Source of the DNA: Sporanaerobium hydrogeniformans
GTDB lineage: Bacteria; Bacillota; Clostridia; Lachnospirales; Cellulosilyticaceae
Assembly: GCF_002735925.1 (NCBI RefSeq)
Contig: NZ_PEDL01000002.1
Span: 62,001 to 126,000, forward strand
DNA length: 64,000 nt
Direction: 5' to 3'
Made by a program: the position numbers and the translations under genes. Every line of letters starts with the position of its first letter. The first letter of the stretch is position 1. Positions 1-64,000 of the stretch are shown piece by piece. A model generated the notes under the pieces. It was not told the origin of the DNA. It saw nothing but the letters and a program-made list of their open reading frames with translations, and did no database searches.

Positions 1-405
1 TTCTTTGAGATGATAGGCATAACGAAGTGTAAAAGGATTAGCAAAAAGATGATTATCAATAGTATAGCAATAACGTTTCTTTACTGCATTATAACGTGAA
101 TGAAAACGTAAAGAAGCAGTGGTGATTTGTAAAACTGAAATATCAGTAGGTAGATAAGTAGACAGATAGTTTGCAATCTCTTCAGGTGTAAGTTCTGTCT
201 CCACCTGGAAATTGCAAACTTGTCCTTTTGCATGAACCCCACTGTCTGTGCGTCCAGAAGCAATAAGGACTATTGGTTTATCAAAAAGCCTAGAAAGAAC
301 ATGTTCAAGCTTCCCTTGAATAGTACGTTCAGGGTGCAAAGTTTGCTTTTGAAAGCCATTGTAACGTGTACCATCATAGGCAATAATTAGTTTTAAATTT
401 ATCAT
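1..405 (-). CDS. truA: tRNA pseudouridine synthase A, N-terminal part
   Basis: The gene starts at the ATG at 405 and runs leftwards off the window, giving the first 135 residues. TruA isomerises uridine to pseudouridine at positions 38-40 of the tRNA anticodon arm. The translated start (MINLKLIIAYDGTRYNGFQ) and the catalytic-Asp motif GRTDSGVHAKGQ near residues 51-62 are diagnostic of the family. The ribosome site AGAGGTT lies just upstream of the ATG. The following gene is divergent. The C-terminal half is outside the window, so its integrity cannot be judged. Confidence 0.95.
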   Translation of the reverse strand, partial: MINLKLIIAYDGTRYNGFQKQTLHPERTIQGKLEHVLSRLFDKPIVLIASGRTDSGVHAKGQVCNFQVETELTPEEIANYLSTYLPTDISVLQITTASLRFHSRYNAVKKRYCYTIDNHLFANPFTLRYAYHLKE

Positions 406-455
406 AGTAACCTCTTTTCTAGAAGGAATAGGATAGTTAAGGCTATCTTTATATA

Positions 456-484
456 AGTATAGCATATTTAAAAACTAAAGCTAA
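456..484 (-). promoter_or_regulatory. possible promoter of truA
   Basis: On the minus strand a TATACT -10 box (456-461) is preceded at 17 bp by a weak TTAGCT (479-484). It would give a leader of about 44 bases before the truA ATG. The -35 match is poor, so this is only a candidate. Confidence 0.35.
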
Positions 485-564
485 GCCTTATTCAAAGTAT
501 AAACAGAATGAAAGACAGCTATTCGTGCTAAGGTGTGTAAGCGAAAGAGATGAGCCACAAACCA

Positions 565-607
565 GAGTCGAACAATAATAAATTTAATTCATAAAAAGTT
601 CGGATTT
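565..607. promoter_or_regulatory. candidate PurR box pair
   Basis: Two inverted half-sites resemble the Bacillus-type PurBox (AWWWCCGAACWWT): AGAGTCGAACAAT on the plus strand (565-577) and AAATCCGAACTTT on the minus strand (595-607). CGAAC and GTTCG are 24 bases apart, close to the 22-23 of known pairs. They sit directly upstream of the -35 box of a purine permease gene, the expected position for a PurR operator. One half-site has a mismatch in the core. Confidence 0.45.
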
Positions 608-611
608 AGTA

Positions 612-640
612 TTGACTTATGTCTTAATCTACGCTAATAT
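612..640 (+). promoter_or_regulatory. promoter of the purine permease gene
   Basis: TTGACT (612-617), a 17-base spacer and TAATAT (635-640) form a good sigma-A promoter, with a leader of about 80 bases to the ATG at 728. No purine riboswitch core is seen in this leader. The rest of 406-727 holds the PurR-like boxes and otherwise nothing I recognise. Confidence 0.75.
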
Positions 641-727
641 AAACATGAAATAACGGAAAACGACATAAAATCTACACATAACACATTTTATTACATGATT
701 AAAAATAACTTTACTTAGGAGGTAACA

Positions 728-2089
728 ATGGAATTCTTTAAACTTAAGGAAAACAAAACAACAGTTAAAAAAGAAATAGTGGCAGGTATTACTACTTTTA
801 TGACAATGGCTTATATATTAGCCGTTAATCCTAACATTCTAAGTGCAGCAGGAATGAATCAACATGGTGTATTTGTAGCCACAATTCTTTCATCAGTTAT
901 TGGTACAGTTTTAATGGCACTTCTCGCAAACTATCCTTTTGCTTTAGCGCCAGGTATGGGGCTCAATGCCTTCTTTGCTTTCACCGTTGTACTTACATGG
1001 GGATATTCTTGGCAGTTTGCTTTAGCAGCAGTTTTTGTAGAAGGTATTATTTTTATTTTATTAACTTTATGTAATGTACGTGAAGCGTTATTTAATGCGA
1101 TTCCAGGTTGTATGAAAGCTTCTGTAAGTGCAGGTATAGGTCTTTTTATTGCTTTCCTAGGCTTTAAGGGAGCGGGGGTAGTTGTTGCTGACCCAAGTAC
1201 ATTTTTGACACTAGGCAATATGTTACAGCCACAAACTGTATTATGCATGGTAGGTATTTTATTAATTGTTATTTTGATGAAACGTAATATAAAAGGCGCC
1301 ATGCTTATTGGTATTATTGTAACTTGGCTTTTAGGTGTTGGGGCTGAGCTTATTGGTTGGTATCAAGTAGATGTTGAAGCAGGTGTTTATTCTCTTATTC
1401 CTAATTTTACTTCAGGACAATCTTTATTTGGTGGTTTAAGTGAAGTAGCTTTTAAATTCCCAAGTATGAATGAGATTTTTGGTAGCGCAGAAAGTCTCTT
1501 TACGTTTATCGTTGTTATGTTCTCTTTCTTATTCGTAGATTTATTTGATACATTAGGTACACTGATGGGTGTAGCAGAAAAAGCAGATTATTTAGATGAA
1601 AAAGGTCAACTTCCTAAAATTAAAGAAGCCTTCTTTGCAGATGCCATTGCCACAACTACAGGGGCTCTCTTAGGAACTTCAACAGTAACAACTTATGTAG
1701 AGAGTGCAGCAGGTGTAATGGAGGGTGGACGTACAGGTTTAACAGCTCTTACAACAGCAGGTTGCTTTATTTTATCATTATTCCTTGCTCCTATTTTCAT
1801 GGCTATTCCAAGCTTTGCTACAGCACCAGCCCTTGTTGTTGTAGGTGTACTTATGATTGGAAGTATTGTGAAAGTAGATTTTGATGACATTACAGAAGCA
1901 TTACCAGCTTTCTTAACAGTAGCAATGATGACTTTTACAGCAAGTATTTCAGAAGGGATTATTTTCGGAGGAATTGCTTACGTAGTAGTAAAATTCTTTA
2001 CAGGTAAGAAAAAAGATATTAGTGTGATGATGTATGTTTTAGCAGCATTATTTGTAGCTAAGTTAGTCCTTTCATCAGCTATTCACTAA
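728..2089 (+). CDS. NCS2-family (AzgA/PbuG-like) purine permease
   Basis: A 453-residue integral membrane protein with about 12-14 hydrophobic segments, the normal length for AzgA/PbuG/PbuO permeases that import hypoxanthine, guanine or adenine by proton symport. Family landmarks are GLNAFFAF near residue 79 and the SAAGVMEGGRTGLTAL stretch near 325-340 that is typical of the AzgA branch, not the uracil/xanthine branch. The start is fixed by AGGAGG seven bases upstream of the ATG. It is monocistronic, followed by the promoter of the purH leader. A PurR-like operator and the neighbouring purH support a purine role. Which base it prefers cannot be told from sequence. Confidence 0.9.
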   Translation: MEFFKLKENKTTVKKEIVAGITTFMTMAYILAVNPNILSAAGMNQHGVFVATILSSVIGTVLMALLANYPFALAPGMGLNAFFAFTVVLTWGYSWQFALAAVFVEGIIFILLTLCNVREALFNAIPGCMKASVSAGIGLFIAFLGFKGAGVVVADPSTFLTLGNMLQPQTVLCMVGILLIVILMKRNIKGAMLIGIIVTWLLGVGAELIGWYQVDVEAGVYSLIPNFTSGQSLFGGLSEVAFKFPSMNEIFGSAESLFTFIVVMFSFLFVDLFDTLGTLMGVAEKADYLDEKGQLPKIKEAFFADAIATTTGALLGTSTVTTYVESAAGVMEGGRTGLTALTTAGCFILSLFLAPIFMAIPSFATAPALVVVGVLMIGSIVKVDFDDITEALPAFLTVAMMTFTASISEGIIFGGIAYVVVKFFTGKKKDISVMMYVLAALFVAKLVLSSAIH

Positions 2090-2104
2090 GGAATACAAAA
2101 CCTA

Positions 2105-2133
2105 TTGACCTTCTTAGAAAATTCAGTTAATAT
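2105..2133 (+). promoter_or_regulatory. promoter of the purH leader
   Basis: TTGACC (2105-2110), 17 bases, TAATAT (2128-2133). Transcription would begin near 2140, about 20 bases before the riboswitch P1 stem. Confidence 0.75.
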
Positions 2134-2159
2134 ACAAATAGATATAAGTATAAAGCATT

Positions 2160-2271
2160 CCTTTTCATATAACTGACGGATAAGCAGGTAAACTGCAGGG
2201 AGTATGAAAAGTTGTAAGCCGACCGTCTGGGCACTTCTTTAATTAAAAAGAAGGCTCAGACGGTTTTTTTT
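2160..2271 (+). promoter_or_regulatory. ZTP (pfl motif) riboswitch controlling purH
   Basis: The leader carries the pfl/ZTP consensus pieces in order: a P1 helix pairing CUUUUCAUA (2161-2169) with UAUGAAAAG (2203-2211), the conserved ACUGACGGAUA segment, a small GCAG/CUGC hairpin (2184-2196), GCAGGGAGU, and the 3' pseudoknot strand GCCGACCGUCUGGGCA (2219-2234). The CCGUCUGGGC strand is also the 5' arm of the terminator, so ligand binding and termination are mutually exclusive. ZTP/ZMP signals low 10-formyl-THF; purH downstream consumes ZMP (AICAR), the textbook target of this class. Confidence 0.92.
2223..2271 (+). terminator. intrinsic terminator, expression platform of the ZTP riboswitch
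   Basis: CCGTCTGGGC (2223-2232) pairs with GCTCAGACGG (2254-2263), extended inward by ACTTCTTT/AAAAGAAG, followed by eight T residues. Its 5' arm is the conserved ZTP-aptamer strand, so it should form only when ligand is absent. Confidence 0.9.
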
Positions 2272-2300
2272 ATTCATAAAAAAGGAAAAGGAGAATGAAA

Positions 2301-3851
2301 ATGAGAGCATTAATCAGTGTATCTGACAAGACAGGAATCGTAGCATTTGCTAAGGCATTAAGGGAGTTAGGTGTAGAAATTATTTCTACAGGGGGAACTT
2401 ATCACACACTTCAACAAGAGGGAGTAGAAGTGATAGGAATTTCAGAGGTAACAGGCTTTCCAGAATGTTTAGATGGACGTGTAAAAACACTTCATCCAGC
2501 CATTCATGCAGGCCTTTTAAATATTCGTGCCAATGAGGAGCATCAAAAGCAAATGAAGGAACTGGGTCTTGAAAATATAGATATGGTTGTTGTTAATCTT
2601 TATCCTTTTAAAGCAACTATCTTAAAGCCAGACGTAACCTTGAAGGAGGCTATTGAAAACATTGATATTGGTGGACCTACTATGCTTCGCTCAGCTGCAA
2701 AAAATAACCAAGATGTAGCAGTTATTGTAGATCCAGCTGACTACGCTGTTGTATTAAATGAATTAAAGGCTAACAAAGAAGTTTCTACTGAAACAAAATT
2801 TTACTTAGCAACAAAAGTATTTGAACATACAGCTAATTATGACAGTATGATTGCGACTTACCTACGTAAACAAAGAGGTGACTATTCACTTCCAGAAAAA
2901 TTCACTATGACTTTTGAAAAAGTGCAAGATATGCGCTATGGAGAGAATCCACATCAACAAGCTGCTTTCTACCAGGAAGTAGGTGCTACAAAAGGTACGC
3001 TTGCTGCTGCCAAACAGCTCAATGGTAAGGAGCTTTCCTATAATAATATTAATGATGCAAATGGTGCTTTAGAGCTTTTAAAGGAATTTACAGAGCCTAC
3101 TATTGTAGCTGTTAAGCATGCTAACCCTTGTGGGGTAGGTAGTGGAAAAACTATTTTTGAAGCTTATAAAAAAGCGTATAAAGCAGATCCTATTTCTATC
3201 TTTGGTGGGATTGTTGTCTCTAACCAAAATATTGATAAGCAAACAGCAGAAGAGATGGCTAAAATTTTCCTAGAGATTGTTATTGCTCCAAGCTATGATG
3301 AAGCGGCCCTTGAAGTACTTTGTGCAAAGAAAAACTTACGTGTATTACAGTTAGATCATATAGACTATGTGAATCCACATATGTTAGATATGAAAAAAGT
3401 AGGTGGTGGGCTAATCGTACAGGATAAAGATCTTACACTATTAGTAGAAGAAGACTTAAAGGTTGTAACAGATAGGGCACCATCTGAAGAAGAAATGAAA
3501 GACCTCTTATTTGCTTGGAAGCTTGTTAAGCATGTGAAATCAAATGGTATTGCACTTGCTAAAGAGGGGCAATCTATTGGTATGGGTGGAGGACAAACCA
3601 ACCGTATTTGGGCAACAAAACAAGCTCTTGAACATGGTCTAGAGTTCCTTGGTAAAGAAGGTGTAAAAGGAAGTGTACTTGCTTCAGATGCCTTTTTCCC
3701 TTTTGATGATTGTGTAAAAGCAGCAGTTGAATATGGGATAACAGCTATCATCCAACCAGGTGGTTCGGTAAGAGATGAGGATTCGATTAAAGTATGTAAC
3801 GCACATAATATTGCTATGCTATTCACAGGGATGAGACATTTTAAACATTAG
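2301..3851 (+). CDS. purH: bifunctional AICAR formyltransferase / IMP cyclohydrolase
   Basis: PurH carries out the last two steps of purine synthesis: formylation of AICAR with 10-formyl-THF, then ring closure to IMP. The IMP cyclohydrolase (MGS-like) domain covers roughly residues 1-200, with [13 protein letters not shown] and DGRVKTLHP; the formyltransferase follows, with [27 protein letters not shown] and GMGGGQTNR. The 516-residue length is normal. I place the start at 2301 because AAAAGGAG ends seven bases before it; an in-frame ATG at 2295 is only one base from that site. The gene stands alone between the ZTP riboswitch and a terminator, so it is not in a pur operon here. Confidence 0.96.
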
Positions 3852-3873
3852 CAGGCATAAATTTTATAAATAA

Positions 3874-3917
3874 AAAAGGTTGTCACCATAAAAAAGTTAA
3901 AGGTGTGACAACCTTTT
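3874..3917 (+). terminator. terminator after purH
   Basis: AAAAGGTTGTCACC pairs with GGTGTGACAACCTTTT, with a two-base bulge, and ends in a T run. Confidence 0.8.
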
Positions 3918-3972
3918 GCTACAAGCAAGAAAAATTAAAATTTCAATTTTTATACCATTATTTAAAAAAGCT

Positions 3973-4000
3973 TTGAAATTATTATCTTTTATGATAAAAT
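3973..4000 (+). promoter_or_regulatory. probable promoter of the MazF-like gene
   Basis: TTGAAA (3973-3978), 16 bases, TAAAAT (3995-4000), 47 bases before the GTG start at 4048. Confidence 0.55.
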
Positions 4001-4047
4001 GGTAGGACATGGAAGAATAGAGAAGTAATGAATAAGAAGGAGGATTA

Positions 4048-4587
4048 GTGGTGGAAAATGATGAATTTATGAAGAAGATTATGCTCGAGTTTAGTAGTAT
4101 TAAAAACTACGACCAGAAAAAGGGCTTTCTTGAAGATTTAAATTATCATATTGGTCAGATGAAGTATTTCTACGATGAATTAACACCCAATCAAACAGGA
4201 GAACCTTCCACAACTTTTTATAGACCTAAGCAAGTTCCTCGTATTCATCAAATTGCTTATTTTAATTTAACAAGAGGTTTTCCGAAAGAACTTTATGGTG
4301 GGCATTGGTGTTACGTGCTGAAGCATTTTAAAACAAAGTTTGTTATTATCCCAACTACATCTGTAAAGGTAGATTCATTACCTCCAGATCGGGAATTTCA
4401 AATGGATATTGAAGTCAAAGATTTCCCAAACTGCTTTATCACTAGACTACAAGTAGGTGATATGCGGACAGTGGATATTCAGCGCCTTTATCCAGCCAAA
4501 GGTTTTTATGATGTAATCACAGCAAGGGAAGAGATTATACAGAACGTACAAGGGATATTATTTCCCCCACAAGAAGAAATAATATAA
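4048..4587 (+). CDS. orphan PemK/MazF-like domain protein
   Basis: A 179-residue cytosolic protein. From about residue 65 it follows the MazF/PemK fold: PRIHQIAYFNL (beta 1), GGHWCYVL (where MazF has GG-RP-VLVI), FVIIPTTS (the conserved Thr region), and a C-terminal LQVGDMRTVDIQRL that resembles LEQIRTIDKSRL. The usual catalytic Arg of the RP motif is replaced by His-Trp, so RNase activity is doubtful. The first 60 residues are an extra charged helical region. No antitoxin gene is adjacent: purH ends in a terminator upstream and putP has its own promoter. GTG at 4048 or 4051 are both possible behind AAGGAGG (4037-4043). Family call is moderate; function unknown. Confidence 0.6.
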   Translation: MVENDEFMKKIMLEFSSIKNYDQKKGFLEDLNYHIGQMKYFYDELTPNQTGEPSTTFYRPKQVPRIHQIAYFNLTRGFPKELYGGHWCYVLKHFKTKFVIIPTTSVKVDSLPPDREFQMDIEVKDFPNCFITRLQVGDMRTVDIQRLYPAKGFYDVITAREEIIQNVQGILFPPQEEII

Positions 4588-4614
4588 AAATAAAGCATAT
4601 GTTGGATAAATATA

Positions 4615-4643
4615 CAAAAAGCTACCTAAAAGGTAGCTTTTTT
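4615..4643 (+). terminator. terminator after the MazF-like gene
   Basis: AAAAAGCTACCT pairs with AGGTAGCTTTTT around a two-base loop and continues into Ts. Confidence 0.85.
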
Positions 4644-4686
4644 CATGAGAAATCTTAAAATGTAAAAGTATATTAATAAGTTGTAA

Positions 4687-4715
4687 TTGATAAAATATAC
4701 AAAATATTGTATAAT
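4687..4715 (+). promoter_or_regulatory. promoter of putP
   Basis: TTGATA (4687-4692), 17 bases, perfect TATAAT (4710-4715), 32 bases before the putP ATG. Confidence 0.8.
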
Positions 4716-4747
4716 ACAACACAATAGAATACTAAGGGGGAAAATAG

Positions 4748-6256
4748 ATGGACAAAAATGTAATGATTTTAATAACCTTTATTTTGTATTTAGGTATTAT
4801 GCTTGGTATTGGATGGTATTTTTATTTTAAAACCAATAATTTATCTGATTACATATTAGGTGGTAGAAAGTTAGGCAAGTGGGTAACTTCATTAAGTGCA
4901 CAAGCCTCTGATATGAGTGGATGGCTCCTTATGGGACTACCTGGAGCAGCTTATATAAGTGGTGTATCAGGTGCTGCTTGGATTGCTATTGGACTTGCTA
5001 TTGGAACATATTTAAACTGGAAGATTGTAGCTCAAAAACTTCGTATTTATACTGAAAAGTTTAATGATTCTATTACTCTTTCTTCTTACTTTGAAAATCG
5101 TTTTGATGATAAGTCAAAAACACTTCGTATCGCTTCTTCACTTTTTATTTTGATTTTCTTTTTAGTGTATACAGCTTCAGGTTTTGTAGCAGGGGGGAAA
5201 CTTTTAAATAGTGTATTTGGTATGGATTATGCGTGGGCTGTAATTATTGGTGCTTTTGTTATTATTTCCTATACCTTTTTAGGAGGTTTTTTAGCCGTTT
5301 GTTGGACCGATCTTATTCAAGGAATACTGATGTTTATAGCCATTATTATTTTGCCAATTGTTGTTATTGTTAAAGCAGGTGGAATGGGAGTTATAACACC
5401 TAACATCCAAGAAGGTTTCTTTAACTTACTTAATATAGAGATTTTATCAAATGGAACAGGAAGTATAAGCTTTGTTATAGTAAGTATACTTTCTTCACTG
5501 GCATGGGGACTTGGTTATTTTGGTCAACCTCATATTTTATGTCGCTTTATGGCGATTGAAGATCCAGAAGAGATTAAACGTTCTAGACATATTGCTATTG
5601 GTTGGGTTATTATTTCTTTAGCAGGAGCCGTTTTTTTAGGTGTTTTAGGGAGTGCAGTAATAGAGGCAGGGAGTATTCCTAACTTTGATAAAGAACATAT
5701 TTTTATTACATTAGTTAAAGAATATGCACCTCTTTATTTAAGTGGGATACTTCTTTCGGCTATTTTAGCGGCTATTATGAGCACTGCAGACTCACAACTT
5801 TTAGTAACGGCATCAGCTATTTCAGAAGATCTCTATAGAGGGGTACTTAAACCTAAAGCTTCGGAGAAAGAGCTTGTATGGGTAAGTCGTTTAACTGTTA
5901 TAATAGTAGCAGCTATCGCACTTTGTATAGCTCTTAACCCTGATAGTTCTGTGTTAGATCTTGTGTCTTATGCTTGGGCGGGCTTTGGAGCAACCTTTGG
6001 ACCTGTTGTATTGCTCTCTTTATTTTGGAAGAAGACAACTAGAAATGGTGCCATTATAGGCATGATCGCTGGTGGAATTACCACAATTTTATGGCCACTT
6101 TTTCAAAAAGTAAGTGGTTTAGAAAATATAGCACTCTTTAGACTTTATGAGATTGTTCCAGGCTTTTTAGTAGCAATAGTATGTATCTTTGTTGTCAGTA
6201 AGTTAGAAAAAACACAGATGCAGGTAATGGAAAAATATGTTGAACATATGAAATAA
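4748..6256 (+). CDS. putP: sodium/proline symporter
   Basis: A 502-residue sodium:solute symporter family protein with about 13 membrane segments, matching the length of PutP. The hallmark YILGGRKLGKWVTSLSAQAS and DMSGWLLMGLPGA follow the first helix, and the sodium-binding signature region ILAAIMSTADSQLLV is present near residue 340. It imports proline with Na+. ATG at 4748 follows AAGGGGG. The next gene starts 19 bases after the stop with no terminator between, so the two are probably co-transcribed. Proline is the best substrate guess, but close SSS paralogues with other substrates cannot be excluded. Confidence 0.88.
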   Translation: MDKNVMILITFILYLGIMLGIGWYFYFKTNNLSDYILGGRKLGKWVTSLSAQASDMSGWLLMGLPGAAYISGVSGAAWIAIGLAIGTYLNWKIVAQKLRIYTEKFNDSITLSSYFENRFDDKSKTLRIASSLFILIFFLVYTASGFVAGGKLLNSVFGMDYAWAVIIGAFVIISYTFLGGFLAVCWTDLIQGILMFIAIIILPIVVIVKAGGMGVITPNIQEGFFNLLNIEILSNGTGSISFVIVSILSSLAWGLGYFGQPHILCRFMAIEDPEEIKRSRHIAIGWVIISLAGAVFLGVLGSAVIEAGSIPNFDKEHIFITLVKEYAPLYLSGILLSAILAAIMSTADSQLLVTASAISEDLYRGVLKPKASEKELVWVSRLTVIIVAAIALCIALNPDSSVLDLVSYAWAGFGATFGPVVLLSLFWKKTTRNGAIIGMIAGGITTILWPLFQKVSGLENIALFRLYEIVPGFLVAIVCIFVVSKLEKTQMQVMEKYVEHMK

Positions 6257-6275
6257 CAACTAAAGGAGTAGATAC

Positions 6276-6914
6276 ATGATTAAGACGACAATTATTGGAT
6301 ATGGGGAGCCCCATATCAAACTACTAGAAACTTATAGCTACCGTTTAGACCAGTATTTGCCGGCTTATTACCCTAAGATTTCTTGGCATGTACATAAAGC
6401 TCCATTGAAGGAACCTACAACAAGGGAACTTCTTAGGTGGTTAGAGGAGAAGGTACTTTGTCATCATCCCAATGTTGTCTTTGTTCATATCTCCTCTAAA
6501 GATAGCTATAATTTAGGTTGTCAGCTGATTAGTCTTAATGAGTTTGAAAATAATTTACAGGAACTAGTAAAACGAATTAAAGTTCATAATAATCGAACGG
6601 GATTAAATGGTTGTAAGGCTATCCCTATTTTGATAACACCACCTCCTATTAGAGAAAGTATTTCTAATAGAGGGCGTACTAATAATCGTTTAAAACAATA
6701 TGTTTATGTAATTAAGCAAGTAGCAAAAGCTTATGATGTGCCGTTTATTGACCTTTTTAACCTGCTTGTAGAAAAAGAAGAGAGAGAAGGTTATTTATTA
6801 GAAGACGGCTTAAACTTGAATCAAAAGGGGCAAGATTTTCTGTATGACTTGGTTTTTATTGAATTAACCAAGCTTATTAATTACCAAGGTGTCTTAAAGG
6901 ATAGGCAATCTTAG
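6276..6914 (+). CDS. degenerate SGNH/GDSL-fold protein
   Basis: A 212-residue protein without signal peptide. The SGNH pattern is recognisable from IPILITPPPIRES (about 119-131), an alpha/beta spacing ending in YDVPFIDLFNLL, and a block V-like DGLNLNQKG near 187. The active site appears lost: no GDS motif follows the first strand (GYGEPHIKL instead), VFVHISSKDSY replaces the GTND block, and the catalytic His of DGLHLN is Asn. It is therefore probably not a hydrolase. It lies 19 bases behind putP and ends at a terminator, so it shares the putP transcript. Role unknown. Confidence 0.6.
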   Translation: MIKTTIIGYGEPHIKLLETYSYRLDQYLPAYYPKISWHVHKAPLKEPTTRELLRWLEEKVLCHHPNVVFVHISSKDSYNLGCQLISLNEFENNLQELVKRIKVHNNRTGLNGCKAIPILITPPPIRESISNRGRTNNRLKQYVYVIKQVAKAYDVPFIDLFNLLVEKEEREGYLLEDGLNLNQKGQDFLYDLVFIELTKLINYQGVLKDRQS

Positions 6915-6930
6915 GATGAGAAATAAGAAT

Positions 6931-6975
6931 AAAGGAGCTGTGACATTAAATCATTTAGTGCATAGCTTCTTTTTT
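6931..6975 (+). terminator. terminator of the putP operon
   Basis: AAAGGAGCUGUG (6931-6942) pairs throughout (with two G-U pairs) with CAUAGCUUCUUU (6961-6972), then a T run. Confidence 0.75.
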
Positions 6976-7171
6976 GTATGCCAAAGAGGATACACTATAC
7001 TTTGGAATGTCAACACTTTTTCGGACATTTTTCATAAGGTCAGATTACATTTACCATCAAACTTTCTGACTCTAAACGGTATTTATTCCACGTTCCCTTT
7101 ACAATGAGCCTCTAGCAACATGTTCAATGGCATCAGAGGCATCTCCTAATAGTTATAGAAGAGTCCAGTAA
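6976..7171. other. decayed intergenic DNA
   Basis: No convincing gene or RNA. A TTGACA on the minus strand lies near 7010 (GTGTTGACATTCC) without a good -10 box. Together with the gene fragments that follow, this looks like a degraded region. Confidence 0.4.
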
Positions 7172-7306
7172 GCTGAGATACCTTACCAAATAGCAGAAAT
7201 TGCTGAGCGTCTTAGCTATAGCAATGTGCAGAATTTCATTCGTGTATTCAAGAAACATAAGGACTTTATTCTAAGACGATCTATTTACAAGGTGGTAGCC
7301 ATGTGA
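7172..7306 (+). pseudogene. remnant of an AraC-family regulator C-terminus
   Basis: An in-frame stretch directly behind a stop codon reads IPYQIAEIAERLSYSNVQNF followed by IRVFKKHKDF. This is the second helix-turn-helix of AraC-type regulators (normally IxEIAxxVGYSNxxYFxRVFKKxxG). It has no start codon, ribosome site or upstream domain, and after it the reading frame runs into unrelated residues and a stop. It is a fragment of a lost regulator, perhaps one that controlled the adjacent pectin genes. Confidence 0.65.
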
Positions 7307-7345
7307 TAGCCTTTTTTGGAGGAGATGTCACTGCGTTAGTACTAA

Positions 7346-7546
7346 ATGAATAGGGAAATGAAGGTACCATTGGCAAAAACATATGAACTTAAATGGCTTT
7401 ATGCAGGGCCATTTAAGCACCTACCAGAAATAGAAAAGTTAATAGACTTTAAAAGTCCTATAGAAACAGCAGTGGGAACGGACTACTGGCGAGTAGACCA
7501 GCCTAAAATGTGGATAAGACCTTTTAAAGAGGAACAGGAATTGTGA
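7346..7546 (+). pseudogene. truncated N-terminal fragment, probably of a carbohydrate-active protein
   Basis: A 66-codon frame with the motifs WLYAGPF, TDYWRVDQPKMWIRPF and EEQEL, then a stop. WLxxGPF near the N-terminus and YWR..P..YIRP resemble the start of bacterial glycan-degrading proteins (a GH105-type partner is one guess), but the rest of such a protein is missing. No good ribosome site precedes the ATG at 7346; the alternative ATG at 7358 has only AGGGAA. It lies between the AraC remnant and GH28, so I treat it as a relic of the same locus. Confidence 0.4.
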
Positions 7547-7594
7547 TGCTTGCAGGAATAGAAATAGAAAAAATGAAGCAGGAAGAGGTCGAGT

Positions 7595-8920
7595 ATGAAA
7601 AAAGAATATAATCCTAAAGATTATGGCGCAGTAGGAGATGGAATTACGCTTGATACTGTTGCTATTCAGAAAGCTATCGATGAGGCTGCTCAGGCAGCAA
7701 AAGAAGGAAAGGAAGTAATCGTACGTGTACCAGCAGGTACTTATCTAACTAGCTCTTTATTTTTAGGAAGTCATATGGAATTTCATATGGAAGAAGGGGC
7801 TATACTTTTAGGGACGATAGATGAAAGTCAATACCCTGTGCTACCTACTCGAGTGGCAGGAATTGAAATGGATTGGTACGTGGGTATTCTCAATATTAAC
7901 CATCAAGAGCATGTTAAAGTTTCAGGAAAAGGTAAGATTGATGGGCAAGGACCTTATTGGTGGAATAAATACTGGGGAGAAGATGAGAAAGGGGGCATGC
8001 GTAAAATTTATGACCATAAAGATCTACGTTGGTGTGTAGACTACGATTGCAAGCGTGTAAGAAATATGGTTGTCATGGAAAGTAAGCATATAGAATTAGA
8101 GGGCTTTGAAAGTGTGCGTTCTGGCTTTTGGAATATTCATGTATGTTACTCAGAGCATGTGCATATCCATCATTTATATATTCATGATAATGCTGGCCCA
8201 AGCACAGATGGCATAGATATTGATTCTTGTAATGAAGTGATTGTAGAGCATTGTAGAGTAGCTTGCAATGATGATAGCATTTGTATTAAGTCTGGGCGTG
8301 ATGCAGATGGTCTTAGAGTAAATAGGATATGTCAAAATGTATTGATTCAAGAATGCGAAATTCTAACAGGTTGTGGTGTAACACTAGGAAGTGAAACTTC
8401 AGGTGGCATGAAAAATATCACCATAAGAAATTTAAAGTATTATCATACAGATTGTGGTTTTCGTATGAAATCTGCAAGGACGAGAGGGGGCTTAATAGAG
8501 GAAGTACTTGTTGAAAACCTTGAGATGATTAATGTAAAGTATCCTATAAATATGTGTTTAGACTGGCATCCAGCATATAGCTACTGTAAGATACCAGATC
8601 ACTATGAGGGAGAAATTCCAGCCCACTGGCACACACTAACAGCGAAGGTTTCAGAAGAGCAGGGAATACCAAAGATTAAAAATATGATTATTCGTCATGT
8701 GATTGCTAGAAATGAACCCAATTATATGGGACCGTCAAGAGCCTTTGAAGTAGATGGGTTTAAGGAGAAGCCTATCGAAAATGTTTGCCTAGAAGATATA
8801 TACATAGAAGCAAAAGAGTTTGGGCGTATAGCAGGGGTTAAGAATTGGAAATGGAAGAATGTAGATATAAGTATTGTAGGACGTAATGATGAAAAGAACG
8901 ATCAATATGATATAAGATAA
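7595..8920 (+). CDS. GH28 family glycoside hydrolase (polygalacturonase-like)
   Basis: A 441-residue right-handed beta-helix enzyme without signal peptide, so cytoplasmic. GH28 enzymes hydrolyse galacturonosyl linkages in pectin; cytoplasmic forms act on imported oligogalacturonides or rhamnogalacturonan pieces. It begins with DYGAVGDG and VPAGTYLTSSLFL; catalytic Asp motifs are STDGIDIDSC (about 205-214) and CNDDSICIKSG (about 223-233); the substrate-binding RMKS is near 289. The usual Gly-His-Gly motif is Gly-Cys-Gly (TGCGVTLGSET, near 258), a notable change. The ribosome site is AGGAAGAGG. Upstream lie only gene remnants; downstream a shared terminator. Exact substrate is uncertain. Confidence 0.88.
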   Translation: MKKEYNPKDYGAVGDGITLDTVAIQKAIDEAAQAAKEGKEVIVRVPAGTYLTSSLFLGSHMEFHMEEGAILLGTIDESQYPVLPTRVAGIEMDWYVGILNINHQEHVKVSGKGKIDGQGPYWWNKYWGEDEKGGMRKIYDHKDLRWCVDYDCKRVRNMVVMESKHIELEGFESVRSGFWNIHVCYSEHVHIHHLYIHDNAGPSTDGIDIDSCNEVIVEHCRVACNDDSICIKSGRDADGLRVNRICQNVLIQECEILTGCGVTLGSETSGGMKNITIRNLKYYHTDCGFRMKSARTRGGLIEEVLVENLEMINVKYPINMCLDWHPAYSYCKIPDHYEGEIPAHWHTLTAKVSEEQGIPKIKNMIIRHVIARNEPNYMGPSRAFEVDGFKEKPIENVCLEDIYIEAKEFGRIAGVKNWKWKNVDISIVGRNDEKNDQYDIR

Positions 8921-8944
8921 GTAGCAAAAAAGGTCAAATGAGTG

Positions 8945-9008
8945 AAACACACCTCTTAAGGCAGATGAGTTAAATAATAAAACTATCTACCCTAAGAGGT
9001 GTGTTTTT
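8945..9008. terminator. bidirectional terminator between convergent genes
   Basis: A long stem pairs CACACCTCTTA..GCAGAT with ATCTACCCTAAGAGGTGTG, with A and T runs outside, serving both the GH28 gene and the minus-strand stalk-domain gene. Confidence 0.8.
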
Positions 9009-9045
9009 GTGAAAAATGTAGAATAATAGCATATGTTTGATGATA

Positions 9046-10104
9046 TTATTTACCTTTTAAATCTACGTAATATGTAGTAAGACCATTGTTATAGGTTTGG
9101 TAAATAGAAACCGTATAATGAGCATTTTCATCGATTTCATTGTCCCAATACACATCATGAGAAAAAATCTTTGTGCGCCCTGTTTTTATAGTCATAATAG
9201 GAGATATATAACGGTCATCTTTAAAGTCTATTTGGTCTCTATAATATTTGTAAAGAAGTTGCATAATAGTTGCATCAAGTGTTTGAGAAACATCTAGTTT
9301 GTTCTTCGTATCGGTAGGATAATAAGATGTCCAAAAGCAATTAGTGCGTAAGGTTTGGGTCCCTATTTTAAGAATTAAGTAATCACCTTCAAGTTTAAGA
9401 GTAGCTGGTAGTATATTTAAGGTTGAAAGATTATGAGTCGGAGAAAAAAGGTCAATATTACGAAAAGCTACTTGGATACGAGGAGTTTGACTCATCACAT
9501 TTCTTAATTCAATAAGTAAACTTTCTTTTTGTTCATTAGCAATAAAACTAATATAACAATCCTCTTTTTTAGCAAGCTCAATAAGGGAAACAGCCTCCTT
9601 CTCACCTACTTGCTTAGCAAGTAATAGAGCTAGTTTTTCATAGGGACTAGCTAGGAATTTATGGCTGCTATAGTCATCACTTGTTTTAGAATAAGGTAAT
9701 AAAGGGGAAATGCCCCAGCTATTAGATGAAATATTCTGTGTATAGCTATATCCCATTACCTCTAGAAAGGAAAAAGGGATGTAAACTACCTCTCCATATA
9801 AGATAGAAGGGTAAGAGGTACTTATGGATTTACCATTTAGTTTAATGATACGTTCACCAGGAGTAAAGGTGAGCGTTTGATTTTGTAAGTAAAGTGAATA
9901 AGTTGGGTCAGTTTGAATAGACGTTCCGTAAGTAAGACTCATTAAATCTTCTAAAGAAACATAGAGCATGCCATCTTGCATATAAAGAGGTTCTTTAGCA
10001 ACATAGGGCATATCATTTAGTAAAATAGTAGGTGGAGGGGACGCCCAAAGAGGTCGAGCCAAAAGAAGACATAAGGTAAATAATACAATCCATTTTCTTT
10101 TCAC
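9046..10104 (-). CDS. secreted stalk-domain (copper amine oxidase N-domain-like) protein
   Basis: A protein of about 352 residues with a signal peptide (basic MKRKW, then IVLFTLCLLLARPLWA, cleavage expected after ASPPP-type residues). Residues 20-140 hold two tandem repeats of the stalk domain: ILLNDMPYV..LYVSLEDLMSL and LNGKSI..VVYIPFSFLEVMGY. This domain is common in exported clostridial proteins and has no copper role there. The remaining two thirds is unrecognised. The start is taken as GTG at 10104 behind AGGCGGTG; an in-frame ATG at 10131 lacks a ribosome site. Extracellular or wall-associated; function unknown. Confidence 0.7.
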   Translation of the reverse strand: MKRKWIVLFTLCLLLARPLWASPPPTILLNDMPYVAKEPLYMQDGMLYVSLEDLMSLTYGTSIQTDPTYSLYLQNQTLTFTPGERIIKLNGKSISTSYPSILYGEVVYIPFSFLEVMGYSYTQNISSNSWGISPLLPYSKTSDDYSSHKFLASPYEKLALLLAKQVGEKEAVSLIELAKKEDCYISFIANEQKESLLIELRNVMSQTPRIQVAFRNIDLFSPTHNLSTLNILPATLKLEGDYLILKIGTQTLRTNCFWTSYYPTDTKNKLDVSQTLDATIMQLLYKYYRDQIDFKDDRYISPIMTIKTGRTKIFSHDVYWDNEIDENAHYTVSIYQTYNNGLTTYYVDLKGK

Positions 10105-10142
10105 ATTGCACCGCCTTTCGCCTCTTAGCATAGCATATTTAT

Positions 10143-10178
10143 TAAAATAAATAAAGAGAGGTCTAAAATGGACCTCTC
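10143..10178 (-). terminator. terminator of the aroF-tyrA-aroA operon
   Basis: On the minus strand GAGAGGTC and GACCTCTC flank a seven-base loop and are followed by TTTATTTATTTT. It separates aroA from the stalk-domain gene. Confidence 0.75.
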
Positions 10179-10241
10179 ATATAGATTTTTAAATAATTAA
10201 ACGAGCAAAGCTTAGGAGTTCTAATAAGGCATAGTCTTCAG

Positions 10242-11513
10242 CTAAGAAAGTTCAGCTAAAAGTTCAAAGAAGTTAGGAAAGGAAATACGTACACACTCTT
10301 CACCTAAAAGTTGAGAAGGGGAAGTAGCATTAAGGGCTGCTATAGTGAGAGCCATAGCCATGCGATGATCATGATAAGTTTCTAAGGTAGCACCATGAAG
10401 AGGTTTGCCACCCTCAATAATCAAACCATCTTCAGTAGCTAGAACAGCTCCCCCCATTTTACTAAGTTCAGTATGAATAGCTACAATACGATCACATTCT
10501 TTAACACGTAACTCACTGGCATCTTTAATGAGAGTTTTTCCTTTAGCAAAGCAGGCTGCCACAGCAAGAACAGGAATCTCATCAATAAGAGTTGGAATAG
10601 TAGCCCCTTCTATCGTAACTCCATGAAGAGAAGAGGTACGTACACGAAGGTCACAAACCGGTTCTCCACATACGAGGCGTTCGTTAAGAATTTTAATATC
10701 TCCTCCCATTTCAAGAAGGACATCTAAAATACCACGACGTGTAGGATTAATACCCACATTACGAATAGTTAAGTCAGAATTCGGGGTGATAAGGCCAGCT
10801 ACCATAAAAAAGGCAGCTGAAGAAATATCTCCTGGTACAGTAATCTCACAAGGATAAAGCTCCTCACAAGGTGAGATAGTAACGCTGGTTCCTAGGCGTG
10901 TGACTTTAGCACCAAAGGCTTCTAGCATACGCTCTGTATGATCTCTTGAAATAAAGGGCTCTGTTACTGTTGTAGGAGAGCTAGCATAGAGACCAGCTAG
11001 TAAAATACAAGATTTAACTTGTGCACTGGCAACGGGTGATACATAGTGTATTCCTTCTAAATGGCCACCTTCTATATGTAAGGGACAAAAACGGTCTTCT
11101 TTAGCAGAAAGAGTCGCTTTCATTTGACGAAGGGGAGTAATGACTCTAGCCATCGGACGCTTTTGAATAGAAGCGTCTCCTGTTAAGGTACTGGAAAATG
11201 ATTGAGCAGATAAAATACCGGAAAGTAAACGAACCGTTGTACCACTATTTCCACAATCTAAAGGTGCTAAAGGAGCAGAAAGCCCATGAAGTCCTTTACC
11301 TTTTACATAGACAGTATCCTTTTCTAGAGTGATAGAGATACCAAGTTGCCTAAAGACATGAATGGTAGATAAACAATCATCACCCATTAAGAAGTTGTGG
11401 ATGATCGTCTCCCCTTTAGCTAAACTTCCGAACATTACACTGCGATGAGAAATAGATTTATCAGAAGGAATGGATAGACTTCCTCTAAGTTGTTGATGAG
11501 GTTTGATAAGCAT
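10242..11513 (-). CDS. aroA: 3-phosphoshikimate 1-carboxyvinyltransferase (EPSP synthase)
   Basis: AroA joins PEP to shikimate-3-phosphate, the sixth step of the shikimate pathway, in the cytoplasm. The 423-residue length is standard. Landmarks are SIPSDKSISHRSVMFGSLA near the start, the LDCGNSGTTVRLLSG signature near residues 85-99, DIxSAAFF, and RVKECDRI. The start is set by TAAAGGAGG before the ATG. It is the third gene of an aroF-tyrA-aroA operon, 11 bases behind tyrA. Confidence 0.96.
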   Translation of the reverse strand: MLIKPHQQLRGSLSIPSDKSISHRSVMFGSLAKGETIIHNFLMGDDCLSTIHVFRQLGISITLEKDTVYVKGKGLHGLSAPLAPLDCGNSGTTVRLLSGILSAQSFSSTLTGDASIQKRPMARVITPLRQMKATLSAKEDRFCPLHIEGGHLEGIHYVSPVASAQVKSCILLAGLYASSPTTVTEPFISRDHTERMLEAFGAKVTRLGTSVTISPCEELYPCEITVPGDISSAAFFMVAGLITPNSDLTIRNVGINPTRRGILDVLLEMGGDIKILNERLVCGEPVCDLRVRTSSLHGVTIEGATIPTLIDEIPVLAVAACFAKGKTLIKDASELRVKECDRIVAIHTELSKMGGAVLATEDGLIIEGGKPLHGATLETYHDHRMAMALTIAALNATSPSQLLGEECVRISFPNFFELLAELS

Positions 11514-11524
11514 AAGTGCCTCCT

Positions 11525-12625
11525 TTAATAATAAATAGTATAGTGATGCTTAGATAAAACTTCTGTAGCTTTTAAAAGCGATGCTTTATTTTCAACTACA
11601 ATTTTAAGGACACCGGCTTCAAATTCTCGGTCATTGACAATGCCAATGTTTTTGATGTTAATGTGATGCTCACTTAAAAGATTTGCAATAGAGGCGATGC
11701 TACCAGGTTCGTCCTTGGCATCTACCTGAAGGGCATAAATTTTAGAAGAGCTATGGGTATCGCCTTCTTTGAAGGTGTTACGATAAATACGAGCAGCATC
11801 AAAAAAGTGGTAAAGTTCACCTTCATCTTCTTCTTTAAGATACTCTAAAAAACGGTCTAAAATGATTTGATAACGCCCAAAGATTTTAAGAAGCTGTTCT
11901 TTGTTAGACAGACATATACTTGACCAAATGGCAGGATTAGAGGAGGCAATGCGTGTAATATCTTTAAAACCTCCAGCTGCTAATGCATGAAGATGACAGT
12001 TATCACCATCATTTTCTCTTACTAAATGAACCAGTGAGCTTGCTACAATATGTGGCAAATGGCTGATGGTTGCTGTAGCAAAATCATGGTAAGAGGCAGA
12101 TAAAATAAGCGGAATAGCCCCAATACGTTCAATCATCTTTTGTAAAATAAAAAGGATGAAATCAGGCGTATCACTCATTGGCGTTAGAAGATAGTAGGCA
12201 TTTTCAAAAAGATAAGAAGTAGCAGAGCTGTAGCCAAACTTTTCAGAGCCCGTCATAGGATGTCCACCTACAAAGTATGCACGTTTAGTAGACGTCTTAA
12301 GAAGGCTATCAATTTGTGTGACAACCTCGTATTTTGTACTGCCTATATCTGTAATGATACAATCAGTTGCTACATAAGGTAATAAATCTTCCACGATGCC
12401 ATAGGTACGAGAAACAGGCGTACAAATAAAAATCACGTTGCAACTACTAAAAGCATTTTGCCTGTCTGCTGCCATATCATCAATTGCCCCATCTTCATAG
12501 GCAGCTCTTAAGGAGTCAGGGCATGTATCGTAACCGATAATATAACTATTTTGTGCATGAACCTTTTTTATCGCTTTTGCAAGCGATCCCCCCATAAGTC
12601 CAAGACCAATAATACCTATACGCAA
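11525..12625 (-). CDS. tyrA: prephenate dehydrogenase with C-terminal ACT domain
   Basis: TyrA oxidises prephenate to 4-hydroxyphenylpyruvate for tyrosine synthesis. A Rossmann GIIGLGLMGGSLA opens the protein, the catalytic region has GGHPMTGSEKFGYSSA, and an ACT domain (ALQVDAKDEPGSIASIANLL, from about residue 295) suggests feedback control by tyrosine. Total 366 residues. The start is TTG at 12625, eight bases after GGGAGA, and overlaps the end of aroF by 10 bases, which suggests translational coupling. Confidence 0.93.
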   Translation of the reverse strand: MRIGIIGLGLMGGSLAKAIKKVHAQNSYIIGYDTCPDSLRAAYEDGAIDDMAADRQNAFSSCNVIFICTPVSRTYGIVEDLLPYVATDCIITDIGSTKYEVVTQIDSLLKTSTKRAYFVGGHPMTGSEKFGYSSATSYLFENAYYLLTPMSDTPDFILFILQKMIERIGAIPLILSASYHDFATATISHLPHIVASSLVHLVRENDGDNCHLHALAAGGFKDITRIASSNPAIWSSICLSNKEQLLKIFGRYQIILDRFLEYLKEEDEGELYHFFDAARIYRNTFKEGDTHSSSKIYALQVDAKDEPGSIASIANLLSEHHINIKNIGIVNDREFEAGVLKIVVENKASLLKATEVLSKHHYTIYY

Positions 12626-13638
12626 CTAAGGGTTCTCCCACAAGCTTCTGCAATGGCTTTTAATTCATTCATAAGATTTTTAAACTCTTCGGGGTTAAGA
12701 GATTGAGGACCATCAGAGAGTGCCTCTTTAGGATTCGGGTGTACTTCAATCATAAGTCCATCAGCACCTGCAGCAATAGCTGCTTTAGAAAGTGCAGGTA
12801 TATAGGGCTTTTTACCAGAAGCATGACTAGGGTCAACGATAATAGGTAAGTGGCTCTTCGATTTAATAACAGGAATGGCACTAATATCTAAGGTATTACG
12901 CGTTGCCGTTTCGTAGGTACGAATACCACGTTCACACAAGATAACATTTTGATTGCCTTCGCTCATAATGTATTCAGCTGCATTAAGCCATTCATCAATA
13001 GTCGCACATAAACCTCTTTTTAGAAGAACAGGTAAGTTGGTCTTACCTACAGCTTTAAGAAGCTCAAAGTTTTGCATATTACGTGCACCTACTTGAAGAA
13101 TATCCACGTAATTCACAGCTGCATTTACCGCATGAATACTTGTTACTTCACAAACGATAGAAAGGCCTGTGCGTTTTTTTGCCTCAAGCATATACAAAAG
13201 ACCTTGTTCTTCTAAACCTTGGAAAGAATAAGGTGAAGTACGAGGTTTATAAGCACCCCCACGAAGAACAGTAGCACCACCGGCTTTTACACTATCAGCA
13301 GAAGCAAAAAGTTGTTCTTTGCTTTCGATAGCACAGGGACCAGCCATAACAATTAAATCTTTACCACCAATCTGGCAATTGCCAAGATCAATGACAGAAG
13401 GGCTCGTGTGGAACATTTTATTAGCTAATTTATAGGTTTCAGTAACAGGAACTAATTTCTCAACACAAGGAAGAGAAGAGATGAAATCACTATTTAATTT
13501 TGATTTGTCTCCGACAACACCAATAATGGTGACTTGGGAGCCTTCAGATATATGCACCTGTAAGCCAGCATCTGTTACTTTATCTGTAACAAGCTTAATA
13601 TCTCCAGGTGTTGCTTGATGCTTCATAACAATAATCAT
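12616..13638 (-). CDS. aroF: 3-deoxy-7-phosphoheptulonate synthase (DAHP synthase)
   Basis: It condenses PEP and erythrose-4-phosphate, the committed step of aromatic amino acid synthesis. The protein has an N-terminal ferredoxin-like regulatory domain (MIIVMKHQATPGDI to about residue 75), as in the Thermotoga-type enzyme, followed by the type I TIM barrel: VMAGPCAIES, GGAYKPRTSPYSFQG, and PVIVDPSHASGKK-like IIVDPSHASGKK. About 340 residues. I use the ATG at 13638, placed behind GGAGG; an in-frame TTG at 13653 lies inside that site. First gene of the operon. Confidence 0.95.
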   Translation of the reverse strand: MIIVMKHQATPGDIKLVTDKVTDAGLQVHISEGSQVTIIGVVGDKSKLNSDFISSLPCVEKLVPVTETYKLANKMFHTSPSVIDLGNCQIGGKDLIVMAGPCAIESKEQLFASADSVKAGGATVLRGGAYKPRTSPYSFQGLEEQGLLYMLEAKKRTGLSIVCEVTSIHAVNAAVNYVDILQVGARNMQNFELLKAVGKTNLPVLLKRGLCATIDEWLNAAEYIMSEGNQNVILCERGIRTYETATRNTLDISAIPVIKSKSHLPIIVDPSHASGKKPYIPALSKAAIAAGADGLMIEVHPNPKEALSDGPQSLNPEEFKNLMNELKAIAEACGRTLSCV

Positions 13639-13702
13639 TTTAAAAACCTCCAAATTGAGATATAAATAAGCGAAAAAACTGCCATCTTAATGACTCTCAC
13701 TT

Positions 13703-13732
13703 ATTGTACACCTTGTATTTTTAGTATGTCAA
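13703..13732 (-). promoter_or_regulatory. promoter of the aroF operon
   Basis: On the minus strand TTGACA (13727-13732), 18 bases, TACAAT (13703-13708). The leader is about 60 bases and shows no T-box or terminator, so regulation is probably by the enzymes' regulatory domains or by an unseen repressor. Confidence 0.75.
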
Positions 13733-13941
13733 TGAGGGGAGTTTTAAATACAAGCGGAATTGCAAGGACTTTAAGTCCTATACTGTCTCAAGCATGTTCT
13801 TATAAGAGCCTTAAATACTTGAAAGGGTGAGTGATAGAGTAGACTAAATAATTTTAATTTGATAAAATAAAATTATTAAAGAGAGTAAAGTTGAAAAATA
13901 GTGTTAATAAGATTGTTTTACAGGAAGGTAAAGGAGAAAAA

Positions 13942-14199
13942 ATGAAAATAACAGACAAGGTAAGATGGGGAATTTGTATTGTGGCAGCCAGTATTTTGAT
14001 AGTTGTGCCAGTAGTGATGCATATAATGGATATACCCTATCATCCTCAATTCATGAAGGGACTAGAAATGGCTGTGCTTATTATAGTACTTTATTTTCTA
14101 GTTATTTATCCACGGATGAAGGCAGCTGCAAGTCAAGAAGAGTATGTAGAAGAGATAGAGGGAGAAGAAAGTCAGAGCATAGAGGAAAACAACGATTAA
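13942..14199 (+). CDS. small two-helix membrane protein, unknown
   Basis: An 85-residue protein with two hydrophobic helices, WGICIVAASILIVVPVVM (about 9-26) and MAVLIIVLYFLVIYP (about 41-55), and a very acidic tail (EEYVEEIEGEESQSIEEN). ATG at 13942 follows AAAGGAG at good spacing; a longer in-frame TTG at 13891 has no ribosome site. It is flanked by a terminator and by the divergent aroF operon. No family recognised. Confidence 0.6.
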   Translation: MKITDKVRWGICIVAASILIVVPVVMHIMDIPYHPQFMKGLEMAVLIIVLYFLVIYPRMKAAASQEEYVEEIEGEESQSIEENND

Positions 14200-14212
14200 A
14201 AGAAGCAGTGTA

Positions 14213-14256
14213 AAAAATCACCTCAAGTAGTGATCATACTATTTGAGGTGATTTTT
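14213..14256. terminator. bidirectional terminator
   Basis: AAAAATCACCTCAA and TTGAGGTGATTTTT form a 14-bp stem around a 16-base loop between the convergent small membrane gene and the PPi-PFK gene. Confidence 0.85.
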
Positions 14257-14272
14257 AGTACATAGAATAAGC

Positions 14273-15532
14273 TTAGTTCTTTTTGAAATAACCTTTAGTA
14301 TGCAAATGGTCAATGGATGCATAAAGAGGTATACCCTTTTTGTAAGGAATAGTTGGCTCGCCTTGTACAAGAGGAAGAAGATAGTTAAGACATTCTGCAG
14401 TAATATCATTACCAGCTTCTGTAATCCAATGGGGTGGTACAGTTTTTTCTAGATTGGCGATTTCAGAAATAGGGTGACCTTTGAAAGCAATTTCATAAGG
14501 TGCATCACTTATACGGTGATAGCATACCATTTGAGCCGTTTCGCCTTGAGCGCCTAAAGTTACTGCATATTTTCCAATGGCTACTGCCTCTTCAAGATCG
14601 GTGAGAGAAGAACAGTGCGTAGCTGCACGTTGTAATACATTTAACTCGATAGAACGAACCTTACAGCCCAGTTCAGCCTTTACTAAATTTTCGAGAGTTT
14701 TACCTACACCACAAAGTTGCTTATGACCAAAGGCATCTACAGCATTACTTGAAGCAGATAGATAATGTCCTTCTAAATCTTTAATGCCTTCAGAGAGAGC
14801 AACGATAATGTTTTTACGTACCTTTAGGAGTGCTTTTAAATCTTCAAGAAATTGTTCTTTGTCAAAGGCTACCTCTGGTAGATAAATAAGATCCGGTGCA
14901 GGGCTATAGCTTGTACGAGCTAGGGCACTAGCGGCAGTGAGCCAGCCTGCATTACGTCCCATGATTTCTACGATAGTGACAGAAGGAATGTTATAAATAT
15001 AAGTGTCGTGAGCAATCTCAAGGAGAGAAGTAGCGATGAATTTAGCGGCACTTCCAAAACCTGGGGTGTGATCAGTAACAGGAAGATCGTTGTCAATGGT
15101 TTTAGGAATACCAATGATATTAACAGCCTTATTAGTGGTCTTAGCATAATGTGAAAGCTTAAGCACAGTATCCATAGAGTCATTCCCACCAATATAAAAA
15201 ACAGTGCCAATTTCTTTTTCTTCAAAGAAGTTAAATAGTTCCTCATAAAGCTCTTCTGAATGTTCGCAAGTAGGAAGCTTGAAACGGCAAGAGCCTAAAT
15301 ACATAGCAGGGGTGTGGGTAAGTAGATGACATTTTTCTATTGAGTCAAATCGTTGAGAAAGGTTAAGGTACTTACCTTGCAATAAACCTTCTATTCCATT
15401 AACCATACCATAAACGGTATCATAATGGTTACTTTCTAAAATACCTTGAAGAACACCGCTAAGGGATGCATTGATTGCGACAGTAGGGCCACCTGATTGA
15501 CCAACGATGCAGTTTTTCGATTTAAGAGTCAT
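14273..15532 (-). CDS. PPi-dependent type 6-phosphofructokinase
   Basis: About 419 residues of the PfkA superfamily. The phosphoryl-donor signature is that of pyrophosphate enzymes: IGGNDSMDT carries Asp where ATP enzymes have Gly (GGDGS), and IPKTIDNDL carries Lys where ATP enzymes have Gly. MGRNAGW is also present. It would phosphorylate fructose-6-phosphate reversibly with PPi, in glycolysis or gluconeogenesis. ATG at 15532 follows AAAGGA; an upstream GTG at 15571 has no ribosome site. A second, ATP-type enzyme is encoded at 34631. Monocistronic, minus strand. Confidence 0.88.
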   Translation of the reverse strand: MTLKSKNCIVGQSGGPTVAINASLSGVLQGILESNHYDTVYGMVNGIEGLLQGKYLNLSQRFDSIEKCHLLTHTPAMYLGSCRFKLPTCEHSEELYEELFNFFEEKEIGTVFYIGGNDSMDTVLKLSHYAKTTNKAVNIIGIPKTIDNDLPVTDHTPGFGSAAKFIATSLLEIAHDTYIYNIPSVTIVEIMGRNAGWLTAASALARTSYSPAPDLIYLPEVAFDKEQFLEDLKALLKVRKNIIVALSEGIKDLEGHYLSASSNAVDAFGHKQLCGVGKTLENLVKAELGCKVRSIELNVLQRAATHCSSLTDLEEAVAIGKYAVTLGAQGETAQMVCYHRISDAPYEIAFKGHPISEIANLEKTVPPHWITEAGNDITAECLNYLLPLVQGEPTIPYKKGIPLYASIDHLHTKGYFKKN

Positions 15533-15623
15533 GATAAAAATCCTTTCGATTGTTTCCTGTGTATTTTGCACACTTAATCATAGCAAAAGTGAGAGATAAG
15601 GTCAAATCCTTTGGTATTTTGGC

Positions 15624-15651
15624 TTGACAAAGAAAAATTTAAAGGTAAAAT
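15624..15651 (+). promoter_or_regulatory. promoter of the pheST leader
   Basis: TTGACA (15624-15629), 16 bases, TAAAAT (15646-15651). Confidence 0.75.
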
Positions 15652-15657
15652 AGAATT

Positions 15658-15925
15658 TAGATTAATAATTCAAAGGCTATGAAGATGCATAGTAAAGAGG
15701 CTTTATCCACTAGAGAGAAGGTATCACCGGCTGCAAGTACCTTTTGGCACTAAAGTTTTTTGAAATTCACATCGGAGCTTCACTTCTGAAGTAAGTAAGA
15801 GGTGACAGTGGCACTGTTACAGCTTAATGAAGTGTTTATGCTTTTGGTTAAGGCATAAAAATCAGGGTGGTATCGCGGAGAGTACAGCTTCGTCCCTTTT
15901 ATATAGAAGGGATGGAGCTTTTTTG
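15658..15925 (+). promoter_or_regulatory. T-box riboswitch (tRNA-Phe) of pheST
   Basis: A long structured leader with the T-box bulge AGGGTGGTATCGCGG (15864-15878). Stem I includes the AGAGAG..GGCTGCAAG distal elements and a specifier loop GAAATTCACATCGGAG, where TTC (15766-15768) is a Phe codon, agreeing with pheS downstream. The UGGU of the bulge can pair with the 3' end of an uncharged tRNA with discriminator A. Uncharged tRNA-Phe should stabilise the antiterminator and allow pheST expression. Confidence 0.93.
15886..15925 (+). terminator. T-box-controlled terminator before pheS
   Basis: AGCTTCGTCCCTT (15886-15898) pairs with AAGGGATGGAGCT (15907-15919) before a T run; the 5' arm overlaps the antiterminator region next to the T-box bulge. 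Confidence 0.85.
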
Positions 15926-15964
15926 CGTTTAGGTGATGTTACATTTTAGAAAGGAGTTTTTAAC

Positions 15965-16984
15965 GTGAAAGAAAAATTAGAGCAAATAAAAAATAGGGCA
16001 TTAAGTGCTATTGAAGAATCAGGTGCTTTAGAAGTCCTTGAAGAATTAAGAGTGCAATACCTTGGAAAAAAAGGTGAACTCACAGGTGTACTTCGTAACA
16101 TGAAGGATCTTAGTAATGAAGAAAGACCTCTTATTGGTCAACTTGCTAATACAGTACGTGAAGAAATTGAAAACAAATTAGTAAGTAAAAAAGAGAATCT
16201 TGAAAAAGCTAAACAAAATCAAAAACTACAAGAAGAAATTTTAGATATTACTATGCCAGGCAAAAAATTAAGCTATGGACATATGCACCCACTTGAACAG
16301 ACGCTAGAGGAAGTTAAAGGTATCTTTCTTGGTTTAGGTTATGAAATTGTAGATGGTCGTGAAGTTGAGACAGCCTACTATAACTTTGATGCGCTTAATT
16401 TGGGAGAAGAACACCCTGCACGTGATGAACAAGATACTTTCTACTTTAATAGTAATTTAGTACTTCGTACAGCTACTTCGCCAGTACAAGTGCATACCAT
16501 GGAAACACAAGAGCTTCCTATTCGTATGATTGCACCAGGCCGCGTATACCGTTCAGATGAAGTAGATGCTACACACTCTCCTGTTTTCCACCAAATTGAA
16601 GGTCTAGTAATCGATAAAAATATTACCTTTGGTGATTTAAAAGGGGTTCTTGCTGAATTTGCCAAAGCTTTCTTTGGGGATAGGGCAGAAGTTAAATTCC
16701 GTCCTCATTATTTTCCATTTACAGAGCCTAGTGCAGAAGCTGATGTAAGTTGTGTAATGTGTGGAGGTAAGGGCTGTAACATTTGTAAAGGAACAGGTTG
16801 GATAGAGGTATTAGGTTGTGGGATGGTGCATCCAAAGGTGCTGGAAATGGCTGGTATTGATTCAAAAGTTTATTCTGGATTTGCTTTTGGGATGGGACTT
16901 GAGCGTTTAACAATGCTTAAATATTCTATCAATGATTTAAGACTATTCTATGAAAACGATGTACGTTTCTTATCACAATTTTAA
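15965..16984 (+). CDS. pheS: phenylalanine-tRNA ligase alpha subunit
   Basis: Catalytic subunit of the alpha2-beta2 enzyme that charges tRNA-Phe. 339 residues, normal length. A coiled-coil N-terminal arm (about 1-90) is followed by the class II core: HPLEQTLEEVKGIF, FDALNLGEEHPARDEQDTFY (motif 1/2 region), RTATSPVQVHTM, GRVYRSDEVDATHSP, and motif 3 FAFGMGLERLTML. GTG start at 15965 follows AAAGGAG. 25 bases before pheT. Confidence 0.97.
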   Translation: MKEKLEQIKNRALSAIEESGALEVLEELRVQYLGKKGELTGVLRNMKDLSNEERPLIGQLANTVREEIENKLVSKKENLEKAKQNQKLQEEILDITMPGKKLSYGHMHPLEQTLEEVKGIFLGLGYEIVDGREVETAYYNFDALNLGEEHPARDEQDTFYFNSNLVLRTATSPVQVHTMETQELPIRMIAPGRVYRSDEVDATHSPVFHQIEGLVIDKNITFGDLKGVLAEFAKAFFGDRAEVKFRPHYFPFTEPSAEADVSCVMCGGKGCNICKGTGWIEVLGCGMVHPKVLEMAGIDSKVYSGFAFGMGLERLTMLKYSINDLRLFYENDVRFLSQF

Positions 16985-17009
16985 GGGAAGGTAGAAAGGA
17001 GAAAAAACA

Positions 17010-19400
17010 ATGAATGTACCTATGTCATGGCTTAAACAATATGTAGATATAGATGTGGATATGAAGACCTTTGAAGACCGTATGACGATGTCCGGCTCTA
17101 AAGTAGAAGCAGTAGAAGAAACAGGAAAAGAAATTACAAAGGTTGTGTCTGGAAAAATTATAGATGTTCAGCCACATCCTAATGCAGATAAATTACGTAT
17201 TATGCAAGTAGATATTAAAGGAGAAAGGACTCTCCAAATTGTAACCGCTGCCACTAATGTACAATGTGGGGATATTGTACCTGTTTCTTTAGATGGTGCA
17301 ACCCTTGCAGATGGACTTAAAATCAAATCAGGTAAACTTCGAGGTGAAGTATCGGAGGGGATGTTTTGTTCTGTAGAGGAACTTGGCTTTGATGAAAAAG
17401 ACATCGAAGATGCACCACATAACGGTGTCTATATTTTCCCAGCAGATATGCCCCTTGGAGTAGATGTAAAACCTTACTTTGGTTTAGGTGAACAAGTGGT
17501 AGAATATGAAATCACTTCTAACCGTCCAGATTGTTTTAGTATTTTGGGGATTGCGAGAGAAGCAGCAGCAACCTTTAATAAACCTTTTAAATTTCCAGAG
17601 ATTAAAGTAGAAGAAATAGATGGAGATATTAATGAGTTTGCAAGTATTCAAATTGAGAATGAAGAGCTTTGCCCACGCTATGCAGCTAGACTTATTAAAA
17701 ATGTAAAGGTAGGTCCATCTCCTAAATGGCTTAAAGACCGTCTTTTTTCAGCAGGTCTTCGTCCAATTAACAATATCGTAGATATTACCAACTATATGCT
17801 CCTTGAATTTGGTCAACCTATGCATGCCTTTGATTATGATAAATTAGCAGGTCATCAAATTATCGTAAGAAATGCTAAGGAAGGCGAAAAGCTAATTACC
17901 TTATTTGAAGAGGAAAAAACATTAGATTCCTCTATGCTAGTGATTGCAGATGCAGAAAAAGCAGTGGCTATTGCAGGTGTAATGGGAGGGAATAACTCAA
18001 AAGTAACGGAAGAAACAAAAACTATTCTCTTTGAATGTGCAAATTTTAGTGGTTACAGTATACGTCAAACCTCCAAAAAACTAGGACTTCGTAGTGACTC
18101 TTCTATTAAATATACAAAAGGCTTAGATCCTAACAATATTACATTAGCTCTTGAAAGAGCTGCCCAACTTATTAACTTAACAGGAGCTGGAGAAGTTGTA
18201 AAAGGGACTATTGATGTGTATCCGAGAAAACGTGAAGAATGGACTATTCCTTACGATGTACAGTGGATTAATCATTTCTTAGGTACAAGTTTAAGTGAAG
18301 ATGAGATGCTTGAGCTTTTTAAAAGGGTAGAATTTATTCCTCATAAAGAAAGCCAAACAGTTACCATACCAACCTTTAGACCAGATGTCACCATGATGGC
18401 GGACCTAGCTGAAGAGGTAGCTAGACTTTATGGGTATGATCGTATTGAACCAACCCTTGAAAGAGGTAGACCTACTAGAGGACGTAAAAAATTTGACCAG
18501 TTAGTATGTGATGCTATTCGTCAATTTATGAGTATGTACGGTGTGCATGGTGCACTTACCTATACTTTTGAAAGTCCAAAGGTATTTGATAAATTAAATA
18601 TTGCAGCAGATAGTGCACTACGCAATCCATTAGTTATTACAAATCCATTAGGAGAAGATTTTAGCATTATGCGTACGACGACGCTAAATGGTATTCTTTC
18701 TTCTTTAGCTACCAACTACAATAGACGTGTAGCTGAAGCTGCTCTTTATGAGATCGGTAAGGTTTACTTGAAGCAAGAAGGAAAAGAATTGCCAGCAGAA
18801 ATCAAAAAACTAACCATTGGTTTATATGGCAAAAATGCAGATTTCTTTAGCTTAAAAGGTATGATTGAAGCACTTCTTGACCATCTTCACATTGAAACAT
18901 GGGAAGTAGAGCGCCAGACAGAGCTTGATTATATGCATCCAGGACGTTGTGCAAACCTTCTTATAGACGGTAAGGAGGCAGGTTTCTTTGGTGAGGTGCA
19001 CCCTATAGTTACTAAAAACTATGACATTGGTACAAAGGTTTATATGGCTGAGATAGATTTAGAAGCTCTTCTTAGAGGGATTCATAGAGATATTACCTTC
19101 AAAGCCCTTCCTAAATACCCAGCTACTGCACGTGATATTGCTATGCTAGTAGGTGAAAATGTACTTGTAGGAGAACTGGAAAAAATCATTAAAGTGCGTG
19201 GTGGTAAATTACTTGAGAAGCTAGAGCTCTTTGATGTTTATCAAGGAAAACAAATTGAAGCGGGTTATAAGTCTGTGGCCTATAAACTCACATTCAGAGC
19301 AGATGATCATACGTTAACAGATGAGGAAATCCAAAAGGTAATGAAGAAGATATTAAGTGGTCTTGAAATGAATTGTGGTGCTAAATTAAGAGATCAATAA
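17010..19400 (+). CDS. pheT: phenylalanine-tRNA ligase beta subunit
   Basis: 796-residue partner of PheS. Domains in order: EMAP-type tRNA-binding domain (about 40-150, ending in PNADKLRIMQVD and related strands), B3/B4 editing domain (about 210-380, with NIVDITNYMLLEFGQPMHAFD), B5 domain (about 400-475), catalytic-like core, and the C-terminal FDX-ACB anticodon-binding domain (KYPATARDIAMLV, about 705-796). The editing site removes mischarged Tyr. Start ATG behind AAAGGAG. Ends in a terminator. Confidence 0.97.
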   Translation: MNVPMSWLKQYVDIDVDMKTFEDRMTMSGSKVEAVEETGKEITKVVSGKIIDVQPHPNADKLRIMQVDIKGERTLQIVTAATNVQCGDIVPVSLDGATLADGLKIKSGKLRGEVSEGMFCSVEELGFDEKDIEDAPHNGVYIFPADMPLGVDVKPYFGLGEQVVEYEITSNRPDCFSILGIAREAAATFNKPFKFPEIKVEEIDGDINEFASIQIENEELCPRYAARLIKNVKVGPSPKWLKDRLFSAGLRPINNIVDITNYMLLEFGQPMHAFDYDKLAGHQIIVRNAKEGEKLITLFEEEKTLDSSMLVIADAEKAVAIAGVMGGNNSKVTEETKTILFECANFSGYSIRQTSKKLGLRSDSSIKYTKGLDPNNITLALERAAQLINLTGAGEVVKGTIDVYPRKREEWTIPYDVQWINHFLGTSLSEDEMLELFKRVEFIPHKESQTVTIPTFRPDVTMMADLAEEVARLYGYDRIEPTLERGRPTRGRKKFDQLVCDAIRQFMSMYGVHGALTYTFESPKVFDKLNIAADSALRNPLVITNPLGEDFSIMRTTTLNGILSSLATNYNRRVAEAALYEIGKVYLKQEGKELPAEIKKLTIGLYGKNADFFSLKGMIEALLDHLHIETWEVERQTELDYMHPGRCANLLIDGKEAGFFGEVHPIVTKNYDIGTKVYMAEIDLEALLRGIHRDITFKALPKYPATARDIAMLVGENVLVGELEKIIKVRGGKLLEKLELFDVYQGKQIEAGYKSVAYKLTFRADDHTLTDEEIQKVMKKILSGLEMNCGAKLRDQ

Positions 19401-19410
19401 TAAAATAACT

Positions 19411-19454
19411 AAAAAGCAAATGTTTTCTTGGTAATCAAGGACATTTGCTTTTTT
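19411..19454 (+). terminator. terminator of pheST
   Basis: AAAAAGCAAATGT pairs with ACATTTGCTTTTT, with a smaller CTTG/CAAG pair inside. Confidence 0.85.
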
Positions 19455-19577
19455 ATTTGAAAGGAATTATTTTGTAGAATAATGTACCCTTTAAAAAACA
19501 TATACTACAAAGGATATAAAATTTTAAAGATAAAAGTAAAGTACTTCATTGTAGTGATGGCAAAAGGAGAGGCTAAA

Positions 19578-20090
19578 GTGGATTTAACTGCACTAACTAT
19601 GTATTTATATGAATATGGTTTTGTCCTCTTATTTATCCTCGTATTTTTAGAATATCTCAATATACCTGGTTTTCCTGCGGGGATGATTTTGCCAGCTGCA
19701 GGTTTTTTGATTCGTCAGGGGAATATGAACTTTTGGTTAGCCCTTTTTGTAAGTGTTAGTGCTGGAGCTTTGGGAAGTGCTTTTGCCTATAGCATTGGCA
19801 AATTAGGGGGACAACGTATCCTCTTATTTTTAACTAAACGTTCGCCTAAACAGCAACGTTATGTAGAAAAATGTATACAGCTTATTGAAAAACAAGGAAC
19901 AAAAATTATATTAGTGGCAAAGCTTATACCTATTGTACGCACTTTAATCGGTATTCTAGCAGGTACTTTAAATATGAATTTTATAACCTATATGTTTTAC
20001 TCTAGCTTAGGGGTAGCTATTTGGAATTCAGTTTTCATGAGTATGGGCTATTTACTTCCTAGGTTTAATGAAGCTTTTACCATGATGTAG
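19578..20090 (+). CDS. DedA-family membrane protein
   Basis: About 170 residues with four to five hydrophobic segments and the family pattern: LEYLNIPGFPAGMILPAAGFLIRQG after the first helix, GSAFAYSIGKLGG, and the conserved Arg-containing VAKLIPIVRTLIGILAG. DedA proteins act in membrane lipid transport and proton-motive-force homeostasis. I choose GTG at 19578, seven bases behind AAAGGAGAGG; an in-frame ATG at 19482 would add 32 residues but has no near ribosome site. Terminator upstream, so independently transcribed. Confidence 0.85.
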   Translation: MDLTALTMYLYEYGFVLLFILVFLEYLNIPGFPAGMILPAAGFLIRQGNMNFWLALFVSVSAGALGSAFAYSIGKLGGQRILLFLTKRSPKQQRYVEKCIQLIEKQGTKIILVAKLIPIVRTLIGILAGTLNMNFITYMFYSSLGVAIWNSVFMSMGYLLPRFNEAFTMM

Positions 20091-20156
20091 AACTTAGTTG
20101 TGTATAAAAAAGAATGTTTTAGCTTAACCTATTTAGATAAGAAAGGATGTGTCACA

Positions 20157-20282
20157 ATGCCCAACAAACCAGGTTCCAATAATCCTCAGCAAAAGGGGAT
20201 GCGTAGACAAAAATTGCATGATGAGCAAAATAATCATGGAGAACCTAAGCAAAAAACAAGTTATAGAAAAGTAGAAGAATAA
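20157..20282 (+). CDS. small basic hydrophilic protein, unknown
   Basis: A 41-residue frame starting MPNKPGSNNPQQKG and rich in Asn, Gln, Lys and Glu, without hydrophobic segments. GAAAGGA precedes the ATG at 20157 by about nine bases. It follows the DedA gene by 66 bases and ends before a terminator, so it may be co-transcribed. No family recognised; disordered composition is like some small spore or stress proteins, but that is only a resemblance. Confidence 0.5.
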   Translation: MPNKPGSNNPQQKGMRRQKLHDEQNNHGEPKQKTSYRKVEE

Positions 20283-20295
20283 AGGATAATCTAAC

Positions 20296-20325
20296 AAAGT
20301 AGCCTGCATTTTAAGGCTACTTTTT
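20296..20325 (+). terminator. terminator after the small basic gene
   Basis: AAAGTAGCC pairs with GGCTACTTT around a ten-base loop, followed by Ts. Confidence 0.8.
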
Positions 20326-20445
20326 AATGTTTAAAGGTGAAATAAAAACAATAAAGAGGTAAGTATTGACTATTTATATCTAAAAAGAAATATGGTAGAG
20401 TGAAAAGAAAGAAAAACTTAAAACAAAAGGGAGAGGAAGAAGAGA

Positions 20446-20793
20446 ATGAAAAAGTGTCATCAAGGACAAAAGTGGGTATTTAATAAAGATTACGCAGGTG
20501 AACAAGTAGCAGAGGGTGTAGAGCGTAAAGTTTTAGCTTTTTGTGAATGCTTAATGTGTGTAGAAAACCATTTTGAGGAAGGAGCTATTGGGGCAATGCA
20601 TAATCATCCCCATACGCAGATTACTTATGTCGTAGAGGGGGAATTTGAATTCACTATTTCAGGAGAAACCAAACGAGTAACAAAAGGTGACACAATGTTA
20701 AAGGAAAATGGCATTATGCATGGCTGTAAATGCCTTAAAAAAGGCATTCTTTTAGATGTATTCACTCCTATGCGCGAAGATTTTATTGGTTAA
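20446..20793 (+). CDS. single-domain cupin protein
   Basis: A 115-residue cupin with both motifs: GAIGAMHNHPHTQITYVVEG (motif 1, with metal-ligand His and Glu-region) and GDTMLKENGIMHG (motif 2, with the second His). Such small cupins bind sugars or small acids or act as isomerases or sensors. ATG follows GGGAGAGG. It is a single gene with a terminator on each side. Substrate unknown. Confidence 0.8.
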   Translation: MKKCHQGQKWVFNKDYAGEQVAEGVERKVLAFCECLMCVENHFEEGAIGAMHNHPHTQITYVVEGEFEFTISGETKRVTKGDTMLKENGIMHGCKCLKKGILLDVFTPMREDFIG

Positions 20794-20883
20794 GTAGGGG
20801 TTTATAAAAGTATAGGAGAATAGAGTTTTAGGTTAAAGCTTAGAAAGAATAACTTGTAGTTAATTGCAACTAATAAATAGAAC

Positions 20884-20921
20884 AAAAAGATGGTTCTTAC
20901 AGTAAAAGAACCATCTTTTTT
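20884..20921. terminator. bidirectional terminator
   Basis: AAAAAGATGGTTCTT and AAGAACCATCTTTTT form a strong stem between the convergent cupin and histidine kinase genes. Confidence 0.85.
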
Positions 20922-20956
20922 AGTGCAATAAAATATAGATAAAAAGCTACATATTT

Positions 20957-22722
20957 CTATATGTTTTCTAAAGGAATGCGGAAAGAGATACAAGTACCCA
21001 TGCCTTTTTTGCTAAGAATTTTAAGTTGATACTCAAAACCATAGGTGAGCATAAGACGACGATTCAGGTTAGTGATACCAATATTTTTACTTTTTTCACT
21101 TTGGATACGTGCATATAAGTTTTTGACTTCTTCTTTAGTAAGTCCTACACCTGAATCAATTACAGTAAAGTAGAGATGGTTTTCTCTAGCATAAGCCTTT
21201 AGTTTAATATAACCTGTATGTTCTAGTGGGCGGATACCGTGACTAATACTATTTTCAATTAAGGGCTGAAGCATAAGTCGAAAGACCTTATAGGAAAGGA
21301 TTGTATCATCTACCTCATAATAAATGATGAACTGCTCTCCATAACGCATTTTTTGAATAGCTGTGTATTTTTTTAGATAATCGAGTTCATCTTGTAAACA
21401 AGTGCCAGTGGCTGCATCCTCCAGTGCATACTTTAAAATGTCTGATAAATAACGAATCATTTGATTTAATTGTGTAGGTTTTCCAGTGAGTCTTAAAGCA
21501 TTAAAGTCAAGAGCTTGCAAGGTATTAAAGAGGAAGTGAGGATTAATTTGTAACTGAAGAGCAGCAAGCTCTGCAATCTCTTGCTTATATTGTTTTTGGG
21601 CAAGTTGTTGATGAAGTTGATTAGATTTTAGGAAAATGTTAATTACATTATTTAAAATAAGTCCATATTCATCATTAGTAGCATGGGAGGGTAAGGGTGT
21701 AACAATACCTTTTTCAGCTGACTCAAAGACATTTACAATATGCTCAATTTGTTGAAAGTTTTTCTTGGTAGTAATATAGGACAAAATAAGAGTGACAAGG
21801 CAGTTTCCTATAAGGACGCATAAAAAAGTTAAAAAGGTATCCTTTCCATGCTCAAAAAATCGTTCAATAGGAACAAGAGATAAAAAAGAAATATCATACT
21901 GCTTTAAGGTAAAGCTTTGAAAGAGGTAAAGCTTTTGATGAATGGTGACCCAGGAATTATTAAGTGAAGAGAGATTTTCTACACTATTAATAAGATTCTG
22001 AAGGCTACCCGAAGAACGAGCAAGGAGAGGAGCTCCATTATCATTAGAGGTAAGTATATGATGTTCTGCATCTAAGAGATAAAGAAATTCAGCGTTATCC
22101 GAAGTACTACTATTTAAAGTATCTATAAATTGTGAAGAATTGATATTGATGACAATGAGTCCTGAAATATTGTGCATAGGTTGAAAAATAGAGATGACTT
22201 CTTTCTCAGGTATGTAATTAAATTCTTTATAAGAGCGCTTTTTAATCCATTGTTTTTTTAAAGAGCCCTTTTGTTCATACTCATCTAGCCATGAACGATC
22301 TGGATAGGTAGCTAATGTATTAATTCCGTTTTTAGAAGAGAAGAAGGTATTTAAGCCATCTAAATAGAGATAGATAGAATCAATATCAGGGTGAGAATTA
22401 GCAACAGTACTGAGGATTGTTTTCATACTATTTAAGAAAACCACATCCTCATACTCAAAATGTTGCTTCGAAAGAAGCTTTTCTAAAGAAAGGACAAGTC
22501 TGGGGTTATAAGTTAAAAGTTCATATTGATAAGCTGAGTTGCTAATAACAAACTCAAAGTTTTCTTGTAAGCGACTAAGTGTATTTTTAGACTGTTGATG
22601 AATGTTAATGGAACTATTGATACTAATAAAGACAATAGCAATAAAACAAAATAAAAGGTTGGAACGAGCATAATTAAAGAAAAGGTACGAAAGCGTTTTA
22701 AAAAAAATTTTTTCATCATCAT
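20957..22722 (-). CDS. YesM-type sensor histidine kinase, frameshifted as given
   Basis: Membrane kinase of sugar locus 1. Read with one added base at the A8 tract (22700-22707) it is about 588 residues: an N-terminal membrane helix (LLFCFIAIVFIS), an extracellular sensor region, a second helix near VLIGNCLVTLILSYITT, HAMP, the His box LQINPHFLFNTLQ, and a HATPase domain with LQPLIENSISHG and DSGVGL. As given, the ATG at 22722 (ATGA overlap with the regulator stop, GAGAGG upstream) opens a frame that ends after 69 codons, while the kinase frame is open from before 22700 but has no start codon. The paralogue at 52032 is 589 residues, supporting the repair. Confidence 0.85.
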
Positions 22723-23468
22723 GAGTAAAACCTCTCAGGATATTTTTTTTCTCTGTATTCAGTAGGTGTCATTTTATAATACTGCTTAAAGGAACGAGAA
22801 AAATTTTTGGGATTGTCATAACCTACATAATAAGCAATTTCGTAATGCTTGTATTGAATATTATCTAACATTTTAGCAGCTTCTTTCATGCGTATTTCAT
22901 ATAAATAGTCAGAGAAACTAGTGCCTGCTTTATCTTTAAAGAGCTTAGAAAGATAATTAGGGCTTAAGTTTACCAAAATAGCTGCTTCTTCTAAAGTAGC
23001 ACTTCTAAAATTTTCTTTAATATAGGAACAAATTGTAGAAATAATTTTATCATAGTAGGGTTGACCCTGAATGGCTTCGGTAACATGGTTTTCTTGATCA
23101 AGAGTAATTTTGAGCTGTTCAAAGCAGGCATAGAGCTTTTCATAATGAATAGGTTTAAGAAGATAATCACTGGCATGATTAATAATGGCAGTATGTAAAT
23201 AAGAAAAATCTTGATAGCCTGTTAAAAAAACAAATTTGATATGGGGGTAATCCTTTACTAAATGATTACTGAGTTCAATGCCAGTCATTACAGGCATCTT
23301 TATATCCGTTAAGATGACGTCTGTAGGATGCGTTTTAATAAAATCTAAGGCTTGGAGGCCATTTGAAAACTGTCCGATAATTTTAAAACCTACTTTATCC
23401 CAAGGGAAAAGATGAGTAAGTCCTTCACGTATATTTAATTCATCATCAATAATTATAAGTGAATACAT
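22719..23468 (-). CDS. YesN-type response regulator, AraC-family output
   Basis: 249 residues: receiver domain with IIIDDELNIREGL, phospho-acceptor Asp in DVILTDIKMPVMTG (near 54), Thr/Lys switch residues in FLTGYQDF and LLKPI, and a C-terminal AraC double helix-turn-helix (ATLEEAAILVNLSPNYLSKL, then the GYDNPKNFSRSFKQYYKMTP end). Partner of the YesM kinase behind it (4-base ATGA overlap). The expected target is the divergent sugar ABC operon, whose promoter carries a 19-bp direct repeat. ATG at 23468 follows AGAGGTGA; a longer frame from 23519 lacks a ribosome site. Confidence 0.92.
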   Translation of the reverse strand: MYSLIIIDDELNIREGLTHLFPWDKVGFKIIGQFSNGLQALDFIKTHPTDVILTDIKMPVMTGIELSNHLVKDYPHIKFVFLTGYQDFSYLHTAIINHASDYLLKPIHYEKLYACFEQLKITLDQENHVTEAIQGQPYYDKIISTICSYIKENFRSATLEEAAILVNLSPNYLSKLFKDKAGTSFSDYLYEIRMKEAAKMLDNIQYKHYEIAYYVGYDNPKNFSRSFKQYYKMTPTEYREKKYPERFYS

Positions 23469-23520
23469 AAGTTCTATCACCTCTTTGTAAATTACAAATA
23501 GAAATAAGATATTATTCATT

Positions 23521-23549
23521 ATTATAGGTAAAAATCATAAATTTAGCAA
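23521..23549 (-). promoter_or_regulatory. promoter of the locus 1 regulator-kinase operon
   Basis: On the minus strand TTGCTA (23544-23549), 17 bases, TATAAT (23521-23526), divergent from the binding-protein promoter. Confidence 0.6.
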
Positions 23550-23582
23550 CTTTCAATGACAAAACTATGTCAACTAAGTAGA

Positions 23583-23652
23583 TAAAGAAGATAAAACGTA
23601 GCCAGTGAAGACAAGTAAAGAAAACAACGTACTTAAAGAAGATAAAACGTAG
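23583..23652 (+). repeat. 19-bp direct repeat, candidate YesN operator
   Basis: TAAAGAAGATAAAACGTAG occurs exactly at 23583-23601 and 23634-23652. A related copy, TAAAGAAAACAACGTA, lies at 23616-23631, just before the second. The last copy ends 10 bases upstream of the -35 box of the binding-protein gene, a usual place for an activator. Direct-repeat sites fit AraC-type output domains; binding itself is inferred. Confidence 0.7.
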
Positions 23653-23661
23653 GTAAAAGGA

Positions 23662-23690
23662 TTGAGCTAATTTTTGAACCTGACTATACT
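23662..23690 (+). promoter_or_regulatory. promoter of the locus 1 ABC/GH operon
   Basis: TTGAGC (23662-23667), 17 bases, TATACT (23685-23690). The weak -35 fits a promoter that needs an activator. Confidence 0.6.
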
Positions 23691-23738
23691 GTAAACATAA
23701 AAGAAATACAGAAAGAGATAAAATGAGGAGGTTAAAAG

Positions 23739-25088
23739 ATGAAAAAAAGTTTAGCATTAGGTTTAATAGTTTTATTAACAACAGGTTTAATAAGTGGATG
23801 TGGTAATGGAGGGAGTAAGCAAGAGGCAACTCCAGCTTCCCCTCAATTAGAAGCATCAAAAACACCTAGTGAAACAAGTAAAGAACCTGTTACGTTACGT
23901 TTTTCTTGGTGGGGAGGAGATGAAAGGAATGAAGCTACATTAAAGGTTATTGAAAAGTTTGAGGCAGAATATCCTCATATTACCATTGAACCTGAATTTG
24001 GAGGAAGTGATGGATATCAAGAAAAACTTTCTACTTCTTTAGCAGGAAATGCAGCAGCAGATATTATTCAAAACGGAACAGGTTGGATGCCAGATTTTGT
24101 TTCTAGAGGGGATTTCTTTATTGACTTTAATACATATAAGGAACAAATTGATTTATCTGGTTTTGATGCACAGTATTTAGAGAACGTAGGAACTTTTGAT
24201 GGAAAGCTTCTTGGCTTACCAACAGGTATCGCTGGACCTACTTTTCTTATTAATAAAACATTGGCAACTAAGATTGGGTTAGAGGTTCCTCAAGATTTAA
24301 CTTGGGAGGATTTAATTACCCTTGGTAAAAAAGTAAAAGAATATGATAATAACCTTTATTTACTCAATATGGATTCTTCAACTTTAAAAACACACGTATT
24401 AAGACCTTATATTCTTCAATTAACAGGTACTCCATTCATCGATGATGAAGCAAAAGTGCCAAGCTTTACAAATGAACAGTTGCTTCAGGTAATGGATTAC
24501 ATTAAAGCATTATATGATAATAATGTGGTACAGCCAGCTAGTGAAAGTGCTTCTTTTAAAGATGCAGTTCAGACCAATCCAAAGTGGATAGCAGGTGAAT
24601 TCGTAGGGATTCTGACAGACTCTTCAAGAGTAGATGTTATGACAAGTGCTAATACGGAAGTGGAATATATGATTGCTTCTATGCCACAATTACAAGACAA
24701 GAAAAATGATGGGTACTATGCGAATCCACCTCAGTTGATGTGTATTAATAAAGCAAGTAAGCATATTGAAGAAGCAGTTCTTTTCCTAGATTATTTCTAT
24801 AATAATGCAGAAGCGGCAGAGATATTAAAGGATCTACGTTCTGTTCCTCCAACAGCACAGGCAAGAGAAATTTGTGAAGAAAAGGCACTTATTAGTCCTC
24901 TTGTAAAAGAGGCTGTTGACAAAGCACTTGAGTTAAATGGTACAAATGAAATGGGCTTAACAACCGATGGAGAAATTGAAGCTGTAATGGATGATATGAT
25001 AGAATCAGTTATTTATGGAAAGACAGGTACTGTGGAAGCAGTAGATAATGCAGTCAAAATGTTTACACATGTGCTTTCTGATAAATAA
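23739..25088 (+). CDS. sugar ABC transporter substrate-binding lipoprotein (locus 1)
   Basis: 449 residues, family 1 (MalE-like) binding protein. Signal peptide with lipobox LISGC, lipidated Cys at residue 21, then a low-complexity linker (GGSKQEATPASPQ). The mature part has RFSWWGGDERNEATLKVI and the FEAEYPHITIEPEF pattern common to oligosaccharide binders. It captures sugars at the outer face and delivers them to the two permeases downstream. AGGAGG precedes the ATG. A terminator-like hairpin follows, as is common where the binding protein is needed in excess. Confidence 0.93.
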   Translation: MKKSLALGLIVLLTTGLISGCGNGGSKQEATPASPQLEASKTPSETSKEPVTLRFSWWGGDERNEATLKVIEKFEAEYPHITIEPEFGGSDGYQEKLSTSLAGNAAADIIQNGTGWMPDFVSRGDFFIDFNTYKEQIDLSGFDAQYLENVGTFDGKLLGLPTGIAGPTFLINKTLATKIGLEVPQDLTWEDLITLGKKVKEYDNNLYLLNMDSSTLKTHVLRPYILQLTGTPFIDDEAKVPSFTNEQLLQVMDYIKALYDNNVVQPASESASFKDAVQTNPKWIAGEFVGILTDSSRVDVMTSANTEVEYMIASMPQLQDKKNDGYYANPPQLMCINKASKHIEEAVLFLDYFYNNAEAAEILKDLRSVPPTAQAREICEEKALISPLVKEAVDKALELNGTNEMGLTTDGEIEAVMDDMIESVIYGKTGTVEAVDNAVKMFTHVLSDK

Positions 25089-25112
25089 TACCTATTTAAG
25101 GTGAAAAAGTAT

Positions 25113-25167
25113 GCTGCCATAGATGTTATTACAAGTTTTCTTGTAAACTTTTTATGGCAGTTTTTTT
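25113..25167 (+). terminator. partial terminator between binding protein and permease genes
   Basis: CTGCCATA (25114-25121) pairs with TATGGCAG (25153-25160), enclosing a TTACAAG/CTTGTAA pair, then seven Ts. Placed inside the operon it should reduce permease and enzyme expression relative to the binding protein. Confidence 0.7.
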
Positions 25168-25185
25168 AGACTAGGAGGTTAGACG

Positions 25186-26088
25186 ATGAAGAGATCAAGA
25201 CAGCATTATTGCAAAAGAGATTATATGGGATTGGTGTATATACTGCCTTGGTTATTAGGCCTTTTACTTTTACAACTGTATCCTTTCATAACTTCTTTCT
25301 ATTATTCTTTTACCGATTATAGCTTTTTTAACACCCCTAAATTAGTGGGACTTAAAAACTATATAAGGCTATTTACTATTGACCCGGAATTTTTTAATTC
25401 CTTAAAAGTAACCCTTATCTATACTCTTTATACTGTACCAGGTAAATTGATCATGGCTCTTTTTATAGCTGTTATTTTAAATAAAAATTTAAAAGGTATT
25501 AATTTTATAAGGACTATTTATTACCTACCCTCTTTATTTGGTGGGAGTGTAGCTGTAGCTATTTTATGGAAGCTCTTGTTTATGAGCGATGGTGCTATTA
25601 ATAACATTCTTCAATTTTTACATTTACCAACTGTAGAATGGCTTGGTAATCCAGATGTAGCACTTAAAACAATTTGTTTACTAGAAATATGGCAATTTGG
25701 CTCATCTATGGTTATGTTCCTAGCTGCACTTAAACAAGTACCAAGATCGCTTTATGAAGCAGCTCAAATTGACGGAGCAGGAAAGATTAAAATCTTTTTT
25801 AAAATAACCATTCCACAAATTACACCGATTATCTTCTTTAATTTAATTATGCAAACTATATCAGCACTTCAAAACTTCACTTCGGCTTTTGTTGTGACGA
25901 CAGGAGGTCCCAATAAAGCTACTTATGTATTAGGGATGAAGCTTTATACAGATGCATTTTCACACTATAAGATGGGTTATGCCAGTGCGACTTCTTGGAT
26001 AATCTTTATTTTAATTATGATAATAACTTTACTCCTATTTAGATTTTCATCTGGATGGGTATATTACGAAGATGGCGATGACTTCTAG
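25186..26088 (+). CDS. sugar ABC transporter permease (UgpA/LacF type, locus 1)
   Basis: 300 residues, six expected helices. The protein has the YILPWLLGLLLLQLYPF start of CUT1 permeases and an EAA loop, EAAQIDGAGKIKIFFKITIP, near residue 187, which contacts the ATPase. First of two permeases of the importer. AGGAGG precedes the ATG. No ATPase gene follows; a shared MsmX-type subunit elsewhere is expected from how CUT1 systems work in Firmicutes. Confidence 0.92.
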   Translation: MKRSRQHYCKRDYMGLVYILPWLLGLLLLQLYPFITSFYYSFTDYSFFNTPKLVGLKNYIRLFTIDPEFFNSLKVTLIYTLYTVPGKLIMALFIAVILNKNLKGINFIRTIYYLPSLFGGSVAVAILWKLLFMSDGAINNILQFLHLPTVEWLGNPDVALKTICLLEIWQFGSSMVMFLAALKQVPRSLYEAAQIDGAGKIKIFFKITIPQITPIIFFNLIMQTISALQNFTSAFVVTTGGPNKATYVLGMKLYTDAFSHYKMGYASATSWIIFILIMIITLLLFRFSSGWVYYEDGDDF

Positions 26089-26098
26089 GAGGGATATA

Positions 26099-26944
26099 AT
26101 GAATAATCATAAAAAAACATTAAAGCTTGTAGTAAGCTATGGACTAATTGGGTTAGTAGGACTTTTTATGCTCTATCCCATTGTATGGATGGTACTTGCC
26201 ACCTTTAAGACGAATGCAGAAATTTTTGGTTCTTTAAAATTATTACCTGAAAGTTTTAGTTTAGATGCCTATATAAATGGTTGGAGAGGTATTGGTAAAT
26301 ATAGTTTTAGTAGATATTTTATGAATACCTTTAAATTAGTTATACCTGTTACACTGTTTACCATTTGCTCATGTGCAGTAGTAGCATATGGTTTTGCACG
26401 TTTTAAGTTTCCTTTTAAGCGTATTTTGTTTGTTGTACTTATTTCTACTTTGATGCTTCCTAATACAGTTATTATTATTCCAAGATATGCACAATTTAAC
26501 CAATTAGGATGGCTTAATAGCTATATGCCTTTTTATGTACCCGCATTACTTGCATGCTACCCTTTTTTTATATTTATGATGATTCAATTTATTAGAGGGC
26601 TTCCTAAGGAATTAGATGAATCGGCCTATATGGATGGATGTGGTACTTTTCGCTGCTTTATGAGCATTTTAGTACCTTTATTAAAACCCGCTTTATTCTC
26701 AGCAGGTTTATTCCAGTTTTTATGGACATACAATGATTTCTTCAACTCTCTCATTTTTATCAACAGTGTTGAAAAATATCCTGTTTCACTTGCACTTCGA
26801 ATGGCTATTGATGCAGAAGCTAATGTACAATGGGGACAAGTTATTGCCATGGCTTTTGTAACCGTTGCACCTTTAATTATCCTTTTCTTCTCTGCTCAGA
26901 AGTATTTTGTAGAAGGTATTGCAACAAGTGGGTTAAAAGGTTAA
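26099..26944 (+). CDS. sugar ABC transporter permease (UgpE/LacG type, locus 1)
   Basis: 281 residues, partner of the preceding permease. Starts with a helix FMLYPIVWMVLATFK, and has the EAA loop ELDESAYMDGCGTFRCFMSI near residue 170 and the typical YFVEGIATSGLKG end. I place the start at the ATG at 26099, eight bases after AGGAGGG; the reading frame is open further upstream to 26072, inside the previous gene, without a ribosome site. Confidence 0.92.
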   Translation: MNNHKKTLKLVVSYGLIGLVGLFMLYPIVWMVLATFKTNAEIFGSLKLLPESFSLDAYINGWRGIGKYSFSRYFMNTFKLVIPVTLFTICSCAVVAYGFARFKFPFKRILFVVLISTLMLPNTVIIIPRYAQFNQLGWLNSYMPFYVPALLACYPFFIFMMIQFIRGLPKELDESAYMDGCGTFRCFMSILVPLLKPALFSAGLFQFLWTYNDFFNSLIFINSVEKYPVSLALRMAIDAEANVQWGQVIAMAFVTVAPLIILFFSAQKYFVEGIATSGLKG

Positions 26945-26968
26945 GTCAAAAAAGAAGGAGGATTCAGA

Positions 26969-29218
26969 GTGAGTAAATTATGGTATAGAGAGGCTGCTAT
27001 CAGTTGGAATGAAGGACTTCCAATGGGAAATGGTAAGTTAGGAGCAATGCTATTTGGAGGAGTAGAAACTGAGCATCTTCAACTTAATGAGGATAGTATT
27101 TGGTATGGAGGTTCCCAAAATCGTATAAACCCTGCAGCTAAAAGAAATCTTGAACGAGTAAGAGAATTTATATTTAGTGAACGAATAAAAGAGGCAGAAG
27201 AGCTTTTAAGGTATGCCTTTTCAGGAACACCCCAAAGTCAGCGTCCTTATCAAAGTTTAGGGGATATAAAGATGCGTTTTAAGCATACTCATATGTCTTA
27301 TAGTGCTTATAAACGTGAGTTGGATTTAAATACAGCAGTAGCTTCTGTAGAGTATGAAATGAAGGATGTACAATATAAGCGAGAATACTTTGTGTCCACA
27401 CCTGACCAGGTGTTAGTTATTCATCTGTCGGCTACAAAAGCAAGTAGTCTTTCTTTTGATATTTTATTAACAAGAGAACGTTTTTATAAAAGAGTAGATG
27501 CTGTAGGAGGAAATACACTCCTTTTAACAGGAGATTTAGGTAAAGAGGGATCGGAGTTTGCTATAGGATGTAAGGTGGAGACAAAAGGCGGGAGTTTACA
27601 AATTTTAGGTGAACATCTTATAGTAACAGAGGCAGATGAAGCTATTATTTATTTAACAGCTACGAGCACTTTCTATCATTCACATTTTAAAGAGTATGTT
27701 TTAAAAGTACTTGAAAAGGCTAGTCATAAGGGATATGAGCTTTTAAAACAAGATCATGTAAAAGATTATCAGACATTGTATCAACGTGTTTTATTAGAAT
27801 TTGAAAATCAACTAGAATATGAGTCATTACCCACCGATGAGCGCTTAGCACGCATGCAACAAGGATTAGAAGATGTAGGATTAGTAAAAACTTATTTTGA
27901 TTATGGGCGTTATCTTCTCATTTCTTCGAGTCGTAAAGGGACTTTGCCTGCTAATTTACAAGGCATATGGAATGCGGAAATGAAACCAAATTGGGATTCT
28001 AAGTTCACAATTAATATCAATACACAGATGAATTATTGGATAGCAGAAAGCTGTCAACTCCCTGAATGTCATGAAGCACTTTTGGATTTAATCAAAAGAC
28101 TTGTAAAAAGTGGAAAGCAGACGGCTAAGGAGATGTATGGCTGTAGAGGCTTTGTGGCACATCATAATACAGATATTTGGGCAGATACTGCTCCACAAGA
28201 TATTTATATTCCAGCTACCTACTGGGTAATGGGGGGAGCTTGGCTGTGTACCCATCTATGGATGCATTATCAATATACACAAGATAAAATTTGGCTTGAG
28301 GAAGCTTATCCTTTATTAGAAGAAGGAGTACTATTTTTTCTTGACTTTTTAGTTGAAAAAGAAGGACAGCTTCTTACTTGCCCTTCTGTATCACCGGAAA
28401 ACACATATATTTTACCGAACGGTACAAAAGGTTGTATATGTGCTGGATCAACCATTGACAATGAAATCTTAAGAGATCTATTTGAAGCTTATATAAGTGC
28501 AGCAAAGCTATTGGATAAAGATTCAAAAAATGTGCAAGCGGCTAAAGAAGTCTTAGAGAAACTGCCGCCTTTAAAAATTGGTAAACATGGACAGATTATG
28601 GAATGGCTAGAAGATTATGAGGAAGAAGAGCCTGGGCATAGGCATATTTCACAGCTCTACGGTCTTCATCCTTCACACCAAATTACAGTAGATGGAACTC
28701 CACTATTTGCAGATGCAGCTAAAAAAACATTAGCAAGACGTCTTAAATGGGGAGGTGGTCATACAGGATGGAGCTGTGCATGGATTATGAATTTTTATGC
28801 AAGGTTGTGGGAGGGAGCTCATGCTTATGATCTGTTTAAAAAGCTTTTAACCCAATCTACTTTTAGCAATTTACTTTGTAATCATCCAAGACCCAATGGA
28901 GAGGTTTTTCAAATTGATGGTAATTTAGGGGGAGCTAATGGGATTTTAGAACTCTTTGTACAAAGCAATGAGAAGCGTACAGTACTTCTACCAGCTTGTC
29001 CTAAAGAGCTAGGGAGTGGCTTTTTAAAAGGTGTTAAGGTAAACGGTGGAGTTATTTTAGATCTAGCATGGCAACAAGGAAAATTAACAAGTATAAAAGC
29101 TTATGGGTTAGCCCATCAGGAAACGAAGTTAAAATTACATTACGACAAAAAAGAGCTCACTATCCAGTTGGCACCTCAAGAAGAGAAAGATGTAACCTCC
29201 TTGTTAGTCAAGGTGTAA
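26969..29218 (+). CDS. GH95 alpha-L-fucosidase-type glycoside hydrolase
   Basis: 749 residues without signal peptide, so cytoplasmic. It opens with the GH95 signature WNEGLPMGNGKLGAMLFGG and LQLNEDSIWYGG; active-site segments are HHNTDIWADTAP (about 396-407) and DGNLGGANGILE (about 649-660), as in the (alpha/alpha)6 barrel of inverting 1,2-alpha-L-fucosidases. Some members prefer alpha-L-galactose. It would remove fucosyl or galactosyl caps from imported xyloglucan, mucin or pectin oligosaccharides. GTG start at 26969 follows AAGGAGG. Part of the locus 1 operon. Confidence 0.92.
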   Translation: MSKLWYREAAISWNEGLPMGNGKLGAMLFGGVETEHLQLNEDSIWYGGSQNRINPAAKRNLERVREFIFSERIKEAEELLRYAFSGTPQSQRPYQSLGDIKMRFKHTHMSYSAYKRELDLNTAVASVEYEMKDVQYKREYFVSTPDQVLVIHLSATKASSLSFDILLTRERFYKRVDAVGGNTLLLTGDLGKEGSEFAIGCKVETKGGSLQILGEHLIVTEADEAIIYLTATSTFYHSHFKEYVLKVLEKASHKGYELLKQDHVKDYQTLYQRVLLEFENQLEYESLPTDERLARMQQGLEDVGLVKTYFDYGRYLLISSSRKGTLPANLQGIWNAEMKPNWDSKFTININTQMNYWIAESCQLPECHEALLDLIKRLVKSGKQTAKEMYGCRGFVAHHNTDIWADTAPQDIYIPATYWVMGGAWLCTHLWMHYQYTQDKIWLEEAYPLLEEGVLFFLDFLVEKEGQLLTCPSVSPENTYILPNGTKGCICAGSTIDNEILRDLFEAYISAAKLLDKDSKNVQAAKEVLEKLPPLKIGKHGQIMEWLEDYEEEEPGHRHISQLYGLHPSHQITVDGTPLFADAAKKTLARRLKWGGGHTGWSCAWIMNFYARLWEGAHAYDLFKKLLTQSTFSNLLCNHPRPNGEVFQIDGNLGGANGILELFVQSNEKRTVLLPACPKELGSGFLKGVKVNGGVILDLAWQQGKLTSIKAYGLAHQETKLKLHYDKKELTIQLAPQEEKDVTSLLVKV

Positions 29219-29233
29219 AGGAGATGAGAAATA

Positions 29234-30763
29234 ATGCGTTGGCAAAACCCTATAATTTTTTCGGATTTTAGTGATCCAGATATTATAAAAGTAGAAGATG
29301 ACTTTTATATGGTGGCGTCGAGCTTTACCTATTTACCAGGGATACCCCTTCTTCATTCAAAAGATTTAATACATTGGAGGCGCATCAATTATTGTGTACG
29401 TTCTCTACCTTTTAAATGCTATAATCAGCCCAATCACGGAGCAGGTACATGGGCACCCGCTATTCGTTATCATAAGGGATGGTTTTATGTTTTTGTCCCT
29501 CTCCCAGATGAGGGCATTTTTGTAACTAAAACACAGGATCCTTATGGTGAGTGGTCACCTCTTCACTGTCTAAAAAGTACAAAAGGGTGGATTGACCCTT
29601 GTCCTTTTTGGGATGAAGATGGTAAAGCTTATATGATTCATGCCTTTGCTAAAAGTAGATGTGGTATTAAACATCGCTTAGCTATTTGTCAAATGAATGA
29701 AGAGGCTACTGAGCTGTTAGATGAAGGTAAAATTGTTTATGATGGAGAGCAAAGAAATCCGACTATAGAAGGCCCAAAACTTTATAAGAGAAATGGCTAT
29801 TATTATATTTTTGCGCCAGCAGGTGGTGTAGAAACAGGTTGGCAAGTGGTTTTACGTTCAAAAAAACTTTATGGACCCTATGAAGAAAAAGTAGTTCTTC
29901 ATCAAGGTGAAACACAAGTAAATGGTCCGCATCAAGGGGGCTATGTAGAACTTACCGAAGATGAGTGTTATTTTGTACATTTCCAAGATGCGAATTACTA
30001 TGGGCGTATTGTTCATCTACAGCCTATGAGCTGGTATAATGACTGGCCTTTTATCGGGCAAGAATTGAATGGAGATGGAATAGGTGAGCCAGTTGTAGAA
30101 TGGGAAAGGACAAATACACTTTTACAAGAAACACCTTACAATTTAATAAAAAGTGATACCTTTAACCAAACCTCTTTAGGTTTGCAATGGCAATGGCAAG
30201 CTAATCCAAATGAAAAGTGGTATAGCTTAACAGAAAGACCTAATTATTTGAGGCTTTATGCTATGCCTAATAAAGCGGGGAGAGAGAATCTGCTTTGGTA
30301 TGCCCCCCATCTCCTTACCCAAATGATAGAGGGACCAGACTTTGAAGTAGAGGTAGAAATAGATATAAGTGGTTTATTGGTGGGAGATAGAATGGGCATA
30401 GGTCTATTAGGTCATCAGTATAAGGCACTAACACTCGTAAGAAAAACAGATGGTTTAAAACTTGAATTATTAGAGGGTAATGTATTAGAAACAAGCAAAG
30501 AAGGCTTAGTAGCAGAAGAGAAAACTTGTATTGGAATACTAGAAGATACAACTTTATATTTTAAGATACTATTTAAACAAGGACTGTATCAGTTCACCTA
30601 TTGGGCTCAAAATACAATGCCACAGAAAACAGATTATTTTAAAGCAACAAAAGGAACATGGGTTGGCGCTAAACTCATGCTATTTTGTAGCAATGATAAT
30701 AATGAAACTTCAAGTGGTTATTGTGATTTTGCTTCTTTCAAATGGCAATCACATTCTATATAA
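29234..30763 (+). CDS. GH43 beta-xylosidase/arabinofuranosidase-type glycoside hydrolase
   Basis: 509 residues, no signal peptide. The five-blade propeller has the catalytic base Asp in FSDFSDPDII (about 9-18), the pKa-tuning Asp in GWIDPCPFWDEDG (near 118), and the acid Glu in TIEGPKLYKRNGYYY (near 176). The C-terminal part from about 330 is the beta-sandwich found in xylosidase-type GH43 enzymes. It would trim xylosyl or arabinosyl residues. AAAGGAG precedes the ATG, 16 bases after GH95. Last gene of the operon. Confidence 0.9.
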   Translation: MRWQNPIIFSDFSDPDIIKVEDDFYMVASSFTYLPGIPLLHSKDLIHWRRINYCVRSLPFKCYNQPNHGAGTWAPAIRYHKGWFYVFVPLPDEGIFVTKTQDPYGEWSPLHCLKSTKGWIDPCPFWDEDGKAYMIHAFAKSRCGIKHRLAICQMNEEATELLDEGKIVYDGEQRNPTIEGPKLYKRNGYYYIFAPAGGVETGWQVVLRSKKLYGPYEEKVVLHQGETQVNGPHQGGYVELTEDECYFVHFQDANYYGRIVHLQPMSWYNDWPFIGQELNGDGIGEPVVEWERTNTLLQETPYNLIKSDTFNQTSLGLQWQWQANPNEKWYSLTERPNYLRLYAMPNKAGRENLLWYAPHLLTQMIEGPDFEVEVEIDISGLLVGDRMGIGLLGHQYKALTLVRKTDGLKLELLEGNVLETSKEGLVAEEKTCIGILEDTTLYFKILFKQGLYQFTYWAQNTMPQKTDYFKATKGTWVGAKLMLFCSNDNNETSSGYCDFASFKWQSHSI

Positions 30764-30766
30764 AAT

Positions 30767-30809
30767 AAAAACGTCTTACTACTTTATTTGAAGGTAGTAA
30801 GACGTTTTT
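30767..30809 (+). terminator. terminator of the locus 1 operon
   Basis: AAAAACGTCTTACTAC pairs perfectly with GTAGTAAGACGTTTTT. Confidence 0.9.
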
Positions 30810-31009
30810 GTAGACCCAGCAGTGTATTTCTAGAGTCTATATTATCTGCTAAAAGGGAAGTTCTTTTTATTTCGCACCTGGGGGGCTTTTTTTTTTATGT
30901 ATTTACAAGGTAAAATAAAGCTATAAAGAATATAAAATAGCTAAAGGGCAATAAAAGAGTGCCCCCTATGTTATAATAACACCAAAGCGAAGAAAGGAGC
31001 TAAGGACAA

Positions 31010-34000
31010 ATGCCAGTACCGTTTACACACTTACATGTACATACAGAATACAGTCTTTTAGATGGTTCGGCAAAAATTAAGCATTTATTAGCTCGTACCA
31101 AGGAACTAGGAATGAATAGCTTAGCTATTACAGACCATGGTGTGATGTATGGTGTCATTGATTTTTATAAGGCAGCGAAAGATATGGGTATTAAGCCCAT
31201 TATTGGCTGTGAAGTTTATTTAGCTTCAAGGACAAGAAAGGATAAAGAGCCTATAGATGCACGCTCTAATCACTTAGTTTTACTTGCTAAGAATCAAACA
31301 GGCTACCAAAACTTAATTCATATGGTATCTACAGCTTTTACAGAAGGCTTTTATCATAAACCACGTATAGATTATGAACTTTTAGAAAACCATCATGAGG
31401 GGCTTATTGCTTTAGGAGCCTGCCTTGCAGGACCAGTAAGCCGTCTTCTTTTAGAAGATCAGTATGAGAAAGCTAAAGAAGTAGCTCTTCGTTTAAAAGA
31501 TATCTTTGGTGAAGATAATTTTTATCTGGAGCTTCAAGATCATGGTATGAAAGAACAAGCTAAGGTCAATCAGCTGACCTTACGTCTTGCAGAAGAAACA
31601 GGAATTGCTCTTGTTGTTACCAATGATGTGCACTACATTACAGAGGAAGATGCTCATCCACATGAAGTCCTACTGTGTATACAAACAGGTAAGACTATGG
31701 AGGATGAGGACCGTATGATCTACGAAGGAGGTCAATATTTCCTTAAGAGTCCTGAAGAGATGGAGAAGCTTTTCCCTTATGCGAAAGAAGCTTTACTCAA
31801 TACTCAAAAGATTGCAGAACGCTGTAATGTAGAATTTGTATTTCATGAACTAAAACTGCCCGTTTTTGATGTACCAGATGGTAAAACCAGTGAAGACTTC
31901 CTGAGAGAGCGTTGCTATGAGGGGCTTGCTAAGCGCTATGAACCTATTACACAGGAACTTAAAGAGCGAATGGAGTATGAACTAGGTGTCATTATCCAAA
32001 TGGGATTTGTGGACTATTTCCTAATTACAGGTGATTTTATTAAGTATGCTAAAGAGCAAGGTATTCCCGTTGGACCAGGACGAGGATCAGCAGCAGGAAG
32101 TCTTGTAGCATATGCTTTAGAAATTACAAATATTGATCCTATTCGCTATCAGCTTTTGTTTGAGCGCTTTCTTAATCCTGAACGTGTCAGTATGCCTGAT
32201 ATCGATATTGACTTTTGCTATGAGAGACGTCAAGAAGTTATTGATTATGTGATTAGCAAGTATGGAGAAGACAGGGTGGCTCAAATTGTTACCTTTGGAA
32301 CACTGGCAGCGCGTGGTGTTATTCGTGATGTGGGTAGGGCCATTAATATGCCCTATCAAGAGGTAGACCGTATAGCTAAGATGATTCCAAATGAATTAAA
32401 AATTACGATTCATAAAGCGCTAGAGATGAATGCAGAATTACGAGATCTTTATGAAAGTCAAGAGGAAGTGAAGTACCTTATTGATATTGCCCGAAAATTA
32501 GAGGGCTTACCACGACATTCTTCTATGCATGCTGCTGGAGTTGTCATTTCAAAAGCACCAGTTGGAGAGTATGTGCCATTAAGTGCCAGTGAGGGGGTTG
32601 TGACCACTCAATTTCCTATGACGACTTTAGAAGAATTAGGACTTCTTAAGATGGATTTCTTAGGTTTAAGAACGCTTACAGTTATAGACAATGCTGTAAA
32701 GCTTGTTAATAAAAATCATAAGATTCAATTAGATATTGAGAAGATAGATTATGATGATAAAAAAGTATATGAGCTAATTGCCTCAGGAGCAACAGAAGGT
32801 GTTTTCCAACTGGAAAGCGCAGGGATGAAGAGCTTTATGAAGGAGCTAGCGCCAAGTAGTATGGAGGATATCATTGCAGGAATCTCTTTGTACCGCCCAG
32901 GACCTATGGACTTTATTCCTAAATATGTACAAGGAAAAAGAGATAAAAACAGCATTACCTATACTCATCCAAGCCTCGAACCTATTTTGAAAAACACCTA
33001 TGGCTGTATTGTTTATCAGGAACAGGTTATGCAGATTGTACGAGACCTTGCAGGTTATAGTCTAGGGAGAAGTGACCTTCTGCGCCGTGCCATGGGTAAA
33101 AAGAAAACAGAAGTTATGAATAAAGAACGTCACATCTTTTTAAATGGGGATGGAGAAAGTATACCTGGTTGTATTAAAAAGGGTATACCAAAGGAAATAG
33201 CAGAAAAGATTTTTGATGATATGGTAGACTTGCAAAGTATGCTTTTAATAAATCTCATGCTGCAGCATATGCTGTGGTAGCTTATCAGACAGCTTATTTA
33301 AAACAGTATTACAAAGTAGAGTTTATGGCAGCTCTCATGACATCTGTTATGGATGTATCTACTAAAATTACTGGTTATATGGAAACATGTCGTCGAATGG
33401 AGATTGCGGTTTTATCTCCAGATATTAATGAAGGCTATGCTTATTTTGATGCCAAGGATAACCAGATTATCTATGGTTTAGCTGCACTTAAAAATGTAGG
33501 AAAAAATGTAATTGACCATATTGTAGAAGAGCGTGAGAGAGGTGGTAAGTTTAAAAGCTTAACCGATTTTTATAATCGAATGGATACAAAAGATACGAAT
33601 AAACGTAGTATTGAAAGTTTGATTTTAGCAGGGGCTTTTGATAAATTAGGTGGTAGACGCAGTCAATATTTGGCTGTGTATCAGCAAATTTCATCAGGAA
33701 TTAACTTAAGCCGTAAAAACAATATTGCAGGGCAAATGGATTTATTTGCATTAGGAAGAGAAAATGAAGAAATAGTACAAGACTATGATCATTTGCCGGA
33801 TATCCCAGAATTTGAAATGAAAGATATGTTAGCTTATGAAAAGGATGTTTTAGGTATTTATTTAAGTGGACATCCCTTGGATAAAGTAAGAGGTCAGTTA
33901 GAACGCTATATATCCCATACAGGTAGTGATTTCATTTTAAAAGAAGAAGAGGATGAAAATGTACAAGATGGTCAACGAGTTATTGTAGGAGGAATCCTGG

Positions 34001-34473
34001 TAGAAAAGAGAGTTATTTATACAAAAAATAATAAAAAAATGGCTTTTGTTACGTTAGAAGATTTAACTGGTACAATGGAGATCATTATTTTCCCAACCTT
34101 GTATGATCAGTTTGCCAGCTTCCCAGAAGATAGTGTCTATATGGTGAAAGGACGTATTTCAATTAAAGAAGAAACAGCAGCAGTGATTTTAGCCGATGAA
34201 CTAACAACATTAGAAATACTTATGACACCCCAATGTGAGGAAGGTCTTATCCTTCATCTTGATAAAAATCAACGTACTCAAGCTATGCGAGAAAAATTGC
34301 TACACATATTTGAAAAACACAAAGGGAATGCTAAAATTATAGTTCAGAATAAAGAAGATGGCACACAAAAAATCTTCCCAAAGCGCTATAATGTGGCATT
34401 AACTGATGAACTTATACAAGAAGTTAGTCAATTAGTAGGTGAGAAATGTATGGTTGTCCATAAATTGTCGTAA
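31010..34473 (+). CDS. dnaE: DNA polymerase III alpha subunit DnaE, frameshifted as given
   Basis: One gene split by a missing base. The first frame (31010-33280) has the PHP domain (FTHLHVHTEYSLLDG), the catalytic MPDIDIDF (near residue 395) and GPGRGSAAGS; the second (33274-34473) has the helix-hairpin-helix and OB regions (QMDLFA, KKMAFVTLEDLTGTMEIIIF). At the junction GACTTGCAAAGTATGC should read GACTTTGCAAAGTATGC; one T added at 33230-33231 restores DFAKYAFNKSHAAAYAVVAY. The repaired length is about 1154 residues, normal for DnaE. The upstream 30812-31009 holds no gene; a GGGGGGC plus T10 run there is unexplained. Confidence 0.93.
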
Positions 34474-34579
34474 CTACTTGCTATTTTAAAGAGTTTTAAG
34501 TACAATGAAAAAGGTTAAATATTAAATGATAAATATTTAACAAAGTAAACTAGGAACCAACTTATAAAGTGTACAAATG

Positions 34580-34608
34580 TTGTCAAACAAATTAGCGGTA
34601 AATATATA
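34580..34608 (+). promoter_or_regulatory. probable promoter of pfkA-pyk
   Basis: TTGTCA (34580-34585), 17 bases, TATATA (34603-34608), 22 bases before the pfkA ATG. Confidence 0.55.
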
Positions 34609-34630
34609 TTACTAAAGGGGGTTATTTAGG

Positions 34631-35602
34631 ATGAGTAACAAAGTAAGTACAATTGGTGTTTTAACAAGTGGTGGTGATGCACCAGGAATGAATGCAACGA
34701 TTCGTGCCGTAGTAAGAACGGGTATTGCAAGAGGGCTAAAAGTAATGGGTATTCAAAAAGGTTACAATGGTCTACTTCAAGGTGATGTAAGAGAGCTTAA
34801 TGCAAGAAGTGTATCTGACATTGTGCAAAGAGGTGGTACCATTCTTCAAACTGCACGTTGCTTAGATTTTGTTAAACCAGAAGGTCAAGCCAGAGGTGCT
34901 GAAATGTGTAAGGTATTTGGTATTGATGGACTTGTAGTAATTGGCGGAGATGGTTCCTTTCAAGGTGCTGAAAAATTAGCTAACCTAGGCATTAATGCAA
35001 TTGGCGTACCTGGAACAATTGACCTTGATATTGCATGTACAGATTATACTATCGGTTTTGATACAGCTGTTAATACAGCAATGGATGCTATTAACAAGAT
35101 TCGTGATACATCCACATCCCATGAAAGATGTTCTATTATTGAAGTAATGGGGAGAAATGCCGGGTATATTGCATTATGGTGTGGTATTTCTTCTGGAGCT
35201 GAAATGGTACTTATTCCTGAAAAACAAAGACCAACTGATGAAGAGATTATAAAAACAATTTTAGAAAACAAACATAAAGGTAAAAAACATTTCCTTATTA
35301 TTGTAGCAGAAGGTATTGGAGGATCTTATAATTTAGCCAAAAAGATTGAAGCTACTACAGGTATTGAAACACGTGCAAGTATTTTAGGTCATTTACAAAG
35401 AGGGGGCTCACCTACAGCTGTAGATCGTATTCATGCATCCATGATGGGAGCTAAGGCAGTAGACTTACTTTGTGAAGGTAAACAAAAGAGAGTCGTTGCT
35501 TTTAAAAATGGACAGTATGTGGACTATGATATTAATGAAGCGCTTAAGATGAAAAAAAATATTGATGATTATATGTATGAAGTAAGTCAATTATTAATCT
35601 AA
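34631..35602 (+). CDS. pfkA: ATP-type 6-phosphofructokinase
   Basis: 323 residues, the standard bacterial length. GVLTSGGDAPGMNATIRAVV opens the fold; VIGGDGSFQGAEKL has the ATP-type Gly, and PGTIDLDI has the ATP-type Gly too, but Leu replaces the usual Asn of TIDND while both Asp are kept. MGRNAGY follows. It commits fructose-6-phosphate to glycolysis and in this family is usually allosteric (PEP, ADP). Directly upstream of pyk (22 bases), a widespread pairing in Firmicutes. Confidence 0.94.
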   Translation: MSNKVSTIGVLTSGGDAPGMNATIRAVVRTGIARGLKVMGIQKGYNGLLQGDVRELNARSVSDIVQRGGTILQTARCLDFVKPEGQARGAEMCKVFGIDGLVVIGGDGSFQGAEKLANLGINAIGVPGTIDLDIACTDYTIGFDTAVNTAMDAINKIRDTSTSHERCSIIEVMGRNAGYIALWCGISSGAEMVLIPEKQRPTDEEIIKTILENKHKGKKHFLIIVAEGIGGSYNLAKKIEATTGIETRASILGHLQRGGSPTAVDRIHASMMGAKAVDLLCEGKQKRVVAFKNGQYVDYDINEALKMKKNIDDYMYEVSQLLI

Positions 35603-35624
35603 CACTAATCAGGGGAGAGTAAAG

Positions 35625-37382
35625 ATGCGTAAAACCAAAATTATTGGAACACTAGGACCTAAGACGCGTGACATAAATCATATCGAGGAAATGCTAGAAG
35701 CTGGAATAGATGGAATACGTATTAACTTTTCACATGATAATCACGAGATTCATGGTGAAACAGTAAAACGTGTTAAAAAAGTGCGAGAAGCTCTTAATAA
35801 GCCGATACCACTTATTTTAGATACAAAAGGCCCAGAAATTCGTACAGGTGTTATGAAAGATGATAAAGATTACCCTTTAGCTATTGGGGATACCATTACA
35901 TTAACAACAGAAGAGATTGAAGGAGATAGTAAAAGGGTAAGTGTAACCTATAAGAACCTTCCTTTTGATTTAAAAAGAGGCAGTCGTATTTTAATTGATG
36001 ATGGTCTTATTGAGCTGAAAGTTAAAAACCTTACCCCTACTGAAGTAGAATGTACGGTTGAAAATGGCGGAATGCTTGGTTCACGTAAAGGGATTAATAT
36101 TCCAGATGTTTTTGTAAATTTACCTGCTCTTACCGAGAAAGATATAGAGGATATTCAATTTGGGGCAAAGGTTGGCTTCGATTATATTGCAGCCTCATTT
36201 ATTCGCTGTGCCAATGATGTAATTACTATTCGTAACATTCTTGAAGAGAATGGTGGCGCGGATATTCAAATCATTGCTAAAATTGAAAATCGTGATGGTG
36301 TAAATAATATTGACGAGATTTTAGAGGTTTCTGATGCTATTATGGTAGCCAGAGGCGATTTGGGAGTAGAAATTCCAGCAGAAGAAGTACCAATTGTACA
36401 AAAAATGCTTATAAAAAAAGCAAATGCACAAGGCAAGCCTGTTATAACGGCAACTCAGATGCTAGATTCCATGATTCGCAATCCACGTCCTACTCGTGCA
36501 GAAGCCAGTGATGTTGCGAATGCTATTTTTGATGGAACATCGGTTATTATGCTTTCAGGTGAAACAGCAAAGGGAGATTATCCGTTAGAAGCAGTAAGGA
36601 TGATGGACCGAATTGCTCGAGCTGCAGAATTAGAACAAAGACAAAGAGGGCAAGTGCAAATGCCAGAGCCTTATGGCATGAGTATGACTAATGCTGTAAG
36701 TCATGCGACTTGTAATACAGCTAAAGAATTAGGTGCTGCATGTATTTTAACGATTACGAAGTCAGGTCATACGGCACGTTCTGTATCTAAATTTAAGCCA
36801 AGTTGCCCTATTATTGCTTGTACAACCAATCCTAGAGTATGGCGTCAACTTAATTTAGTATGGGGTTGTACGCCACTTTTAGGAAGCTATGATGAAAAAG
36901 ATTCAACAGATGAAGTTTTTTCTAAAACAGTAGAGCATATTGAAGCCATGAGATATGTTAAAAAAGGAGATATTATTGTTTTATCTGCAGGTATCCCAGT
37001 AGGTGTAGCAGGTACAACGAATATTATGAAGGTACAATATGTGGGAAACGTATTAGCTAAGGGAAAAGGCTATGGTAAACAAGTTGTAACGGGTAAGGCA
37101 AGTGTTGTAAAGGTATTAGATGAAGCAAGAAAAAACTTTAAAAAGGGAGACATTTTAGTTGCTAACAAAACAGATAATAGTTATTTACCTTACATGAAAA
37201 AAGCCAGTGCCATCGTGGTACAAGATGGAAGCTTAGAAGAGAGTAATCATGCGGTTATAGTTGGCAAAACTTTAGATATCCCAGTTATTATTGGCGCGGC
37301 TAATTGCGTAGAAGTTGTTAGAAATTCAACGATTGTGACAGTAGATAGTACAAAGGGTTATGTATATAATGGTGCACTATAG
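35625..37382 (+). CDS. pyk: pyruvate kinase with C-terminal PEP-utiliser domain
   Basis: 585 residues: TIM barrel with RINFSHDNHEIHG, LDTKGPEIRTG, and the signature IIAKIENRDGVNNIDEI containing the catalytic Lys; a B domain inserted near 70-170; an allosteric C domain; and an extra C-terminal domain (about 490-585, GKASVV to VDSTKGYVYNGAL) homologous to the PEP-utilising mobile domain of PpdK/EI, typical of the Bacillus-type enzyme. It makes ATP and pyruvate from PEP. Co-transcribed with pfkA. Confidence 0.96.
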   Translation: MRKTKIIGTLGPKTRDINHIEEMLEAGIDGIRINFSHDNHEIHGETVKRVKKVREALNKPIPLILDTKGPEIRTGVMKDDKDYPLAIGDTITLTTEEIEGDSKRVSVTYKNLPFDLKRGSRILIDDGLIELKVKNLTPTEVECTVENGGMLGSRKGINIPDVFVNLPALTEKDIEDIQFGAKVGFDYIAASFIRCANDVITIRNILEENGGADIQIIAKIENRDGVNNIDEILEVSDAIMVARGDLGVEIPAEEVPIVQKMLIKKANAQGKPVITATQMLDSMIRNPRPTRAEASDVANAIFDGTSVIMLSGETAKGDYPLEAVRMMDRIARAAELEQRQRGQVQMPEPYGMSMTNAVSHATCNTAKELGAACILTITKSGHTARSVSKFKPSCPIIACTTNPRVWRQLNLVWGCTPLLGSYDEKDSTDEVFSKTVEHIEAMRYVKKGDIIVLSAGIPVGVAGTTNIMKVQYVGNVLAKGKGYGKQVVTGKASVVKVLDEARKNFKKGDILVANKTDNSYLPYMKKASAIVVQDGSLEESNHAVIVGKTLDIPVIIGAANCVEVVRNSTIVTVDSTKGYVYNGAL

Positions 37383-37386
37383 ATTT

Positions 37387-37420
37387 AAAAAGAGAATTGC
37401 TTGCAAGCAATTCTCTTTTT
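37387..37420. terminator. terminator after pyk
   Basis: A perfect 34-base palindrome with AAAAAGAGAATTGC and its complement ending in five Ts. Confidence 0.85.
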
Positions 37421-37524
37421 AAATTTTTTCATAAAACCCTTAAAAAAGAGAGAGACTATAAGTAGAAATTTCAAAGGTTTTGGTTTAGAATAAGGAGATA
37501 AATAAAAAGTAAGGAGAGAATGCG

Positions 37525-38946
37525 ATGAATAATCAAAAAGCCCCTGGATTTGTTAAAATGAAACATGGTACGGGCATATCTGGTCATTTAGGTCCTTCAC
37601 AGGTGCTTGTAACAGGTTTTTTGTGTGTTATTTTAATAGGTACAATACTCTTGATGCTTCCTATAAGCTCTACGAGTGGTGAATACACCTCTTTTATTGA
37701 TGCTCTTTTTACAGCGACATCAGCAGTTTGTGTAACAGGACTAACTGTAGTAAATACGTTAGCCCATTGGTCCACCTTTGGGAAAATTGTTATTATTTTA
37801 TGTATCCAAATTGGGGGACTTGGATTTATGACACTTGTTAGTATGCTTTTTATTATAATGGGTAGGCGTATTACCCTTAAGAACAGGTTAATCATGCAAG
37901 AAGCATTTAATTTTAATACGACTTCAGGTATTGTACGCTTTACAAGGTATATTGTGATAGGAACACTTTTAGTTGAATTAACAGGTGCTATTTTAATGAG
38001 TTTTATCTTTATCCCTGATTATGGTCTAGGTAAAGGGATTTGGTATAGTGTTTTTCATGCTATTTCTGCCTTTTGCAATGCAGGCTTTGATATGATTGGT
38101 GATAATAGCTTAACACCCTATAGAGGTAATATACTTCTAAATTTAACGGTTATGGGGCTGGTTATTATGGGTGGTTTAGGATTTAATGTATGGATTGATA
38201 CGTATAAGGTACTTAAGCTTAAAAAAGAAAAAGGAAAGAATCTTAATTGGAGTCAAGCTCTCTATTCTATGTCTGTACATACACGTTTAGTATGGCTCAT
38301 TACTTTAGGGTTATTGACTTTGGGGTTTGTGTTTTTCTTTTTTGCAGAGTATACAAATCCTGGAACTCTAGGTCCTCTTAGTTTAAAGGATAAGGTATTA
38401 GGTGCAATGTTTCATTCTATGACTACACGTACAGCAGGCTTTTTTACCATTTCCCTTCCAGATTTGACAGACGCCTCTAAATTAATGACAGTCTTACTTA
38501 TGTTTATAGGTGGCTCACCTGCGGGAACTGCAGGAGGGATTAAAACGGTAACGATAGGTGTTTTGATTCTTTGTGCACTTTCTACTATTAAAGGAAAAGA
38601 TGAAACAGTTGTTTTCAAAAAGCGTATCCCAAGACAAATTATTTCACGTGCATTAACAGTTGTTATAATTGGTATGATGGCTATTTTTATTATGTTGATT
38701 ATTTTAACTTTTACTGAAAATGCAAGTTTTATGGACTTGCTTTTTGAAGTGGTTTCAGCCTTTGGTACAGTAGGCATTACACTAGGGATAACTCCTGATT
38801 TAAGTAGCCTTGGAAAAGGCGTGATTATCATTATGATGTTTATTGGACGTTTAGGTCCCATTACAATGGCAGTGGCTTTGATGATTAAACAAAGCAAATA
38901 TAAAGGCATCTTGCAATATCCAGAAGAAAAAGTATTAGTGGGTTAA
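37525..38946 (+). CDS. ktrB: Trk/Ktr-type potassium uptake membrane subunit
   Basis: 473 residues with the four-fold repeated pore architecture: ITSAVCVTGLTVVNT-type filter loop (AVCVTGL), FCNAGFDM, TRTAGF, and FGTVGI, one in each repeat. These Gly-containing loops form the K+ selectivity filter. It pairs with the RCK subunit 18 bases downstream. Potassium uptake is usually coupled to Na+ in KtrB. AAGGAG precedes the ATG. No c-di-AMP riboswitch was seen in the 140-base leader. Confidence 0.92.
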   Translation: MNNQKAPGFVKMKHGTGISGHLGPSQVLVTGFLCVILIGTILLMLPISSTSGEYTSFIDALFTATSAVCVTGLTVVNTLAHWSTFGKIVIILCIQIGGLGFMTLVSMLFIIMGRRITLKNRLIMQEAFNFNTTSGIVRFTRYIVIGTLLVELTGAILMSFIFIPDYGLGKGIWYSVFHAISAFCNAGFDMIGDNSLTPYRGNILLNLTVMGLVIMGGLGFNVWIDTYKVLKLKKEKGKNLNWSQALYSMSVHTRLVWLITLGLLTLGFVFFFFAEYTNPGTLGPLSLKDKVLGAMFHSMTTRTAGFFTISLPDLTDASKLMTVLLMFIGGSPAGTAGGIKTVTIGVLILCALSTIKGKDETVVFKKRIPRQIISRALTVVIIGMMAIFIMLIILTFTENASFMDLLFEVVSAFGTVGITLGITPDLSSLGKGVIIIMMFIGRLGPITMAVALMIKQSKYKGILQYPEEKVLVG

Positions 38947-38964
38947 AATGGAGGAGGAAAGCAA

Positions 38965-39630
38965 ATGAAACGTAAGCAATTTGTGATTTTTGGATTAGGA
39001 CGCTTTGGTGTAAGTGTGGCAACTACCCTTTCGGAAGCAGGATATGAGGTAATGGTAGTAGATCCTTCAGAGGAGAAAATACAGGAGATTTCCAGTTTAG
39101 TAACACATGCGGTACAAGCAGATGCAACGGATATGGATACCCTTTGTGCTCTAGGGATTCGTAATTTTGATGTAGCCATTGTGGCTATTGGTAAGGATAT
39201 GCAAGCGAGTATTATGATTACCTTATTACTTAAAGAAATAGGAATACCTTATGTAGTAGCTAAAGCCAGTACAGAGATACATCAACGTGTACTTGAAAAA
39301 CTAGGAGCGGATCGTATTATTTTGCCGGAGTATGAGATGGGTAGGCGTATTGCCACTAACTTAATCTCAGGAAATATTATTGATTACATTGAGCTATCTA
39401 AAGATTATAGTATTGTGGAAGTTGAAGTTTTACCACAATGGGAAAAACAAAGCATGAAGGATTTAAATATCCGTACGAAATATGATATCAATATTATTGC
39501 TATTAAAGGTCAAGAAGATATTATTGTTTCACCAGGCCCTAATTATATATTTAATAAGGGAGATATACTTGTAGCAGTTGGAGATAATAAAGCCTTACAG
39601 GAGATAGAGAATAAACGTCATGATGCCTAA
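38965..39630 (+). CDS. ktrA: Ktr/Trk potassium uptake regulatory subunit (RCK protein)
   Basis: 221 residues: RCK_N Rossmann domain starting FVIFGLGRFGVSVATTL with nucleotide-binding GxGxxG and acidic VVDPSEEK, then an RCK_C domain from about 135 (SIVEVEVLPQWE to GDILVAVGDN). It forms the cytosolic gating ring on KtrB and binds ATP/NADH and, by family knowledge, c-di-AMP at the C-domain. GGAGG precedes the ATG. It overlaps the next gene by 11 bases. Confidence 0.92.
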   Translation: MKRKQFVIFGLGRFGVSVATTLSEAGYEVMVVDPSEEKIQEISSLVTHAVQADATDMDTLCALGIRNFDVAIVAIGKDMQASIMITLLLKEIGIPYVVAKASTEIHQRVLEKLGADRIILPEYEMGRRIATNLISGNIIDYIELSKDYSIVEVEVLPQWEKQSMKDLNIRTKYDINIIAIKGQEDIIVSPGPNYIFNKGDILVAVGDNKALQEIENKRHDA

Positions 39631-40432
39631 AGAAATAGCAAGTTTACAAAACCCTGTTTTAAAAATGATTAATCAGCTTCAAAAAAAGAAAGCTGTCCGT
39701 AAAAAAGAAGGGCTCTTTGTAGTAGAAGGTCTTAGAGCAGTAAGAGAAATTACAAAGGAATTTGAGGTAGAGTATTATGTCACTACCAAAGAGGTAGAAG
39801 TGAAGGATTTACCAGGGCTAGAAAAAAGCAAATGGATCGTAGTTCCAACAGCACTCTACAAAGCCATTAGTGAAACCGAAGCACCCCAAGGTGTGATGGC
39901 TGTGGTTAAAATGCCAAATTGTAAACTTCAAGATTTAGTACTCAAAGAGAGAGGCTTTTATCTCATTTTAGAAAATCTTCAAGATCCAGGTAATATGGGA
40001 ACGATTATTCGTACGGCTCATGCCTTTGGAGCAAATGGGATTTTGATTACGAAAGGGTCAGTGGATGTTTTTAGTCCAAAGGTAGTACGTTCTACTATGG
40101 GGTCACTTTTTCATGTGCCACTTGTAGTAGATTGTGAGATAGAAGAATATAGAGAGGTTTTACGACAAGCAGAGATACCTATCTATGCCACAGCACTTGA
40201 GGAAGCAAAGCCTATTTATCATATTAACTTTGTCAATCCATTGGCCATCGTCATTGGTAATGAAGGAAATGGTGTTTCTGACTACATTAAAAAAGCAGCA
40301 GATTACAAGATGATGATCCCCATGCCTGGTGGAAGTGAATCTTTAAATGCATCTGTGGCCACATCTATTTGTATCTATGAAGTAATGCGTCAGTTAGAGG
40401 TCAATGCACAGTCATGTATCCCTAAAGAATGA
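39620..40432 (+). CDS. SpoU/TrmH-family RNA 2'-O-methyltransferase
   Basis: 270 residues: an N-terminal substrate-binding domain (about 1-95, RKKEGLFVVEGLRAVRE) followed by the SPOUT knot domain with its three motifs: NLQDPGNMGTIIRTAHAFGA, VIGNEGNGVS, and PMPGGSESLNASVATSI. Family members methylate rRNA or tRNA riboses with SAM; this subgroup is close to RlmB/YsgA-type 23S enzymes. ATG at 39620 or 39623, overlapping ktrA, so translation is probably coupled. Target nucleotide unknown. Confidence 0.9.
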   Translation: MMPKEIASLQNPVLKMINQLQKKKAVRKKEGLFVVEGLRAVREITKEFEVEYYVTTKEVEVKDLPGLEKSKWIVVPTALYKAISETEAPQGVMAVVKMPNCKLQDLVLKERGFYLILENLQDPGNMGTIIRTAHAFGANGILITKGSVDVFSPKVVRSTMGSLFHVPLVVDCEIEEYREVLRQAEIPIYATALEEAKPIYHINFVNPLAIVIGNEGNGVSDYIKKAADYKMMIPMPGGSESLNASVATSICIYEVMRQLEVNAQSCIPKE

Positions 40433-40454
40433 AGTTAGGTTTTAAGACAGTAGC

Positions 40455-40483
40455 TTGACAAAATAAATTAAAATCCCTATAAT
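40455..40483 (+). promoter_or_regulatory. promoter of the asnS leader
   Basis: Perfect consensus: TTGACA (40455-40460), 17 bases, TATAAT (40478-40483). Confidence 0.9.
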
Positions 40484-40489
40484 TTAAGC

Positions 40490-40742
40490 AGTTAAATAAG
40501 TACAGACGATGATAAGACGAGTAAGCACAAATCGGACTTTCAGAGAGCTAGCGATGGGTGAGAAGCTAGTAGGCGATGGTGACTGAAGAACCTCTTGGAG
40601 TTGCTAACCGAACGAGTAATTAAGTAGGCCTAGCCGGGTAAGACCGTTATATCTTGTATGAGTGGGGCTTTTTTAAGTTCAACTAGGGTGGTAACGCGGA
40701 GTCACTTCGTCCCTTTATAAAGAGAGGGACGGAGTTTTTTTA
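40490..40742 (+). promoter_or_regulatory. T-box riboswitch (tRNA-Asn) of asnS
   Basis: The T-box bulge AGGGTGGTAACGCGG lies at 40685-40699. Stem I carries CAGAGAGCTAGCGATGGGTG distal elements and, near its 3' side, GAAGAACCTCTTGGAG, in which AAC (40589-40591) is an Asn codon in the specifier position, agreeing with asnS. Uncharged tRNA-Asn should prevent termination. Confidence 0.9.
40704..40742 (+). terminator. T-box-controlled terminator before asnS
   Basis: ACTTCGTCCCT (40704-40714) pairs with AGGGACGGAGT before a run of Ts. Confidence 0.85.
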
Positions 40743-40811
40743 TTTTCTAGTACGATTAATCGATGCAAGGAGAAATAGAAGCATTTATTTTATGTTAAAG
40801 GAGAGAGTAGG

Positions 40812-42200
40812 ATGAAAACAATATCAATTAGAACCCTATATGGGATGCCAGAAAGTTATGTAGGGACTGTAACTGTAGCCGGTTGGGTAAGAACAGTAAG
40901 GGATTCAAAAACCTTTGGATTTATTGAGGTGAATGATGGAACCTTCTTTAAAAGCGTACAAGTGGTTTTTGAAGATCATTTAAGTAATTTTAAAGAAATT
41001 GCTAAATTAGGAGTAGGTGCAGCCCTTATTGTAACAGGTGAACTAGTTTTAACACCTGGTCAAAAGCAACCTTTTGAAATTAAAGCTACTTCAATTGAGG
41101 TAGAAGGTGAGTGTCCTCCCGAATACCCACTTCAAAAGAAACGTCATTCCTTTGAATACCTTCGTCAAATTGCCTATTTGAGACCACGTACCAATACTTT
41201 TGGTGCAGTATTTAGAGTACGTTCCTTAGCCGCTTATGCGATCCATAAGTTTTTCCAAGAAAGAAACTTTGTGTATGCACATACACCACTTATCACAGCA
41301 AGTGACTGTGAAGGGGCAGGAGAAATGTTTAGGGTAACCACTTTAGACCCAGCTAATCCACCTAAAAATGAGCAGGGAGAAGTAAACTTCAAAGAAGATT
41401 TTTTTGGTAAAATGGCAAGTCTTACGGTATCGGGTCAGCTTTCGGCTGAAACGTTTGCCATGGCTTTTAGAGATGTATATACCTTTGGCCCCACTTTCCG
41501 TGCAGAGAAATCCAATACACCAAGACATGCCGCTGAGTTTTGGATGATTGAACCAGAAATCGCCTTTGCAGACTTAAATGATGATATGCAACTTGCAGAA
41601 GATATGGTGAAGTTTGTAATAAATTATGTATTAGAGCATGCTAAAGAAGAAATGCAGTTCTTTAACCAGTTTGTAGATAAAGGTATTCTAGAGAGACTAG
41701 AAAATATCGTAAACGCTGACTTTGGTAAGGTATCCTATACAGAAGCTATCAAAATTCTTGAAGGCTCAAGTAAGAAGTTCGAGTATCCAGTATTCTGGGG
41801 CTGTGACCTTCAAACAGAGCATGAGCGTTACTTAACTGAAGAACACTTCCAAAAACCTGTATTTGTTACAGACTATCCAAAAGAGATTAAAGCCTTCTAT
41901 ATGAGAATGAATGAAGATAACAAAACGGTAGCTGCTATGGATCTTCTTGTACCAGGTATTGGTGAACTTATTGGTGGTAGCCAAAGAGAAGAGAGACTTG
42001 ATGTTCTACTTGAAAGAATGAAAGAGCTTGGACTTAACGAAGAAGATTATTGGTGGTACCTCGACCTTCGCCGTTTTGGTGGCACACGCCATGCAGGCTT
42101 CGGCTTAGGGTTTGAAAGACTTATTATGTATTTAACAGGCATGACCAACATCCGTGACGTTATTCCATTCCCAAGAACGACAGGTTCAGCAGAATTTTAA
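40812..42200 (+). CDS. asnS: asparagine-tRNA ligase
   Basis: 462-residue class IIb synthetase: OB-fold anticodon domain (about 15-110, [22 protein letters not shown]), then the catalytic core with FSQESP-like [16 protein letters not shown], motif 2 [21 protein letters not shown], and motif 3 [16 protein letters not shown], ending in the family GSAEF. It charges tRNA-Asn directly. Start ATG behind AAGGAGAG. Single gene controlled by the upstream T-box. Confidence 0.97.
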
Positions 42201-42271
42201 AGGGGATAGAGGAGAAATAAGGGGATAAGGAGTAAGGGAAAAAGTAAGACAAAATAGCAGAGTAAATAAAT

Positions 42272-42324
42272 AAAATGGGGAACAACTTTATTTTCATTAC
42301 AAAAAGAGTTGTTCCCCATTTTTT
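42272..42324. terminator. bidirectional terminator after asnS
   Basis: AAAATGGGGAACAACT and AGTTGTTCCCCATTTT form a 16-bp stem between asnS and the convergent aldo/keto reductase gene. Confidence 0.88.
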
Positions 42325-42398
42325 CATTTTAAAGAGAAAAAATAGTAAAGGAATTTTTGTTTGATGTTAACATCAGTAACTTTATTAAAAATATTGAA

Positions 42399-43298
42399 TT
42401 AGAGTACTTCCATACCACGAGAAGCTTCTAGAATCATAAACCAGTCCTTGGTTGAAAGAGGAATCTTCAAAGCATCTACGCAAGCTTTAATACGTTCGAT
42501 TTTCATTGAACCTGTAACAGGGCAAATCTTAGCAGGATGCTTCAGGATAAAAGCATAGGCAATTTTATCAATAGAATCGACTTGATATTTTTGAGCCATG
42601 GTCTCTAAAACTTTTACAACTCTTATTTCTTGCTCTGTCTTAGGACTAAAAAGTCTTCCACCACCAAGAGGTGACCAAGCCATAACTGGAATATCATGCT
42701 TTAAGGCACTATCCATTATACCATTAAAGAAGGTATCCGTATAAAGGGTAGAGACCTCCACTTGATTAGTCACAAGAGGGGTTTTTGTAAAAGTATTAAC
42801 CATATCAAAATAAGTATAACTTGCATTAGAAATACCTATATTTCTAACTTTCCCTTCTTGTACTAATGTATCTAACCCTTCTGCAAGTTCCACAGGATTA
42901 AGTAGTGGGTCTAGTCTGTGAATAAGCAGAACATCAATATAATCTGTGCAAAGATTTTTAAGAGACTCGTCTACAGACTCCCTTAAATGCTGTACAGAAG
43001 AATCATAGTAGTGTACAAAATCACTTTTTTCAGTAGGGAGTACAATATTAAATTTAGTAACCAACTGCATTTTATCTCTTAGAGAAGTATTATTTTTTAA
43101 GACAGCTTCACCAAATAGTCTCTCACTTTCTCCTAAACCGTATATATCAGCGTGGTCAAAGGTAGTAATACCCATTTCAAGGCAGCTATTAACAAACGCT
43201 GTCATTTTGTGGCCACTAAGACCTTCCCTACTTGCTCGCATCATTCCAGCAATAACTCTTGAAAAGCTTAAATCATCAGTTACTTTCATATAGTCCAT
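42399..43298 (-). CDS. aldo/keto reductase (YdhF-like)
   Basis: 299 residues, NADPH-dependent reductase TIM barrel. The catalytic tetrad is visible: Asp and Tyr in TTFDHADIYGLGESE (near 46-60), Lys in LVTKFNIV, His in DVLLIHRLDP. GNISNASYTYFD-type strand IGISNASY and SPLGGGRLF follow, and the C-terminal ICPVTGSMKIERI positions the cofactor. It would reduce an aldehyde or ketone. AAAGGAG precedes the ATG. Behind the collapsed alcohol dehydrogenase gene and presumably on its MerR-type promoter. Confidence 0.92.
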   Translation of the reverse strand: MDYMKVTDDLSFSRVIAGMMRASREGLSGHKMTAFVNSCLEMGITTFDHADIYGLGESERLFGEAVLKNNTSLRDKMQLVTKFNIVLPTEKSDFVHYYDSSVQHLRESVDESLKNLCTDYIDVLLIHRLDPLLNPVELAEGLDTLVQEGKVRNIGISNASYTYFDMVNTFTKTPLVTNQVEVSTLYTDTFFNGIMDSALKHDIPVMAWSPLGGGRLFSPKTEQEIRVVKVLETMAQKYQVDSIDKIAYAFILKHPAKICPVTGSMKIERIKACVDALKIPLSTKDWFMILEASRGMEVL

Positions 43299-43323
43299 AA
43301 AAATTCTCCTTTAACGGGTATTG

Positions 43324-43529
43324 TTATTTGTCTTTATCATAAGTAATGCCGTAGTCACTCATTTTCAACTGATCAACATGGCAGGCTTTTTGCAAATCAA
43401 TTAAGGCTATTACAAAGTTCATTAAAAAGGTAGCATCTGTTTTACCTAGAGCCTTAGCCAAATCTATCATATATTCAGTTGACCGTTTCCAAATAAAGTG
43501 TTTGTTGGGATGCAATAATTAAAATACAT
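43324..43529 (-). pseudogene. iron-containing alcohol dehydrogenase with internal deletion
   Basis: Behind a perfect AGGAGG, the ATG at 43529 opens MYFNYCIPTNTLFGNGQLN, the N-terminus of Fe-type alcohol dehydrogenases (F.Y..PT...FG.GQL), then meets a stop. A different frame immediately after carries EYMIDLAKALGKTDATFLMN and then FVIALIDLQKACHVDQLKMS, the family's C-terminus. About 1 kb, including the metal- and NAD-binding parts, is gone and the two ends are out of frame. The gene cannot make an active enzyme. The promoter and ribosome site are kept, so the transcript still reaches the reductase gene 26 bases further on. Confidence 0.8.
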
Positions 43530-43571
43530 GGTTAATACCTCCTAAAATTGTTTTAATTGTATCTTAAACTC

Positions 43572-43602
43572 ATTGTATATGTTGGAGTTAACTCAAAGTC
43601 AA
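43572..43602 (-). promoter_or_regulatory. MerR-type promoter with 19-bp spacer
   Basis: On the minus strand TTGACT (43597-43602) and TACAAT (43572-43577) are 19 bases apart, too far for normal sigma-A use. The spacer holds the palindrome GAGTTAACTC, giving CTTTGAGTTAACTCCAAC, very close to the CTTGGAGTTAACTCCAAG-type operator of NmlR/AdhR regulators that respond to aldehydes. No merR-family gene is in this window. Confidence 0.8.
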
Positions 43603-43754
43603 GAGTTTTGAATATTTATTTTTAAATATAAATAATATAAAATATAAACGAGTAAAATAATTAAGCCTAGAAAATAGATTATAACTCTTATAGGATGCTT
43701 CAGAAGAAAGACTCTGTACCATTTACCCAGTTAGAAATAGTGTACCTTTGATGC

Positions 43755-43890
43755 TATAATAAAAGAAATGAAAGGGTATATGTATGGAAACAATTCGTAT
43801 TGAGTAGAGAACGTTTATACTGATCATAGATTTTTTGCGATACAAAGATGCTGTTGTACTAACTTTTAGTGCAACAGCATGTTTTATTAA
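43755..43890 (+). ncRNA. possible short transcript with strong 3' hairpin
   Basis: A TATAAT at 43755-43760 is followed about 90 bases later by a 15-bp hairpin, ATGCTGTTGTACTAA with TTAGTGCAACAGCAT (43848-43880), then GTTTTATTAATTTT. Between them is only a seven-codon frame. It may be a small RNA or the terminator of a lost gene. The rest of 43603-44156 shows nothing else. Confidence 0.3.
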
Positions 43891-44156
43891 TTTTACAACA
43901 TACTTTATTACTGATACTGATTGCTTACGTTTTTTCATTTTCTTAAAAACAAAAGCAAAAATAGGAGGTTAATCTAGAGCAGGCCAATAGCTTGAATATT
44001 AATTTGAAATTGTTAGAATTTTAAGTTATTATTAGAGAGATGAAAACATATAAAGGATAAAAAGCCTAAAAACTAAGCTTTGGATACTCAGTATAAAATG
44101 AATAAGAGTGATAATTTTTGCCTGGGTTATTTTTAAATAATAGGAGGGTATAAGAT

Positions 44157-44603
44157 ATGAAAAAGAAAGCGTTAAAATATGTAGGTTCTATTTTATTGAT
44201 GTGCTGCTTTATATTTTTAGGGAAGCTATCTTCAGATAGCATTGAGCATTATATGCAGGATACTCTTAGAATCCCAATCATTTGGTCTTTAGCAACCTCT
44301 ACACTGTTATATATAGGTTTTGGCCTTCTTCTTGGTTCGGACTATCTTTTAAAAGAAAAGGTTAAGGAAGGAAGATGGCGGGTTAACTTAAGTAAGCTTA
44401 TAATTATGGGAATACCTTCACTTATACTCGGTTATGCAACTTACCTTTACTTTCTATTCCATATTTCACTAGGACGTTTTAGCAGTTTTTTAGTTACCAA
44501 GCCATCTACTTACATGAGTTTATTCAGGATATTATTTGGATATATTGTAGCAACGAGCTTTTACAAAGAACGAAGTGTAGGTGAAATAGATGTTAAAGAG
44601 TAA
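44157..44603 (+). CDS. four-helix membrane protein, unknown
   Basis: 148 residues with about four hydrophobic segments (VGSILLMCCFIFLGKL, IIWSLATSTLLYIGFGLLLG, LIIMGIPSLILGYATYLYFLF, MSLFRILFGYIVATSFY) and a charged loop in the middle. AGGAGG precedes the ATG. No family recognised. A 28-codon frame overlaps its end. Confidence 0.65.
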   Translation: MKKKALKYVGSILLMCCFIFLGKLSSDSIEHYMQDTLRIPIIWSLATSTLLYIGFGLLLGSDYLLKEKVKEGRWRVNLSKLIIMGIPSLILGYATYLYFLFHISLGRFSSFLVTKPSTYMSLFRILFGYIVATSFYKERSVGEIDVKE

Positions 44604-44676
44604 AATATTAGGAATAGGTTCAGTAGCTTTAGCCTTTAAGATAGGATTCTTGTTTGCCTTGGGTTTATGCGGATAG
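44590..44676 (+). CDS. possible 28-residue hydrophobic peptide
   Basis: A tiny frame, MLKSKILGIGSVALAFKIGF plus LFALGLCG, begins inside the last codons of the preceding gene. AGGTGA lies six bases before its ATG. The peptide is one basic N-terminus plus a single hydrophobic helix. It may be a coupled small membrane peptide or chance. The remaining bases to 44815 hold only the 20-bp tandem repeat. Confidence 0.3.
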   Translation: MLKSKILGIGSVALAFKIGFLFALGLCG

Positions 44677-44690
44677 CAAATAGCTCTATA

Positions 44691-44730
44691 AATGCTTGGA
44701 TTTATATAAAAATGCTCGAATTTTTAAATA
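44691..44730 (+). repeat. tandem 20-bp direct repeat before the GH112 gene
   Basis: AATGCTTGGATTTATATAAA (44691-44710) is followed at once by AATGCTCGAATTTTTAAATA (44711-44730), 14 of the 20 positions equal. The same motif, again at exactly 20-bp period, precedes the binding-protein gene at 47179. A TTGAATTC also follows at 44741, as it does at 47204. Likely sites of the AraC-type regulator at 50543. Confidence 0.6.
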
Positions 44731-44815
44731 GAATTAAGGGTTGAATTCAAATAAAATAGAAGTTAATCAGGAAAATTTATTTGAAAGGATACAAAAGGGA
44801 TAATAGGAGGAGACT

Positions 44816-46978
44816 ATGCATACAAATTCAACATTTACCGGAGGCTTTACTTTACCAGGTGAGGCAGGCTATGAAAAACTTACTTTAGAATTAGCAAAAA
44901 GGTGGCATGCAGACGTAATAAGGGATAGTGATGGAACAGAGTTGTCACCAGAAATCTTAGAGGCTGGCTACGATATCTATTCTACTATTTGTATTATTAG
45001 GGGACATAACGAGTGGATCAAACAGCATCCAGAATATATTCAGCAGACTTTCTTAATGACATCACCGATTGTTGCTACAAGCAGCAAGCTTGAAATAGAT
45101 ATTATGAAGGATTTTTTTAAAGAGCAGTTTAAAGTAAATGATACAGAAGAAGCAATGGGATACTGGGAGGTATACGACAGAACGACTAACCAGCTAGTAG
45201 ACAGAGCAAACTGGGAATATGATAAAGAAAAAGAAGTAGTCCTACTAAAAAATATTGTACCATGGCATACCTATACACTTAGTTTTCTAGCGTATAGGAT
45301 ATGGGAAGAGATCTCTATGTATAACCATGTAACCAATAGTTGGGAAGCGGAGCATCTTATTCCTATAGAACCTAGGTATGAAGCGGTAAGGGAATATCTC
45401 AAAGAATGGTTACATAATTGGTGTAAGAACCATCCTCATACAAATGTAGTGCGATTTACTTCTTTGTTTTATAATTTTGTATGGATGTGGGGGGCTTCAG
45501 AAAGGAATCGTCACTTATTTACGGACTGGGGTTCTTATGATTTTACTGTATCCTCTAAGGCTTTAAAAGATTTTGAGGAGCAATATGGATATGCATTAAC
45601 AGCAGAAGACTTCATTAATCAAGGAAAGTTCCATGTAACCCATATGGTACCCCAACCTCATACAAAAGATTGGATGAACTTTATTCAGGATATGGTAGTA
45701 ACCTTTGGAAAAGAACTTGTAGAGATTGTTCATGCCTATGGAAAAAAAGCCTATGTTTTTTATGATGATAGCTGGGTTGGATTAGAACCTTATGGTGAGC
45801 GTTTTAAAGAGTATGGTTTTGATGGGCTGATTAAGTGCGTATTTTCTGGATATGAAGCAAGGCTCTGTGCAGGTGTAGATGTACTAGTCCATGAGATTCG
45901 CTTACATCCATACCTCTTCCCAGTAGGATTAGGTGGTGCACCTACATTCCAAGAAGGGGGTAAGCCAGAGGAGGATGCAAGGAAGTATTGGTTACAAGTA
46001 CGTAGAGCACTTTTAAGAGAGCCTATTCAACGTATAGGATTAGGTGGTTATCTACACTTAGTAGAAGAACAGCCAGCATTTTGCAATACCATGGATACTA
46101 TTGTGGAAGAATTTCAGGTGATAGCATCTTGTTTACAGCAGGAGAAGCCTGTGGTTAAAAACATTAAAATTGGGGTACTACATGCGTGGGGAAGTCTTAG
46201 ACCATGGACTCTTTCAGGGCACTTCCATGAAACCTATATGCATGATTTAATTCATTTAAATGAGGCACTATCCGGAATGCCATTTGAGGTAGTATTTTTT
46301 AGCTTTGAGGAAGTGGAGAAAAACGGATTACCTGATGTTCAAGTTATCATTAATGCAGGTAATGCAGGTACGGCTTGGAGTGGTGGAGAGGCTTGGAAAT
46401 CTAGTTACTTAGTAGAGACACTCACAAAATGGGTACATGATGGAGGTATCTTTATTGGAGTCGGTGAACCATCAGCTGTAGAAGGCTTTGATACTTACTT
46501 TAGAATGGCTCAAGTACTAGGTGTAGATAAAGATACAGGAGCTAGAATCTGTCATGGTAAATGGCAATATGAGGTAACAGAAGAAGCCTTTTTAGTAGAA
46601 GGGTGTGAAGTAGAGGCAGGAGATGCTATCTATTTGACAAATGAGAGGACAAAAGTAGTATTAGGTAATAATGAAAAAATAGGTATGACAGTACATGACT
46701 TTGGTAGTGGAAAAGGAATCTACATGGGAGGGTTTGAAACAACGCTTGAAAACAATCGTATGTTACAGAACTTATTGCTATGGGCAACTGAGGAGGATAA
46801 TCACTATATAACAGATAATAAATATGTAGAATGTGCTTATTATGAGAAAATCAATAAGCTTTTATGTATCAATCAATCAGATACTTGCCAAGAGGTAGCA
46901 GTTACTACACCCACAGGTACATTCAAAGGAAAAATAGAAGCATTTGGGTTTAAAGCTGTGGAGATTGAAACGAAATAA
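44816..46978 (+). CDS. GH112 beta-galactoside phosphorylase
   Basis: 720 residues, cytoplasmic. GH112 enzymes split D-galactosyl-beta-1,3-HexNAc (lacto-N-biose/galacto-N-biose) or D-galactosyl-beta-1,4-L-rhamnose with phosphate to give alpha-Gal-1-P. Seen: GGFTLPGEAGYEKLTLEL and WHADVIRDSDGTE at the start; VPWHTYTLSFLAYRIWEEIS; the acid Asp region YVFYDDSWVGLEPYG (about 313-327); and a Rossmann-like third domain (VQVIINAGNAGTAWSGGE). Start ATG follows AGGAGGAG. It heads locus 2; its own terminator separates it from the ABC genes. Which acceptor it uses cannot be read safely. Confidence 0.92.
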   Translation: MHTNSTFTGGFTLPGEAGYEKLTLELAKRWHADVIRDSDGTELSPEILEAGYDIYSTICIIRGHNEWIKQHPEYIQQTFLMTSPIVATSSKLEIDIMKDFFKEQFKVNDTEEAMGYWEVYDRTTNQLVDRANWEYDKEKEVVLLKNIVPWHTYTLSFLAYRIWEEISMYNHVTNSWEAEHLIPIEPRYEAVREYLKEWLHNWCKNHPHTNVVRFTSLFYNFVWMWGASERNRHLFTDWGSYDFTVSSKALKDFEEQYGYALTAEDFINQGKFHVTHMVPQPHTKDWMNFIQDMVVTFGKELVEIVHAYGKKAYVFYDDSWVGLEPYGERFKEYGFDGLIKCVFSGYEARLCAGVDVLVHEIRLHPYLFPVGLGGAPTFQEGGKPEEDARKYWLQVRRALLREPIQRIGLGGYLHLVEEQPAFCNTMDTIVEEFQVIASCLQQEKPVVKNIKIGVLHAWGSLRPWTLSGHFHETYMHDLIHLNEALSGMPFEVVFFSFEEVEKNGLPDVQVIINAGNAGTAWSGGEAWKSSYLVETLTKWVHDGGIFIGVGEPSAVEGFDTYFRMAQVLGVDKDTGARICHGKWQYEVTEEAFLVEGCEVEAGDAIYLTNERTKVVLGNNEKIGMTVHDFGSGKGIYMGGFETTLENNRMLQNLLLWATEEDNHYITDNKYVECAYYEKINKLLCINQSDTCQEVAVTTPTGTFKGKIEAFGFKAVEIETK

Positions 46979-46994
46979 GTAAAAAGTGGATAAT

Positions 46995-47057
46995 AGTCAA
47001 TAAAGTAGACACAAAAACGAGAAATAAAGATGTCTACTTTATTGACTTATTTTTTTG
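46995..47057 (+). terminator. terminator after the GH112 gene
   Basis: A 17-bp perfect stem, AGTCAATAAAGTAGACA (46995-47011) with its complement at 47031-47047, then TATTTTTTT. The rest of 47058-47287 holds the second tandem repeat and the promoter below. Confidence 0.9.
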
Positions 47058-47178
47058 ATTGAAAGACATAAGTTTTGCTAATTCTAAAATGAACAAATAG
47101 CAAATAATATGACACATATGTATAGTAGGGTCATTGCTTTAAGTAAATTTATTGTGTATAAAGTGCAAAAATAAGTAT

Positions 47179-47218
47179 AATGTTCGAATTTCTTATCTAA
47201 TGATTGAATTCTGAAATT
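47179..47218 (+). repeat. tandem 20-bp direct repeat before the locus 2 binding-protein gene
   Basis: AATGTTCGAATTTCTTATCT (47179-47198) and AATGATTGAATTCTGAAATT (47199-47218). Together with the pair at 44691 this gives AATGNTYGRATTY. The second copy runs into the -35 box (47217-47222), the usual arrangement for class II activation by AraC-type proteins. Confidence 0.6.
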
Positions 47219-47245
47219 AACGCAAAGTAGTAGAGCTATTATAAT
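47217..47245 (+). promoter_or_regulatory. promoter of the locus 2 ABC operon
   Basis: Weak -35 TTAACG (47217-47222), 17 bases, perfect TATAAT (47240-47245). A poor -35 abutting the tandem repeats suggests activator dependence. Confidence 0.6.
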
Positions 47246-47287
47246 AGGTGTTAGGAAGGTAATGATAAAATGATAAGGAGAGATAGT

Positions 47288-48652
47288 ATGAAATTAAGAA
47301 AAATTCTAACATGGGGGCTTGCTTCAATGCTAGCAGCTACTTCATTAGCTGGATGTGGCAATTCCTCTTCCAATGCAGATGCAAAGACACCTACTGGCCA
47401 AGAGTCAAATGCAGGAGGGCAACAAAATACATCAGGGGATGCTGGTTCTGATGTAACGACTATTACATACTGGGGATGGGATACAAACTGGTATGAGCCA
47501 ATGATTAAAGCGTTTGAAAAAGACCATCCTAATATCAAAATTGAAGTTACAAATGTTGCATACAGTGACTACTTTACAAAAATTCAGCAAGCTATTGCAT
47601 CAGGTTCTGAGTTACCTACTATGGTACAACAAAGCTGTACCTTGATTGCAAACTACAAAGAGTTGGGGGTTTTTGAAGACCTTACACAAGCTCCTTATAA
47701 TGTAGACCCTAATAAGTTCTTTGACTTTATTAAAGATAGAGCAATGACAGAAGATGGTAAACTAATTGGTATTGAACAATCTGTATCACCATCTGCAATT
47801 GCTTACAAAAGAGATTTAGCAAAAGAGTACTTTGGTACAGATGATCCAAATGAGTTAGCTAAAATTCTTAGTACACCAGAAGACTATATTAAATATGGTA
47901 AAGAGGTGCAAGAAAAATCAGGTGGAAAAACTTACTTATTCCATTCAGGTGGAGCAGTAGCAGAGTGGTTATACTTTGCAGATTCAACAGATCTTCAAAA
48001 TGGAAAAACACTTAATTTTACAAAGAAAATGACACCTGTTATGGATTTACTTGTTCAAATGAGAGACAACAAGGTAGTTGATACATTTGAAAATGGTACA
48101 CCACAGGCAAATGCTACATATGCAGGAGACTCTCATATCTTCTATCCTTGTCCAAACTGGGCAATCACTTACTACATCAAAGCCAATGACCCAGATGGAT
48201 CAGGTAACTGGGGATTAATGATGCCAGCTACAGGTGGGTACAGTCATGGTGGATGCTCTATAGGTATTACAAATACTAGTACAGATGCAGAAAAGGCAGC
48301 TGCTTGGGAATTTATGAACTGGGCCTTTTTAACACAAGATGGTGTAGATGTAGCGAAATCTGAAGTAGAGTACTACGTACCAACAAAAGAATTCTATGAA
48401 GATGCTTCTTATGCATCTGGTGAAGATCCATTCTTTGCTGGTCAAGATATTGGAGGATTCTTATATGGTGAGATTGCAGGAAGTATCCAATTACCAACTC
48501 CATCTATCTATGATCAAACAGTAATTGATATCCGTGATCTATTAGCGACTGCAATTATGTCAGATGGAAGCATGACAGTAGAAAAGGCAATTGAAAAAGG
48601 TTTAGAAGAGTGCCAAAACAGAATTATGGACGACAGCATTGTAATCGAATAA
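47288..48652 (+). CDS. sugar ABC transporter substrate-binding lipoprotein (locus 2)
   Basis: About 454 residues. Signal peptide with lipobox SLAGC (lipidated Cys at residue 23), a Ser/Asn/Gly-rich linker, then ITYWGWDTNWYEPMIKAFEK and HPNIKIEV as in CUT1 oligosaccharide binders. ATG at 47288 follows AAGGAGA; an in-frame ATG at 47270 sits before that site. Most likely binds a galactosyl or glucosyl disaccharide fed to the phosphorylases. A hairpin separates it from the permeases. Confidence 0.92.
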   Translation: MKLRKILTWGLASMLAATSLAGCGNSSSNADAKTPTGQESNAGGQQNTSGDAGSDVTTITYWGWDTNWYEPMIKAFEKDHPNIKIEVTNVAYSDYFTKIQQAIASGSELPTMVQQSCTLIANYKELGVFEDLTQAPYNVDPNKFFDFIKDRAMTEDGKLIGIEQSVSPSAIAYKRDLAKEYFGTDDPNELAKILSTPEDYIKYGKEVQEKSGGKTYLFHSGGAVAEWLYFADSTDLQNGKTLNFTKKMTPVMDLLVQMRDNKVVDTFENGTPQANATYAGDSHIFYPCPNWAITYYIKANDPDGSGNWGLMMPATGGYSHGGCSIGITNTSTDAEKAAAWEFMNWAFLTQDGVDVAKSEVEYYVPTKEFYEDASYASGEDPFFAGQDIGGFLYGEIAGSIQLPTPSIYDQTVIDIRDLLATAIMSDGSMTVEKAIEKGLEECQNRIMDDSIVIE

Positions 48653-48675
48653 TAAGCAGTTAAAATAGAATGAAT

Positions 48676-48718
48676 AAAGGTGGAAGAGGGGGAGCAACAT
48701 ACCACTTTTCCACCTTTT
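48676..48718 (+). terminator. intra-operon hairpin after the binding-protein gene
   Basis: AAAGGTGGAA (48676-48685) pairs with TTCCACCTTT (48708-48717), with a short T run. Probably an attenuating or 3'-end-stabilising hairpin, in the same position as the one in locus 1. Confidence 0.6.
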
Positions 48719-48739
48719 ATTATGATGGAGGAATGGCTG

Positions 48740-49648
48740 ATGAATAGCAAGGCGAACAAGAAATATACGGTAATGTGGCCGACCATATTTATTGCACCGT
48801 TTGTGATATGCTTTTTAATTTTTAATCTCTATCCTATTCTGTATTCTTTTTATCTAAGTTTTACTGACTGGAGTGGGGTCGGAGAAAAAGTTTTTGTAGG
48901 ATGGGGTAACTATGTTAGGATATTTACTAAGGATAAAACGTTTATAAAATCTTTGTGGAATACACTTTATATAATGATTTTGGGATTTCCAGTATCGATT
49001 TTTTTAGGACTTATTATAGCTGCATTTTTAAGCAATTTAAAGAAATTTAGAAACTTTTTTCAAACTATAAACTTTTTGCCCTATATTACTACTCCAGTTG
49101 CTATTGGACTTGTATTTACTTTCTTATTTGATTGGAATACAGGTGTTATTAATCGTATAATAGAAGCTTTTGGAGGAGAGGGAGTGAACTGGCTAGGAAA
49201 TGCGAAGTTTGCACCATTAGTTATTGGTTTTATGATTATTTGGAAGTGTACGGGATACTATATGGCACTCTATTTAGCTGGTATCACCAGCATATCAGAA
49301 GATATATATGAGGCAGCTAAGGTAGATGGAGCAAGTACGATAAAAACTTTCTTTAAGATTACTGTACCCTTGTTAAGACCTATTACAGTCTTTATCGTAT
49401 TAACCAGTGTTATTTATGCCCTGCAATTATTTGATGAACCGAATCTCATGTTTAATGTATCTACTACAAGTATTATAGGTGGACCAGACAGATCTTGTCT
49501 AACAATGGTATGGAATTTTTATGATGTAGCATTTGGTTCTACAGCTCGATTAGGATACGGTTCAGCGATTGCAACTACCTTATTCATTATTATTGTGATT
49601 ATCTCTTTAATTGGGATGAAATTTATGAATGGAAAGGAGGAAAATTAA
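48740..49648 (+). CDS. sugar ABC transporter permease (UgpA/LacF type, locus 2)
   Basis: 302 residues, six helices expected. IAPFVICFLIFNLYPILYSF at the start and the EAA loop EAAKVDGASTIKTFFKITVP near residue 195 identify a CUT1 permease. ATG at 48740 follows GGAGG; the frame is open to 48680 but that region forms the intercistronic hairpin. Two bases before the next permease start. Confidence 0.92.
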   Translation: MNSKANKKYTVMWPTIFIAPFVICFLIFNLYPILYSFYLSFTDWSGVGEKVFVGWGNYVRIFTKDKTFIKSLWNTLYIMILGFPVSIFLGLIIAAFLSNLKKFRNFFQTINFLPYITTPVAIGLVFTFLFDWNTGVINRIIEAFGGEGVNWLGNAKFAPLVIGFMIIWKCTGYYMALYLAGITSISEDIYEAAKVDGASTIKTFFKITVPLLRPITVFIVLTSVIYALQLFDEPNLMFNVSTTSIIGGPDRSCLTMVWNFYDVAFGSTARLGYGSAIATTLFIIIVIISLIGMKFMNGKEEN

Positions 49649-49649
49649 G

Positions 49650-50465
49650 ATGAGCCGATTCATAAAAGGATTTTCTTATTTATTTTTAATCTTTATATCT
49701 TTTATTTCCTTAGTACCGTTTTACTTAATGCTAACCATGTCTACTTATAAGACAGAACAAATCTTTAAAGGACTTCCATTTTTTCCATCTGATTATTTAG
49801 GAACGAATATCTCTACAGTTTTTCAATCTAACTTCATTCAAGCTTATGGAAACAGTTTATTTATTTCGAGTATCTCAATGGCAGTATGCGTACTGATTAG
49901 TGCAGGAGTAGGTTATGCTGTAACAGTTTATAATTTTAAGTATAAAAAATTCTTAAAAACCTTTATCATGCTTACTATGATGGTACCTACCCAAATAGGG
50001 ATTATTGGTTATATGATTGAGATGAGGAGTTTTCATTTAACCAATACTTTATGGCCCATGATTCTTATCTGGTTTGCCAATGGCTTTGGGGCTTTCTGGA
50101 TGATTCAATTTATTGAAGGCAGTTTACCCTTAGAAATTGTAGAGAGTGCACGAATAGATGGAGCAAGTGAGCCAAGGATTTTCTTCCAAATAGTATTTCC
50201 TTGTATTAAACCAGGGATTTTGACACTTTGTTTATTGATTTTCCTCTGGTCATGGAACAGTTATTTAGTACCACTGGTATTTGTTAATAAAGCTAACTTA
50301 ACAACCATTCCGATTTTCATTAAGGGACTGGCAAATGCTTATCGTACAGATTATGGGGCACAGTTAGCAGGTCTGGTACTTGCTACTATTCCATTGTTAC
50401 TTATGTTTGTTTGTGGTTCAAGAAGTTTTATAAAAGGACTAACAGCAGGAGCAGTAAAGGGATGA
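49650..50465 (+). CDS. sugar ABC transporter permease (UgpE/LacG type, locus 2)
   Basis: 271 residues, six helices. EAA loop EIVESARIDGASEPRIFFQI near residue 165, and the family end SRSFIKGLTAGAVKG. Start is the ATG at 49650 behind AAGGAGG, one base after the stop of its partner. No ATPase gene follows. Confidence 0.92.
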   Translation: MSRFIKGFSYLFLIFISFISLVPFYLMLTMSTYKTEQIFKGLPFFPSDYLGTNISTVFQSNFIQAYGNSLFISSISMAVCVLISAGVGYAVTVYNFKYKKFLKTFIMLTMMVPTQIGIIGYMIEMRSFHLTNTLWPMILIWFANGFGAFWMIQFIEGSLPLEIVESARIDGASEPRIFFQIVFPCIKPGILTLCLLIFLWSWNSYLVPLVFVNKANLTTIPIFIKGLANAYRTDYGAQLAGLVLATIPLLLMFVCGSRSFIKGLTAGAVKG

Positions 50466-50480
50466 TGATTGTACAAGGTG

Positions 50481-50509
50481 TTTAAAAATAAATGCGAATA
50501 TGATATAAT
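50481..50509 (+). promoter_or_regulatory. possible promoter of the locus 2 regulator genes
   Basis: TTTAAA (50481-50486), 17 bases, perfect TATAAT (50504-50509), 33 bases before the YesN ATG. An AATGCGAATA in the spacer partly resembles the locus 2 repeat motif. Confidence 0.5.
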
Positions 50510-50542
50510 ATTCATGTAGTTTGCTCGGACAGGAGGAAGTAC

Positions 50543-52057
50543 ATGAATAGAAAGCTAAAGATATTTATTGTCGATGATGAAATGATGGCGATACAGTATT
50601 TAAAAAGTTTATTAGAAAAAGCTTCTCCTTTCTATCAAGTAATAGGAGAAGCTTTTAATGGTGCAATGGCATTGCCACAGATCATACGGTTAAAACCGGA
50701 TATTGTTTTTATAGATATCAGGATGCCTATAATGGATGGACTAGAGTTATCAGAAAAAATATTAGCACAAAATAAGATTGTAAAAATTATTTTACTTACC
50801 TCTTATAGAGATTTTGACTATGTAAAAAAAGGGATGGAGATAGGCGTTACTTCTTATCTATTAAAAAATGAATTAACACAAAAAAGTGTGGATGAAGAAT
50901 TAATAAAGATAGGTGAGCAACTGAGTGGAGAGAGAAAAAAATCCCATCGTTATACGCAGTATAACTTAAGAAGGTTTTTGGTATCTCAAGGAGAAGAAAT
51001 GATAGGTGATTTAGAGGACGGTGATGTGGGATACGCATTAGTCTATATTGCATACAGTAGACCCATTGGGAGTGACCAGTGGGTAAGGAGAACAGAGGAA
51101 GTAGATGCAATAGCACTAGAAGACTTAGCTGTAGATGGAGGTGTAAGCTGTCGCAATGCCATCCATATGGAGAATGGAAGCAGTTGTTCTATTATGATAA
51201 TACAGAAAGATGTAGGAGATAGTAGCCAATTATTAATAGAATATGCGAATAAAGTAAAAGGTTATTGTAACGAAAAAAATGTGGCTGTAAGCTGTATCAT
51301 CTCTGATAGGGTAGGTAGTTTTTTTCAACTTCCAACACTTTATAAAGAAATGGAACAGAAGAGTAACTATTTATTTCGTTATGGCAAAGAAGTTGTTATA
51401 CGTCAAAAAGATATAGTAGAACCTCAGCAAGACCCCATAAAGATTAGAACCACACAGGACATAAGGAAGTGGGTAGAAAAACTGTTTACGTACCAGAAAG
51501 AGGAAAGTGACGAAATACTTAAAAAGGCAATAGAAGATTTTGCAAAGTGTTATGATTTCCAAGGCTTTAACGAAAGAATAAGAGAGCTATGGATAGTCTT
51601 TAAATATTTTGCGGAGTCTCATAGTACCTACAATGCTTGGCCACAAGCTATCTATACGGTAGAAGAAATAGTAGATGTATTTTTGGATTTGCTACACCAC
51701 CTAAGGTTAGAAAAAGAAGAGCAAGCTATAAAAGCCTATTCTAGAAAAATAATAGCAGCACTTACCTATATACATAACAATTATGAAAAGAATATTGCAA
51801 TACAGGATATAGCAGAAGCAGTTCATTTGTCGGAAGGGCATTTACGTAAGTTGTTTAGAAAGGAAGTAGACATTACATTAGTTGATTATTTGACCAATTA
51901 TCGGATTGCTAAAGCAAAGGAGATGATGAAGGCTGGAGAGGATAAAATCAGTGATATTTATACACAGGTAGGTTTTACCTCTAGTCAATATTTCAGCTAT
52001 GTATTTAAAAGAGTAGAGGGAGTTAGCCCAAGTGAATACCTTAAAAATTTACAATAA
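50543..52057 (+). CDS. YesN-type response regulator, AraC-family output (locus 2)
   Basis: 504 residues: receiver with FIVDDEMMAIQYL and phospho-Asp in DIVFIDIRMPIMDG (near 55), switch residues in LLTSYRDF and LLKNE (Asn-Glu after the Lys where KP is usual), a long middle linker region (about 130-400) without recognised domain, and a C-terminal AraC double helix-turn-helix (NIAIQDIAEAVHLSEGHLRK and VGFTSSQYFSYVFKRVEGVS). Overlaps its kinase by 26 bases. Expected to bind the 20-bp tandem repeats before the GH112 and binding-protein genes. Confidence 0.92.
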   Translation: MNRKLKIFIVDDEMMAIQYLKSLLEKASPFYQVIGEAFNGAMALPQIIRLKPDIVFIDIRMPIMDGLELSEKILAQNKIVKIILLTSYRDFDYVKKGMEIGVTSYLLKNELTQKSVDEELIKIGEQLSGERKKSHRYTQYNLRRFLVSQGEEMIGDLEDGDVGYALVYIAYSRPIGSDQWVRRTEEVDAIALEDLAVDGGVSCRNAIHMENGSSCSIMIIQKDVGDSSQLLIEYANKVKGYCNEKNVAVSCIISDRVGSFFQLPTLYKEMEQKSNYLFRYGKEVVIRQKDIVEPQQDPIKIRTTQDIRKWVEKLFTYQKEESDEILKKAIEDFAKCYDFQGFNERIRELWIVFKYFAESHSTYNAWPQAIYTVEEIVDVFLDLLHHLRLEKEEQAIKAYSRKIIAALTYIHNNYEKNIAIQDIAEAVHLSEGHLRKLFRKEVDITLVDYLTNYRIAKAKEMMKAGEDKISDIYTQVGFTSSQYFSYVFKRVEGVSPSEYLKNLQ

Positions 52058-53801
52058 AAGCAAGTATTTTAGGTACTCTATTAGCGCCAAACTAGTGGTG
52101 GCTGTTCTACTAACTGTTACTTGTATTTGGATTATTAATGCAACTTATAACTATAGCTATTTTTTTAATTTATTAAAAGAACAAGCTGTTAGAGATGAAA
52201 GTCAAAAGTTACAGTATGTAGTAACACAAGTCAATAATATGCAAGATGAAGTCATTCGGCTTGCTAGGCAGATGTCTATAGAGAGTGAAATACAAGCAAT
52301 CGCACAATATGAAGAAAAGGATATATTTGATAAACTTGTTATTAAAGGAAATATAAAAAAGAAATTAATGAGTTATATCAATGTAAGAGATTATTTATAC
52401 AGCGTGTCTGTTATAACACCTTATACAGAAATTTTATCGAGTAATCAACAAGAGATTGTATTTGATCCAGCAGAAGAAGCATGGTACGGCGAGTTAAAGG
52501 AGAAACACCCAAAGGGAGGATTTTCTAGGCTTCATGGTTATCGATTAGAGCAAGAAAAAATACCACAACAGGTAATAAGTTATTTGATTACCTATCGTAA
52601 TATGAATGTTCCACAAGATATTATAGGAGACATTATTATAAACGTAGGACATAAAGAACTGGAGAGTCTTGTAAAATTAGAGGACACCCTATTAAGTGGA
52701 TATGCCCTATATGATAAATGGGGAGATGCATTAGTAGAAAAGGGAACTATTACAGCCACGATAGAAGAGTGTCTATCGACCAAACAGCAAGAGTTACTAT
52801 TAGAAAATGGCAATATACTATTGGTTAACACTGATTTAAAAGATGGATGGCTATTTGTTAGTGAGATATCAAAGGCATTATTAGTAGACAAACTAAAGTA
52901 TCTTCAATATTTTTTTGTTGGGGTAGGAATTATTGGGTTAGTCTTGGTGTATATCATCCTCTATTACTTTATTAAGAAGCTCATGAATCCAGTAGAGCAA
53001 TTACATCAGGCTGCAATAGAGGTAGGAAAAGGTAATTTTAGTTTTCAAGTAAATATTCATACCTGTGATGAGTGGGAAGTATTAGGGCATGCATTTAACA
53101 ACATGGTAAATAACATAGAGAATTTAATGAAAGAATCGGTAGAGAAAGAACGTATTTTAAAAGAGATGGAGCTTAATAGATTGATGCTTCAGATTAATCC
53201 ACATTTTATCTATAATACGTTAAATAACATTGTTTACATGGCACAAAAAGTGGAGGCAACAGAAATTATAGCATTTACAAATGCTTTTACTTCTTTGTTG
53301 CAAGATACGATTAAACTTAACAAAGACAGCATTATGACTACCTTAGATCAGGAGATAAAAAACATTAAAAATTATCTTATCTTACAGCAGTACCGTTATC
53401 CGGATAGATTTGAGATAACTTATAGTTATGATGAGAAATTACTAAAGTGTGAAATACCCAACATATTGTTGCAGCCTCTAGTAGAAAATGCGATTTTCCA
53501 TGGTTTGGCAGCTAAGCTTGAAAAAGGTTCTCTTGTAATAACTATTACTCAAGTAGAGGAGCAGCTAAGATTAAGTGTAGCAGATAGTGGAATAGGCATG
53601 TCAAAAGAACGTATACAAGATTTGCTACAAAATGATCAAGAGATCAAAGGGGAAATGAGAAGCATTGGAGTAGCTAATGTAAGACAGCGTATTCAACAGA
53701 TTTATGGAGCTAAAGGGAACTTAACAATAGATAGTGTAGAAGGTGTTGGAACACAGGTAGTGATTCATATTCCTTATTATGTAGCACGAGAAAATAATTA
53801 G
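52032..53801 (+). CDS. YesM-type sensor histidine kinase (locus 2)
   Basis: 589 residues: membrane helix near 19-41 (ISAKLVVAVLLTVTCIWII), extracellular sensor of about 245 residues, second helix near 293-315 (FVGVGIIGLVLVYIILYYFI), HAMP, His box LMLQINPHFIYNTLNN, and HATPase with LQPLVENAIFHG, DSGIGM and a glycine-rich end. GTG start at 52032, about nine bases behind GGGAGT, inside the regulator gene. It should sense the oligosaccharide, directly or through the binding protein, and phosphorylate the YesN protein. Confidence 0.9.
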   Translation: MNTLKIYNKSKYFRYSISAKLVVAVLLTVTCIWIINATYNYSYFFNLLKEQAVRDESQKLQYVVTQVNNMQDEVIRLARQMSIESEIQAIAQYEEKDIFDKLVIKGNIKKKLMSYINVRDYLYSVSVITPYTEILSSNQQEIVFDPAEEAWYGELKEKHPKGGFSRLHGYRLEQEKIPQQVISYLITYRNMNVPQDIIGDIIINVGHKELESLVKLEDTLLSGYALYDKWGDALVEKGTITATIEECLSTKQQELLLENGNILLVNTDLKDGWLFVSEISKALLVDKLKYLQYFFVGVGIIGLVLVYIILYYFIKKLMNPVEQLHQAAIEVGKGNFSFQVNIHTCDEWEVLGHAFNNMVNNIENLMKESVEKERILKEMELNRLMLQINPHFIYNTLNNIVYMAQKVEATEIIAFTNAFTSLLQDTIKLNKDSIMTTLDQEIKNIKNYLILQQYRYPDRFEITYSYDEKLLKCEIPNILLQPLVENAIFHGLAAKLEKGSLVITITQVEEQLRLSVADSGIGMSKERIQDLLQNDQEIKGEMRSIGVANVRQRIQQIYGAKGNLTIDSVEGVGTQVVIHIPYYVARENN

Positions 53802-53827
53802 AAAATTTATAACTGAATAGACAGCAT

Positions 53828-53874
53828 AAAGTGCTATAAAGCGAACAGATGAAATCGTTTTATAGCACTTTTTT
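53828..53874 (+). terminator. terminator of the locus 2 regulator genes
   Basis: AAAGTGCTATAAA pairs perfectly with TTTATAGCACTTT, then Ts. Up to 54124 I see only an uncertain promoter (TTGACA near 53954 without a clear -10 box). Confidence 0.85.
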
Positions 53875-54124
53875 AAAATTTTCTATGATGAGTGAGTGAA
53901 AGAAGGTAAGTGTAGAAGAGCATAGCTTTTACAGGGATTAATTAGTAAAAAATTGACAGTAGAGAAGATTTTCTTGTGAAAATAATGAGGTAAAAAAGTA
54001 ATGGGGAAGCTATTTTAAAAGTGCAAGATTTTAAAGGGTATAACAATATCCTCTATTTACTTTAAAGAGTATTAAAAATAGAATTAAAATAGTAAAAATA
54101 CAACGCGTAAGGGGAGATAAGACA

Positions 54125-56557
54125 ATGAGATTTGGTTATTTTGATGATGCAAACCGTGAGTATGTCATTACCACACCTCAAACACCCTATCCATGGATTA
54201 ATTATTTAGGGAGTGAAGAGTTTTTTGGTTTGATTTCAAATACAAGTGGTGGTTATGCCTTCTATAAGGATGCAAGATTAAGGAGAATAACACGCTTTAG
54301 GTACAATAGTGTGCCTATTGATAATGGAGGAAGATATTTTTATATTAATGATGGAGGAGATGTATGGTCGCATACATGGAAACCAGTAAAAAAAGACCTT
54401 ACCTTTTACGAATGTCGTCATGGTCTTGGTTATTCCACCTTTATAGGAGAAAGAAATGGTGTACGTGTGGAGCAACTTGCCTTTGTACCAAAGGGAGTGA
54501 ACGCAGAAGTTCATCGTTTAAAAGTAAAAAATACATCTAATACCAATAAATCGATTAAACTTTTTTCCTTTATTGAATTTTGTTTATGGGATGCACAAGA
54601 TGATGCGACTAATTTCCAAAGAAACTTTAGTACAGGAGAAGTAGAAATTCAAGGGAGTGCTATTTATCATAAAACGGAATATAAAGAAAGAAGAAATCAT
54701 TATGCTTTCTACTCAGTCAATGCACCTGTTGCAGCATATGACACAGATCGTGATGCTTTCATTGGGCTTTATAATGGTTTTGAAGCGCCTGATAGTGTGA
54801 GAGAAGGAGCTTGTAAAAACTCTGTAGCAAGTGGTTGGTCACCTATTGCTGCTCATCAAGTAAACATAGAACTTGCTCCAGGTGAAGAAAAAATACTTAT
54901 CTTTATTTTAGGCTATGTAGAAAATCCAGACGAAGAAAAATGGGAGTCAAAAGGCGTTATTAATAAAGCACCAGCTCAAGCTATTATGGAACGTTTTGAA
55001 ACCAATGAGGGAGTAGAGGAAGCTTTTAAAGAGCTTAAGGCGAATTGGTCAAGTTTACTTTCACACTATACTCTTCAAAGTGATGATGAAAAATTGAATC
55101 GTATGGTAAATATTTGGAATCCTTATCAATGTATGGTTACCTTTAATATGTCACGTAGTGCTTCCTACTTTGAATCAGGCATTGGCCGGGGTATGGGCTT
55201 TAGAGATTCCAATCAAGACCTTCTTGGTTTTGTCCATCAAATTCCAGAAAGAGCACGCGAAAGAATCCTTGATATCGCAGCTACACAATTTGAAGATGGT
55301 AGTTGCTACCACCAATATCAACCTCTTACTAAAAAGGGAAATAATGATATTGGCAGTGGTTTTAATGACGACCCACTATGGCTTATTTTAGGGACAACGG
55401 CTTATATTAAAGAAACAGGTGACTTTGGCATATTAGAGGAGAAAGTACCTTTTGATAATGATGAAAAGAATACAGCCTCTTTGTTTGAGCATTTAAAAGT
55501 TTCTTTTAATCATGTTATTAATCATTTAGGACCACATGGACTACCTCTTATTGGACGTGCTGACTGGAATGATTGTTTGAATTTGAACTGTTTTTCAACG
55601 ACCCCAGGAGAATCTTTCCAAACAACAGAGAATCAAGCAGGTGGCGTAGCTGAATCTGTTTTCATTGCAGGTATGTTTGTTTATATTGGTAACGAATATA
55701 TTACCTTATGCAAAGAAATCGGCTATGAAGAAGAAGCCAATCGTGCACAGGTAGAAGTTGATAAAATGAAAAAAGCCGTTATTGAACATGGTTATGATGG
55801 AGAATGGTTCCTACGTGCTTATGATTTCTATGGCAACAAAATTGGAAGTAATGAGAATGAGGAAGGAAAAATCTTTATTGAGCCACAAGGTTTTTGTATT
55901 ATGGGTGGTATCGGTGTGGAAGAAGGCTTAGCTGAAAAAGCCCTTCATTCTGTAGCAGAAAGGCTTGATACGGCATATGGTATTGTACTCAATAACCCAG
56001 CCTTTACAAAGTATTATGTAGAAATGGGTGAAATCTCTACTTATCCACAAGGTTACAAAGAAAATGCAGGTATCTTCTGTCATAATAATCCATGGATTGC
56101 TTGTGCAGAAACAGTAATTGGTCGTGGGGATAGAGCTTTTGAAGTGTATAAGAAAATTGCACCAGCTTATCTTGAAGATATCAGTGATATTCATAAGACA
56201 GAACCCTATGTTTATTCACAAATGATTGCTGGTAAGGATGCAGTGAGACATGGTGAAGCAAAGAACTCTTGGTTAACAGGTACAGCTGCATGGAATTTTA
56301 TTACGATTTCTCAATGGATTCTAGGGATTAAACCAGATTATAAAGGACTTAAAGTCGACCCATGTATTCCAGCTGACTGGAAAGGTTACACTGTAACAAG
56401 AGAATTTAAAGGAGCCCTTTATGAGATTACTATTAGTAATCCTCATCATGTATGTAGAGGGGTAAAGGAAATGCTTGTAGATGGTAAAAAGATAGAAGGT
56501 AATACTATTCCAAACTTTACAGAAGGTACACATAAAGTAGAAGTTACATTAGGTTAG
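54125..56557 (+). CDS. cellobiose phosphorylase (GH94)
   Basis: 810 residues, the size of clostridial cellobiose phosphorylases, cytoplasmic. It converts cellobiose plus phosphate to alpha-glucose-1-phosphate and glucose. Seen: [20 protein letters not shown] start, [40 protein letters not shown] with QDLLGF, and the acid-catalyst region [12 protein letters not shown] (about 477-488), then [12 protein letters not shown] and the TGTAAWNF segment. Close to cellobiose-type sequences and shorter than cellodextrin or chitobiose types, but related specificities are possible. GGGGAGA precedes the ATG. Ends in its own terminator. Confidence 0.93.
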
Positions 56558-56606
56558 TATTTTAGGGTAGGTACATCAAACAATAAAATAGAGAGCTGAA
56601 GGGATT

Positions 56607-56645
56607 AAAAGGGACGGTTCAAGTATTTATGAGCCGTCCCTTTTA
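56607..56645 (+). terminator. terminator after GH94
   Basis: AAAAGGGACGGTTC pairs with GAGCCGTCCCTTTT (one G-T pair). Confidence 0.85.
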
Positions 56646-56741
56646 CTATTTTTAGAGTCTTAATTACATTGAAGTATAAATATGCTATACTAATAATAGT
56701 TAAAAAATTAATAATTTGATGTAATAGCAAGGAGTAATGAC

Positions 56742-57266
56742 ATGATAGAAATTATTTTAAGTAGTATTATTATTTTGTGCACTTTCAGTATCTTACAGGT
56801 TTATCCTAGGGCGAAGAGACGCTACAAAGCATGTCTTGAAAAACAGCTTATAAAAAGCAAACAACAACTATCTGAAGTTGAAAAGATATTCATGCTAGGA
56901 AATGCTATACTGCTTCTTCTTTTTTCAGGAATGGTTTGTATCAGCATATGGACAAAAACGTTTAATGAAGCTCTTTTATTAGGCGTAGCAGTGATTTACT
57001 TAGGAATCTATTATATGCAAGAAGGACTGATACAAAGTGAATGGGTTTTTTATACGGAAGGACTAATGGGAAGAAGATGTAATGAACCGATTGAATGGCA
57101 AAATATATTAGATTATACGTTTGAGGAGAGAAAAGGTAAAGATATTCTTAAATTAAGATATAAAGGAAAAGGTTTAGTCATTAGAAGGAGTGTGTGGCAA
57201 GTTACAAGCTATGAAAAACAGGTTATCCAAGAAATATTAGAAAAATATGTAAGTGTCACTTTGTAA
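56742..57266 (+). CDS. membrane protein with C-terminal soluble domain, unknown
   Basis: 174 residues: helix at 1-20 (IILSSIIILCTFSILQVY), a basic coiled-coil stretch (KRRYKACLEKQLIKSKQQL), two helices (about 50-71 and 77-93), then a beta-rich tail with WQNILDYTFEERKGKDILKL and LRYKGKGLVIRRSV, of the PH-like kind seen in DUF5673-type proteins. AAGGAG precedes the ATG. Function unknown. Confidence 0.65.
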   Translation: MIEIILSSIIILCTFSILQVYPRAKRRYKACLEKQLIKSKQQLSEVEKIFMLGNAILLLLFSGMVCISIWTKTFNEALLLGVAVIYLGIYYMQEGLIQSEWVFYTEGLMGRRCNEPIEWQNILDYTFEERKGKDILKLRYKGKGLVIRRSVWQVTSYEKQVIQEILEKYVSVTL

Positions 57267-57409
57267 GATGTTGATTATTGTCACATATGCTAAAAAAAAC
57301 AAGGAATAGTAGCCTAAATTTAGTATAAAAGAAGATATATTGCCAAAGAAGAAACTGTTATAATAAACATGAATCAAATCTTGAATAGAAAGTTACAGGA
57401 GTTGAGCTT

Positions 57410-58216
57410 ATGTATAAATTAATAGCAGTAGATATGGATGGCACCTTATTAAGAAAAGATAAAACCATTTCAAGCTTTACTCAAAAAGCTATTTGTAAGG
57501 CACGTCATAAGGGTGTAAGAGTAGTACTTGCATCAGGAAGACCCATTGAAGGTCTTCAAAAATATTTAGAAGAGTTAAACCTTGTTTCAGAGCAAGATTA
57601 TGTATTAAGCTTTAATGGAAGTATTATACAAAACACAGCAACAAGAGAAGTTATTAAGAAAAACATATTAACAGGAAAAGATTTACATGAATTATATGCT
57701 CTTTCACAGCAAATAGGGCTCAATATTCATGCCTTTTCAAATGCAGGATGTATTACGCCTAAGATGAGTAAATACTCCGAGTTAGAGGGTACAATTAATG
57801 GTATTCCTGTTTTAGAAGTAGATTATAGCTTAATTAGTCAGGAGGAAGATATCATTAAGGTAATGATGATTGATGAACCCTCCGTTTTAGAGGAAGGTAT
57901 GAAAAAACTACCAACTGACATTTATGATAAATATACGATTGTAAAAAGTGCACCTTATTTTCTAGAATTTATAAATAAAAAGGCTGGAAAAGGAGCAGGT
58001 GTAAGAGCTTTAGCAGAGTATCTTGGCATAAAACAAGAGGAGATTATTTGTATTGGTGATGCAGGAAACGATCTTGACATGATCCAATTTGCTGGTTTAG
58101 GTGTAGCCATGGGAAATGCTTTTGAAGAGGTGAAGGAAGCTGCAGACTTCGTGACAGCATGTAATGATGAAGATGGGGTGGCCCATGTTATTGAAAAGTT
58201 TATACTAGCAGTGTAG
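57410..58216 (+). CDS. Cof-type HAD-superfamily phosphatase
   Basis: 268 residues. HAD motif I AVDMDGTLLRKDKTIS with both Asp, motif II LASGRP, motif III Lys near AGKGAGVRAL, and motif IV CIGDAGNDLDMIQFAGLGVA; a C2-type cap lies between II and III. Family members dephosphorylate sugar phosphates or flavin-like compounds. ACAGGAG precedes the ATG. Substrate unknown. Confidence 0.92.
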   Translation: MYKLIAVDMDGTLLRKDKTISSFTQKAICKARHKGVRVVLASGRPIEGLQKYLEELNLVSEQDYVLSFNGSIIQNTATREVIKKNILTGKDLHELYALSQQIGLNIHAFSNAGCITPKMSKYSELEGTINGIPVLEVDYSLISQEEDIIKVMMIDEPSVLEEGMKKLPTDIYDKYTIVKSAPYFLEFINKKAGKGAGVRALAEYLGIKQEEIICIGDAGNDLDMIQFAGLGVAMGNAFEEVKEAADFVTACNDEDGVAHVIEKFILAV

Positions 58217-58259
58217 TTATTGTCTAAGCTATTTTTAGATAATGAAAAATGATTAAGAC

Positions 58260-58287
58260 TTGAACAATATAGGAAAGTGTTTATAAT
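58260..58287 (+). promoter_or_regulatory. promoter of the GNAT gene
   Basis: TTGAAC (58260-58265), 16 bases, perfect TATAAT (58282-58287). Confidence 0.65.
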
Positions 58288-58340
58288 AGAGAGTAAAGGC
58301 TACATGCTAGGGTATATAAGGCAAATTTAGGAGGGAACTG

Positions 58341-58844
58341 ATGGATACGGATGGGGATATTGTACTGAGAAGGATGGAAAAGGAAGATTGCGATAAGCTT
58401 CTAGCTATTTTTTCACCAGAACATAGTATAAGGCTCTATACATCTTACTATGAAGAACAAGAAAGTGGTAAAAGAGATGTGATTATTGCTTGTTCACGCA
58501 ACGAGATCGTAGGGTATGTCACCATAATTTGGGAAAGTAATTATGAAGATTTCAGAGAGCAAGGGATACCAGAGATTAAAGACATTCGCGTTGTGGAGCA
58601 CTACCGAAGGACAGGTATTGCTACAAAATTAATGGATGAGGCAGAGGTACGTATTGCAGAAAAAGCTACTTTTAGTAGCGCAGGTGTAGGGTTAGCGGAA
58701 GAATATGAAGCAGCTCAAAACCTATATGCTAAAAGGGGTTATGTACCAGATGGCAAAGGTGTATTTTATATGGAATCTTATTTAATTGATGAACAATTGG
58801 AAGTAAGTGAAAACCAAGGTTTAATGATGATTAAACCTTTATAG
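58341..58844 (+). CDS. GNAT-family N-acetyltransferase
   Basis: 167 residues. The acetyl-CoA-binding motif A is IKDIRVVEHYRRTGIATKLM (R-x-x-G-I-A), preceded by VGYVTIIWES and followed by GLAEEYEAAQNLYAKRGYV (motif B). Acetyl acceptor unknown. AGGAGG precedes the ATG. Stands alone between its promoter and a terminator. Confidence 0.88.
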   Translation: MDTDGDIVLRRMEKEDCDKLLAIFSPEHSIRLYTSYYEEQESGKRDVIIACSRNEIVGYVTIIWESNYEDFREQGIPEIKDIRVVEHYRRTGIATKLMDEAEVRIAEKATFSSAGVGLAEEYEAAQNLYAKRGYVPDGKGVFYMESYLIDEQLEVSENQGLMMIKPL

Positions 58845-58850
58845 ATGTTA

Positions 58851-58885
58851 AAAAAGACATGCAGAGGTGATGCATGTCTTTTTTT
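58851..58885 (+). terminator. terminator after the GNAT gene
   Basis: AAAAAGACATGCA pairs with TGCATGTCTTTTT around a seven-base loop. Confidence 0.85.
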
Positions 58886-58934
58886 GGGAGAAAATAGAAT
58901 ACATTTTTAATAATTATTCATTAATTAATATAAA

Positions 58935-58962
58935 TTGATTTATTGCTATTTTATGGTACAAT
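58935..58962 (+). promoter_or_regulatory. promoter of the O-acetylhomoserine sulfhydrylase gene
   Basis: TTGATT (58935-58940), 16 bases, TACAAT (58957-58962). The leader is under 45 bases, too short for a SAM riboswitch or Met T-box. Confidence 0.65.
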
Positions 58963-59005
58963 AATAAACACGTATAAAATATTTGAAATTAAAGGAGAAT
59001 AAGTC

Positions 59006-60268
59006 ATGAAAGATGAAACAAAATGTCTACACTCTGGGTATACTCCTGCCAATGGGGCACCACGTGTTATGCCTATTGTACAAAGTACAACCTATGTTTT
59101 TGATTCAACAGAGCGTATAGGAGAACTCTTTGATATGCCTACTGCTCATATGTATTCACGTTTTTCAAATCCTACAGTGGAAGTAGTAGAAAAGAAAATT
59201 GCTGACCTAGAGGGTGGTGTAGGAGCAATGTGTACATCATCTGGTCAAGCTGCTTCTCTTTTTTCTATATTAAATGTATGTAATAGTGGAGACAGTTTCA
59301 TCAGTACTTCAACAATCTATGGAGGAACGGTTAATTTATTTGCTGTAAGTTTAAAGAAATTAGGCATTGAATGTATTTTTGTAGATGCCCATGCAGATGA
59401 AGAAACGATCCAAAAGGCTTTTAAGCCCAATACAAAAGCTGTATTTGGAGAAACTTTAGCTAACCCGGCATTAGCTGTGTTAGATATTGAAAAATTTGCA
59501 AAAATAGCACACAAAAATGGTGTTCCTCTTATAATAGATAATACCTTCGCTACCCCAATTTTATGCAAACCATTTGAGTTTGGGGCAGATATTGTGGTAC
59601 ATTCAACTTCTAAGTATATGGATGGGCATGCACTGCAAGTAGGGGGAGTTATTGTTGACAGTGGGAACTTTGATTGGACAAATGGTAAATTCCCAGAGTT
59701 TACAGAACCAGATGAATCTTATCATGGTGTAGTTTATACAAGAGATTTTGGGAATATGGCTTATATTATTAAAGCTAGAATGCAGTTAATGAGAGATTTT
59801 GGGGCTTATCCAGCTGCTCATTCAGCCTTTTTGCTTAATCTTGGTTTAGAAACCTTACCTATACGTATGAAGCAATACTGTGAAAATGCTCTAGCTGTGG
59901 CCAAATTCTTTAAGGATAGTGATAAAATTGAAAGTGTACGTTATGCAGGTCTAAAAGAAGATCCGTATTATGCATTAGGACAAAAATATTTACCACAAGG
60001 GGCTTGTGGTGTTATATCTATTGTTATCAAGGGCGGAAAAGAAGCAGCAGTACGTTTTATGGATGGACTTAAACTGGCATCTAATGAAGTCCATGTAGCA
60101 GATATTCGTACATGTGTACTACATCCAGCAAGTGCAACACATCGTCAATTAACAGATGAACAACTAGTAGCAGCTGGTGTTAATCCAGGACTTATTCGTG
60201 TATCTGTTGGTTTGGAAAGTATTGATGATATTTTAGAAGATTTAACTCAGAGCTTAAATCAACTTTAA
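59006..60268 (+). CDS. O-acetylhomoserine sulfhydrylase-type PLP enzyme
   Basis: 420 residues of the Cys/Met-metabolism PLP family. TKCLHSGYTP and PIVQSTTYVFDS at the start, YSRFSNPTVEVVEKKIADLEGG, SSGQAA phosphate-binding region, and the Schiff-base Lys in VVHSTSKYMDGH (Lys near 203). Length and motif order fit MetY, which makes homocysteine from O-acetylhomoserine and sulfide; methionine gamma-lyase is the main alternative. AAAGGAG precedes the ATG. Single gene. Confidence 0.88.
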   Translation: MKDETKCLHSGYTPANGAPRVMPIVQSTTYVFDSTERIGELFDMPTAHMYSRFSNPTVEVVEKKIADLEGGVGAMCTSSGQAASLFSILNVCNSGDSFISTSTIYGGTVNLFAVSLKKLGIECIFVDAHADEETIQKAFKPNTKAVFGETLANPALAVLDIEKFAKIAHKNGVPLIIDNTFATPILCKPFEFGADIVVHSTSKYMDGHALQVGGVIVDSGNFDWTNGKFPEFTEPDESYHGVVYTRDFGNMAYIIKARMQLMRDFGAYPAAHSAFLLNLGLETLPIRMKQYCENALAVAKFFKDSDKIESVRYAGLKEDPYYALGQKYLPQGACGVISIVIKGGKEAAVRFMDGLKLASNEVHVADIRTCVLHPASATHRQLTDEQLVAAGVNPGLIRVSVGLESIDDILEDLTQSLNQL

Positions 60269-60310
60269 AACGGTATAGTCTAACCAAATGAATAGAGATT
60301 TCTAATTAAG

Positions 60311-60362
60311 AAGACAGTCTAACACTTGATGATGAAAATCATAAGGTGATAGGCTGTTTTTT
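60311..60362 (+). terminator. terminator after the sulfhydrylase gene
   Basis: A long imperfect stem from ACAGTCTAACACTTGATGAT to ATCATAAGGTGATAGGCTGT, loop GAAA, then Ts. Confidence 0.75.
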
Positions 60363-60429
60363 AAATAAATAATAGGGTTTAGGGAAAGATTAAAAGTAAA
60401 ATTTTAGCATGTAGATAAAAAAGATTGAT

Positions 60430-60479
60430 ATATGACATTGTGTCATATATACTAAATAAGGAATATGACGTAGTGTCAT
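60430..60479. promoter_or_regulatory. double palindromic operator upstream of the TetR gene
   Basis: Two palindromes share ATGAC-N5-GTCAT: ATATGACATTGTGTCATAT (60430-60448) and ATGACGTAGTGTCAT (60465-60479). Their centres are 33 bp apart, about three helical turns. They lie directly before the TetR gene's ribosome site, so autorepression and control of the exporter genes are likely. Confidence 0.8.
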
Positions 60480-60501
60480 GTTGTGAGAAAGGAGTAATAT
60501 T

Positions 60502-61116
60502 TTGCCGAAGATAACTTTTTTTAATTTACCGGAAACTAAAAGAAAGATGATTATAGAGGCGGCTAAAGAAGAATTTTCAAGAGTTCTTTTTGAAGAAGCG
60601 TCCATAGCTAATATTATTAAAAAGGCAGAAATTCCAAGAGGAAGCTTTTATCAATATTTTGAGGATAAGAAGGACTTATTTGTCTATTTAATAGGTGAGA
60701 TGGGTAAGCAAATGTTTACATGCTTTATTGGTTATTTAGAAGACACACAGGGTGACTTGTTTATGGCTGCTGAATATTTTTTTAAGTACTTATTAGAACT
60801 GGGGAATCATCCGGAGAATAGGCGCTTCATTCGCAATATTTGGCTCAGTATGAATGAAAAATTAAAGGATGAAGTAGCACCACATTCTCACAAACATCGT
60901 TTTTATCACTATTATGAGGCTATGCAGCAAAGAGTAGATTATAGTTCTTTTCATTTACAAGATAAAGAAAAAGTTTTTTTATTTAAACTCCTTAAGCATA
61001 CAATATTTCATAATGCAACTCCTTATCTAAATGGATTGGCTACAAAAGAGCAGTGTATGGAAACATTTTGTTTTCAAATACGCATAATAAAAAGAGGACT
61101 TAAAAACAATGGATAG
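60502..61116 (+). CDS. TetR-family transcriptional regulator
   Basis: 204 residues. N-terminal TetR helix-turn-helix: KRKMIIEAAKEEFSRVLFEE, ASIANIIKKAEIPRGSFYQY and FEDKKDLF (about 11-55), followed by a variable ligand-binding helical domain. TTG start at 60502, eight bases behind AAAGGAG; no nearer ATG exists before the HTH. It precedes two ABC exporter genes (31-base gap) and most likely represses them and itself through the operator pair upstream, relieved by an exported compound. Confidence 0.92.
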   Translation: MPKITFFNLPETKRKMIIEAAKEEFSRVLFEEASIANIIKKAEIPRGSFYQYFEDKKDLFVYLIGEMGKQMFTCFIGYLEDTQGDLFMAAEYFFKYLLELGNHPENRRFIRNIWLSMNEKLKDEVAPHSHKHRFYHYYEAMQQRVDYSSFHLQDKEKVFLFKLLKHTIFHNATPYLNGLATKEQCMETFCFQIRIIKRGLKNNG

Positions 61117-61146
61117 ACTTTACGTAAAATGAATGGAGGAAGATGA

Positions 61147-62877
61147 ATGACACGATTATTTAATTATTTAAAGCCTTACTTAGGTTTTATTTTATTAGCA
61201 GTTTTATTGCTTTTTGGGCAAGCTATGTGTGAACTGGCACTACCTGATTATATGTCTAATATTGTAAACAATGGAATTGTAAGTGGAGATACAGGGTATA
61301 TTTTGAAGATAGGTGCATGGATGTTGGTTGTTTCTTTAGGAAGTGTACTTTGTGCTGTGGCAGTAGGTTTTATTGCAGCACGTGTGGCAGCAGCTGTAGC
61401 CAAGAGCTTAAGGCAAGATTTATTTGAGAAGGTAGAAAGCTTTTCACAGGCAGAATTTGAAAAGTTTTCTACAGCGTCTCTTATCACACGTACGACCAAT
61501 GATATTACACAAGTACAAATGCTTATTTTTATGATGATTCGTATGATGTGTTATGCACCTATCATGGGTATTGGAGGGATTTTGAGAGCGTTATCCAAAG
61601 ATGTTTCTATGTCTTGGATTATTGCACTTGCTGTAATTATTTTAATAGGACTAATTAGTATTATCTTTTCCTTAGCGATGCCTAGGTTTAAGAAAGTACA
61701 AAAGCTTATTGACCGTTTAAATTTGGTAACCCGTGAAGAGTTATCAGGAATGCTTGTTATACGTGCTTTTAATAAAGAAAGATTTGAAGAAAAACGTTTT
61801 GATACTGTAAATAAAGATTTAGCAGGAACACAATTATTTGTTAACCGTACGATGGGACTACTGATGCCAGCTATGATGCTTCTTATGAATTTAGTAAGTA
61901 TTCTTATCATATGGATAGGTTCCCAAAGGGTAGCTGCTTTACAAATACAAGTAGGGGATATGATGGCTTTTATGCAATATGCTATGCAAATCATTATGTC
62001 TTTCTTAATGATTTCAATGATGTTTATTATGGTGCCACGAGCATCTGTTTCTGCCATAAGGATAGCAGAAGTGCTAGAAACAGAGTTAACGATAAAAGAA
62101 CCTAAAAAACTCCTTGCTTTGCCTGAAAAGGTAAGAGGAGAGATAGAATTTAAAAATGTATATTTTAGATATCCAGATGCACAAGAGGATATTTTACACG
62201 CTATTAATTTTATAGCAAAACCAGGACAGACAACAGCTTTTATTGGTTCAACAGGAAGTGGAAAATCGACACTTGTTAATCTAATACCACGTTTTTATGA
62301 TGTGACACAGGGAGAAATTTTATTAGATGGTATCGATATTAGACAAGTGACACAGCAAGATCTCCGAGAACAAATTGGCTATGTACCTCAAAAGGCAGTG
62401 CTTTTTTCCGGAACAATTAGAAGTAATTTAGCCTATGGAAAAGAAAGTCTTTCAAAAGAGGTGCTAGAAGAAATAGTAGAAACAGCACAAGTCAAGGAGT
62501 TTATTGATCGAGCAGATGTAGGATTTGAGAAACAGATCGCTCAAGGTGGAACCAATGTTTCAGGAGGACAAAAACAGCGTCTTTGTATTGCGAGAGCATT
62601 GGCTAAACAATCACCAGTGTATATTTTTGATGATAGTTTTTCAGCCCTTGATTTCAAGACAGATGCCCTACTAAGAGCAGCACTTAAAAAAACAACTGCT
62701 GATAGTACGGTATTTATTGTAGCACAGCGCATTAGTACCATTCGTCATGCAGAGCAGATTATTGTATTAGATGAAGGGCATATTGTGGGTAAAGGGACTC
62801 ATAAAGAGCTGATGAAATCTTGTGAGGTTTACAGAGAGATTGCTTCCTCACAATTATCCAAGGAGGAGCTAGCATAA
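61147..62877 (+). CDS. heterodimeric ABC exporter subunit 1 (degenerate-site half)
   Basis: 576 residues: six-helix type 1 exporter domain (about 1-300), then the ATPase with Walker A FIGSTGSGKST (near 366), Q-loop VPQKAVLFSGTI, signature NVSGGQKQR (near 470), Walker B VYIFDDSFSALD (near 491) and H-loop region VAQRIST (Gln in place of the switch His). Asp replaces the catalytic Glu after Walker B, as in the degenerate half of heterodimers such as BmrC/D or LmrC/D. Exports drugs, lipids or peptides. GGAGGAAG precedes the ATG; the stop overlaps the next start. Confidence 0.93.
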   Translation: MTRLFNYLKPYLGFILLAVLLLFGQAMCELALPDYMSNIVNNGIVSGDTGYILKIGAWMLVVSLGSVLCAVAVGFIAARVAAAVAKSLRQDLFEKVESFSQAEFEKFSTASLITRTTNDITQVQMLIFMMIRMMCYAPIMGIGGILRALSKDVSMSWIIALAVIILIGLISIIFSLAMPRFKKVQKLIDRLNLVTREELSGMLVIRAFNKERFEEKRFDTVNKDLAGTQLFVNRTMGLLMPAMMLLMNLVSILIIWIGSQRVAALQIQVGDMMAFMQYAMQIIMSFLMISMMFIMVPRASVSAIRIAEVLETELTIKEPKKLLALPEKVRGEIEFKNVYFRYPDAQEDILHAINFIAKPGQTTAFIGSTGSGKSTLVNLIPRFYDVTQGEILLDGIDIRQVTQQDLREQIGYVPQKAVLFSGTIRSNLAYGKESLSKEVLEEIVETAQVKEFIDRADVGFEKQIAQGGTNVSGGQKQRLCIARALAKQSPVYIFDDSFSALDFKTDALLRAALKKTTADSTVFIVAQRISTIRHAEQIIVLDEGHIVGKGTHKELMKSCEVYREIASSQLSKEELA

Positions 62878-64000
62878 TGAATGAACAAGATAAAATGAGA
62901 CAGCAGCCCAAACGTCCAAGAGGACCAATGGGAGGCCATATGGGAATGAGAAGTATGGGTGCAGGTGAGAAAGCACAAGACTTTAAAGGAACTATGAAAA
63001 AGCTGATAACTTATTTAAGCACTTATAAATTAGGTGTTATAGCTGTTGTTATTTTTGCTATTGCATCCACTCTATTTACTATTGTAGGCCCCTCTCTATT
63101 AGGGAAGGCAACAACGAAATTGTTTGAAGCTATGATGCGATATATGCAAACAGGCGTAATGCAAGTTGACTTTAGATTTATTGGCAGATACCTTATTTTC
63201 TTACTGGTACTTTATAGTATTTCAGCTGCCTTTAGTTATATACAGAACTGGATGATGATAGGTATTTCAAATAAAGTGACTTATGAAATGCGACGGGATA
63301 TTTCTGAGAAAATAAACCGTCTACCTCTTAAGTATTTTGATCGACGTACCCATGGAGAAGTTTTATCTCGCATTACGAATGATGTGGATACGGTAAGTCA
63401 GACTTTAAATCAAAGTATGACGCAAATTATTACTTCAATAGCTACAGTTATTGGTGTACTTGTAATGATGCTACGTATTAGTCCATCTATGACATTAGCT
63501 GCCCTTATTGTTATCCCACTATCACTAGGGTTTGTAATGCTTATTGTAAAAAGCTCTCAAAAATACTTTAAAGAGCAACAAGCTTATTTAGGACATATTA
63601 ATGGGCATATAGAAGAAATGTATTCAGGACATGTAGTGGTAAAAGCATTTAATGGTGAAAAGGCATCTCTAGAAAAATTTCAAAAATATAATAATAAGCT
63701 TTATGATTCAGCATGGAAATCCCAATTTTTATCAGGTTTAATGATGCCAGTTATGGGGTTTGTAGGCAACCTAGGGTATGTATTGGTTTGTATTTTAGGG
63801 GGCTATTTAGCTATTAAAAATAGGATTGAAGTGGGAGATATTCAAGCTTTTATTCAATATATGCGTTCGTTTACACAACCAATATCTCAATTAGCTAATA
63901 TTTCAAATGTTTTACAGTCTACAGCAGCTGCAGCTGAACGTGTCTTCGAATTTTTAGATGAAGAAGAGGAAAGGGAAGAAAGCAAAACACCACTTAAGCT
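62877..64000 (+). CDS. heterodimeric ABC exporter subunit 2, N-terminal part
   Basis: Starts at 62877, its ATG overlapping the TAA of subunit 1, with AGGAGG about nine bases upstream. The visible 374 residues comprise a Met/Arg/Pro/Gly-rich cytosolic extension (about 1-40, PKRPRGPMGGHMGMRSMG), and the transmembrane domain with the EMRRDISEKINRLPLKYFD and ITNDVDTVSQTL coupling regions typical of this family. The ATPase domain, expected to carry the active catalytic Glu, lies beyond the window. Confidence 0.93.
   Translation, partial: MNEQDKMRQQPKRPRGPMGGHMGMRSMGAGEKAQDFKGTMKKLITYLSTYKLGVIAVVIFAIASTLFTIVGPSLLGKATTKLFEAMMRYMQTGVMQVDFRFIGRYLIFLLVLYSISAAFSYIQNWMMIGISNKVTYEMRRDISEKINRLPLKYFDRRTHGEVLSRITNDVDTVSQTLNQSMTQIITSIATVIGVLVMMLRISPSMTLAALIVIPLSLGFVMLIVKSSQKYFKEQQAYLGHINGHIEEMYSGHVVVKAFNGEKASLEKFQKYNNKLYDSAWKSQFLSGLMMPVMGFVGNLGYVLVCILGGYLAIKNRIEVGDIQAFIQYMRSFTQPISQLANISNVLQSTAAAAERVFEFLDEEEEREESKTPLK

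Follow-up and report, generated by a model that had tools for sequence, protein, structure and literature searches.

We conclude that, most probably, the YesM-type sensor histidine kinase of the living strain is intact and ordinary, with translation beginning at the ATG at position 22722 of the (-) strand, and the assembly lacks a single base of this gene within the interval 22605-22662. We assign this reading a probability of roughly 0.86. Unless a contig or another genome is named, positions refer to the window, the whole stretch of 64,000 nucleotides that was analysed. The deletion in the assembly would fall among the codons for the first membrane span and would separate the start from the rest of the kinase frame, and the error would be one of the sequence rather than of the strain. 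The kinase itself is likely to sense an extracellular sugar and to control the adjoining uptake genes.

The frame conflict is genuinely present in the window sequence. From this sequence and the list of open reading frames, the stop codon of the regulator gene is overlapped, as ATGA, by the ATG at 22722(-), and the frame that begins with this ATG ends after 69 codons (22513-22722, (-)), with the first 20 to 35 or so of its codons encoding the kinase's conserved N-terminus. An A/T tract near the start of the gene does not interrupt the kinase frame (20957-22708, (-)), in which, according to the open reading frames, the first start codon is the GTG at 22444. The overlap, the 69-codon frame, and the open kinase frame devoid of a start had all been described in an earlier note on this DNA and were confirmed in our analysis, as was the existence of a second kinase of 589 amino acids, which we located at 52032-53801 in the window. 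Downstream of the break, the kinase frame contains no further stop or break.

The remainder of the kinase gene (20957-22662, (-)) encodes matches to His_kinase (PF06580) and HATPase_c at 79 and 40.2 bits, respectively, both over the curated cut-offs of 25.2 and 26.4, together with a weak match to dCache_1 at 31.9 bits, below the cut-off of 45. A test for a partner regulator adjoining a YesM-type kinase identified the gene at 22719-23519(-), whose product contains a receiver domain and an AraC-type helix-turn-helix domain (Response_reg and HTH_18) and is of the YesN type. A carbohydrate ABC transporter consisting of a binding protein and two permeases (23739-26944, (+)) neighbours the pair, and GH95 and GH43 enzymes are also encoded beside it.

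For comparison, we used four orthologs of the kinase: L009 and L010, from two genomes of the same family (38% identical), L038 from Konateibacter massiliensis (43%), and L039 from Candidatus Galacturonibacter soehngenii (42%). The latter two were the usable ones among four loci obtained in a scan of named genomes. In all four relatives, the gene consists of a single open frame of 584 to 600 amino acids. Another ortholog, L011, was excluded because its start lies at the edge of a contig. In the first 100 bases of L011 (G021:C29), we observed a start region unlike that of the other orthologs and a stop immediately preceding the homologous part. The ortholog L012 (31% identical), which has a differing start, was aligned but was excluded from the switch-point sums, the 12-codon counts, and the comparison of tracts and heptamers described below.

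The four relatives share the N-terminal stretch M-x-x-K-F-F-x-(K/R)-R-F-(R/K)-x-Y-x-x-I-M-(L/I)-(L/I)-P. Both before and after the tract, the ATG frame carries this stretch nearly intact, with F in place of Y and V in place of one L/I, and alignment with the four relatives revealed that the stretch is absent from the kinase frame. Over the 12 codons directly past the tract, 6, 6, 7, and 7 of the 12 residues encoded in the ATG frame match those of the four relatives, compared with at most 1 of 12 for the same codons read in the kinase frame, even at the best of three offsets. The relatives contain nothing equivalent to the portion of the kinase frame located between the tract and the break. Frameshift-aware alignment placed the frame change at 22620 against L009 and L010 and at 22632 against L038 and L039, with one residue being read from two bases at the frame change in each of these alignments. 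For the more distant L012, the break was set at 22659.

Switch-point scoring, in which the position of the switch was moved along the gene and the scores were summed over L009, L010, L038, and L039, yielded values of 781 to 813 across 22659-22605. The score was 791 at 22659, peaked at 813 at 22632, and was still 811 at 22617 and 791 at 22605, falling thereafter, whereas switch points in or just after the tract (22707-22692) scored only 556 to 606. Because both the frame changes of the alignments and the best switch points fall in the interval 22605-22662(-) and not at the tract, we place the loss of frame, one base too few, in that interval, which corresponds to the first membrane span and lies about 40 to 95 bases past the tract; the position is approximate. 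The earlier note had placed the loss of frame at the A8/T6 tract itself, a location that the switch-point scoring against the four relatives ruled out. A scan of the coding signal put the frame jump at 22732, before the tract, but a stretch this short gives such a scan little power, and we gave precedence to the homology evidence.

On the (+) strand, the tract comprises A8 at 22700-22707 and T6 at 22708-22713, as had been noted earlier. On the coding strand it reads A6T8 (22700-22713, (-)) and supplies the codons K-K-F-F-L in frame with the ATG, outside the break interval. The counterpart codons in the four relatives contain A3T6, A3T5, A6T5, and A6T2, so that tract length is not kept. Runs of at least eight A or T are common: they number 60 in the 404-kb contig and 6 in the window, while a second contig of the assembly has 52 over 400 kb and a 400-kb control has 38. 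We regard the tract as ordinary coding sequence with nothing special about it.

The earlier note had also raised phase variation or transcriptional slippage at the run as a possibility. Understood as a programmed mechanism at A6T8, either process would turn the kinase on and off. Such a mechanism would be served by an eight-base run positioned 10 to 20 bases after the start codon and by a kinase frame that is open across the run. The long run is not situated at the frame change, however, given that the break lies 40 to 95 bases further on; the relatives have single open frames, and their runs all differ in length from that of the kinase gene; and runs of this length are common in the contig. 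In the part of PMC3711429 available to us, transcriptional realignment is tied to Tn with n > 8, whereas n = 8 for the present tract. We consider regulation at the run to be extremely unlikely.

Two heptamers of the X XXY YYZ type are present in the ATG frame, TTTTTTA at 22705 and TTTAAAA at 22702; relative to that frame, the kinase frame lies at -1. It is nevertheless exceedingly improbable that programmed -1 ribosomal frameshifting, a route absent from the earlier note, yields the full-length kinase at the tract, with such heptamers being ubiquitous in this AT-rich genome: we counted 1017, including 83 copies of TTTTTTA, in 252 of the 271 open reading frames of at least 200 amino acids in contig C22. 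Moreover, three of the four relatives have no heptamer in their first 33 codons (L039 has two), and the break is downstream of the heptamers, with none found in the break interval itself and the only ones being at the tract. A real downstream deletion might also be combined with the T8 run and the heptamer T TTT TTA, which lie a few codons before it, in such a way that a minority of ribosomes or polymerases shift to the kinase frame. Slippage of this kind, which we regard as very unlikely, would keep a broken sensor alive at a low level with its first membrane span altered.

A frame-jump scan of the coding signal within one strand, performed on approximately 804 kb of the strain's own assembly (one 404-kb contig in full plus 400 kb of a second one), yielded 12 plus 14 candidates, or 26 in all. 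Six of these were called split genes: the kinase, dnaE, recA, argG, fliJ, and leuA. One candidate was a pair of different families, one was a pair resembling phage tail chaperones, one (C11:348225) was assigned to no class because its second half matches no family, and 17 appeared by eye to be ordinary neighbouring or overlapping genes. The dnaE gene (31010-34473 in the window, (+)) is split into two frames near 33228, but is a single open frame of 1151 to 1170 amino acids in all five relatives; no second DnaE-type copy was found in the genome, with the other long match being a PolC-like gene. The recA gene (C22:241640-242694, (+)) is divided, with positions 1-152 of the RecA model matching one frame and positions 153-262 the following one, and no other recA copy was found in the genome. 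The N-terminal and C-terminal domains of argG (C22:237635-238878, (-)) are in different frames, and no other argG copy in the genome scored over the cut-off. For fliJ (C22:255271-255731, (+)), the two frames match positions 1-64 and 79-139 of TIGR02473, and for one leuA (C11:211821-213400, (+)), they match positions 2-290 and 288-494 of TIGR00973; the LeuA dimer domain is carried by two other genes of the genome. From our reading of the sequences, dnaE, recA, argG, fliJ, and leuA each appear to be one base short, like the kinase. The identical scan of 400 kb of the single-contig relative G001, which served as a control, gave six candidates, five of them distinct; of the four pairs scanned (288533 was left out), none had both halves in one family, but several of the control halves match no family, so that this control was judged partly by eye.

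Several other loci were noted or set aside. The region C22:183521 was rejected as a single split gene, its halves belonging to different families. A kinase gene on C25 had been flagged as another break on account of an internal TAA, which proved to be the gene's own end, and a kinase gene on C14 with a short frame was found to be open with its start present. At C11:319377-319978, the frame after a phage tail gene (XkdN-like, of the tail assembly chaperone families) overlaps that gene and has no start close by. Programmed frameshifting is known for phage tail chaperones, and this arrangement is possibly an instance of that type within a prophage. At C11:347704-348494 (candidate at C11:348225), an FMN-reductase-like (flavodoxin-like) protein is followed by an open frame without a start; this second half matches no Pfam family and perhaps encodes the C-terminal part of the same protein beyond another frame break. 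Finally, the segment at 6915-7590 in the window, which separates a GDSL-type gene from the gene that follows, contains short coding-like pieces in several frames with many stops and looks like a decayed gene.

With regard to the kinase, each of the four relatives compared has the gene in one uninterrupted frame, and none shares the break. Breaks of the same kind also affect dnaE, recA, argG, fliJ, and one leuA, all of them conserved genes in this assembly. A strain in which recA, argG, and dnaE are all broken is hard to believe, and we therefore favour an assembly error for the kinase as well. Only dnaE, which is essential in Bacillus subtilis, argues strongly on the basis of viability, because cells can survive mutation of recA or argG and can do without fliJ and the kinase, and the dimer domain of leuA recurs in two other genes. 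It is conceivable, though unlikely, that the deletion is real and that the kinase gene has recently become a pseudogene in this strain, with the many similar kinases making the loss tolerable. The loss of one kinase would indeed be tolerated, given that the kinase frame has 32 matching places in the genome at E ≤ 0.001, and the absence of any additional lesion in the remaining frame fits recent loss as well as it does error. The similar breakage of recA, argG, and dnaE is, however, better explained by a shared technical cause than by separate mutations. Such a cause is the simplest account of the split genes, and the kinase fits it. The homopolymer error that the earlier note preferred as the simplest reading is thus upheld in part: an error of sequence is supported, but the A8 run is neither its site nor its cause, with the break being further on.

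For the kinase gene, the ATG is supported as the true start and the function as ordinary. Given that the assembly splits several conserved genes, its frame breaks, short open reading frames, and apparent pseudogenes should not be interpreted as biology without recourse to the reads.

In the part available to us, PMC3711429 sorts frame transitions according to their conservation, with singletons validated by homology being expected to be sequencing errors and not genuine indels. The kinase gene resembles the genes fragmented by single-base errors in draft assemblies, as treated in the available parts of PMC12007338 and PMC3711429, both in its isolated break, with relatives that have one open frame, and in the presence of similar damage to a number of conserved genes in this assembly. 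It differs from this pattern in that breaks also occur away from long homopolymers. Slippage and corrective frameshifting are reviewed in PMC5009743, as far as its available part extends. The likeness of the kinase gene to phase-variable or slippage-regulated genes consists of the eight-base A/T run and the slippery heptamer near its start, whereas the run is away from the break and neither the break nor the run length is conserved. With regard to function, the locus resembles the YesM/YesN-type two-component systems located beside sugar ABC transporters in Firmicutes, having a kinase with His_kinase and HATPase_c domains, a regulator with a receiver and an AraC-type helix-turn-helix domain, and an adjoining binding protein with two permeases. 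The only difference from these systems is the broken frame in this assembly.
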